From Bacillota bacterium (GTDB lineage Bacteria > Bacillota > UBA994): a stretch of DNA of 38,392 nucleotides. The stretch lies in the NCBI GenBank assembly GCA_018333655.1, contig JAGXTJ010000048.1, positions 1-38,392 of the forward strand, read 5' to 3'. This document shows positions 1-38,392 of this stretch, piece after piece (position 1 is the stretch's first letter; each line of letters starts with the position of its first letter). The translations under genes were made by a program, and so were the position numbers. The notes under the pieces were generated by a model, which was not told the DNA's origin, searched no databases, and was given only the letters and a program-made list of their open reading frames with translations.

Positions 1-908
1 ATTAGACCCGCGAATAGAGCTAGATCTCCTAAGCTGAAGCGGCCATGGATAACTTGGAAGATGACATAAACATAAGCGACGAATGCGCCAATGGCGCTGA
101 TTGCGGAAGTGCAAATCACAACCCACGCGCCCTTAGTGCGGACAGCGTGTTTGGCTTGGAATATTCTGTGGAAGTATGATTGCCAGCGCTTAAGCAATAC
201 GTCATGCAAACTATAGAGTCGAGCTTCTTTAGCATACGTCTCATTTAGAATCATTCTTTCAATCAGGTCCTTGCTTCTTGCATTGCTTACCTGAGATTGC
301 TCTACTTCCCAGCTTTGGTCTTCGATACGCCATTGAAGAACTACTGCCGGCAAAACTGACAGAAATAGCAGAAGCGGCACCCACCAAGATATCCCGAAGG
401 TGAGCATTAGCGCAGGAACGAAGGCGAACACACCCACCATCATGCGCCCTATGCCTGTAGCAAGTTGCCATAAATGCTCGGTGCCGCCTTCAGCGAGTTT
501 GAGGGTGTTTAGGGCATTAGGATTCTCAAATAACGAAAGGTCGTCAAGGCCTGCAACCTTACTCAGCAATTGTCGACGACTCTCCCCGACAATTCGCTCG
601 CGAAGACTGTCGATTGCAAGTCCACGCAGCGTTATAATCGCATCAAGAAGAGAAATAGCCACCGGGAAAGCTAGCATCGCACCTAGCAATAAGTGCATGC
701 CAGCCAAATCGGCTATGGTTCTTATGTTGCTGCCGATCAGTCTCGCGGCCTCGTCAATTACGATCTTGCTGATATAGAGGTGTAATATTGGCCCTGCTCC
801 ATAAAGGAAGTTTAGTGGGAGGAGGATGCTTACTTCCTTTGGTGCCGCTTGACCAATCAATAACAATGCTCGCTTTACTGCTACTAACTTGGGTAGTGCA
901 TTTATCAT
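1..908 (-). CDS. ABC exporter, N-terminal membrane domain (partial, runs off window)
   Basis: The minus strand is open from an ATG at 908 to the window edge, giving about 302 residues with no stop. The protein has several hydrophobic segments (for example around SILLPLNFLYGAGPILHLYI, the FVPALMLTFGISWWVPLLLF stretch and a segment near the edge). These are separated by a charged cytoplasmic region containing SNARSKDLIERMILNETYAKEARL, a pattern typical of the transmembrane half of type I ABC exporters. The nucleotide-binding domain would lie beyond position 1. An AGGAG sits about 13 bases before the ATG, which is rather far. The gene starts 45 bases after the YcaO gene on the same strand, so it is probably the exporter for that cluster's peptide. 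Family assignment comes from overall architecture; substrate is inferred. Confidence 0.75.
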   Translation of the reverse strand, partial: MINALPKLVAVKRALLLIGQAAPKEVSILLPLNFLYGAGPILHLYISKIVIDEAARLIGSNIRTIADLAGMHLLLGAMLAFPVAISLLDAIITLRGLAIDSLRERIVGESRRQLLSKVAGLDDLSLFENPNALNTLKLAEGGTEHLWQLATGIGRMMVGVFAFVPALMLTFGISWWVPLLLFLSVLPAVVLQWRIEDQSWEVEQSQVSNARSKDLIERMILNETYAKEARLYSLHDVLLKRWQSYFHRIFQAKHAVRTKGAWVVICTSAISAIGAFVAYVYVIFQVIHGRFSLGDLALFAGL

Positions 909-952
909 GATGTTTCCACTTCTCCTAGCTTAGTTATCCGCAAGCCTCTTGG

Positions 953-2245
953 CTAATCAGCCTGATGACCAGACGGACGACGACTCACGTGTAGCGCCGC
1001 TGTACCGCGTTTGTTTGGTAGAATGGCGTTGCCCACCTTAACAAGATGAAAACATTCGAGTCCAGGTATCAAAACATTGAGACAAGTCAAGCCGCTAGGT
1101 GAACTGTAAGAAACGGAGTAAAAAGCTCGAAAACCATTGCCTGCCAGCCTTTTCAGCAGCTCATTAAGGTGGTCCTCAACGCAGCGTGAAACTTGCGTGC
1201 TCTTTATGTTTTCAAACTCGGTAAGTTCCCAGTGCCCCTGGCGAATTAGCTCCCCGATACTTCCTTGTAAGCACTTTTGATATTTGGGGAATCCGTCCAA
1301 TCTTCTTAGAAATGTCGCCTGCTCCTCAAGGTACTTAGATGCGAATTCTTGGTACATATGGTAATCCTGTACCGCTTCCAGCAGAGCTCGCTCTAACGCA
1401 TATTCTCGCGATAGAGAACAACCACAACCTCGATAATTACCAATGCCGTCGGGGCGAGGAAACATGATGCAGAATGTTGGAACACCTAAGTCGCTGGTAA
1501 TGTCAAGACCCACTAGCTGCCCCATAGCCAGTTCGTTAGTTTCATCCCACAAACTTTTTAATTCAGGCGGAAGCGAGTTAGGATCAATTAATCGCAGCGG
1601 CTCAGGCGAACTGCGAAGAAATGTGCGTATATAAAATAAGGATTCCGCATCACGTTCGATGCGCTCATTTAATGCGTGAACTGCAGCTTCAACGAAACTT
1701 GTACCAAAGGCGGTTCCATTGCCGCTAGAATACCTTGATATCTGTGTGTAGTCAAACTTATCGTTGGGTAATCTGGCATCAAAGTAATCTGGGACAGTGA
1801 GGATTAGAGGATGCAGAATTCCTTGGGCGGTATCAAAACTCTGAAATGCTCGACACGGCAGTTCTCTATCCGGATGATGGCGAAGCAAAAGTTCGACGGC
1901 CTTATCATTAACTAAGGTGTCAATGCATGGCAATTGACGTACGTTTGACCAGGCTATCTGATCCCCTAATTTTAAGTGAGGGCCACATATAGGTCTACTA
2001 AGATAGTGTTCAAGTGCCTCATAAATTGCGCTGACTTTGGATTGTATTCCAATCCCTTTGCCGAGTCCATCTGATAAGTAGTTGCCATTTTGGTCATATA
2101 AATAACAACACGATGTAACTAGCCTCTCGCCGTATGTATGTATTTTCACTCGGTAACGTAGTAATTCCAACTCAGAATAGGCCAGCTCAAGTGCTTGGTC
2201 AGGCGAACAAGCTCGCCCTGGGATCTGTTGGCAAACCTCATTCAT
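953..2245 (-). CDS. YcaO-family peptide-modifying enzyme (putative RiPP cyclodehydratase or thioamidase)
   Basis: A 430-residue protein carrying the YcaO ATP-binding signature in order: GKGIG at residues 62-66 followed by EALEHY (76-81), SSGNGTAFG (173-181) followed by NERIERDA (193-200), and GCGCS (273-277) followed by E290 and Q293. These match the Mg-ATP binding segments of YcaO enzymes, which activate peptide backbone amides to make azolines, thioamides or amidines. The C-terminus lacks the PxPxP ending of classical azoline cyclodehydratases, and no E1-like partner gene is visible, although one could lie left of the window. An excellent GAAGGAGGT precedes the ATG at 2245. It sits between a 39-codon peptide ORF and an ABC exporter on the same strand, which supports a RiPP locus. 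The exact chemistry is not deducible. Confidence 0.88.
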   Translation of the reverse strand: MNEVCQQIPGRACSPDQALELAYSELELLRYRVKIHTYGERLVTSCCYLYDQNGNYLSDGLGKGIGIQSKVSAIYEALEHYLSRPICGPHLKLGDQIAWSNVRQLPCIDTLVNDKAVELLLRHHPDRELPCRAFQSFDTAQGILHPLILTVPDYFDARLPNDKFDYTQISRYSSGNGTAFGTSFVEAAVHALNERIERDAESLFYIRTFLRSSPEPLRLIDPNSLPPELKSLWDETNELAMGQLVGLDITSDLGVPTFCIMFPRPDGIGNYRGCGCSLSREYALERALLEAVQDYHMYQEFASKYLEEQATFLRRLDGFPKYQKCLQGSIGELIRQGHWELTEFENIKSTQVSRCVEDHLNELLKRLAGNGFRAFYSVSYSSPSGLTCLNVLIPGLECFHLVKVGNAILPNKRGTAALHVSRRPSGHQAD

Positions 2246-2401
2246 AGCTCTACCTCCTTCTTCGCCTTTTCGGGAGTGTGATTACGCGGCTAGTTCAAGG
2301 GTGGTTAAATTATTCCGGGTCCGGCATAGTTGTCGATAGTTAACGCACTTGTCTTTCCACAGATTTTAACGCATACTACGTTAGTATTACATGAATGGTA
2401 A

Positions 2402-2446
2402 AGACGTCCCCTTGTGGTGAATTTCACAGATTCACCGGAGACGTCT
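2402..2446. repeat. Bulged inverted repeat between peptide ORF and YcaO gene
   Basis: An inner hairpin pairs GGTGAAT (2416-2422) with ATTCACC (2430-2436) around a 7-base loop. An outer pair AGACGTC (2402-2408) with GACGTCT (2440-2446) encloses it, with only one mismatch and a 4-base bulge between the two stems. Read on the minus strand it ends in GACGTCTTT with only a short T-run, so it may be a weak attenuator or RNA-processing element between the peptide gene and ycaO rather than a full terminator. The 285-base gap (2246-2530) holds no convincing ORF. It also contains a small TAACG/CGTTA inverted repeat near 2367-2382. Confidence 0.6.
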
Positions 2447-2530
2447 CCCAAACAGCATCTTAAATGTAAAACATTCTCGCTGATTGAAGAGTTTTTCCGG
2501 TCTTTTACTTTTGGCTAAGGATCCGTCCCC

Positions 2531-2650
2531 TTAAGCGACCAAATCAAGGCTGTTTAATGCAACCAATTCTTCAACTTCATCTTCAAAATAGCAGCTGAAT
2601 CCCTCAAACGGTGTTGCCTTTACACTTATTTCGGTGCTCGCTTTCCCCAT
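2531..2650 (-). CDS. Small peptide, candidate RiPP precursor for the YcaO cluster
   Basis: A 39-residue ORF starting MGKASTEISVKATP and ending ALNSLDLVA. It has one of the best ribosome sites in the region, GGGAGGTGAAAAAG directly before the ATG at 2650. The N-terminal half is Ser/Thr-rich with one Cys (residue 20, in FSCYF). The C-terminal half is acidic and amphipathic (EDEVEELVAL). It lies on the same strand as, and first in line before, the YcaO gene and ABC exporter. Strong translation, short length and position match a modified-peptide precursor. Which half is leader, core or follower is unclear; an N-terminal core with an acidic C-terminal follower, as known for bottromycin, is one possibility. 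I recognise no homologous family. Confidence 0.55.
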   Translation of the reverse strand: MGKASTEISVKATPFEGFSCYFEDEVEELVALNSLDLVA

Positions 2651-2679
2651 CTTTTTCACCTCCCTTCCTCGCTATCGTG

Positions 2680-2769
2680 CAAGACGGCCAGCTTGAGCTA
2701 GACAACAATCTTTGGGGAGCGCGCGGTCAAGCCGTCCGTCATCGACCTCAAAATGGTCCCTCTTCAACC
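2680..2769 (+). pseudogene. IS66-family transposase remnant
   Basis: A short scar of an IS66 TnpC C-terminal region broken across three frames. CAA at 2680 begins QDGQLELDNNL; the next frame carries ERAVKPSVIDLK; a third frame gives KWSLFN from 2751. Together they follow the conserved IS66 order DGR(L/I)xIDNNxxERAxRPxxIGRKNWLFxN. It has lost everything else and cannot be functional. It abuts the 5' side of the small peptide gene, so the promoter of the RiPP locus may lie in or beyond this scar. The rest of the stretch to 2915 shows no recognisable gene. Confidence 0.65.
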
Positions 2770-2915
2770 CGTTTCTGTTACCTGCAATTGCAGCAGCGGC
2801 CTCACTACCATGCAAAGTGTTCTTTGCGAGCAGAATTCCCCAATTTTGCAGAGCGCTTCCCCTAGGGGGGAATTACCGAGTCATCGCGGCAGGTCCCAAG
2901 GGCTTTGCGGATAAA

Positions 2916-3140
2916 TTAGAGGGCGGTTACACGGCGTTCAACCCCTGTTTCTCTTGAGGGCGCAGGGAGAGAATTTTTACTAGGAGGAGGAAGTGGAGAG
3001 GGACAGGGGTCATTAAATGGGGCGGTAAGAGTGGCCGTCCCTTCATGAGTCGCACTTGCGCGGGCTGTAGGACCTAGTGAAGAGGCAGACATTGTCGTTA
3101 CAAGGCAGAGAAGGCTGAGCAGAGCAAGGCAGTTTTTCAA
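2916..3140 (-). CDS. Small putative secreted protein, possible pro-peptide
   Basis: A 74-residue ORF starting at TTG (3140) with GGAGGG six bases upstream. The N-terminus (KNCLALLSLLCLVTTMSAS) is a convincing signal peptide with an Ala-rich cleavage region near ARASA. The mature part is short and rich in Pro, Ser and Thr (DPCPSPLPPPSKNSLPAPS). It is divergent from the HTH-TPR regulator that starts 158 bases away. In RRNPP systems a small secreted pro-peptide is often encoded next to its cytoplasmic TPR receptor, so this could be a signalling precursor. Function is inferred from context only. The TTG start and low-complexity mature region leave room for doubt that it is a gene. Confidence 0.45.
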   Translation of the reverse strand: MKNCLALLSLLCLVTTMSASSLGPTARASATHEGTATLTAPFNDPCPSPLPPPSKNSLPAPSRETGVERRVTAL

Positions 3141-3143
3141 TTG

Positions 3144-3236
3144 CTACCCTCCATCCATACAATTTTTGCATGACTCTTCTAGCAACTCCATGATATACTC
3201 ATCACAGCATGTGGCACAAGGACAATATTGTGGCAT
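3144..3236 (-). CDS. Cys-rich micro-ORF (doubtful)
   Basis: A 30-codon reading frame from ATG at 3236 that begins MPQYCPCATCCDEY and ends ESCKNCMDGG. It holds six cysteines in a CxC-x2-CC then CxxC arrangement. It ends four bases before the TTG of the secreted 74-residue ORF, whose ribosome site lies inside its last codons, so the two could be translationally coupled. No ribosome site is seen before its own ATG, and the frame occupies what should be the regulator promoter region. It may be chance. Confidence 0.2.
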   Translation of the reverse strand: MPQYCPCATCCDEYIMELLEESCKNCMDGG

Positions 3237-3298
3237 GGATGACACAGCTTCAATTTACGGAACAGGAAGATTCAGTTTAGGATGGGCGGTGTGGAGCA

Positions 3299-4594
3299 GT
3301 GGTAGGGGCGAAGATTCGCAAAGCGCGCAAAGAAGCGGGACTAACCCAGGCCCAACTAGCGGGGACCGAGCTATCCCGCTCTTTGATTAGCGAGATTGAG
3401 CGCAATAAGCGCAACCTGTCAACTGCGACACTGCATATACTGGCGCAAAAGCTCAATAAGCCGCTGGAGTATTTCGTGGTTGAGTGGAGAGTGTCAGGCG
3501 CCGAGAGGGCCCTGCTGCTCATCAACCACGCTCACGCCTGTATCGAGATCGGCGATAGTGAGGGCATCCGACTAGCCCTAGATGCGCTGAAAGGGTTCGG
3601 AGCTTTGCCAGATGACGTTAAAGCTCGTATGCATGAGCTGATAGCGTGGCATGAGCAAAAGGAGGGTAGGCCCCTAGGTGCCGTTAACCATGCGCTGACG
3701 GCTGAAGTGCTGTTTGCGGCGGAGGGGCGGCGCGACAAGCAGTGGTACTGCTGCTATCTCGCAGCACACGCAACCTATGCCTCAGGCTTGTACTCGCAGG
3801 CGCTGGAGATGTGCAACAAGGCGCTTGGCATATTTAGAAGTGCAGAAGACATGCCAAGTAAACGACAACTAACGCTGTATCTGCTCGGAAGCATTTACTT
3901 CGCGCTTGGCAAGATTGAATCGGCGCAAAAGTGCTATACAGAGATTGCAGCCTCTGACGGCGAGGAAGACAAGCGGAGCTTGCTTCAGGCCTACCACGGT
4001 AAAGCCATATGTGCACAACAGCTAGGAAATACCGTAGAGGCGCTCAGGTGGGCCGAACAAGCCGCGCTACAGGCAGAGCAGTGCCGCGATATGGAGTTTT
4101 ACGCCTCCTCGTTGATCACTTGGGGGTCGTGCCTTGTTAAAATGGGGCATAACGATAAGGCCCTAGCAGTGCTGTGGAACATTGACAATGACTCTCGTTT
4201 TGCCGCTCACATTGCGCACACCGCGCGCCGAGAGCTTCTTCTTTGCCTAGCCGAACAAGACCCCTACCCAGGGGTGATATGTATTTCGCTAGAGCAGTAT
4301 CTGTCGGCCGTGCTCTTAGTCGCACCCAAGCAGGGGGGTTATGAAGACACAAAGACGCAGTGGGCAGTGGCTAAAAGCCGGCTAAGGAGGGCTGCGAAGG
4401 GCGACATTGTGTCCGTGATACAACAGTTCGCTTCACTTTTTCTTGCCCTAAGCCACAGTGCCCGCGCGGCAGAAGTGCTGGCCTATGGGGCATCCCTAAT
4501 GGAGCGGAATAACGACTCTCACGCGGCCTACACCCTGCTGAAAGAAGCATATAGGTTACGCAGGGATACCGCCGTCGAAGTGGGATCCCTATAG
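3299..4594 (+). CDS. HTH-XRE plus TPR transcriptional regulator (RRNPP-like)
   Basis: A 431-residue protein. Residues 1-60 form an XRE-type helix-turn-helix (AKIRKARKEAGLTQAQLAG, then SRSLISEIERNKRNLS, then LHILAQKLNKPLEYF). The rest is a series of TPR-like helical pairs (for example HATYASGLYSQALEMCNKAL, LYLLGSIYFALGKIESAQKC, LQAYHGKAICAQQLGNTVEA). This is the layout of peptide-sensing regulators such as PlcR, NprR and AimR. The GTG start at 3299 places the HTH at the N-terminus; the ribosome site is weak (TGGAG). It is divergent from the small secreted ORF and the YcaO cluster, so it may control them. It is a paralogue of the frameshifted regulator at 5923, sharing the HTH and the C-terminal AxxVLxxGAxLxE segment. 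The ligand is unknown. Confidence 0.8.
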   Translation: MVGAKIRKARKEAGLTQAQLAGTELSRSLISEIERNKRNLSTATLHILAQKLNKPLEYFVVEWRVSGAERALLLINHAHACIEIGDSEGIRLALDALKGFGALPDDVKARMHELIAWHEQKEGRPLGAVNHALTAEVLFAAEGRRDKQWYCCYLAAHATYASGLYSQALEMCNKALGIFRSAEDMPSKRQLTLYLLGSIYFALGKIESAQKCYTEIAASDGEEDKRSLLQAYHGKAICAQQLGNTVEALRWAEQAALQAEQCRDMEFYASSLITWGSCLVKMGHNDKALAVLWNIDNDSRFAAHIAHTARRELLLCLAEQDPYPGVICISLEQYLSAVLLVAPKQGGYEDTKTQWAVAKSRLRRAAKGDIVSVIQQFASLFLALSHSARAAEVLAYGASLMERNNDSHAAYTLLKEAYRLRRDTAVEVGSL

Positions 4595-4672
4595 CTTGCG
4601 TGGGGACACATTAAGTAAGTAACCTTCTGTCTGCACGGTTCCTTCGCCGCGACGTACAGAGGCCATGGGACA

Positions 4673-4944
4673 GATAAGGACCTGCTAGGCGGCATCTTAG
4701 GGCTGCTGCCGGATGACGAGAGGCTAAGAGACGCCTTTCTTCTAGCCAAAGAGAAGGGCTGCTCGACAAGGTGCTAGACCACTGCCATAGGGTTAAAGAG
4801 GCTGGTAAAACTATAGAGCTTGCGGAAAGATTAATGGTCACCATGCGGTATACAATTCGTAATCAGCGGTCTCCAACGAACTGTGTTCTATCAAGACTTC
4901 TAACAAAAGTTCTAACGGAAGCCAGCAAAGAGGGGCATAGTTGA
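4673..4944 (+). pseudogene. Decayed coding remnant, family not recognised
   Basis: From 4673 a frame reads [20 protein letters not shown] and continues AFLLAKEKG before a stop. Shifted one frame, it resumes as [20 protein letters not shown] and runs to a TGA at 4942-4944. The Leu/Glu/Lys-rich helical composition and continuity across a frameshift suggest the relic of a small helical protein. No start with a ribosome site is present and I do not recognise the family. The copy GAACTGTGTTC at 4878-4888 matches the core of the 19-bp tandem repeat near 18.2 kb. Confidence 0.4.
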
Positions 4945-5027
4945 GCCAAACTCGCGTTCGTAAATGTGGCATAAACCTTTGCTATTACTGATTCTAGCCA
5001 AGCCCACCAGAGGTGGACTAAGACCAC

Positions 5028-5080
5028 GCGCCTGTCTGGCAGTCAAGAGGTCAACGGTTCGATCCCGTTATGCTCCACCA
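5028..5080 (+). pseudogene. tRNA-Ala(GGC) 3'-half remnant
   Basis: The segment contains a tRNA-Ala-like 3' half: CCTGT-CTGGCAG anticodon region (GGC anticodon), an AGGTC variable part, a perfect T arm AACGG-TTCGATC-CCGTT, the acceptor 3' strand ATGCTCC, discriminator A and CCA at 5078-5080. The matching 5' half (expected to begin GGAGCAT) is absent upstream, and the 3' side of the anticodon stem is TCAAG, which no longer pairs well with CCTGT. It is therefore a broken gene. Three-prime tRNA halves are commonly left as attachment-site copies by integrating elements. A terminator follows immediately. Confidence 0.7.
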
Positions 5081-5122
5081 AAAGAATCAGTAACGCCAAG
5101 GGTCTTCATCCCTTGGCGTTTT
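5081..5122 (+). repeat. 42-bp direct repeat, left copy, containing a hairpin terminator
   Basis: This 42-base stretch, beginning AAAGAATCAGTAACGCC, recurs identically at 9739-9780. It starts exactly after the CCA of the tRNA-Ala remnant. Inside, AACGCCAAGGG (5092-5102) pairs with CCCTTGGCGTT (5110-5120) around TCTTCAT and is followed by a T-rich tail, so it is an intrinsic terminator. The two copies bracket about 4.6 kb containing recombinase, transposase and toxin-antitoxin genes. Confidence 0.85.
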
Positions 5123-5186
5123 TGTATTTTGCTGAGCGCGAGGCAGCTCCTGCTCTCGCTACTTGGGGAATTTCAGTGTTTAATGA

Positions 5187-5470
5187 AATTTCATTGGTGG
5201 ACAGCATGCTAGTGACAAGTTTGAGCTAGCGGCTTGGTGCGTTATGAGCAACCATCTACACGCTATCGTTAAGACTGAGCTCGCGACGTTATCGCGGGCG
5301 GTGAAGGTCATCAACTTGCGGTACGCGGCCCGATACAATCGCAGGTATCGGCGGGTGAGCCCGGTTTTTGGCGACCGTTACCGCAGCGAAGTTATCGAGG
5401 ACGACGCCTACTTGCTCGGCGCCTTACGTTACATACACAAAGAACCATACTTTTGTTCACTTCTCGCGTA
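5187..5470 (+). pseudogene. REP-associated / IS200-like transposase fragment
   Basis: The frame reads KFELAAWCVMSNHLHAIVK, then YAARYNRRYRRVSPVFGDRY, then DDAYLLGALRYIHKEP. These match the middle of Y1-type REP-associated transposases: the MSNHxH metal-binding HUH motif, the NRRYxRxGxxFxxRxxS segment and the YIHxNP segment. The N-terminal part is lost behind a stop at 5184-5186 and the C-terminal part is missing, leaving about 90 residues. The HUH motif survives but the protein is truncated at both ends and is unlikely to be active. Confidence 0.75.
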
Positions 5471-5509
5471 GTAGTCAGTCAAAATGAGTGGGGTGAGCGC
5501 AACAACAGT

Positions 5510-5845
5510 ATGATAGGGGGTTTTATTAAGGGGATAGAAGCTCGCCCGCTGGTTCTGGATGAGTTCGACGAGAAGCTGTGGGTGGTCGCGGTTGAGACTG
5601 TAAGGGTAATGCCAGATGGCGGGCTACTATTTCAATTCAAAAATGGGGCGGGTTTTGAGGACTCACAGAAAAAATGCTCTCCATATGAAGCACTCAAGCC
5701 AGTCATTAGACTGGTTCTTAATTTCATCTGGGTTGAAGGAATTCAAGTAGACCTATTGAAATTATGGAAACAACAGTTGTTATGGCGTCCCAGAATGGGG
5801 CAAATAGAGCAATGTGTTTTGGTGCTCATAATTGTTGCAGATTAG
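5510..5845 (+). pseudogene. Probable serine-recombinase C-terminal tail remnant
   Basis: From the ATG at 5510 the frame reads IGGFIKGIEARPLVLDEFDE, then KLWVVAVETVRVMPDGGLLF, then QFKNG. The order 'EFDExLWxxxVExVxVxxDGxLxFxFKNG' resembles the last 50 residues of large serine recombinases, where it follows the coiled-coil region. No catalytic or DNA-binding domain remains. The downstream residues to 5845 are not recognisable. The fragment lies next to a broken tRNA and a direct repeat, consistent with a decayed integrated element. The family call rests on this short segment only. Confidence 0.45.
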
Positions 5846-5922
5846 CTACCTAAGTTGTCTGTACAGGGTGAGGCCGCAAAGTTGGTAGTACTCCGGGCAT
5901 AACAGGTTTAGGAGGTGGGTTC

Positions 5923-6823
5923 ATGGTTGGCCTTCGCATCAAACAGGTCAGAATATCATTGGGACTGTCTCAGGCCGGTAGCAGGCGAAGTGCTCTCTCG
6001 TTCGTACATAGGAGCCGTAGAAAGAGGCAGGGTCAATCCTACACTGGATAAGCTCAAATTGATTGCTGAACGGTTAGGCAAGCCTGTTTCGTTCTTTGTG
6101 CCAGACGAGCAGGAGCTCCTGTCTGACAGGTTAGAGGCAATGCTTAACCAGGCCAGGGCCTTAGTAGGGGCTAAAGAATGGACACAGGCGAAGGCTCTGT
6201 TTGACGAGTGTCAGCAAGCTTGCAGTCAGGTAGTTCGTCCCTGTGTTCGCGCACTCTATTTGGAGGTCAGGGCTGAGATTGAGCTTTACGGGGCGGGCGT
6301 GCTTAAGGCTGTAGATTCCTACAAGGCAGCAGCACAAGCCTATAAGGATGCCAGTCTGACAGCTTCAGCATGGAAGTGCCTGTACACCTCAGCTATGCAA
6401 CTGTATTTGGCAAACCATGTAAGTTACGCGAGCTTTGTGGCGCTGAAAACTCTAGAAACCATTGAACCTGACGAGGGTCTTGTCGATGAACTGGCGAAGA
6501 CCCACTATCTGATAGGATGTTGCTACGCAGCCCTCGGTAATAGCACCGGCGCAAGCGAGCATTTTTCACAGGAAGACGTCGAGGAGTGGGAGCATTTAAA
6601 AGACAATTGGGCTATAACCAAGTGTTCATTACTGCGAAACCCTGACGAAGTAATGAAAGTAGTGTCCCTCTTTTCCCAGTCATTCATTAAGCTTGCCCGC
6701 TACAGGGATGCTGCCGATGTACTGAGTTTTGGTGCTGAACTGCTAGAGCAGCAGGGCCGACCCAAGGAGGCCCTTGAGCTGATGAAAGCTGCCTGCGACC
6801 TGTATAAGAGAAGACCACAGTAG
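5923..6823 (+). pseudogene. Frameshifted HTH-XRE plus TPR regulator, paralogue of the 3299 regulator
   Basis: The natural start is ATG 5923, with AGGAGGT six bases upstream, reading MVGLRIKQVRISLGLSQA. The frame then fails near 5975-5985, and the neighbouring frame continues VAGEVLSRSYIGAVERGRVN and on through about 280 residues of TPR-like helices to the stop at 6821-6823. Aligned to the 3299 regulator (LTQAQLAG..LSRSLISEIERN), the junction looks like a loss of two bases inside the HTH. The body is intact over the whole TPR region. The gene is either recently inactivated, rescued by recoding, or affected by a sequencing error. Downstream is a 46-residue signal-peptide-like ORF. Confidence 0.75.
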
Positions 6824-6917
6824 CACTGTGCTACTATCATGTCCTTGTGACACTCCAATCCATCAGTTACAATTAGAGAGAGCAATATAGGAAAATGATG
6901 GATAGAGGGTGAGAAGT

Positions 6918-7058
6918 GTGTTCAGGAGAGTAACAGCCACTCTGCTGGTGGTGCTGGTGCTACTCTGTCAGCCCATGAGACTGGTTAGAGCTGGCCCAGT
7001 AACAGCCAGCCCAAATAATGACGTCGTAGTTGTTTTGTGGGATCCACCGAAGCCGTAA
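6918..7058 (+). CDS. Small signal-peptide-bearing ORF, candidate pheromone precursor
   Basis: A 46-residue ORF from GTG 6918 with GAGGGTGA a few bases upstream. The N-terminus reads FRRVTATLLVVLVLLCQP, two arginines followed by a hydrophobic core, typical of a secretory signal. A short tail follows, SPNNDVVVVLWDPPKP. It lies 94 bases after the HTH-TPR regulator on the same strand, the usual position and size for a PapR/AimP/Phr-like pro-peptide whose C-terminal oligopeptide binds the TPR receptor. It could instead be the stub of a decayed secreted protein, since the next gene is broken just after its own signal peptide. Confidence 0.45.
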   Translation: MFRRVTATLLVVLVLLCQPMRLVRAGPVTASPNNDVVVVLWDPPKP

Positions 7059-7182
7059 GGCTCGGAAATTCCACCGGAGGTAACCGCCGCTCGCTGGTCA
7101 GTTCATGCCGTGTGTGATGCACCGTCGTGGAATGATTGGTCTTCACGACTAAGTAAAAGTAAGATGAGATGAGGTGTATGTT

Positions 7183-7912
7183 TTGCACAAGCGCACTGTC
7201 GTGGGTGTCCTCGTCGTTTGTCTGGTAGCAGTAATGTTTGGTTCTTTGGCTTTCGCATCGTCCAGCCCACAGCCTCAAGATTATACTCCCTATAGAGAGT
7301 AATTGGCTATCATATCAAGCTGACAGGGTCAGCTTCCTAGATGAGCTTAACCGCTTCACACCAGAAACTCGTTTAAAGGCTCTGGTTATGCTTGAAGACT
7401 ACACAGACATGCAAATGTTAAACACCATGCTAGAACCCGAAACACACCGACTCTTTTACCTGCGGGCGGGGATTCCCGCTTTGCTGGCGGGAAGGACCAT
7501 CTTGGAGCACTTCACATTTTGCGCAGGCGACGAGCAGTTTACTGGCCATCTTTGCACAGATAAGGTCATAGAGAAGTTCATAAACATGATTCTCCCGAAG
7601 AACATTGAAACATGTGAACAGGAGCTTATGAACATTCGGCGGGCGCTTGCAAAAGAGAACGGACTTGAGAGTAAGGCTATCCTGACTAAGCAGGAAAATG
7701 ACCTTGTCCAGGCCATTGACATCCTCAGAAAACACGGAAAAACGGAGGTTCGAGTATACGCGATTGGTATAGAGGCTAGAGTGAAAGACTTGTTCGAACT
7801 CCAGAGTTAACCAGGAATTGATTTGGTAGATGTTGCTGCAGTACGGGGTACTGTTGACATCAGATTGACAAACCCTGTGTTTTCGCCATTACGCCCAGAG
7901 GAACGCAGATAG
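7183..7912 (+). pseudogene. Secreted protein of unknown function, broken by two frameshifts
   Basis: A TTG at 7183, with GAGGTG upstream, begins HKRTVVGVLVVCLVAVMFGS then LAFASS, a clear signal peptide with an AFA cleavage site; this frame stops at 7300-7302. The body resumes in the next frame (ESNWLSYQADRVSFLDELNR through VRVYAIGIEARVKDLFELQS, stop at about 7808-7810). A third frame then reads GIDLVDVAAVRGTVDIRLTN to a TAG at 7910-7912. The continuity implies an original protein of about 240 residues, now inactivated twice. I do not recognise the family. The first 39 codons could alternatively be read as a stand-alone pheromone-like peptide, but the coding body after it argues for a pseudogene. 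Confidence 0.6.
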
Positions 7913-8162
7913 GCCTCTATGCTTGAGTCAGCGCCCAACAGACATTAAATACCCCGCAGCTACTGAGGTTCGCGCTGTGTATCTCAGAGCGCCACTATGC
8001 TGTAGTTCTCTGTTCAGCATCGTGCATCGGCTGGCCACGGAGTTCGCGATGGGTAGCTTAGAGGATTTGTGCGGTGTGGTCGCGTGTCCATAGTCTACTG
8101 ACGATTGCATAATGAGTAGGGGTTCATTGGTGAAAACGAAAGGGCATGAAGGGGGTGTTTGA

Positions 8163-8471
8163 ATGAAGATTAAAGGGATTACTCTTCGTCGATGGCTTAT
8201 AGTCATTGTTCTGATGATTGTAGTGGTGTTTCTAGGCTTTGGCCAATTCGCGACATTCATGATGCGGACGGCCGAGTCGAACAGCTACGTTGCGGAGCGA
8301 TATCTGGTTGAAAACTACCCCGGGTTTTCCCCAACAGGGCGAAATTTCGGGCCTGTCACTTGGAGGAAATCCTCGCACATTTTTCTAGGATCAATGGACA
8401 GCAGTGAAGTGGAGATTGAGATTGTGGTCGACCGGGGCAGGGCTCAATTAAAGGAAATACGTCGTAAGTAA
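8163..8471 (+). CDS. Small membrane-anchored protein, unknown function
   Basis: A 102-residue protein with AAGGGGGTG just before the ATG. Residues 10-30 (RRWLIVIVLMIVVVFLGFGQ) form one membrane segment preceded by a basic stretch, so the C-terminal part likely faces outside. The outer part has EIEIVVDRGRAQLKEIRRK at its end, resembling a short beta-rich domain. No family is recognised. The gene appears intact in a region where most neighbours are broken. Its 3' end overlaps the antisense ABC ATPase remnant by 24 bases. Confidence 0.55.
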   Translation: MKIKGITLRRWLIVIVLMIVVVFLGFGQFATFMMRTAESNSYVAERYLVENYPGFSPTGRNFGPVTWRKSSHIFLGSMDSSEVEIEIVVDRGRAQLKEIRRK

Positions 8472-8829
8472 CACCCCAAACTCGGGGATGCCAAACGCAC
8501 GCAGCGGAAGGTTCTGCTCTCCCCTTCTGATACAAGCATAGCACGGATTCTGGTTGTCCAGCAAAAGGGGTATAGGGCATATCTCAAGTATCCTATGCTC
8601 GCTTTGTGGATCTATGGCCGCTGTTGATTCATCGAGCAGCACGAGTTCGGCTTTGGTGTGGCGCAGCAGCGCACGCGCTATGGCGATTTTTTGCCATTCT
8701 CCGACGGATAGGTCGGTTCCCTGTTCAAGCATTTTGCTAAGTGGTGTATCCTAGGCCAAGGGGTAGCTCTGCGATGTCGAGACCGACCTCCTGAGCTACT
8801 AGCCACAATGTACTATCGTATGGCTAAGG
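8448..8829 (-). pseudogene. ABC-transporter ATPase fragment
   Basis: On the minus strand, from the ATG at 8732, the protein reads MLEQGTDLSVGEWQKIAIAR, then LVLLDESTAAIDP: the ABC signature LSVGEWQ and the Walker B with catalytic Glu replaced in the usual way (LLDES). Upstream in another frame is LWLVAQEVGLDIAELPLG, the segment that precedes the signature in exporters of this type. The Walker A half is missing and the C-terminus runs into unrelated residues, so this is a relic. LSVGEWQKIAIARA-type ATPases often belong to peptide exporters, so it may be a lost copy of the exporter type seen at 1-908. Confidence 0.75.
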
Positions 8830-9008
8830 ATGATTGGTAAACTTCGGCGCCCTCATAAACCATAAGTTCAAGGTGTCCAAGGGCAGTTATAATGTAACCT
8901 CCTCTAGCTTACGGTGAGGACGCAGGGGTTGTCCGACGACAACGGTTTCCGGGGCCATTTGACTTGCATTGCGGTATGGCATACAGTAATACTGGAGGTG
9001 AAGGAAGA

Positions 9009-9251
9009 ATGGATACCGCAAAAGTGGCAATCAGTATCAACAAAGAGATTCTTAAGAAATTGGATAATCTCGTAAAGGACCATGTTTTCCCAAGCCGAAG
9101 CCGGGCAATTCAAGAGGCAGTGGAAGAGAAGCTTAACCGAATGCAACGAACTCGGCTTGCTGAACAATGTGCCAAATTGCATCCAGTACACGAACAACAA
9201 TTGGCTGAAGAAGGGTTGTCTCTCGAGGTGGATAAATGGCCCGCATACTAA
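9009..9251 (+). CDS. Ribbon-helix-helix antitoxin of a MazF-type pair
   Basis: An 80-residue protein from ATG 9009, with GGAGGTGAAGGAAGA directly upstream; longer in-frame starts have no ribosome site. The N-terminus (AKVAISINKEILKKLDNLVK, then SRSRAIQEAVEEKL) is a CopG/MetJ-like ribbon-helix-helix fold that dimerises and binds DNA. The C-terminal tail (HPVHEQQLAEEGLSLEVDKW) would wrap the toxin. The stop overlaps the toxin start by 16 bases, so translation is coupled. Such operons are normally repressed by the antitoxin-toxin complex. Confidence 0.85.
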   Translation: MDTAKVAISINKEILKKLDNLVKDHVFPSRSRAIQEAVEEKLNRMQRTRLAEQCAKLHPVHEQQLAEEGLSLEVDKWPAY

Positions 9252-9574
9252 GAGGTGAGATCCGGTGGGCTGACCTCAATCCAGTTCGTGGTCATGGGCA
9301 GGGTGGAATGCGCCCGGTGGTTATTATCAGTCAAGATGTCTTCAACGAACGTTCAGGCACTGTAATCGCCATGGCTATAACGAGCCAAGCGCAGAGAGCG
9401 GGATTTCCATTAACGCTTGATCTAGAATCAACAAACCTTCCCAAGCGATCATGGGTGAAAATCAGTCAAGTTCGTACGCTATCAGATGAGCGAATAGGGC
9501 ATGTTATTGAGAAACTGCCTCCTGAAACGATGAACCAATTGATAGAAGGGCTAAACGAAATCGTGGGTGGCTAG
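9236..9574 (+). CDS. mazF: MazF/PemK-family endoribonuclease toxin
   Basis: A 112-residue protein with the MazF/PemK pattern: an N-terminal RGEIRWADLNPVRGHGQGGM followed by RPVVIISQDVFNERSGTVIA, then the LPKRSWVKISQVRTLSDERI segment. The RPVVI(I/V)S and SxVxxxQxRTxxxxR motifs carry the conserved Arg and Ser/Thr residues of the active site. Full length for the family (about 110). It cleaves single-stranded RNA at short sequence motifs when freed from the antitoxin. The ATG at 9236 lies inside the antitoxin gene. It is the last intact gene of the accessory region. Confidence 0.92.
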   Translation: MARILRGEIRWADLNPVRGHGQGGMRPVVIISQDVFNERSGTVIAMAITSQAQRAGFPLTLDLESTNLPKRSWVKISQVRTLSDERIGHVIEKLPPETMNQLIEGLNEIVGG

Positions 9575-9738
9575 CAAGACATAGGATCCGCAGAAATCCG
9601 TCCCTTGCCCTACTGTCCCGATAAACGTGATTTGGGGCGACATTCAATGAGTATCCACCAACTAGCGTCCGCAATCGATAAACTCTTGACTTCCCTTGCT
9701 CCATCACACCGCCCGACACGCACTGACATGAGGTGCAG
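9575..9738. other. Gene-free stretch before the right repeat copy
   Basis: Between the toxin stop and the repeat at 9739 I see no supported ORF, RNA gene or hairpin. After the repeat, 9781-9895 is the leader of mobA; it contains a small hairpin, CAGGA (around 9833) against TCCTG (around 9848), but no recognisable riboswitch. Confidence 0.4.
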
Positions 9739-9780
9739 AAAGAATCAGTAACGCCAAGGGTCTTCATCCCTTGGCGTTTT
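9739..9780 (+). repeat. 42-bp direct repeat, right copy, with hairpin terminator
   Basis: Identical to 5081-5122. The hairpin arms are AACGCCAAGGG (9750-9760) and CCCTTGGCGTT (9768-9778) with loop TCTTCAT, followed by TTGTGTTTT. It can terminate the toxin-antitoxin transcript ahead of mobA. Unlike the left copy, no tRNA sequence precedes it. Confidence 0.85.
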
Positions 9781-9895
9781 GTGTTTTCGCGCATTGCCCC
9801 CGTTATAAATTTTGGGAAGGTAGGATCCAAGGCAGGAATCCCCGCATCCTGCGGCTAACACTAAACTAAGCAAAGCATTTCGAGGAGTGTAGATA

Positions 9896-10528
9896 ATGGA
9901 AGAAACCGGTACAGCCATTATTCTGGCTGGCGGTCTAAGTACCAGAATGGGCTTCAGCAAAGAGGCTCTTCTCATTAATGGAGAGCGCCTCCTGTATTCT
10001 CTCCATGACACTCTGCGCAGGCGATTTGAACAGATCATCGTAGTTAGCAATACCCTGGAGGATAGCGAAAAAAGAATGCTTGAAGTGGTGCGCGACGAAC
10101 TGGTGGGACTTGGTCCCCTAGGCGGCATTCATGCCGGGCTAAAAACTGCGAAGAGTAGGTACAGTTACGTGCTGGCCTGTGACATGCCATATCTTAACAT
10201 GGACTATGTATCGTTTCTGCAGGGCCGGCTTCCTCCCCCTGACCAAGAGATCTCCGCACTGGTCACCGCCCTTGGTTGCCATATGGAACCTTTTAACGGC
10301 TTCTATAACAGATCGCTGGTAGACCCTATCCGTGTCTTTGCGGCTACGGGGCAAAAAAGCCTGACAGCATTCCTGCGCTCTCAGAGTGCCGTACTCGTTG
10401 ACGAGGACACAGCAAGGCGCTTTAGCCCGGATTGGTCCATGTTCGCCAACATCAACACCCCTGCAGACATGCTCGCCCTAACCGGCAGTCTGGCGACGAA
10501 AGGAGGTAGAACACATGACAGAGACTAA
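9896..10528 (+). CDS. mobA: Molybdenum cofactor guanylyltransferase
   Basis: A 210-residue nucleotidyltransferase. It has the N-terminal LAGGLSTRMGFSK motif (residues 10-22) that binds the GTP phosphates and Mg2+, GPLGGIHAGL (about 73-82) and ACDMPYL (about 95-101) with the metal-binding Asp. It attaches GMP to molybdopterin to form the MGD cofactor (bis-MGD) needed by formate dehydrogenases. CGAGGAG lies nine bases before the ATG. The stop overlaps fdhD by 14 bases. Together the two genes form a maturation operon for the selenoprotein formate dehydrogenase downstream. Confidence 0.93.
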   Translation: MEETGTAIILAGGLSTRMGFSKEALLINGERLLYSLHDTLRRRFEQIIVVSNTLEDSEKRMLEVVRDELVGLGPLGGIHAGLKTAKSRYSYVLACDMPYLNMDYVSFLQGRLPPPDQEISALVTALGCHMEPFNGFYNRSLVDPIRVFAATGQKSLTAFLRSQSAVLVDEDTARRFSPDWSMFANINTPADMLALTGSLATKGGRTHDRD

Positions 10529-11285
10529 GTCTGTCAGGATCATGAAGATTAATGCTGGTGAGACAACTTGGGGGACTGATCTTGTTGTAGATGAGGCCCC
10601 CTTGAGTATTCGCATCAACGGACACAGGTACGCCACTCTCATGTGCACTCCTGCTGCAATAGAATACTTGGTGATCGGTTACCTCCTCTCAAGTGGTGTA
10701 ATCCATAAGCTTGATGACATTTCAGGTATCGAGCTTGATGAGATCAACTTGATAGCAAAGGTTTCGCTGGCTGCTCCCTTTTTCCCGGATTTGCGCGAAA
10801 AGACCCTAACCACTGGTTGCGGTAAGGGTGAGATTTACCTCGAGGTGCTTCAGTCCTGTCGGTATAACGATATGGAAATGATTGTGGGCGCCGAGGACCT
10901 CCTTTCTCTGGTGTCCCGCTTTAATAAAAGCTCACGCCTCTTTCAGGAAACCGGCGGAGTGCACAGTGGCGCCATTTGTTCCACAGAAGAAACCTTGCTC
11001 TTTCATGAGGATATTGGCCGCCACAACGCTGTTGACAAGTTGGTCGGTGAGGCTTTGGCGAAAAGACTCAACCTCGCTGACAAGCTGCTTTTGACTAGTG
11101 GCAGGCTTTCCTCCGAGATTTTGCTCAAGGCTGCCAAGCAAAGCATACCGATCATTGTGTCGCGTTCAGCCCCCACAGCCCTGACTATTGAGCTGGCTCT
11201 GCGTCTCAATGTCACCCTAGTCGGCTTTGCCCGGGGTAACAGAATGAATATTTATAGTGGGGCAGGACGTATAAAAATACATTGA
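10515..11285 (+). CDS. fdhD: Formate dehydrogenase accessory sulfurtransferase FdhD
   Basis: A 256-residue FdhD. It shows EAPLSIRINGHRYATLMCTP near residue 27, LTTGCGKGE around Cys102, TGGVHSGAICSTEETLLFHE and DIGRHNAVDKLVG near 175-190, and TSGRLSSEILLKA. The family transfers sulfur from a cysteine desulfurase to the bis-MGD cofactor of FDH. The E. coli enzyme uses a CxxC pair; here only the first Cys is present (GCGKG), as in many homologues. AAAGGAGG lies a few bases before the ATG, inside mobA. An FDH structural locus follows within 75 bases. Confidence 0.95.
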   Translation: MTETKSVRIMKINAGETTWGTDLVVDEAPLSIRINGHRYATLMCTPAAIEYLVIGYLLSSGVIHKLDDISGIELDEINLIAKVSLAAPFFPDLREKTLTTGCGKGEIYLEVLQSCRYNDMEMIVGAEDLLSLVSRFNKSSRLFQETGGVHSGAICSTEETLLFHEDIGRHNAVDKLVGEALAKRLNLADKLLLTSGRLSSEILLKAAKQSIPIIVSRSAPTALTIELALRLNVTLVGFARGNRMNIYSGAGRIKIH

Positions 11286-11357
11286 ATTTTTCAGGGTTTT
11301 AGGGGCGAATCATAGTCTCTTTTGCAAATATTCTTTAAATGGAGGAGGGTAAAGCAA

Positions 11358-11987
11358 GTGGGAGTAGAGAAGGAGCGCAATAAATATCTAGACCTGCTAT
11401 CTCCTGTTCCTGTGTTGGAATTGTCTCATCCAGAAAAAGGGAAGGCGCTGTTGAATGAGAAGATAGTGCCTGAGCAAGAAGCCTTAAGGGAAGTGGCGAG
11501 AACACTGCTGCTAGCAAAGAACCCTGTTATTTTTGCGCCGGGGCGGATTCTGCTTTGGGGTTGGGGGGAAGGTTCTTACGAAAAGGCAGAAGCGTTAAAA
11601 GTTTTGGCGGCGGAAGTTGGCGCGGAGATCCTGCCTGTGATGGATGTGCGCCCGGAGTATCCTAAGATGAGAACTGCCACAGAAATCAATCCGTATCACG
11701 TGGATTTAGTTATCGGTCATAATAAATATGATGTGGCAGTTTTTATGGGAGTCGAATGCTCTTATGCCGATGTCGCCTTAAAAATCATTAGAGATGGTAC
11801 TGAATGTTATACGGTTGCTTTATGCGGCCACTTAGGGCATGTGGATGCTTCAGCTACTTTCTGTCATATGGGGCGTGATCAAATCGCCGAGTTAGCGGCA
11901 GTGGTAGCTGAAGTTAAACAGGAACTGCAAGCGGGCCAAGGGGTAGGGAAAAAGCATCATGGTAATTTAGCGGAAGGGAATGTGTAG
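11358..11987 (+). CDS. CODH-subunit-like protein associated with formate dehydrogenase
   Basis: A 209-residue protein from GTG 11358, chosen because GGAGGAGGG lies eight bases upstream; an earlier in-frame TTG has no such site. The body includes LLLAKNPVIFAPGRILLWGW, EVGAEILPVMDVRPEYPKM and VAVFMGVECSYADVALKIIR, followed by CGHLGHVDASATFCHMGRDQ. The alternating strands and helices with Gly-rich turns suggest a Rossmann/DHS-like fold. It resembles proteins named 'carbon monoxide dehydrogenase beta subunit family' that neighbour FDH genes in acetogenic and sulfate-reducing Clostridia. No catalytic cluster motif is evident. It overlaps the next gene by one base. Role in the FDH complex is inferred from position. 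Confidence 0.5.
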   Translation: MGVEKERNKYLDLLSPVPVLELSHPEKGKALLNEKIVPEQEALREVARTLLLAKNPVIFAPGRILLWGWGEGSYEKAEALKVLAAEVGAEILPVMDVRPEYPKMRTATEINPYHVDLVIGHNKYDVAVFMGVECSYADVALKIIRDGTECYTVALCGHLGHVDASATFCHMGRDQIAELAAVVAEVKQELQAGQGVGKKHHGNLAEGNV

Positions 11988-12496
11988 TGTGCATGGGGAA
12001 GCTTGAGCTGAGTGCTATTTTTTCTCGCTATGAGGGAACGCGAAGCGATTTGGTTCCCATACTCCAAGACACGCAAAGCCTACTGGGCTACTTGCCCGTG
12101 GAAAGCCTAAATGAGATTTCAAGCTTTCTTTCTGTCCCGCTTAATCAGATTTATGGAGTGGCAACGTTTTACAGTCAGTTCTATTTTACCAGACAGGGCA
12201 AAAATCAGATTAAAGTATGCTGCGGTACCGCGTGCCATGTAAAAGGCGCACCCCGCTTGATAGAATCTTTTGAGCAGCAGCTTGGCATCAAATGCGGCAC
12301 GACTAGCGATGAATATGAGCACAGCCTGCAGAAGGTAGCGTGTTTTGGTTGTTGTAGTCTGGCACCGGTTGCGATGATAAATGAAGAAATTTTTGCGCGA
12401 CTTACGCCTGAAAAAGTAGGTCGTCTTATTGCTGAAAAAATAAGGGGAGAGGCGAAAGAAAGTACGGCCGGAGGGGAGCGTCACGCACATGTCTAA
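11987..12496 (+). CDS. NuoE-like [2Fe-2S] subunit of the formate dehydrogenase complex
   Basis: A 169-residue thioredoxin-fold ferredoxin. After an N-terminal helical part (LVPILQDTQSLLGYLPVESL, IYGVATFYSQFYFT) come the four [2Fe-2S] ligands: CCGTACHVKGA (Cys pair spaced by four residues) and CFGCCSLAP. It matches NuoE/HoxE/HydC/FdsG (about 150-170 aa). The GTG at 11987 overlaps the previous stop; an ATG six bases on is an alternative, but GGAAGGG is better spaced for the GTG. It shuttles electrons to or from the NuoF-like partner. Confidence 0.9.
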   Translation: MCMGKLELSAIFSRYEGTRSDLVPILQDTQSLLGYLPVESLNEISSFLSVPLNQIYGVATFYSQFYFTRQGKNQIKVCCGTACHVKGAPRLIESFEQQLGIKCGTTSDEYEHSLQKVACFGCCSLAPVAMINEEIFARLTPEKVGRLIAEKIRGEAKESTAGGERHAHV

Positions 12497-14309
12497 GGCA
12501 GAATATCAGGTAAGAGTAGGTTTGACTTCATGTGGCGTGGCTGCCGGAGCAAAGGCAGCCTACGATGTTTTAAAGGCCGAGTTGCTGGCAGTAGGGATTG
12601 TGCCGCAAGGAATCGGCTGTATCGGCATGTGCTATAACGAGCCCTTAGTAGAAGTAATCACTCCAGCAGGAGCAAGATATATTTATGGCCACGTTACTGC
12701 GGAAGACGCCCGGCAGATTGTTAAAAAGCATGTTATTGAAGGTGTTCCGGTTGAGGAATCATTGGTGCTGCTGCCTGGCAGAGAAGACGCCAACAGTGCT
12801 TTTTTGCAGAAACAACACCACGTGCTGCTGAAAAATTTCGGGGTAATCGACCCGGAAGATATTGAAAGCTACTTGCAGAATGAAGGCTATGTTGCCTTAA
12901 AAAAAGTACTGACTACAATGAGTCCGACAGAAATTATCGAGGAGATTAAAATAGCGGGCTTGCGCGGACGAGGCGGTGCCGGTTTTCCTACCCATATTAA
13001 AATGACTGCTACCCGTCAAGCTAAGGGTGAAAGAAGGTATGTGGTCTGTAATGCTGACGAGGGAGACCCTGGCGCCTTTATGGATCGCTCGGTGTTAGAG
13101 GGAAGCCCCCACGCGCTTCTTGAAGGGATGATAATTGCGGCTTACGCCATTGGGGCAGAACACGGATATATCTATGTGCGTGCCGAATATCCCATGGCTG
13201 TTGATCGCCTAAAAAGAGCGATTGAACAGGCTAACAAAAAGAATATTCTCGGTGAAAATATTCTGGGCACAAGTTTCAACTTCAAGCTGGAGATATTTCA
13301 AGGTGCAGGAGCATTTGTTTGCGGAGAAGTGTCTGCGATGCTCCGTTCTATTGAAGGTTTTCGCGGTTGGCCAAAACCTTTGCCTAGGCCGAGTGATAGC
13401 GGCTTATGGGGAATGCCAACATTAGCAAATAATGTTAAAACCTTTGCTTTTATCCCGGAAATTATTAACCGTGGCGGAGAGTGGTTTGCCGGCATCGGTA
13501 CAAAGACCAGTCCGGGCACCGCCGTATTCGCTTTGGCTGGGCAAATCAAGCATGCCGGTTTAGTTGAGGTTCCCATGGGGATAACGCTACAGGAAGTTAT
13601 TTACGATATCGGTGGCGGAGTTGCGGGAGGCTTAGTCTTTAAGGCCGTACAAATAGGCGGCCCTTCAGGAGGATGTCTGCCAAAAGAACGGCTTGACTTA
13701 AAGGTGGACTTTGACTCTTTGCTTGGTGCAGGCGCCATGATGGGCTCGGGTGGCATGATTGTGTTGGATGAAACTACCTGCATGGTAGATTTAGCCAAGT
13801 ATTTCCTAGAGTTTACTGTGGATGAATCTTGTGGCCAATGTACACCTTGCCGTGAAGGCACGCAACAATTGCTTAAAATATTAATAGACATAACCAGCGG
13901 GAAAGGTTCGGAGGAAGATCTTGCTTTGCTTGAGGAAATGGGCAAGGCAATTAGTGTCGGCTCCCTTTGCGGCCTGGGGCGAACTGCCCCCAACCCGGTG
14001 TTAAGCACACTGCGTTATTTCCGTTCAGAATACGAGGCTCATATAAAAGAGAAGGCATGTCCCGCCCTTCATTGCAAAGCATTGATTGCCTACTATATCG
14101 ACGCTGTAAAATGCAGAGCATGTGGCCTATGTCTAAGGGAATGCCCGGAAAAGGCGATCAGCGGAGAGAAAAGAGTGGCTCATGTGATTGACCAAGCTAA
14201 ATGCACCACTTGTGGCGTATGTTTAACCGTTTGCCCAGATAAGTTCAAGGCAGTAATGCGTGTCACCGGGCAGCAAAAACTAGAGCTACTAAAGGGGGTT
14301 AAGAAATAG
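12489..14309 (+). CDS. NuoF-like NAD(P)H/FMN subunit with C-terminal 2x[4Fe-4S] domain
   Basis: A 606-residue flavoprotein. Residues 1-110 form a thioredoxin-like [2Fe-2S] domain (SCGVAAGA, GCIGMCYNEPLVEV). Next comes the FMN/NADH-binding region with GLRGRGGAGFPTHIK and NADEGDPGAFMDRSVLEG, a SLBB segment, and the [4Fe-4S] motif ESCGQCTPCREGT. The C-terminal ferredoxin domain carries CRACGLCLRECP and CTTCGVCLTVCP. This layout is that of HydB/FdhB-type subunits of NAD(P)-linked and electron-bifurcating hydrogenases and formate dehydrogenases. GGAGGGGAG precedes the ATG, which overlaps the NuoE-like gene by eight bases. It gives the complex its NAD(P) site and a possible ferredoxin route. Confidence 0.92.
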   Translation: MSKAEYQVRVGLTSCGVAAGAKAAYDVLKAELLAVGIVPQGIGCIGMCYNEPLVEVITPAGARYIYGHVTAEDARQIVKKHVIEGVPVEESLVLLPGREDANSAFLQKQHHVLLKNFGVIDPEDIESYLQNEGYVALKKVLTTMSPTEIIEEIKIAGLRGRGGAGFPTHIKMTATRQAKGERRYVVCNADEGDPGAFMDRSVLEGSPHALLEGMIIAAYAIGAEHGYIYVRAEYPMAVDRLKRAIEQANKKNILGENILGTSFNFKLEIFQGAGAFVCGEVSAMLRSIEGFRGWPKPLPRPSDSGLWGMPTLANNVKTFAFIPEIINRGGEWFAGIGTKTSPGTAVFALAGQIKHAGLVEVPMGITLQEVIYDIGGGVAGGLVFKAVQIGGPSGGCLPKERLDLKVDFDSLLGAGAMMGSGGMIVLDETTCMVDLAKYFLEFTVDESCGQCTPCREGTQQLLKILIDITSGKGSEEDLALLEEMGKAISVGSLCGLGRTAPNPVLSTLRYFRSEYEAHIKEKACPALHCKALIAYYIDAVKCRACGLCLRECPEKAISGEKRVAHVIDQAKCTTCGVCLTVCPDKFKAVMRVTGQQKLELLKGVKK

Positions 14310-14310
14310 G

Positions 14311-17127
14311 ATGATAACTCTCTTAATTGATAACGAAAAAATAACGGTGCCAGCAGGAACGACTGTGCTCGAAGCTGCTCAGGCTGCTGGTAGCTACATT
14401 CCTACCCTCTGTTATCATCCTGACCTTTCTACTTTTGGCGGCTGCCGTGTCTGTATGGTGGAAGTAAATGGCAAATTCGTGGAAGCTTGTCGCACTCAGG
14501 TAGAGGGAGGGGCGGTCGTAGTCACCGATTCGCCGGCGCTCACGGATTTGCGTCGCTCGCTGGTAGAGATGGTTTTAATTAACCATAATCAGGACTGTCA
14601 GTCCTGTGTGCGCAATAATAATTGCGTTTTGCAGGAAGTTACGGCGTACGCTGGAATTACTAAGGAGCGTATGGCTAGGCTACGTCGCGATACCAGCAAA
14701 ATTCCGACGGACACATCTAATCCGTTCTTTGATTTTGACTATACGCGCTGCGTGCTTTGCGGGATATGCGTCCGCACATGTCGCGAAATCAATGGTTCGG
14801 AAGCCATAGACTTTGCCAACAGAAGTAATGCTACCAGGATTAGCCCGCTTGGCGGCTGGCCTTCCACCGAATCTATTTGTGAATCTTGTGGCGAATGTAT
14901 GGAGCGTTGTCCAACCGGGGCGTTAGCCCGCAAAAATAGCCAGGTTCCTGCTAGGGAAGTGAAAACCGTTTGCCCCTATTGTGGCACTGGTTGCGGCGTA
15001 TACTTGGGTGTTAGGGGCAATAAAATCGTGACGGCCCGCGGTGATCGAGAGAATCCGGTAAATAGGGGCCAGCTTTGCGTCAAGGGACGCTTTGGTTACG
15101 ATTTTGTAGGCCACCCGGGCCGTCTTAAAACTCCGCTGATCAAAAAAGAGGGAAAGTTCGTGGAAGCTTCTTGGGATGAAGCTCTCACGCTGATAGTCGA
15201 TAGAATTAAAGAGGCGCAGAGAAAGTACGGCCCGGAAGCACTCGGCGGTCTAAGCTCCACCCGAATTGCTAACGAAGATAACTACCTCTTTCAAAAACTA
15301 CTGCGCTCATTAGGCACTAACAGTGTGGACTGTAGTGCCCGTCTCTGACACGCTCCCACAGTGGTCGGTCTGGCCACAGTACTAGGCAGCGGAGCAATGA
15401 CGAACCCCATCGGTGAAATTGAGGGTGCGGGTGCTATTTTAGTAACCGGTTCCAATCCGGCTGAAAACCACCCGATTATTGGCTACAGGATGCGTAAAGC
15501 AGTTAGAAATGGCGCCAAGTTGCTTGTGATTGACCCGCGGCAGACTAAATTTGCAAAGGCTGCCACAGTACATTTGCAGCTAAAACCCGGCACAGATGTG
15601 GCCCTCTGTAATGGCCTTGCTCACGTCATAATCAAAGAAGGGCTTGAAGCAAAGGAATATGTAGCTAACCGCACCCACGGCTTCGAGAACCTAAAAAAAA
15701 TGGTGGCAAAATATACGCCGGAATATGTATCGGTAATTACCGGTGTGCCACCTGAAAAGATTATTGCTGCCGCCCGTCTCTTTGCAGAGGCCGATGTGGC
15801 CTCCATTTTCTATTGCATGGGAGTGACGCAGCATACTTCCGGGACAGAAAATGTACTGGCATTAGCCAACCTTTCGCTCTTAACCGGCAATCTCGGCAAG
15901 GCTCATGGCGGCATGAATCCCTTGCGCGGGCAAAATAATGTGCAGGGAGCCTGCGACATGGGCTGTCTGCCCAACGTGCTTACCGGGTATCAGCCGGTGC
16001 ACAGCGACCGTGACACAGGCACCTATTGGCAGCGCGTCAAAGAATCATGCCAGTCAGAAGAGCAGGATTGTTGTGAGCAGCCTACGGAAATGATCACTAG
16101 TATTGAATTTGAACAGCCTATCCCGGTTAGCGCCAGCGTCAGCGATTATGTGCGAGCTAAGTTCTCTAAGGCTTGGAATGTCGAACTATCTGATGTGCCG
16201 GGCCGGACCATTGCCGAAATGTTTCACTTCCTGCCTAGCAGGCGCAATCAGGTCATGTATATTGTAGGAGAAAACCCTTTAGTTTCTAGCCCGCATATTG
16301 ACATGGTTCGTGAATCTTTGACAGGGATGGATTTTGTCATCGTGCAGGATATCTTTTTTACTGAAACTGCTGAATATGCCGATGTCGTTTTGCCAGCAGC
16401 CTCTTTTGCAGAAAAAGACGGAACTTTTATCAACACGGAAAGAAGAGTGCAGTTGATTCGCAAGGCAGTAAATCCACCTGGAGAGAGCAGGGCCGATTGG
16501 GAAATTATACAGGAATTGGCCAATAGATTTGGTCTGAATTGGAATTATAGCAACACTAAAGAAATATGGGACGAAGTGGTAGCTTTAACGCCCCATTATT
16601 TCGGTGGCATGAGCTATGAACGGCTGGAAAAGGCAGGGCTTCAATGGCCTTGTCCTACACCGGAACATCCCGGCACTGCTTTTTTGCATAAAGATAAGTT
16701 TTCCCGCGGGATTGGCCAGTTTTCGACGGTGGAGTACAGACCGCGGGCGGCTGAGGCTGCAGATAAAGAATATCCCTTTATTTTGACTACCAGCCGTCAG
16801 CTTTATCATTTCCACACGCGCACGATGACGGGCAAAAGCGCAGGGTTGAATCACTTTTTAAGCGAGGAATTGATGCAAGTCAATCCAGAAGACGCTGCCG
16901 CGCTTCACCTCAGGGACGGAGACTTAGTCAATATTACATCGCGCAGGGGCTCGATTAAATCGAAGATCCAATTAAGTGAGCAAGTGCCTCGGGGCCTCGT
17001 GTCGATGAGTTTTCATTTTGCCGATACGCCCGTCAATGTAGTAACAGATCCTGCAGTCTGCAATATGTCGGTAGCCTCAGGGCTTAAGGTAACGGCGGTA
17101 AAAATAGAGAAGGCGGAACGACTTTAA
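14311..17127 (+). CDS. fdhA: Selenocysteine-containing formate dehydrogenase catalytic subunit (UGA recoded)
   Basis: One 938-residue protein if the in-frame TGA at 15346-15348 is read as selenocysteine (residue 346); both halves are in the same frame. Order: NuoG-like [2Fe-2S] domain (Cys34, 45, 48, 60), a His-Cys [4Fe-4S] site (HNQDCQSCVRNNNC), two [4Fe-4S] sites (CVLCGICVRTC, CESCGECMERCP), the FDH cluster CPYCGTGC, then the bis-MGD catalytic domain. The context CSARL-U-HAPTV is the FDH active site (U followed by the conserved His). A molybdopterin-binding C-terminal domain follows (LTTSRQLYHFHTRTMTGKSA, VSMSFHFADTPVN). It interconverts formate and CO2, passing electrons to the NuoE/NuoF-like partners. 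A terminator follows. Confidence 0.95.
15346..15395 (+). promoter_or_regulatory. UGA codon and bacterial SECIS element
   Basis: The TGA at 15346-15348 is followed after 12 bases by a hairpin with arms GTGGTC (15361-15366) and GGCCAC (15372-15377) and apical loop GGTCT (15367-15371). GCTCC (15352-15356) can pair with GGAGC (15391-15395) as an outer stem. The GGUCU loop and the 18 bases between UGA and loop match the E. coli fdhF SECIS as I remember it. SelB would bind here to deliver Sec-tRNA. Confidence 0.88.
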
Positions 17128-17147
17128 GGGCCAAGCACGCGAAAGAA

Positions 17148-17184
17148 CAACAACGCCAAGGGTCTAGAGCCCTTGGCGTTGTTG
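17148..17184. terminator. Bidirectional intrinsic terminator
   Basis: Perfect 15-bp arms, CAACAACGCCAAGGG (17148-17162) and CCCTTGGCGTTGTTG (17170-17184), around TCTAGAG. It separates the converging FDH operon and the coiled-coil gene. It shares the AACGCCAAGGG core with the hairpins of the 42-bp repeats. The flanking T-run is poor (GTTGTTGTGG), so efficiency is uncertain. Confidence 0.7.
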
Positions 17185-17193
17185 TGGATGCGT

Positions 17194-17958
17194 TCATCGT
17201 ATCCGTCGTAAAATGACTTCTTCATGCTTTGAGACTTCCGCGGCTATTCGGTCTATTTTGTCTCCGTTCTGTTTGTAACCATCAAAAAGTAATTTCAACT
17301 GCAGGCCGTGGTCGTTTTCTATCCGCACGACTGTCTCCCTAATTGAAACGACTTCTTCTGTAATAGCCCCTACCTGTTTGGTGAGCGTTCCCATTTGAAT
17401 GACCAGAGCACTGCCCTGGTTGGAGAGTGTGTCGACCCTATCCGTGAGGGTATCGAACCGATCCGTGAGTGTGTCGAATTGGTTCGCCAGAGCACTGCCC
17501 TGGTTGGTGAGTGTGTCGACCCGATCCGTGAGTATGCCGAATTGGTTCGCCATAGCGCTACCCTGGTGCGTGAGTGTGTCGACCCTATCCGTGAGGGTAT
17601 CGAACCGATCCGTGAGTGTGTCGAATTGGTTCGCCAGAGCATTACCTTGGTGCGCGAGTGTGTCGACCTTGTCCGTGAGTGTATCGAACCGATCCGTGAG
17701 GGTGTCGACCTTGTCCGTGAGTGTATCGAACCGATCCGTGAGTGTGTCTACCTTGTCCGTAATCGTGCCGAACCGATCCGTGAGTGTGTCTACCTTGTCC
17801 GTAATCGTGCCGAACCGATCCGTGAGTGTGTCTACCTTGTCCGTAATCGTGCCGAACCGATCCGTTAGTGTGTCGACCTTGTCCGTGATCGTGCCGACCT
17901 GATTGGTCAGTGCACCTACTTGACTGGCGATTAACTCTAGCAACTCTCTATTCTTCAT
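17194..17958 (-). CDS. Coiled-coil heptad-repeat protein, unknown function
   Basis: A 254-residue protein. Residues from about 20 to 190 consist of near-identical 14-residue units such as FGTITDKVDTLTDR and FDTLTDRVDTLTHQ, that is two heptads each with hydrophobic a/d positions, predicting a long parallel coiled coil. The DNA shows matching 42-base tandem repeats, so copy number may vary. The C-terminal part (VVSIRETVVRIENDHGLQLK, then DRIAAEVSKHEEVILRRI) is a conserved tail seen in uncharacterised Firmicutes proteins. No signal peptide or membrane segment. GGGGGGAG lies upstream of the ATG. Function unknown; a structural or scaffold role is only a guess. Confidence 0.8.
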   Translation of the reverse strand: MKNRELLELIASQVGALTNQVGTITDKVDTLTDRFGTITDKVDTLTDRFGTITDKVDTLTDRFGTITDKVDTLTDRFDTLTDKVDTLTDRFDTLTDKVDTLAHQGNALANQFDTLTDRFDTLTDRVDTLTHQGSAMANQFGILTDRVDTLTNQGSALANQFDTLTDRFDTLTDRVDTLSNQGSALVIQMGTLTKQVGAITEEVVSIRETVVRIENDHGLQLKLLFDGYKQNGDKIDRIAAEVSKHEEVILRRIR

Positions 17959-18155
17959 GGATTACGCTCCCCCCTTTGCGCTAGTTTCCCTAGTGACTTC
18001 TCACAGATGTGCGCAATTTCGTGATGCTACTCAGTAAGCCCACATCTTTCTTCTGATGATATTGTAGTTTTATTAGCGCTACTTAGCAACATCAGTCTAC
18101 AAAATTCGTAGTAAATCGACCTTCAGGATGAAAACTAAAGGGATTTCCCTATTTG

Positions 18156-18285
18156 TGGCGAACTGTGTTCTAAGTGGCGAACTGTGTTCTAAGTGGCGAA
18201 CTGTGTTCTAAGTGGCGAACTGTGTTCTAAGTGGCGAACTGTGTTCTAAGTGGCGAACTGTGTTCTAAGTCGCGAACAGGACTCA
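18156..18285. repeat. 19-bp tandem repeat array with internal palindrome
   Basis: Six perfect copies of TGGCGAACTGTGTTCTAAG run head to tail from 18156 to 18269, followed by a diverged partial copy (TCGCGAACAGGACTC). Each unit holds the inverted repeat GAAC-TGT-GTTC. The array ends about 30-45 bases before the comEA start in the otherwise gene-free 17959-18313 stretch. There are no spacers, so it is not CRISPR. It could be an operator cluster or a minisatellite. Confidence 0.9.
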
Positions 18286-18313
18286 TAACATAGGCAGAAG
18301 TTGAGGTGTGCGC

Positions 18314-18895
18314 GTGTCACGAAATTTAGTGCTTGCCCTCGCTTGCGGGTTGGCTTTGTCGCTCATGGGCAATATCTTTCTCTACCGTCAGTTGCAGCAA
18401 AGCCCCGAGGTAATATATGTTGAGGCGCCAAAGAGCCAAGAAGCGCCTGCTACAAGTGCCCTGCAGGCGCCAGTGGTGGTGCATGTGAGCGGCGCCGTAA
18501 ATAGGCCGAGCGTGTATACTCTCGCCGCAGGTAGCCGCGCTATGGCGGCCATAGAAGCGGCGGGGGGTGCGGTTGCCGACGCCGACCTTGAACGCATCAA
18601 CTTAGCGCGTGTTCTCGCAGATGGGGAGCAACTACACATCTCACGGCGCGGGGAACAGAGCCCTACCACGTCGACTCCTACTTCTCCGACGCCCGGCAAT
18701 GTGCGCATCAATATAAATACGGCTACGCAAGCCGAGCTAGAGACTCTGCCCGGCATTGGTCCGACCAGGGCGTTGGCCATCATTGCCTATCGCCAGCAGC
18801 GGGGACCATTTGCAAACCCAGAGGATTTGATGAACGTCAGTGGAATTGGTGAAAAAACATACGAAGGGCTACAAAACTTGATTCGCGTCCGCTAA
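18314..18895 (+). CDS. comEA: Competence DNA-binding protein ComEA
   Basis: About 193 residues. An N-terminal membrane anchor (NLVLALACGLALSLMGNIFL) leads to an SLBB domain (VVHVSGAVNRPSVYTLAAGS) and, after a Pro/Thr-rich linker, a pair of helix-hairpin-helix motifs (INTATQAELETLPGIGPTRA and EDLMNVSGIGEKTYEGLQNL). This is ComEA, the surface double-stranded DNA receptor for transformation. GTG 18314 is favoured by GAGG seven bases upstream; an in-frame GTG at 18308 is also possible. It is the first gene after the 19-bp repeat array, and comEC is 2.3 kb downstream with two germination genes between them. Confidence 0.92.
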   Translation: MSRNLVLALACGLALSLMGNIFLYRQLQQSPEVIYVEAPKSQEAPATSALQAPVVVHVSGAVNRPSVYTLAAGSRAMAAIEAAGGAVADADLERINLARVLADGEQLHISRRGEQSPTTSTPTSPTPGNVRININTATQAELETLPGIGPTRALAIIAYRQQRGPFANPEDLMNVSGIGEKTYEGLQNLIRVR

Positions 18896-18921
18896 AACGC
18901 CCTACACAGACACTTATTCTT

Positions 18922-18944
18922 GCCCGCGTTGGCGGGCTTTTTTT
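18922..18944 (+). terminator. Intrinsic terminator after comEA
   Basis: GCCCGC (18922-18927) and GCGGGC (18932-18937) pair around GTTG, followed by seven Ts. Confidence 0.9.
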
Positions 18945-19013
18945 GTTACGAAATTGTGGCTCATCTGCATGAAATGACCACGCCTAGCCATGCTAAGTAC
19001 AGAGGTGATTTAT

Positions 19014-19739
19014 ATGCTCCACAAAGGAAATGTTGTCCGTACCATGGCCGTCGTTCTTACTCTCGTGCTTGTTCTAGTTTTTACCCTAGTGCCGCTCTGG
19101 GCCCGAGCGCAGGAGCCAGGTACTCGTAACCTGCGGCAGGGCGATAGGGGACCAGACGTTACCGAAGTGCAGCGACGTTTGACCCGCTGGGGTTACTACT
19201 TTGGCCCCATCAGCGGAACTTTTGGCGCAGAGACACTGCGCGGTGTGCACCTATTTCAAAGACGCAATGGCTTGCCAGTCACGGGCATCGTAGGGCCACT
19301 CACCTTTGCCGCCCTGGGCATCCCTATGCGACGCGACGTTCCGGCACCCAATCGCACGGCAGCTGTCACTCCGGGAGGCGGGGTAAATCCTAACGACATG
19401 CATATGCTGGCCAGGGCCATTTATGGCGAAGCGAGGGGAGAACCGTTTGAAGGGCAAGTAGCGATAGCCGCAGTCATACTGAACCGCGTACGAAGTCAAA
19501 AATTCCCAAACACTATCAGTAGCGTAATTTACCAGCCCCTAGCCTTTACCGCAGTTGCAGATGGCCAATTTTATCTTACACCTAGTAGTGAGGCCTACCG
19601 CGCGGCCCAATTAGCCATAAATGGTTGGGATCCTAGTGGAGGAGCACTGTACTACTTCAACCCGCGCACTGCTACATCTGCCTGGATCTGGACGCGACCA
19701 TACATCAAGACCATAGGCCAACATCGCTTTTTGCGGTAA
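19014..19739 (+). CDS. sleB: Spore cortex-lytic enzyme SleB
   Basis: A 241-residue exported protein. The start at ATG 19014 is chosen for the AGAGGTG upstream. It has a signal peptide (MAVVLTLVLVLVFTLVPLWA, ending ARAQ), a peptidoglycan-binding domain (LRQGDRGPDVTEVQRRLTRW, YYFGPISGTFGAET) and a C-terminal Hydrolase_2 domain (ARAIYGEARGEPFEGQVAIA, ILNRVRSQKFP) with the conserved catalytic Glu of SleB lytic transglycosylases. It degrades spore cortex at germination. The YpeB gene follows after 24 bases, the standard sleB-ypeB pair in which each stabilises the other. Confidence 0.95.
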   Translation: MLHKGNVVRTMAVVLTLVLVLVFTLVPLWARAQEPGTRNLRQGDRGPDVTEVQRRLTRWGYYFGPISGTFGAETLRGVHLFQRRNGLPVTGIVGPLTFAALGIPMRRDVPAPNRTAAVTPGGGVNPNDMHMLARAIYGEARGEPFEGQVAIAAVILNRVRSQKFPNTISSVIYQPLAFTAVADGQFYLTPSSEAYRAAQLAINGWDPSGGALYYFNPRTATSAWIWTRPYIKTIGQHRFLR

Positions 19740-19763
19740 GTGCCGACAAGGGAGGTCATTATT

Positions 19764-21119
19764 ATGCGTAGACTGCCGTGGATTGTCAATGTGCTAGCTG
19801 TCGTGCTCGTGGCAGGGAGTCTGTACTGGGGTTTTGGCCAGATGAGAGTTAAGAATCAGCTTTTGACACGTTTAGAAAACACCTACCAGCGGGCATTCAA
19901 CGATCTGGCCTTTAACTTGGCGGCAATCGATGCCGAGCTTGGCAAAGCTACCGTGGCAGGCTCTGAAGAGCAAGCCATGATTCGCCTGGCTGCAGTCTGG
20001 CGACAGGCCTACGTAGCGCAGGCCAATGTAGGACAGGTGCCGCTAGGCGTAGCTAGCTTAGAGAACACCGGGCGATTTCTAGCCCGCATCGGCGACGCCG
20101 TTCTCTCAATTGCTTCGCGGGGAACGATGCCGACGCCAGAAGATCGGCAGTTGTTATCTGTATTGCGGACGCAAGCTAGGGAGATGGCCACCGCCATGGC
20201 GGCTGTGCAGGCCACGGTGCTAGGAGATAACGTGCGCTGGACAGACTTAGAGATGAAAACCCTGCTAGATCGCGCCCCCCGCGACAGCCAAGTATTGGGG
20301 CAATTTCGCGCCTTAGAGGACCAAATTCAGCAGTTCCCCGAAATCACTTTCGGTGAACATGTCAATGTGGCGCGCCCCGCTCCGCTGGCCGTCACCGCAG
20401 AGACCATTACTCAGGCTACCGCTCTAGAAAGGGCGCGGCACTTCACCCGCGATATTGGGCATAACTTGCAACTGGTCTCACAAACCGAAGTGCTCGAGGC
20501 CGAGTTGCCACACTATAGCTTCATCTTTGCCCACCCTCAAGATGCCAATCGCCACATTGTGGTTGAAGTAGTGCGGAGCGGTGGACGTGTGTTTCAGATG
20601 TTTAACGAGCGTGAGCCTCGAGCGGCCACCATGGGCCTAGATGCGGCGGAGCAGAGGGCGCGTAACTTCTTAGCAGAACGCGAGCTAGATACCTTAGAGC
20701 TTCTCGGCATAGAAGAAGGCGGGTATAGCGCGATTTTCACGTTCTGCCATGTAGAGGATGGCATCCTCTTTTATCCTGACCTGCTGCGTGTAAGGGTGGC
20801 CCTTGATAACGGCGAAATCTTAAGTTACGAGGGCAATGGTCATGTCATGTTCCATCGTGTGCGGGGTAATTTTGTGGACCAAATTGGTGTTACCGAGGCA
20901 CAGGCCAAACTTAACCCTGAGCTAGGCGTGGTCGCCGTACAACGGGTGGTTATCTTCGACCGTCAGGGAAGGGAAGTACTCTGTTACGAATTTACGGTTG
21001 AACGCGGTAAAGATAAATTTCTCATCTTCATCAACGCAGTAACGGGGCGCGAAGAAAACATCGTACGGCTTCTAACTCACCCCCTGCCTATGCTGCCAGC
21101 CGGCATTTTTAAGCCCTAA
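19764..21119 (+). CDS. ypeB: Germination protein YpeB
   Basis: About 451 residues from ATG 19764, with GGGAGG upstream. One N-terminal membrane anchor (LPWIVNVLAVVLVAGSLYWG) is followed by a long helical domain (LENTYQRAFNDLAFNLAAID and onward) and C-terminal PepSY-type repeats (ALERARHFTRDIG, GLDAAEQRARNFLAERELD, VTEAQAKLNPELGVVAVQRV). YpeB localises SleB in the spore and protects it until germination. It lies directly after sleB and shares its operon; a terminator follows. Confidence 0.93.
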   Translation: MRRLPWIVNVLAVVLVAGSLYWGFGQMRVKNQLLTRLENTYQRAFNDLAFNLAAIDAELGKATVAGSEEQAMIRLAAVWRQAYVAQANVGQVPLGVASLENTGRFLARIGDAVLSIASRGTMPTPEDRQLLSVLRTQAREMATAMAAVQATVLGDNVRWTDLEMKTLLDRAPRDSQVLGQFRALEDQIQQFPEITFGEHVNVARPAPLAVTAETITQATALERARHFTRDIGHNLQLVSQTEVLEAELPHYSFIFAHPQDANRHIVVEVVRSGGRVFQMFNEREPRAATMGLDAAEQRARNFLAERELDTLELLGIEEGGYSAIFTFCHVEDGILFYPDLLRVRVALDNGEILSYEGNGHVMFHRVRGNFVDQIGVTEAQAKLNPELGVVAVQRVVIFDRQGREVLCYEFTVERGKDKFLIFINAVTGREENIVRLLTHPLPMLPAGIFKP

Positions 21120-21129
21120 GGCAGGTATA

Positions 21130-21169
21130 CCTCCCCCCCGCACAGAAATAGGGGTGGGGGTGTTTTTTT
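21130..21169 (+). terminator. Intrinsic terminator after ypeB
   Basis: A C-rich arm (about 21129-21139) pairs with GGGGTGGGGGT (21151-21161) with one mismatch and one G-T pair, followed by seven Ts. It runs into the TTG proposed as the comEC start. Confidence 0.75.
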
Positions 21170-23423
21170 GAGCGCAGCGATGGGGCTTTGCTTAAGTCTG
21201 ATCATGGGGATAGTGCTAGGCGTAAGTAGCGTCGGGTGGCTGCTCTTAGCCATAAGCCTTGTTGCGTTCACCATTATCGCCTACTGGGGGCTGCGCCTAG
21301 GGCTAGTTATTAGCCTGCTTGTGCCCCTTCTTCTTGGGGGTGGCTACATACGTACATTATACAAAGACGAGCCGCCTACCCTGCCTAGCGCTAGTCACTT
21401 CAGCGTACGTGCGCTGCAAGCACCCGTTTTACTAGAGAGCAATATTTACCGCGGCTTAGTGCAAGGAGTAGAAAAAGGGCGGCCTTTTCGTCTGCAGCTC
21501 TATGCCAGACAGCCATGGCAAGAGAATCATGTGCTGACTATTTCTGGAGAGCAGAGGCGTCCTTTGCCGCCGCAAAACCCAGGCGAGCTTGACTACGCTT
21601 CATTTTTGGAGCGGCAAGGTATTGCGGGCCTATTTTTTGCCGAGAGCTTAACGCTAGAGGCGCGTTTTCGGCCTGGCATCTTGAGCAGAGTGCGCACTTT
21701 TGTGCGTAACAATACGGCCCGGCTAGACGCTAAACCACGCGCTCTCGTCCGGGCGCTCATTCTTGGCGATCGAAGCGAACTGCCTGATACCGAGAGCGAG
21801 AACTGGCGACGGGCAGGGGTAAGCCACGTCTTGGCCGTGTCGGGTACGCATATTACCATCTTTGCCGGGGCGGGGTACTTCTTGCTGCGGCGTCTAATGG
21901 GTTACCGCGCGGCCAATTTTTGGGCAGGCTGCTTGGGTATCGGCTACGCCCTACTCGTCGGGGGTAGCATGTCTGCCACGCGCGCCGCCGCCACATTTGC
22001 TTTGGTGGCTCTGGCTAATATTACCTTGCGCAAGCCTATACCCTTGCAGGTGATTACGCTTGTAGGGGCGGCGATGTTACTCGTTTCCCCAGACGCCGTG
22101 GCTGATGCCGGGTTTCTCTTGTCTTTTGGCGCCACAGCAGGCTTAATTCTTATGACAGAGACACTTGTCGCCTATGTGCCGGGGCCGAAGTTCCTGCGTT
22201 ACCTAGGTGCTGCCAGCCTCGCGGCGCAGCTTTTCACCTTGCCGATCATTGTCAATATCTTTCATGCCTGGCCTGTCTACGGCTTGCTAGCCAATCTTAT
22301 CCTCGTTCCGCTTTCGACGGTACTCCTGTATGTCGGTTTTCTCGTCAGTCTCCTCGGCGGCGTGCCTGTTATCGGCGTCATGTTTGCGCATGCTTTTTCC
22401 CTTACCGCAAATCTGGCTTCATGGATCGTAGCGGAGTTCGCTAATTTGCCGTTTGCCACTCTTCACCTCATGGCTATGCCGCCCCTCATGGTGGTCACCT
22501 TTTATGCCCTCATGCTAGCGGCGCTCGAAGCACACCGCCGACGGCAGCCATTGGCGGTACCTTTACTGCTCCTTATGGCGATCTTCTTAGCTGGGTTCCC
22601 CACCCTTGTGCCTTCGTCAGCCACAACCATCACCTTTCTGGCCGTGGGCAATGCCGACGCTATCCACATTTCGCAAGGAGGTAAGCACTACCTAGTAGAT
22701 ACGGCCACAGAAGAAGCGGGCAGGCGCATTGTCGTGCCTTACCTACGCTCGCAGGGCGTAAATGAAGTCGCCGCCGTTTTTATCTCCCATTCTCACGCTG
22801 ATCATGTGGGGGGTCTCCCAGTAATTGCCGACGAGTTTAAGGTAGGGGCGGTCTACACGGACGCGAGTATTGGGCGCAGCGCTAGTTCGCGTAAAGAACT
22901 TAAGGGCGCCTTGCTCACCGCTTGGCAAGCCGCTACCGCAGGCAGCGATGACCTTGACCCTAATCATCGGTCAGTCGTACTCCTGTTTCAGGAGCGTAAT
23001 TTTAGAGCACTCTTTACTGGTGACATCGGTATTGACGCCGAAAGGCAGATGATGCCGTGGCCTGGCGAGGTAGAAGTGCTCAAGGTACCCCATCATGGGA
23101 GCAATACCTCGTCACACAGCGCCCTGCTGGCCCTAGTATCACCAGATGTAGCTGTGATCACTGTCGGCAGCAATAGACACGGGCACCCTCACCCCGCGGT
23201 CGTTTCGCGACTAGAACAGAGTGGCGCCTTCGTGATGCGCACTGACGAATTTGGCGCTGTGCGTATCCGCCTCGCAATCGGGTTTTACCACGTTTATAAT
23301 TTTCGAGAAGGAAGGTGGCAGCGTGTCCGCACTTACGCACTACCAAGAACTAGTCAAGAGCCTCTCCGCGAGAGAACCGCACTCGTTCTATGTCTTTACC
23401 GGCACGGAAGAGTGGTATATTAG
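21168..23423 (+). CDS. comEC: Competence DNA-transport channel ComEC
   Basis: About 751 residues. It opens with hydrophobic segments and an OB-like region (to about 160), followed by a multi-spanning competence domain (RALILGDRSELPDTESENWR, then SHVLAVSGTHITIFAGAGYF, then SMSATRAAATFALVALAN). The C-terminal half is a metallo-beta-lactamase domain with HSHADHVGG and VPHHGSNTSSHSALL. This is ComEC/Rec2, the single-stranded DNA channel. The usual 'DVGQGD' at the domain start reads AVGNADA here. No good ribosome site precedes the TTG at 21168 or the ATG at 21180, so the start is unsure. The 3' end overlaps holA by 101 bases in another frame. Confidence 0.93.
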   Translation: MSAAMGLCLSLIMGIVLGVSSVGWLLLAISLVAFTIIAYWGLRLGLVISLLVPLLLGGGYIRTLYKDEPPTLPSASHFSVRALQAPVLLESNIYRGLVQGVEKGRPFRLQLYARQPWQENHVLTISGEQRRPLPPQNPGELDYASFLERQGIAGLFFAESLTLEARFRPGILSRVRTFVRNNTARLDAKPRALVRALILGDRSELPDTESENWRRAGVSHVLAVSGTHITIFAGAGYFLLRRLMGYRAANFWAGCLGIGYALLVGGSMSATRAAATFALVALANITLRKPIPLQVITLVGAAMLLVSPDAVADAGFLLSFGATAGLILMTETLVAYVPGPKFLRYLGAASLAAQLFTLPIIVNIFHAWPVYGLLANLILVPLSTVLLYVGFLVSLLGGVPVIGVMFAHAFSLTANLASWIVAEFANLPFATLHLMAMPPLMVVTFYALMLAALEAHRRRQPLAVPLLLLMAIFLAGFPTLVPSSATTITFLAVGNADAIHISQGGKHYLVDTATEEAGRRIVVPYLRSQGVNEVAAVFISHSHADHVGGLPVIADEFKVGAVYTDASIGRSASSRKELKGALLTAWQAATAGSDDLDPNHRSVVLLFQERNFRALFTGDIGIDAERQMMPWPGEVEVLKVPHHGSNTSSHSALLALVSPDVAVITVGSNRHGHPHPAVVSRLEQSGAFVMRTDEFGAVRIRLAIGFYHVYNFREGRWQRVRTYALPRTSQEPLRERTALVLCLYRHGRVVY

Positions 23424-24375
23424 TGAGGCCTCGCGGGCAGTTGTAGCTAAGGCCTTCTCTACGCACGATTCTTCGCTCATGAGTTTTAACTTGGTGGATT
23501 TAGACGGGGAAGATGCGCAGTTGGCCAGAGTGCGACAAGAAATACAGACCCCGCCCTTTTTTGGCGGTCGCAAAGTGGTGCGCGTACGTCAAGCTAAGTT
23601 CTTTAAGCAGAGCAAAAAACAAGAAGGCGAAGACGCCAAGTCTCCGCTTGTTGTCTCCGCCGCTCTCGTCACCCTCATTTGCGAGGATGAGAGTGTGAGC
23701 CAGAAGAGTAGTCTCTTTAAGGGGCAACAGGTGCAGTTTGTAGACTTCTCCTTTTCGCGTCGACAAGACGCCCTAGGGGCAGCGCAGGTCATCGTGCGTG
23801 AGGAGTTAGCGCGCTCTGCCATGCGCATAGAGAGCTCTGCCGCCACCACGCTACTTGAACTTATCGGTGTCAGCGAAAAGCAGCCCTTTGTGCGCGCCTT
23901 GCTGCAAGAGACCAAGAAAATTATGGCCTTTAAGAATTTCTCGGGCACCGTTACCGAGAAGGAGGTCCGTTCTTTGGTGGCGCGTAGCGCCGAGGCTAAG
24001 TTGTGGGATGTCACCGATGCCATTACCGCTAAAAATAGTGCCAAAGCCCTCAAGCATGTGCAAGAAATTGTGCAGGATGGGGAGGACCCGCTAGTTATAC
24101 TTGGTACCCTGGCTAGTTTCTTTCGCCAGGCCCTCTTAGCCCGCGAAATGTTTGAAGACCAGCTGCCTCTTGAAACAGCCATAAGTAACATGGCCAAACT
24201 CAATGTGCACAGGTTTGTCGCCGAAAAAGCCTACCGAGCCGCACCTAGTTTCTCTCGCTCGCTCCTAGAGCAGTGGCTGACGAAGTGCTTCACCATTAGC
24301 CAAGCGGTTAAGCTAGGCAAAGTGAATGCCATCTTGGCACTCGAAATGCTCATCTGCGAGGCCTGTGCACGATGA
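23323..24375 (+). CDS. holA: DNA polymerase III delta subunit
   Basis: A 350-residue protein beginning SALTHYQELVKSLSAREPHS, with FYVFTGTEEWYISEASRAVV near the start, the usual 'YLxxGxExxLxxE' position of HolA. Later features are PPFFGGRKVVRVRQAKFF and SAKALKHVQEIVQDGEDPLV, then LGTLASFFRQALLAREMF. It loads the beta sliding clamp as part of the gamma complex. GTG 23323 has GGAAGG eight bases upstream. It starts inside the 3' end of comEC, the classical comEC-holA order, which precedes rpsT (here convergent). Confidence 0.93.
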   Translation: MSALTHYQELVKSLSAREPHSFYVFTGTEEWYISEASRAVVAKAFSTHDSSLMSFNLVDLDGEDAQLARVRQEIQTPPFFGGRKVVRVRQAKFFKQSKKQEGEDAKSPLVVSAALVTLICEDESVSQKSSLFKGQQVQFVDFSFSRRQDALGAAQVIVREELARSAMRIESSAATTLLELIGVSEKQPFVRALLQETKKIMAFKNFSGTVTEKEVRSLVARSAEAKLWDVTDAITAKNSAKALKHVQEIVQDGEDPLVILGTLASFFRQALLAREMFEDQLPLETAISNMAKLNVHRFVAEKAYRAAPSFSRSLLEQWLTKCFTISQAVKLGKVNAILALEMLICEACAR

Positions 24376-24411
24376 GTCCTCCCCGACACGGGGTATTACT
24401 GTTTGATCGCA

Positions 24412-24446
24412 TAGCAAAAGGGGTTGCCTCATGTGAGTCAACCCCT
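24412..24446 (-). terminator. Intrinsic terminator of rpsT
   Basis: On the minus strand, AGGGGTTG (24446-24439) pairs with CAACCCCT (24426-24419) around a 12-base loop, followed by TTTTGCT. Confidence 0.85.
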
Positions 24447-24463
24447 AAATCAGCTTGCTTGTC

Positions 24464-24715
24464 TTACTCTGCAGCTGTCAGCTTGTTAAGCTTAAGCGTC
24501 AGGCGAGATTTTTTGCGAGAAGCGGTGTTTCTGTGCAGTACGCCTTTGCGCACGGCTTTATCTAAAGTACTGATGGCAGCGCGCAAGCTTTCGACGGTAG
24601 TTAGGTCGTTGAACTTGCGTACGGCTGTGCGCACTGAGCTCTTGACCATGCGGTTGCGCAGGTTGCGCTTAGCGGAAATCTTGATTCTCTTAATGGCAGA
24701 TTTAGTATTGGCCAA
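24464..24715 (-). CDS. rpsT: 30S ribosomal protein S20
   Basis: An 83-residue basic protein beginning ANTKSAIKRIKISAKRNLRN and ending KSRLTLKLNKLTAAE. It is the usual length and pattern of S20, a 16S rRNA-binding assembly protein. The start is TTG at 24715, with GGAGGTG upstream; the longer in-frame start reads through the ribosome site and is rejected. It is convergent with holA and divergent from the holin-like gene, the standard clostridial order next to gpr. Confidence 0.95.
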   Translation of the reverse strand: MANTKSAIKRIKISAKRNLRNRMVKSSVRTAVRKFNDLTTVESLRAAISTLDKAVRKGVLHRNTASRKKSRLTLKLNKLTAAE

Positions 24716-24855
24716 TGTTGTTTCACCTCCTCGCAATCAGAGCGGTAGCCAAAAACTGAAGAGACACGTGGTATAGTGACGGATACCACCTTCAGCAGTA
24801 GGTTACACTACGAGTGTCCTTCAAATTCTAGCAGAAAAACGTGGAGGTAGCAAGA

Positions 24856-25179
24856 ATGAGTACAGCAATAATTCGCTTTGTCACATCCGCGGCTGTGTTG
24901 TGGGTGACGGCTATGCTTTTGCCGGGCGTATCGTCGAGCTTGGTGGGGGCATTCTTGGCTGCTGGCACCATCGCTGTCATTGGATGGCTGGGAGAAAACT
25001 TCCTCGGCGACAACGTTTCGCGGCAAAATCGTGGTTTCGTGGGTTTCCTAGTAGCGGCGGGAGTAATTTGGCTAACAGGTCAAATTGTCCCCGAGTTTGA
25101 TGTAGGCCTACTGGGCGCCTTGCTGGCCTCCTTTGTGATTGGGCTTATTGACATGGTCGTGCCCACATTTATAAGGTGA
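24856..25179 (+). CDS. Small four-helix membrane protein of the phage holin family
   Basis: A 107-residue hydrophobic protein from ATG 24856, with GGAGGTAGCAAGA upstream. Three or four membrane segments are visible (IRFVTSAAVLWVTAMLLPGV, LVGAFLAAGTIAVIGWLG, FLVAAGVIWLTGQIVP, LGALLASFVIGLIDMVVP). This pattern, ending DMVVPTFIR, is that of chromosomal 'phage holin family' proteins. They commonly sit beside sporulation genes; their role is not established. The stop overlaps the gpr start by four bases, so the two are cotranscribed. Confidence 0.8.
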   Translation: MSTAIIRFVTSAAVLWVTAMLLPGVSSSLVGAFLAAGTIAVIGWLGENFLGDNVSRQNRGFVGFLVAAGVIWLTGQIVPEFDVGLLGALLASFVIGLIDMVVPTFIR

Positions 25180-26147
25180 GGGAGTTTTACTCCGTGCGTA
25201 CAGACTTGGCCATTGAGTCAGGTCCTGTAGATGAAGAACAGAGTGGCGTAGAGATCACTAGGGAGACTTTTGTAGGGGGCAACATCACCAGAGTAAGAGT
25301 CTTAAACGAGCAGGGGGCACAAAGGTTTAACAAGCCTCCTGGCTTGTACATTACCTTAGAGTGCCAGAGCATTGCCGAAGAAGATGCCGATCTTCGCCAC
25401 GAGGTCAGTCAACAAATCGCCAAGGAGCTTGAAAATTTGTGGCCAATTTCTACGCGGGCAGCGCACAGAGCCGCGACTATACTGGTGGTAGGGCTAGGCA
25501 ACTGGCATGTCACCCCCGATGCCCTAGGCCCAAAGGTTGTGCAAGAACTGTTAGTAACAAGGCATCTCTTGGAACATGCAGCACAGGGATTAGACGAGGG
25601 TCTGCAGTCTGTCTGTGCAATTGCGCCCGGCGTCTTAGGGTTGACAGGCATTGAGACCGGTGAAATTATCCTAGGAATAGTGGAGAAAGTTAGGCCCCAC
25701 ATGGTCATAGCGGTTGATGCCTTGGCCTCGCGCAGTGTAGAGCGAGTGGGCACAACAGTGCAAATGACGGACACTGGTATCAGCCCTGGCTCTGGCATAG
25801 GCAATAAGCGCAAAGCGCTAACGCGGGAGACTTTAGGTGTCCCCGTCATTGCGATTGGCGTACCCACTGTAGTCTATGCCGCTACCATCGCCAGAGAGGC
25901 TGTGGAGCAAGCCCTAGCGGCCATGGTCGGTCTCAGTCACGCGGAGGGCGCAGGAGCCAGAAGACCTACGCTGAGTAAAGAAATGCGGCAGGATCTTCTG
26001 CAAAATATCCTGTCTCCCCATGCGGAGAATCTAGTAGTCACCCCGAAAGAGATCGATTCAATCATTAACAATATGTCCAAGGTGATTGCTGGTGGTCTCA
26101 ATGCCGGCCTGCATCCTAACTTGTACCTAGGCGAAGCTTTGTCCTAA
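25176..26147 (+). CDS. gpr: Germination protease Gpr
   Basis: A 323-residue protein from GTG 25176, overlapping the holin-like gene by four bases; GTG 25194 is an alternative. The opening YSVRTDLAIESG and the core LVVGLGNWHVTPDALGPKVV, then IVEKVRPHMVIAVDALASRS, then SPGSGIGNKRKALTRETLGV, are characteristic of Gpr. Gpr degrades small acid-soluble proteins when spores germinate. It is made as a zymogen whose N-terminal pro-segment is autoprocessed. It sits between rpsT and spoIIP as in other spore formers. A terminator follows. Confidence 0.96.
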   Translation: MREFYSVRTDLAIESGPVDEEQSGVEITRETFVGGNITRVRVLNEQGAQRFNKPPGLYITLECQSIAEEDADLRHEVSQQIAKELENLWPISTRAAHRAATILVVGLGNWHVTPDALGPKVVQELLVTRHLLEHAAQGLDEGLQSVCAIAPGVLGLTGIETGEIILGIVEKVRPHMVIAVDALASRSVERVGTTVQMTDTGISPGSGIGNKRKALTRETLGVPVIAIGVPTVVYAATIAREAVEQALAAMVGLSHAEGAGARRPTLSKEMRQDLLQNILSPHAENLVVTPKEIDSIINNMSKVIAGGLNAGLHPNLYLGEALS

Positions 26148-26150
26148 TTT

Positions 26151-26181
26151 ATAGAGAGGGAGGCTCCTCTCTATTTTTTTT
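26151..26181 (+). terminator. Intrinsic terminator after gpr
   Basis: ATAGAGAGG (26151-26159) pairs with CCTCTCTAT (26166-26174), followed by eight Ts. Confidence 0.92.
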
Positions 26182-26248
26182 GGTCAGTAGTGCGTCCAAC
26201 CCTCATATATATTTATGGTTAGTGAGGTGGGTGAGGGGGCGATGTGGA

Positions 26249-27286
26249 GTGCGTTTTTTGCTCGCGGTGGGATTAGGGATATTACTGGCCACGACTCTGT
26301 GGTCCTTACGCTTGTCCATGCTGCCAGAAGCCATACCCGTGGCCGCCATCAATGACCCCGAACGCAGCCTCGGCCCATTGCTCCTAGCGTCCGAAAAAGC
26401 AGAGACAGCTGGCAGCCTATTCTACATGCTACTGTTTAAGGGAGCTTTGCCTGCCTATGAGGCCCTAGGTGAAGAACCGTTTTGGGTGGAGCTGATCGCC
26501 TATTTTTCCGATCGCCTGCGTGCTACCGAGCCCCATCTTATTTTGGCACGTGGCATCCCAGGGCTTCAGGCCGTAACTTTTTCGCCTGCAACTGCACCCC
26601 CCGTGACTACGCCGGACATTGACCTGCCGCAACCTGTGGATTTACCTCCCCCGACAGGTTTGCCGCGGCCGCCTGTGGTTGTCATTTACCACACTCATAA
26701 CAGCGAGTCCTTTGTCCCCGATAGCGGGCAAACCCATATTTATGACAACCCCGACAAGACCATTGTGGCCGTGGGGCGAGAGCTCGCGCGCCAACTAGAG
26801 AGACTAGGAGCATCAGTTATACATTCCGCTCGCGACCATGTGCGACAAGCCTTCGATCAGTCTTACACGCGCTCCTTAGAGACGGTGAATGAGATTCTCG
26901 CCGCATACGACAACATTGACTATGTGTTCGATGTGCACCGCGATGCCCTGCCACGCAGGCTTACGACCACAACCATTGACGGCCAGAGTGTCGCCCGGGT
27001 TTACATCGTAGTAGGGGGCAATGAGGCCTTAGGACATCTACATTGGCGCCGAAATTATGCCTTCGCCATGCGGCTGCAAAGTAAGCTCGCCGAGCTGTAC
27101 CCCGGGTTTTCGCGGGGGATACTGCTGCGCGAGTTTGGGCGTTTTAATCAGCATTTGCACCCGCACTCCTTGCTTATAGAAATTGGCGGGCATGAGAACT
27201 CGCTCGACGAGGCGCTGCGCGCCACCGAACACTTGGCGCGGGTCATTATGGCCCTCGATGCCGAACGAGTAAGACCAGAGCGCTAG
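26249..27286 (+). CDS. spoIIP: Stage II sporulation protein P
   Basis: About 345 residues from GTG 26249, which has GAGGGGG nine bases upstream; earlier in-frame starts up to 26180 lack a site. An N-terminal membrane segment (RFLLAVGLGILLATTLWSLR) leads through a Pro-rich linker to the amidase/endopeptidase domain, with VVIYHTHNSESFVPDSG, VFDVHRDALPR and LLIEIGGHENSLDEALRATE. The metal-site residues (His of YHTHNSE, His of DVHRD, Glu of EIGG) are present. SpoIIP degrades peptidoglycan with SpoIID and SpoIIM during engulfment. It is next to gpr as in Bacillus and Clostridia. Confidence 0.94.
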   Translation: MRFLLAVGLGILLATTLWSLRLSMLPEAIPVAAINDPERSLGPLLLASEKAETAGSLFYMLLFKGALPAYEALGEEPFWVELIAYFSDRLRATEPHLILARGIPGLQAVTFSPATAPPVTTPDIDLPQPVDLPPPTGLPRPPVVVIYHTHNSESFVPDSGQTHIYDNPDKTIVAVGRELARQLERLGASVIHSARDHVRQAFDQSYTRSLETVNEILAAYDNIDYVFDVHRDALPRRLTTTTIDGQSVARVYIVVGGNEALGHLHWRRNYAFAMRLQSKLAELYPGFSRGILLREFGRFNQHLHPHSLLIEIGGHENSLDEALRATEHLARVIMALDAERVRPER

Positions 27287-27347
27287 AATGTGATATAATG
27301 ACGTGAAGCGCGATGGTTGCGCTATTTTTCTATACGGAGAGAGTGCA

Positions 27348-29147
27348 GTGCAGGATAGAATTCGCAATTTTTGTATCATCGCACACATCGATCACGGCAA
27401 GTCTACCTTGGCTGACCGCTTGATCGAGACTACCGGCACGCTGTCGCAGCGGGAAATGACCGAGCAAGTTCTCGACAACATGGACTTAGAGCGAGAGCGG
27501 GGCATTACGATTAAGTTGCAGGCCGTGCGACTTATTTATAACGCCCAAGATGGGCAGGAGTACATGCTTAACTTAATCGATACACCTGGGCACGTGGACT
27601 TCTCTTATGAAGTCTCACGTTCTTTGGCCGCCTGTGAAGGTGCGCTGCTCGTGGTCGATGCGGTGCAAGGCATTGAGGCCCAGACTCTAGCCAATGTCTA
27701 CTTAGCGATAGAAAATAATCTCACGATTATTCCTGTCATCAACAAAATTGACCTACCTTCTGCCGACCCCGAACGGGTGCGCAAAGAGATCGAAGACGTT
27801 ATCGGTATCGCTACCGATAACGCCATTCTCTGTTCAGCAAAAGAAGGCATCGGCATTGCCGAGATACTAGAGGCCGTAGTGCGTGATATTCCACCCCCCC
27901 AGGGTGATATCAACGCACCCCTGCAAGCCCTAATTTTTGACTCCCACTACGACTCGTACCGTGGGGTTATCAGTTATGTGCGCGTAGTTAATGGCAGCAT
28001 TAAAAAGGGACAAAAAATACTCATGATGGCCACCGACCGCGAGTTTGAGGTGGATGATGTGGGGGTTTTCACCCCCCCGCGTATTCCTGTTAAAGAGCTT
28101 GCACCCGGCATGGTCGGGTACTGCATTGCCGGCATTAAGAATGTTAAAGATACGCGCGTTGGCGACACCATCACCAATGCCGTGAACCCAGCCCTAGTGC
28201 CTTTGCCTGGGTATCGTAAGAACACGCCCATGGTTTTCTGCGGTCTCTACCCCACAGAGAACAACCAGTACGAAGACCTTAAAGATGCGCTCGATAAGTT
28301 AAAGCTCAACGATTCCTCCCTCATTTACGAACCCGAAACCTCAGAAGCCCTAGGGTTTGGCTTTCGCTGTGGTTTCTTGGGGCTCTTGCACATGGAAGTG
28401 ATACAAGAGCGCTTAGAGCGTGAGTACCAGCTAGACCTCATCACTACAGCCCCTAACACCATCTACCGCATTGTGACCACGGCAGATGAAGTGAAGTTTA
28501 TCGATAACCCGGCCCATCTACCCCCGAGCAATAAAATACTCACCACGGAGGAGCCCATTGTCAAGGCTAGCATCATTGTGCCAGAGGAGTACATCGGCAC
28601 CATGATGGAGCTCTGCCAAGGCCGCCGCGGCGTCTTTAAGAATATGGAGTTCCTCGACACGACGCGAGTGGTGCTGACCTACGAGTTGCCGCTCTCAGAA
28701 ATCCTTTATGACTTTTTCGACCAACTGAAGTCGCGTTCGCGTGGTTACGCTTCGTTAGACTACGAGGTGATCGGCTACCAAGAGTCCGATTTAGTTAAAC
28801 TAGACATCCTGCTTAATGGTGAAGTGGTCGATGCGCTATCGTGCATCGTGCATTCCGACCGTGCCGTGCATAAGGGCCGCATTTTGACAGAGAAGTTGCG
28901 CAAGATTATTCCGCGTCAAATGTTTGACATCCCTATCCAAGCCGCCATCGGGGCAAAAATTGTCGCCCGCGAAACGGTCAAAGCCATGCGTAAAGACGTA
29001 CTAGCCAAGTGTTACGGTGGCGATATCAGCCGCAAGCGTAAGCTCCTAGAAAAGCAAAAAGAAGGCAAGAAGCGCATGAAAAATGTCGGCAATGTAGAGA
29101 TTCCACAAGAAGCCTTCATGGCCATTCTTAAGGTGGATGATGAATAG
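27348..29147 (+). CDS. lepA: Elongation factor 4 (LepA)
   Basis: A 599-residue GTPase beginning [20 protein letters not shown]. The start is GTG 27348, with GGAGAG upstream. The G motifs are [19 protein letters not shown] and [11 protein letters not shown]. The C-terminal LepA-specific region ends [19 protein letters not shown], with the [20 protein letters not shown] and [20 protein letters not shown] stretches. It acts on ribosomes to promote back-translocation and initiation. Its stop overlaps the hemW start by one base. Confidence 0.97.
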
Positions 29148-30277
29148 TGCTCGGGCTGTATGTCCATGTGCCCTTCTGTCTAAGTAAGTGCCATTACTGC
29201 GATTTCTACTCGCTTAAGCACAGTGCCCCCGCGGAAGAAGCCTATGTGAGCGCCCTGCTACAAGAAGTAGCCCTTAAGGGTCAGCTGTGGGGAGGGTCGG
29301 CACAGACCCTCTACTTTGGGGGCGGCACGCCGAGCACGCTCGGTCTAAACTCCCTGGCTCTAATTCTAAAAGCTTTCGACCGCTACTTTCCGCGCGCGAC
29401 CGCTAGTGAAGTAACTTATGAAGTTAACCCAGGCACGGTGCAGGCAGGCGATTTTGTCAGGCTGCGTAGCCTCGGCATAAACCGTATCAGTATCGGGCTG
29501 CAATCGCATCTAGATAGTCACCTACACATGCTCGGCCGCCCGCACACCCTGGCTGATTTTCACAGCGCAGTGCAAGGAATAAAGGCGGCCGGGTTCGACA
29601 ATTTTAGCGTAGACGCCCTCTACGGCCTCCCCTTACAGACGGTGAGCGATTACTTGGCCACTCTAGACTGCCTTGTGGCCACAGGGGCCACCCACATTTC
29701 GGCCTATGCCCTGCAGATTGAGAGCGGTACGCAGTTTGCGCAGCTTAAAGAGCAAGGCAGACTGGTCCCAAGTGGCGAGGACGAGGTCGCCGACATGATG
29801 CTGGCCGGACGAGATTTCCTTCGCGCGAGAGGCTTCGTGCATTACGAAATCAGTAATTTTGCTCGCCCTGGGTACGAAAGTAAGCACAACCGCCTCTACT
29901 GGCAAAATCGCGAATACCTAGGGTTTGGACCGTCAGCCGCCAGCTTCATCGGCAGGCGGCGGTTTGCTAATATAGCTGATATCGAGGGTTACTGCCACAG
30001 ACTCAAGCAGGGGATGCTTGCCACCGCATCCTGCGAAAAACTGACTAAGTCTCTCGAAATGGCCGAAACAATGATCCTCGGGCTGCGTATGCTAGAAGAA
30101 GGGGTCAAGCGCAGAGATTTCGCACAGCGCTTTGGGCCTGACCCCCTAGATTACTACGGCGAGCAGCTTGCACCCTGTGTCAGGCAAGGGCTACTGCATG
30201 TTGACGACATAGCCTTGCGCCTTACAGCCAAGGGTTTTCCCCTTGCCAGTCAAGTTCAAATGGCTTTCCTGCTCTGA
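29147..30277 (+). CDS. hemW: Radical-SAM heme chaperone HemW
   Basis: A 376-residue radical-SAM protein. LYVHVPFCLSKCHYCDFYS carries the CxxxCxxC cluster motif, followed by YFGGGTPSTLG, EVNPGTVQ and ISIGLQSHLDSHLHMLGRPH. The family was formerly called HemN-like; HemW inserts heme into target proteins and does not oxidise coproporphyrinogen. The GTG at 29147 overlaps the lepA stop, with AAGGTGG upstream within lepA. It precedes the hrcA operon, the normal lepA-hemW-hrcA order of Firmicutes. Confidence 0.95.
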   Translation: MLGLYVHVPFCLSKCHYCDFYSLKHSAPAEEAYVSALLQEVALKGQLWGGSAQTLYFGGGTPSTLGLNSLALILKAFDRYFPRATASEVTYEVNPGTVQAGDFVRLRSLGINRISIGLQSHLDSHLHMLGRPHTLADFHSAVQGIKAAGFDNFSVDALYGLPLQTVSDYLATLDCLVATGATHISAYALQIESGTQFAQLKEQGRLVPSGEDEVADMMLAGRDFLRARGFVHYEISNFARPGYESKHNRLYWQNREYLGFGPSAASFIGRRRFANIADIEGYCHRLKQGMLATASCEKLTKSLEMAETMILGLRMLEEGVKRRDFAQRFGPDPLDYYGEQLAPCVRQGLLHVDDIALRLTAKGFPLASQVQMAFLL

Positions 30278-30280
30278 CTC

Positions 30281-30310
30281 TTGACAAAGAGTTCGGCCTA
30301 GTGGTATTTT
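30281..30310 (+). promoter_or_regulatory. Vegetative-type promoter of the hrcA operon
   Basis: TTGACA (30281-30286) and TATTTT (30305-30310) are spaced by 18 bases, just upstream of CIRCE. The -10 box is imperfect. Confidence 0.65.
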
Positions 30311-30322
30311 TGTACTATACCG

Positions 30323-30349
30323 TTAGCACTCCCACCTGATGAGTGCTAA
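30323..30349. promoter_or_regulatory. CIRCE operator (HrcA binding site)
   Basis: A perfect TTAGCACTC-N9-GAGTGCTAA inverted repeat, the HrcA operator, centred between the promoter and the hrcA start. The operon is therefore repressed by HrcA and induced on heat stress. Confidence 0.97.
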
Positions 30350-30370
30350 CAAGATAATGGGGTGGTGGTG

Positions 30371-31381
30371 ATGCTAGACGAGCGCAAGCGGCAGGTGCTG
30401 TTTGCTATAGTGCGCGACTACATTCAAACTGCTGAGCCTGTCGGCTCAAGAACCATCGCTCGCCGTTACTCTTTTGGTATCGGCGCGGCAACAATTCGCA
30501 ACGAAATGGCTGACCTTGAGGAGTTAGGTTATCTTGAGCAGCCTCATACATCTGCAGGTCGCATTCCCTCAGACAGGGGCTATCGGTGCTACGTCGACTC
30601 TCTGGCGGAACTGCCGGAGCTTACTGCCGCAGAAGCCTCCCTTGTTAAGAGGCATTTTAGCGGTAGACTGCGCGGGCAAGAAATCGTCCTAGAGGCGGCA
30701 GCGCGACTTCTCTCCTCTATCACTAACTATACTTCTATAGTTATTGGGCCCTCTCCTGTACAAACTAAGCTCAAGGTCATGCAGGTAGTTCCCTTGAACG
30801 ACCACAGCGCCGTACTCATGATCGTGGCTGACAATGGCTTCGTCGCTAATGAAGTAATTATGCTGCCTCCGGGTATCTCCGCTGAAGACCTCAGTGAAAT
30901 TTGCCGGTTCATAACCGCTAAGTATCGCGGCTACGCCATTGATCGACTGCACGACTTTGACTTTCGCACGGGGGCCGGCGATTTTGCGCTCGGCGCATCA
31001 GCCTTCGAGCAGGCCATGGACAGTCTAATCGCGAGCCTAGAGCGTCATGAAGGCGAGCGCGTAGTGCTAGGCGGGGCCACTAACATTCTTAATCAACGTG
31101 AGTTCAAGGATGTTAGCAAGTTGCGAGAGATACTCAAAGTTCTCGAGATGCAAGAGCAAGTTTTTAAGCTGGTCACCACAGCCGCTGCTAATCCGCTTTC
31201 GATCAGTATCGGCGCCGAGAATGCACTCGAGGCCATGCGCGATTGTTCGCTTATTACCGCAAGCTACACCATCGCCGGTGAGGGTGTAGGGCACATCAGC
31301 ATCCTAGGGCCTACGCGCATGGAGTATCCGCGGGTTATCGCACTTCTTAATTATGTAAGCAAAGTTATTGGTCAAGGCTAA
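30371..31381 (+). CDS. hrcA: Heat-shock repressor HrcA
   Basis: About 336 residues from ATG 30371, with GGGGTGGTG upstream. It has an N-terminal winged helix (LDERKRQVLFAIVRDYIQTA, then EPVGSRTIARRYSFGIGAAT, then IRNEMADLEELGYLEQPHTS). The C-terminal GAF-like domain contains VIGPSPVQTKLKVMQVVPL and ends ISILGPTRMEYPRVIALLNY. It binds CIRCE, which lies 21 bases upstream, so the gene is autoregulated. First gene of hrcA-grpE-dnaK-dnaJ. Confidence 0.97.
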   Translation: MLDERKRQVLFAIVRDYIQTAEPVGSRTIARRYSFGIGAATIRNEMADLEELGYLEQPHTSAGRIPSDRGYRCYVDSLAELPELTAAEASLVKRHFSGRLRGQEIVLEAAARLLSSITNYTSIVIGPSPVQTKLKVMQVVPLNDHSAVLMIVADNGFVANEVIMLPPGISAEDLSEICRFITAKYRGYAIDRLHDFDFRTGAGDFALGASAFEQAMDSLIASLERHEGERVVLGGATNILNQREFKDVSKLREILKVLEMQEQVFKLVTTAAANPLSISIGAENALEAMRDCSLITASYTIAGEGVGHISILGPTRMEYPRVIALLNYVSKVIGQG

Positions 31382-31413
31382 TTCTTTAGGGAATCAAAAA
31401 GGGGTGTAGCATA

Positions 31414-31890
31414 TTGGAGCAACAAAACAATCAAGAGACGGAGCAACCAGTAAAGGAACAACCCTCAGTGCAGGAACTCGAGTCTAGGCTGCTGCGCCTG
31501 CAAGCCGACATGGAAAATATGCGGCGGCGTCATCAGCGCGAGAAAGAAGATTTGTGGGAAGTCGTAGCGGCAGATCTTTTATGTCAGCTGCTACCAACGA
31601 TGGATAGCTTTGATCGTGCCATAAAAGTCCTACCCACGGGTGATTGGACACAGGGCATGGTCATGGTACATAAGCAATTTCAAGAGGTTCTCGCTCGGGT
31701 AGGGCTTACGCCTGTTGACTGTGCTTGCGCATTTGATCCGCAGTACCATGAGGCCGTGGCCATTGATGAGGACCCCACATCCCCCGAAAACACCATCACC
31801 GCTGAGCTAGAGCGTGGCTACAAGCTCAGGGGCCGAGTTTTAAGACCAAGCAAAGTAAGAGTTTCAGTTGGAGGTATGAGCAATGAGTAA
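31414..31890 (+). CDS. grpE: Nucleotide exchange factor GrpE
   Basis: A 158-residue protein from TTG 31414, with GGGGTG upstream. It has an acidic Gln/Glu-rich N-terminus, a long coiled coil ([20 protein letters not shown], then REKEDLW) and a beta domain ([40 protein letters not shown]) ending [20 protein letters not shown]. It releases ADP from DnaK. The stop overlaps the dnaK ATG by eight bases. Slightly short for the family because the N-terminal tail is brief. Confidence 0.96.
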
Positions 31891-33700
31891 GATTATTGGC
31901 ATCGATTTAGGCACAACTAATTCCGTAGTCAGCTACCTTGAGGGCGGCGAACCTGTCGTCCTACCCAATACCGAGGGCAGCAGGCTGACACCATCCGTAG
32001 TCGGTTTCTCTAAGAGCGGTGAGCTCCTCGTGGGGGCCATCGCCAAGCGTCAGGCCATCAGCAACCCCGACCGCACCATCAGCTCCATCAAGCGGCAAAT
32101 GGGCACGAACCATAAAGTAAAAGTAGACGGCAAGGAATATACGCCGCAAGAAATTTCGGCCATGATTTTGCGTAAGCTCAAGCAAGATGCCGAGGCTTAC
32201 CTGGGCACGACCATCGAAAAAGCCATTATCACGGTCCCTGCTTACTTTACCGACAGCCAAAGGCAAGCCACAAAAGATGCGGGCACCATTGCCGGGCTTG
32301 AGGTTATGCGCATTATCAACGAGCCGACCGCAGCGGCCCTAGCCTATGGCCTAGATAAGGGTCAAGACCACACCATACTCGTCTTCGACTTAGGCGGTGG
32401 CACTTTCGATGTCTCTATTTTAGAACTAGGTGACGGACTCTTTGAGGTGAAAGCTACCTCTGGCAATAACAGGCTAGGTGGCGATGACTTCGATCAACGT
32501 CTGCTCGATCACCTAGTCAAAGAATTCAAGAAGACCGCGGGCCTAGACCTTTCTAAGGACCGCGTGGCCGTGCAGCGCCTACGCGAAGCGGCCGAGAAGG
32601 CTAAAATTGAGTTGTCCACCTTGCAACAGACCAATATCAACCTGCCCTTTATCACCATGGATGCTGAAGGCCCCAAACATTTAGACATTACCGTCACACG
32701 GGCTAAGTTCGATGAACTGACCGAAGATCTTGTAGAGCTCACCATGGGTCCCGCACGCCGCGCCTTGCAGGATTCTGGCCTTGAGCCGCATCAAATCGAT
32801 AAAGTTATCTTGGTCGGGGGCTCTACCCGCATCCCTGCTGTACAAGAGGCTGTGCGCCGCTTAATCGGCAAAGACCCGCACAAAGGGGTAAACCCCGACG
32901 AAGTGGTAGCTCTAGGTGCGGCCATTCAGGGGGGCGTACTGTCAGGTGATGTCAAGAACGTCGTCTTGCTTGACGTAACGCCGCTATCTCTCGGCATCGA
33001 AACGCTAGGTGGGGTGCTGACTAAGCTTATCGAGCGCAACACCACCATTCCCACCTCTAAGAGCCAGACATTTTCTACCGCTGCCGATCATCAAACCTCA
33101 GTTGAGATTCATGTGCTGCAGGGTGAGCGGGCCATGGCCGCCGACAATGTCACCCTAGGGCGCTTCACTCTCGATGGCATTCCGCCGGCACCGCGGGGTA
33201 TTCCCAAGATCGAAGTCACCTTCGATATTGACGTCAATGGTATAGTCAATGTTAAGGCTAAGGACATGGCCACCAGCAAGGAGCAGCGCATCAGTATTAC
33301 CTCGAGCATCGGCCTCTCGGATCACGACATTGACCGCATGGTTAAGGACGCCGAGAAGCACGCCGCAGAGGACCAAAAGCGCAGAGAGCTCGTTGAGGCC
33401 AAGAATCAGGCCGAGCAGTTGGCCTACTCCGCCGAGAAGACCCTAAAAGACCTTGGTGACAAAGCACCAGAAGATAAAGCCGCGGCCGTCACGAGCGCCG
33501 TCGCCGAAGCTCGCACCGCCATTGCCTCTGGCGATATCAACAAAATAAAAGAAGCGACAGAGACGCTGACCAAGCTCGTCGACGAGCTGGCTACTCTCAT
33601 GTACAATCAGTCGCAAGCCGAGGCAAGTGAGGCCAAGAGCGGTGAACAACAGGGCGACGACACTATCGATGCCGATTTCTACGATGTAGATAAGAAGTAG
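31883..33700 (+). CDS. dnaK: Chaperone DnaK (Hsp70)
   Basis: A 605-residue Hsp70. It opens [23 protein letters not shown]-site motifs are [19 protein letters not shown] and [16 protein letters not shown]. The linker [15 protein letters not shown] leads to the substrate-binding domain with [11 protein letters not shown]. The helical lid ends in an acidic [14 protein letters not shown] tail. A TTGGAGGT site lies 11 bases before the ATG. Length is normal for Gram-positive DnaK. Confidence 0.98.
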
Positions 33701-33712
33701 TAATTAATACTA

Positions 33713-33740
33713 GGGGGTTTCGCTAAACCCCCTTCTTTTA
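33713..33740 (+). terminator. Hairpin between dnaK and dnaJ
   Basis: GGGGGTTT (33713-33720) pairs with AAACCCCC (33725-33732) around CGCT, followed by TTCTTTTA. It looks like a leaky intrinsic terminator that would lower dnaJ relative to dnaK. Confidence 0.75.
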
Positions 33741-33761
33741 GATTTTAGGGGGGGTCGCACG

Positions 33762-34892
33762 ATGGCCAAGCGAGACTACTATGAAGTACTAGGCATTCCT
33801 AGGTCAGCTGAAGAAACAGAAATCAAAAAAGCCTACCGCAAGTTAGCGCGGCAGTACCATCCTGATGTCAACCCCGATGATTCCTCTGCCGCCGAAAAGT
33901 TCAAAGAAGTAACTGAGGCCTACGAAATTTTAAGCGATAACGACAAGCGGGCCACCTACGATCGCCACGGGCATGCGGCCTTTGAGCAGGGCGGCGGGCA
34001 GGGCCCCTTTGGCGGTGGCTTCACGGGGGACTTTAGTGGTTTTGGTGGCATGGACGACATCATGGACATGATGTTTGGCGGGGGCATGCGTCGACAGCGC
34101 ACAGGGCCAGAAAAGGGCCCCGACTTGCAGTATGAGCTCGAGATCGATTTTGTCGATGCCGCTTTAGGCAAAGAAGTAGAACTTGAGATTCCCCGCACCG
34201 AAGCCTGTGATACTTGTAACGGCAGTGGCGCAAAGCCTGGCACTAAGCCCGAAACCTGTGCCACTTGCAAGGGTTCAGGTCAGGTGAGTTTTGCGCAGAA
34301 CACCATATTGGGGCGCATAAATTCGGTGCGCACTTGCGACCGTTGCCACGGTACCGGCAAGATTATTAGCTCACCCTGTGCTGCCTGCGCTGGCAGGGGA
34401 GCCGTGCGCAGGCGTCGCAAAGTGGCCGTTAAGATTCCGCCTGGGGTAGATACGGGCACACGTCTGCGCCTGAGTGGCGAGGGTGAGGCTGGTCAGCGTG
34501 GCGGCCCGCCCGGCGATCTCTTTGTGTTGCTGCGTGTGCGTGCACACCCTGTTTTTAGGCGCCAGGGCGCAGATTTACTCCTCGATGTCCATATCTCCTT
34601 CCCTAAGGCTGCCCTAGGGGGCAAAACTCAAGTTAAGATTATTGGCGATGAACTGGTCGAAGTTGCCATTGCCCCAGGTACGCAGAGCGGTGCGGTTTTG
34701 CGCCAGAAGGGCAAGGGGCTCACTAAGCTTGGTAGCGTCTACAAGGGAGACTTAGTGGTGACCATCGTGGTAGATACACCCAAAAAATTGTCTAGCAAAG
34801 AAAAAGATCTCCTAAAACAGCTGGCAGAAGCGATGGGCGAGGTCGTTGACGATAAGGGAATCTTAGGTCGGGTGCGAGACGCATTACGCTAG
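33762..34892 (+). CDS. dnaJ: Co-chaperone DnaJ (Hsp40)
   Basis: A 376-residue DnaJ. The J domain holds [20 protein letters not shown] and the HPD motif (YHPDVNPDD). A Gly/Phe-rich region follows ([20 protein letters not shown]). The zinc region has four CxxCxGxG repeats: [32 protein letters not shown]. The C-terminal substrate domain ends in [12 protein letters not shown]-like sequence. It stimulates DnaK ATPase. GGGGGGG precedes the ATG. The next gene, prmA, starts 11 bases after the stop. Confidence 0.97.
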
Positions 34893-34903
34893 GAGGTCAG
34901 CTG

Positions 34904-35839
34904 ATGAAGTGGATGGAGATTACCGTTGTGACGAGCCAAGAGGCCAAAGAAGCGGTGGCAGACGTCTTTTACCGGGCCGGCGCTAATGGCGTCGTGGTCG
35001 AAGATGCCTCGCTACCCATTTTGGCAGATGATGTGGAGGATTACTCTCTCATCTCTGTGCCCGACATCCCCTTAGAAGAGGTACGGGTTACGGCCTACTT
35101 GCCCCTCTTGGAGGTGACGCCAGGCTTCGTTGAGGAAATACGCTTGGCCGTGGCGGCCCTAGCCGACTTTGGTCTTGACCCTAGTCCGGCAGAAGTCCTT
35201 ATTAACGAAGTAGCCGAAGAAGATTGGGCTACAGCCTGGAAGCAGTACTACCAGCCGATCATTGTGGGGGAGAAACTGGTCATCAAACCATCCTGGGATA
35301 CCTTTGTCCCTAGCGGAAACCCCGCTATTGTCGATTTAGATCCTGGTATGGCCTTTGGTACCGGTAATCACGCGACCACCATGATGTGCCTCGAGTTTTT
35401 ACACGAAGAAGACTTAGCCGGTAAGCGGGTGCTAGACATGGGGTGCGGTTCCGGCATTCTGTCGCTGGCAGCGGCAAAACTAGGTGCAAAATCTGTGCTC
35501 GCCTTAGACTACGACCCTCTGGCGGTCAAGGTGGCACTTGAAAACGTCCTACACAACAAGCTGCAATCGAGAATAGAGGTCAAAGAGAGCGACCTTTTCG
35601 CTGCCGCGCGGGGCACCTATGATCTAGTCGTCGCCAATATTATTGCGCGCGTAGTAGTCGACCTCATAGCGTCGCTTGAGAAGTACCTGGCTCCGAATGG
35701 TGTTTTCTTGGCCTCTGGCATTATACGCGACAAATTAGAGGCCGTGTTGTCAGCGCTTGACGCGCATGGCTTCAAGGTGCGTAGCGTGTCCGAGCAGGGC
35801 GAGTGGGTAGCTCTCACTGCCATACGCAAGGCTAACTAG
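34904..35839 (+). CDS. prmA: Ribosomal protein L11 methyltransferase
   Basis: A 311-residue class I methyltransferase. It opens MKWMEITVVTSQEAKEAVAD, has the family motif IVDLDPGMAFGTGNHATT and the SAM motif VLDMGCGSGILSLAAAKLGA, then VANIIARVVVDL. PrmA trimethylates L11. GGAGGTCAGCTG precedes the ATG. It is commonly located after dnaJ in Firmicutes and overlaps nothing; rsmE starts one base after its stop. Confidence 0.96.
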   Translation: MKWMEITVVTSQEAKEAVADVFYRAGANGVVVEDASLPILADDVEDYSLISVPDIPLEEVRVTAYLPLLEVTPGFVEEIRLAVAALADFGLDPSPAEVLINEVAEEDWATAWKQYYQPIIVGEKLVIKPSWDTFVPSGNPAIVDLDPGMAFGTGNHATTMMCLEFLHEEDLAGKRVLDMGCGSGILSLAAAKLGAKSVLALDYDPLAVKVALENVLHNKLQSRIEVKESDLFAAARGTYDLVVANIIARVVVDLIASLEKYLAPNGVFLASGIIRDKLEAVLSALDAHGFKVRSVSEQGEWVALTAIRKAN

Positions 35840-35840
35840 T

Positions 35841-36563
35841 ATGCCGCGCTTTGTTTTTGCAGCTACAGAGGTTGGCAAGGGCAAAATTACGGGCGACGAA
35901 GCTCACCATGTGCTCAGGGTGCACCGCCACAAGGTGGGTGACACCATTGCTGTCGCCGACGGTAGTGCACTCTATGTTGCCAGAATCAGCGCGGTCGAAG
36001 GCGGAGAAGTGTGGCTCGACTTAGGTGAAGCCATGCCAAGCAAAGAGTCACCGCTACGGGTTACGCTCTACCAAGGGCTCCTCAAGGCCGATCTCTTTGA
36101 TTACACCATCGTCAAGGCCGTAGAACTTGGCGTGCATAGCATCGTGCCGCTACTGTGCGAGCGTACAGTAGTACGCTTGACGCAGGCTAAAGCGCATGAG
36201 AAAGTGTCGCGCTGGCAACGCCTAGCCGCCGAGGCCGCCAAGCAATGCGGACGGGCTGTAGTACCCATAGTACACCCGCCTCTGCCTCTGCCAGAGGCCT
36301 GGCACAACGAGACCGCTTCTCTTAAGCTTATCGCTTACGAGGGTGGGGGGCACCCCCTCAAAGAAGCCTTAAGGGGGCCGGGTGCTCACTCCTCCGTGGC
36401 CTGTGTGATCGGGACCGAGGGGGGTTTTTCAACGGAAGAAGTAGCAATGGCGAAGCATTATGGGTTTTTGCCTGTTACATTGGGCCCGCGTATATTACGC
36501 GCGGAGACGGCGCCGCTGGCGTTGTTGTCAGTAATCATGTATGAATTAGGAGATTTAGGCTAA
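35841..36563 (+). CDS. rsmE: 16S rRNA (uracil-1498-N3) methyltransferase
   Basis: A 240-residue SPOUT-fold methyltransferase. ITGDEAHHVLRVHRHKVGDT is the PUA-like N-terminal region. The C-terminal knot is CVIGTEGGFSTEEVAMAKHY, then LGPRILRAETAPLALLSVIM. These are the RsmE signatures. It methylates U1498 of 16S rRNA. It follows prmA after one base and is joined to mtaB without a gap. Confidence 0.95.
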   Translation: MPRFVFAATEVGKGKITGDEAHHVLRVHRHKVGDTIAVADGSALYVARISAVEGGEVWLDLGEAMPSKESPLRVTLYQGLLKADLFDYTIVKAVELGVHSIVPLLCERTVVRLTQAKAHEKVSRWQRLAAEAAKQCGRAVVPIVHPPLPLPEAWHNETASLKLIAYEGGGHPLKEALRGPGAHSSVACVIGTEGGFSTEEVAMAKHYGFLPVTLGPRILRAETAPLALLSVIMYELGDLG

Positions 36564-37859
36564 ATGTTGACAGTAGGGTTTTATACCTTGGGCTGCAAGG
36601 TCAATCAACAGGAGACGAGCGCCCTGGCCGCCAAATTTAAGGCCGCTCTCTTTCGCGAGGTCGACTTTGCCTCACCCGCAGACATCTATGTTATAAATAC
36701 TTGTGTTGTCACGAGCCAGGCCGAGCGCAAATCGCGAGCACTAGCGAAGCGACAAAAAAAGAAACACCCCACGGCCTTTGTTGTGTTGGCGGGGTGTTTT
36801 CCGCAAGTAGCCCGAGATAAGGCCGCGGCTTTAGGCATGGAACTAGTAGTCGGCAGCAATGACAAAGGTCGCATAGTCGAGCTGGTCAAAGAAGCTCTGG
36901 CCGAAAGGCCGCAGCAAGTGCATATCACGCCCTGGAGCGCAAACACTGCCTTTGAAGTTGTCGCTGAAGAATATAGTACCGACCGCGCTCGTGCCACTCT
37001 CAAGGTGCAGGATGGCTGCGAGCAGTACTGCGCCTACTGCATTATTCCTTACGCGCGCGGGCCCGAGCGCTCGCTGCCCTTAAACGCGGTGCAAAAGCAG
37101 GCCGAGGCGCTCCTACAACAGGGTTATAAAGAGATTATCTTGAGCGGCATCCATCTCGGAGCCTACGGGCGTGACCTCACCCCAGAGCTATCTTTAGCCA
37201 CGCTTGCCGAAACCCTCGCTAAATTGCCCGGCCTAGTCCGGCTCCGCCTAGGCTCGGTAGAACCCACCGATGTAACTACAGAGCTCATAACTACCCTTGC
37301 CAGGCACGAAAATATCTGTCGCCATCTGCATATTCCGCTACAGAGCGGCAGCACAACCGTGCTAGGGCGTATGGGTCGCCCTTACACCCCAGCAGGTTTT
37401 AGCGCGATCACTAGCTCTCTGCGGCAACTCCTACCCGACATAGGTATAACGAGCGACGTCATTGTGGGTTTCCCTGGCGAAACAGTCGCAGAGCACGAGG
37501 AGTCTCTCGCCTTCGTCAAAGCTATGGAGTTCGCGCGAGTACATGTCTTTCGCTATTCACGTCGGCCGGGTACTAGGGCCGCCGAAATGAAGGAGCAAAT
37601 CCTAGACAGTGTTAAAGACGCTCGCTATGAGGCCATGCAGGCCCTAACGTGCGCCGGGCAGGAGAGCTTTCACGCATCTCATCTAGGAAAAACGGTCGCC
37701 GTCTTGGTCGAAAACGAGCCGGGCGAACTTCGCCTAGGCCATACATCCTCCTATCTTAAAGTCGCCTTCCCCGGGCCGAGCGAGCTAATGGGGGAAGTGG
37801 TGTCCGTAAAAGTGCTAGGTACTACCCCAGACGGTGTCTACGGCGAGGTTGCCAAGTAA
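36564..37859 (+). CDS. mtaB: tRNA t6A37 methylthiotransferase MtaB
   Basis: A 431-residue methylthiotransferase. The N-terminal UPF0004 domain has GFYTLGCKVNQQETSAL, NTCVVTSQAERKSR and AGCFPQ, giving the three auxiliary-cluster cysteines. The radical-SAM motif is CEQYCAYCIIPYARGPERS. A C-terminal TRAM-like region follows (LGKTVAVLVENEPGELRLGH). The protein is closer to MtaB than to MiaB by its 'GCKVNQxE' opening. It converts t6A37 to ms2t6A in tRNA-Lys. It begins directly after rsmE. Confidence 0.95.
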   Translation: MLTVGFYTLGCKVNQQETSALAAKFKAALFREVDFASPADIYVINTCVVTSQAERKSRALAKRQKKKHPTAFVVLAGCFPQVARDKAAALGMELVVGSNDKGRIVELVKEALAERPQQVHITPWSANTAFEVVAEEYSTDRARATLKVQDGCEQYCAYCIIPYARGPERSLPLNAVQKQAEALLQQGYKEIILSGIHLGAYGRDLTPELSLATLAETLAKLPGLVRLRLGSVEPTDVTTELITTLARHENICRHLHIPLQSGSTTVLGRMGRPYTPAGFSAITSSLRQLLPDIGITSDVIVGFPGETVAEHEESLAFVKAMEFARVHVFRYSRRPGTRAAEMKEQILDSVKDARYEAMQALTCAGQESFHASHLGKTVAVLVENEPGELRLGHTSSYLKVAFPGPSELMGEVVSVKVLGTTPDGVYGEVAK

Positions 37860-37888
37860 GCTCAGTAATTCGAAAGGTGTGAGAAGAT

Positions 37889-38224
37889 ATGCCCTGTCTT
37901 TTTTGCCGCATCATTGCTAAAGAGCTACCTGCCAAAGTTCTCTACGAAGACGATTACGTTCTCGCCATTGCCGATATAAACCCTGTTGCCCCAGTGCACA
38001 TTTTAATCATGCCCAAAAAACATATTGCCCGCATTGACTCGCCCGAAGCCATCGACTGCACTTCTGCACTTTTCTCTGCCGTTAAACAGCTCGTCGCACT
38101 CCACAATCTCAGCGACCCCGGTTTTCGCGTCGTAACTAACGCCGGCCACGCCGGTGGGCAGAGTGTAGACCACCTGCACCTACACCTCCTAGGCGGCCGC
38201 CAACTCACCTGGCCCCCCGGCTAA
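37889..38224 (+). CDS. HIT-family nucleotide-binding protein
   Basis: A 111-residue protein. CLFCRIIAKELPAKVLYEDD opens as in Hint-type HIT proteins, followed by IADINPVAPVHILIMPKKHI and the histidine triad VDHLHLHLLGG near the C-terminus. These hydrolyse AMP-linked substrates (adenosine 5'-phosphoramidates). CGAAAGGTGTG lies 10 bases before the ATG. It follows mtaB after 29 bases, the usual order in Clostridia. Confidence 0.94.
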   Translation: MPCLFCRIIAKELPAKVLYEDDYVLAIADINPVAPVHILIMPKKHIARIDSPEAIDCTSALFSAVKQLVALHNLSDPGFRVVTNAGHAGGQSVDHLHLHLLGGRQLTWPPG

Positions 38225-38392
38225 AAACGCCGCGATAGCGGGGACGGTTGCGACAGAGGGGACGGCAGACTGTGTGAAAAGGACCTAAGTTAGAAGCAAG
38301 AGGCAAGACGCAAGAGAGAAGGTTCTTTTATTAACCACAGAGGACACAGAGTATGAAAGAGAGGAACAAGGAGTTTAGTTGCGCAGTCGTAG
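38225..38392. repeat. Intergenic repeat-like tail
   Basis: After the HIT gene no ORF is seen. The stretch holds GGGGACGG twice (in GCGGGGACGGTT and AGGGGACGGC), GAAGCAAGAGGCAAGACGCA with internal repeats, and AACCACAGAGGACACAGAG. Motifs of these types recur as dispersed intergenic repeats in many bacterial genomes, but I cannot count copies here. Confidence 0.5.

Follow-up and report, generated by a model that had tools for sequence, protein, structure and literature searches.

YcaO enzymes use ATP to activate backbone amides. Few natural YcaO systems that form amidines have been characterised, and most stand-alone YcaOs are without a known function (PMC8442711). In the bottromycin pathway, the precursor begins with MG..., the YcaO acts without an E1-like cyclodehydratase and the initiator Met has to be removed; the macrocyclic amidine is proposed to arise by attack of Gly1 on the Val4-Val5 amide, and the evidence indicates a substrate that still bears its follower (PMC5103208).

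We analysed a stretch of 38,392 nucleotides from a Bacillota bacterium (contig JAGXTJ010000048.1, here C48), hereafter called the window, which starts at base 1 of its contig. At its left end, genes for a small peptide, a YcaO enzyme and an ABC exporter follow one another on the minus strand. This series had been claimed in an earlier note made from the sequence, and it was confirmed by the coordinates, by Pfam for the YcaO and by homology for the exporter. The features are as follows.

2531..2650, minus strand: precursor peptide gene, 39 aa, MGKASTEISVKATPFEGFSCYFEDEVEELVALNSLDLVA, with a near-perfect Shine-Dalgarno sequence; a paralogue lies on contig C25, and Met-Gly peptides adjoin related YcaOs
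953..2245, minus strand: stand-alone YcaO amide-activating enzyme, 430 aa, without a PxPxP tail
3..908, minus strand: part of an ABC exporter gene (transmembrane half) that runs off the contig; candidate tail at C32:2-118
2391..2450, minus strand: RNA stem-loop between the peptide and YcaO genes, -26.7 kcal/mol, z=-4.7
3299..4594, plus strand: divergent HTH-TPR regulator (HTH_3 + TPR in Pfam), candidate regulator of the cassette; homologues near the C25 and C11 loci and elsewhere too

The peptide ORF runs from an ATG at 2650 to a stop at 2531-2533, and its start is preceded by the near-perfect ribosome site GGGAGGTGAAAAAG. As claimed, the peptide has a single Cys (C20), Ser/Thr residues in its N-terminal half and an acidic C-terminal half (net charge -6). 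The earlier emphasis on the Ser/Thr-rich half holds as a description of composition and can be refined: the conserved end is the extreme N-terminus, Met-Gly, and the acidic C-terminal helix is the probable follower. Judged by comparison of loci, the peptide gene is real, because a paralogous peptide precedes a paralogous YcaO on C25 and related YcaOs elsewhere have similar peptides at this place. We also weighed a 48-aa TTG ORF with three Cys (2305-2451) as the precursor instead and rejected it, since it has no ribosome site. Stem-loops between precursor and enzyme genes are a frequent arrangement in RiPP operons. The one observed here is more stable than shuffled sequences, the whole 288-nt intergenic region between peptide and YcaO folds unexceptionally (z=-0.25), and an Rfam search gave no match; it is possibly a partial terminator or a processing stem that sets the peptide:enzyme ratio.

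The paralogous locus on C25 consists, in order, of a radical SAM/SPASM protein, an MFS transporter, a 42-aa peptide with a ribosome site (MGKKGSELTKKVSCLDDSIGDRELFFDGELAELEKINGVCNK) and a truncated, frameshifted YcaO that is 55-57% identical to the window YcaO. The two peptides are related beyond shuffled sequences (Smith-Waterman shuffle p=0.0007). A frameshifted second copy of the peptide and a short stretch resembling a YcaO remnant lie nearby. Several copies have thus decayed in the lineage of the window genome, and activity in the present strain is therefore not assured. Searches with the window YcaO against 61 relatives and 398 genomes of the phylum found no close member besides the own-genome copies and one remnant in a related genome (G007); a phage search and a profile scan of viral contigs found none, and a peptide profile run over 15 genomes of the class gave credible matches only to the own-genome copies. 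We also observed that the radical SAM/SPASM and MFS exporter genes directly upstream of the C25 peptide (L009, 9745-12203) recur as a pair in genome G006 (L019, 5219-7786; 49% identity, radical SAM gene frameshifted), where they adjoin a LanC-like RiPP-type locus. This recurrence suggests swapping of maturation enzymes.

The nearest YcaOs outside the lineage were sought by tblastn on plasmids, and the upstream sequence was then read for each. A small ORF lies just upstream of every one of them, in Streptomyces (53 aa), Nonomuraea (38 aa), Pantoea (43 aa), three vibrios (40, 39 and 41 aa) and, as a distant case, Mycobacteroides (47 aa). The downstream genes vary: the YcaO is followed by a SagB/ThcOx oxidase in Streptomyces sp. 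NBC_01707, by a methyltransferase in Pantoea, by an ABC exporter on the plasmids of Vibrio europaeus, V. lentus and Vibrio sp. 16, and, on the Mycobacteroides chelonae plasmid, where the 47-aa ORF is annotated, by a 329-aa protein of unknown type and a transporter annotated as MFS. Adjacency of YcaO and ABC exporter thus recurs on three Vibrio plasmids. All peptides read (9/9: window, C25 and the seven plasmid relatives) start with Met-Gly. The window, C25 and Vibrio peptides moreover have MG[KN]xx[ST]E[IL] in common, with cross-pair shuffle p values of 0.0005 to 0.013 over positions 3-9. Only Met-Gly is common to all nine, and the substrate residues may therefore differ between subgroups. For control loci, we turned to the 398 phylum genomes, in which 13 further YcaO genes pass or near the family cut-off; none has a Met-Gly ORF with a ribosome site just upstream on the same strand. 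As a background for the same loci, family members included, 16% of the ribosome-site ORFs of 25-60 aa start with Met-Gly. The exception is L003, a gammaproteobacterial relative from a Baikal MAG, in which no clear Met-Gly ORF was found at the YcaO and a 49-aa ORF containing KKNNEIN overlaps the YcaO start. The L003 YcaO (3112-4296) lies between two similar putative membrane histidine-kinase-like genes, an unusual setting for a YcaO. With a Vibrio peptide as tblastn query, plasmids returned vibrios and one weak unrelated match only. Conservation of the small ORF beside related YcaOs, which the earlier note had set as the test of its proposal, was thus observed, with L003 as the exception. There appears to be a scattered family, from a sporeformer to vibrios and actinobacteria, whose predicted peptides all start with Met-Gly, and this pattern suggests a secreted peptide with a chemically modified front end.

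The window YcaO covers the full Pfam domain (PF02624, E=1.6e-38), with the conserved Glu/Arg residues present and the motifs intact. Its C-terminus reads ...ILPNKRGTAALHVSRRPSGHQAD, so that the PxPxP tail is absent, as had been noted, and the claimed absence of an E1-like partner is borne out: a scan of 30 window proteins showed none, and no TfuA or SagB-type protein either. The enzyme therefore has neither the PxPxP tail nor the E1/Ocin-ThiF partner by which azoline RiPPs (LAP/TOMM) are recognised. NCBIfam gave weak matches, far under the cut-offs, to SagD (score 75 vs 219), to McrA-glycine thioamidation and to the general YcaO domain, and the YcaO is weakly similar to MJ1094. The earlier note had raised a ribosomal or MCR clade as a place where the enzyme might fall; the YcaO_for_S12 model did not match it, and methan_mark_1 scored 47 against a cut-off of 365. 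An AlphaFold model from a two-sequence alignment had a confidence too low for use (pLDDT 39).

A YcaO tree had also been proposed. In a maximum-likelihood tree of these YcaOs together with azoline-type (SagD) and TfuA-type enzymes, those with Met-Gly peptides and that of L003 are united on a single branch (100/98, length 0.98) that is separate from the other two types, which sets the window YcaO on a distinct branch away from azoline types. With midpoint rooting, the nearest outside clade is that of TfuA-associated YcaOs. The Mycobacteroides and L003 sequences form long branches, Mycobacteroides being a distant member.

The exporter fragment (302 aa) comprises the transmembrane half of the protein. 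Pfam assigned it to no family, and no C39 peptidase domain was seen in this half; it shares 52% identity with the corresponding half of a full-length ABC exporter (604 aa), which a genome of the same family encodes directly after a C-terminal YcaO remnant. When the own genome was searched with the 604-aa protein, its C-terminal end matched over 39 aa (72% identity) at C32:2-118, the very start of that contig, and the orientation is the one that the lost tail should have. This is probably the tail of the window exporter. It is followed, as read from sequence, by an IS30-like transposase, a putative UvrD-like helicase, a methyltransferase, RsfS-like, NadD and Obg. In Bacillus, a nadD-rsfS-yqeM block adjoins comEA-comEC-holA. 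The joined order of C32 and C48 would reproduce this neighbourhood, and the exporter, its tail probably opening C32 ahead of the transposase and housekeeping genes, is therefore probably the last cassette gene, with no partner enzyme after it. The leftward extension past position 1 that had been called for was thus made computationally, and partner genes there are unlikely. In G007:C46 (L010, 3361-8200), from a genome of the same family, a C-terminal YcaO remnant is all that is left of the enzyme and is followed by an intact ABC exporter, an MFS gene and a second ABC transporter. At 8583-8771 of the window itself, the relative's exporter has a 63% identical match to its nucleotide-binding domain in a decayed fragment with a stop; by this similarity the fragment is a remnant of another exporter copy.

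The rest of the window is occupied by spore-former housekeeping genes, such as NuoF-like and molybdopterin subunits, ComEC, DNA polymerase III delta, germination protease, SpoIIP, LepA and HrcA-GrpE-DnaK-DnaJ. A second HTH-TPR gene lies at 5915-6823, and the family has about twelve matches in the own genome, some of them fragments; homologues adjoin two other RiPP-type loci of this genome, on C25 and C11, and are present elsewhere as well. At the C11 locus (L077, 1548-6236), a further RiPP-type locus, an HTH-TPR regulator is oriented divergently to genes for an ABC exporter and a SPASM maturase of grasp-with-spasm-like type; a secreted-looking small protein of 97 aa lies between. In the window, small ORFs at 7238-7810 (no match in a Pfam scan) and 8163-8471, both without an assigned family, lie between the HTH-TPR regulators and a MazF-type toxin gene (9236-9574).

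The locus shows the general mark of a RiPP cassette, a conserved gene for a small precursor next to genes for a modifying enzyme and an exporter, and on balance we read peptide, YcaO and exporter as a minimal cassette of three genes. The best overall explanation, by analogy with bottromycin, is a RiPP modified at its N-terminus and carrying a C-terminal follower (probability roughly 0.6). The 39-residue peptide would be translated from its own strong ribosome site, and a housekeeping aminopeptidase would take off the initiator Met and expose Gly. An ordinary aminopeptidase should be able to take off a Met that precedes Gly-Lys or Gly-Asn, so that no dedicated peptidase would be needed, which would explain its absence. 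Met-Gly-Pro is a poor case for such removal (PMC5103208). Guided by the follower, the stand-alone YcaO would then activate a backbone amide near the N-terminus with ATP. That the peptide is the substrate of the adjacent YcaO is very probable from the conserved pairing, and the N-terminus is likely to be the modified end. As to the product, our leading but tentative candidate is an N-terminal amidine that would form as bottromycin's does, the amine of Gly attacking a carbonyl a few residues further along; it is proposed because Met-Gly is the sole common N-terminal feature, no leader stands in front of it and bottromycin provides a precedent. A protease encoded outside the cassette would cut the modified N-terminal piece from the follower, and the ABC transporter would probably export it.

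Were the small ORF not the substrate, the YcaO would have a housekeeping protein as its target, and it would be by chance that Met-Gly ORFs stand upstream. Small ORFs are indeed common, and the peptide is known here from its gene alone; the recurrence of Met-Gly at the same place in several phyla, against 0/13 control loci and the 16% background, and the retention of a related peptide before the decayed YcaO of C25 make chance very improbable. With the peptide as substrate, the YcaO alone might cyclodehydrate its Ser/Thr/Cys residues to oxazolines or thiazolines, the N-terminus being a recognition motif. Ser/Thr occupy positions 5-6 of the window peptide and Ser6 recurs in the C25 and Vibrio peptides, an oxidase of the SagB/ThcOx type adjoins the Streptomyces relative, and the second bottromycin YcaO forms a thiazoline without an E1 partner (PMC8442711). 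We nevertheless hold azolines to be rather unlikely, given the missing tail and E1-like partner, the lack of a dehydrogenase in the window and beside the Vibrio YcaOs, the position in the tree away from SagD, and the fact that no Ser/Thr/Cys position is common to all nine peptides.

Replacement of an amide oxygen by sulfide or ammonia, giving a thioamide or an open-chain backbone amidine as with TfuA-linked YcaOs or ItfB, would fit the nearest outside clade, the weak similarity to the McrA-glycine thioamidation model and MJ1094, and the precedent of ItfB, which makes an amidine at the C-terminal residues of its peptide (PMC10352776). The conserved end here, however, is the N-terminus and not the C-terminus, and no TfuA gene adjoins the Met-Gly YcaOs in the annotation read; we consider this chemistry quite unlikely. 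The peptide may otherwise serve as a signal to which the adjacent HTH-TPR regulator responds (RRNPP-like), with the YcaO maturing a pheromone and not an antibiotic. Genes of this kind stand next to the window cassette, to the C25 locus and to the SPASM-maturase/ABC locus on C11, but the same regulator family occurs on C34 and C23, where no RiPP-type genes were seen, and no such regulator stands beside the plasmid relatives in the annotation read, so that a signalling role seems unlikely. It is compatible with the N-terminally modified RiPP, since it concerns use and not chemistry.

No description of the Met-Gly peptide/YcaO family was found in the open-licence papers searched, and the family is apparently undescribed, in line with the earlier suggestion. 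The presence of a Met-Gly ORF just upstream gives a substrate hypothesis for the YcaOs of this clade in sporeformers, vibrios and actinobacteria, and the cassettes of the window and the vibrios, which have a single modifying enzyme apiece, are compact enough to be studied directly in vitro. A bolder and doubtful extension is a RiPP class spanning several phyla in which a lone YcaO forms an N-terminal (macro)amidine unaided on a leaderless Met-Gly precursor, Met removal by the housekeeping aminopeptidase being the only preparation; if true, the amidine-forming pathway would be smaller than the described ones considered.

Among those, TfuA-associated YcaOs are stand-alone enzymes of the nearest outside clade, but the window cassette has no TfuA, and the small ORFs beside two YcaOs of that clade start otherwise than with Met-Gly. 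ItfB is similar in being a YcaO that forms an amidine on a small peptide. Streptamidine (ami), reported from Actinobacteria and a few Firmicutes, resembles the window locus in its small, poorly annotated peptide near a YcaO, in its ABC exporters and in its product, an N-terminal amidine as proposed here (PMC8442711). It differs in having AmiB (E1/RRE-like), hydrolase, dehydrogenase and iron-transporter genes, none of which is seen with the window cassette, as well as a YcaO tail rich in proline and a leader that has to come off, neither of which is seen here (PMC8442711). We infer the absence of AmiB, itself without a recognised domain, from the fact that the cassette has no further gene. With respect to bottromycin (BtmD/BtmE/BtmF), the precursor HMM NF033414, which matches the bottromycin precursor at 3.7e-34, did not match the window peptide or the five relatives scanned, and beyond Met-Gly none of the peptides resembles the bottromycin precursor convincingly (p=0.27 for the window peptide). 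Bottromycin moreover has two YcaOs against one in the window cassette; the other bottromycin genes, such as BtmI, BtmM and the P450, were not recognised in the cassette or in the rest of the window, and its macrocyclisation also uses the partner BtmI. The systems nevertheless share a precursor that starts with Met-Gly and has no leader and a YcaO without an E1-like cyclodehydratase, and the Met-Gly peptides may also have the same division into an N-terminal core and an acidic C-terminal follower.
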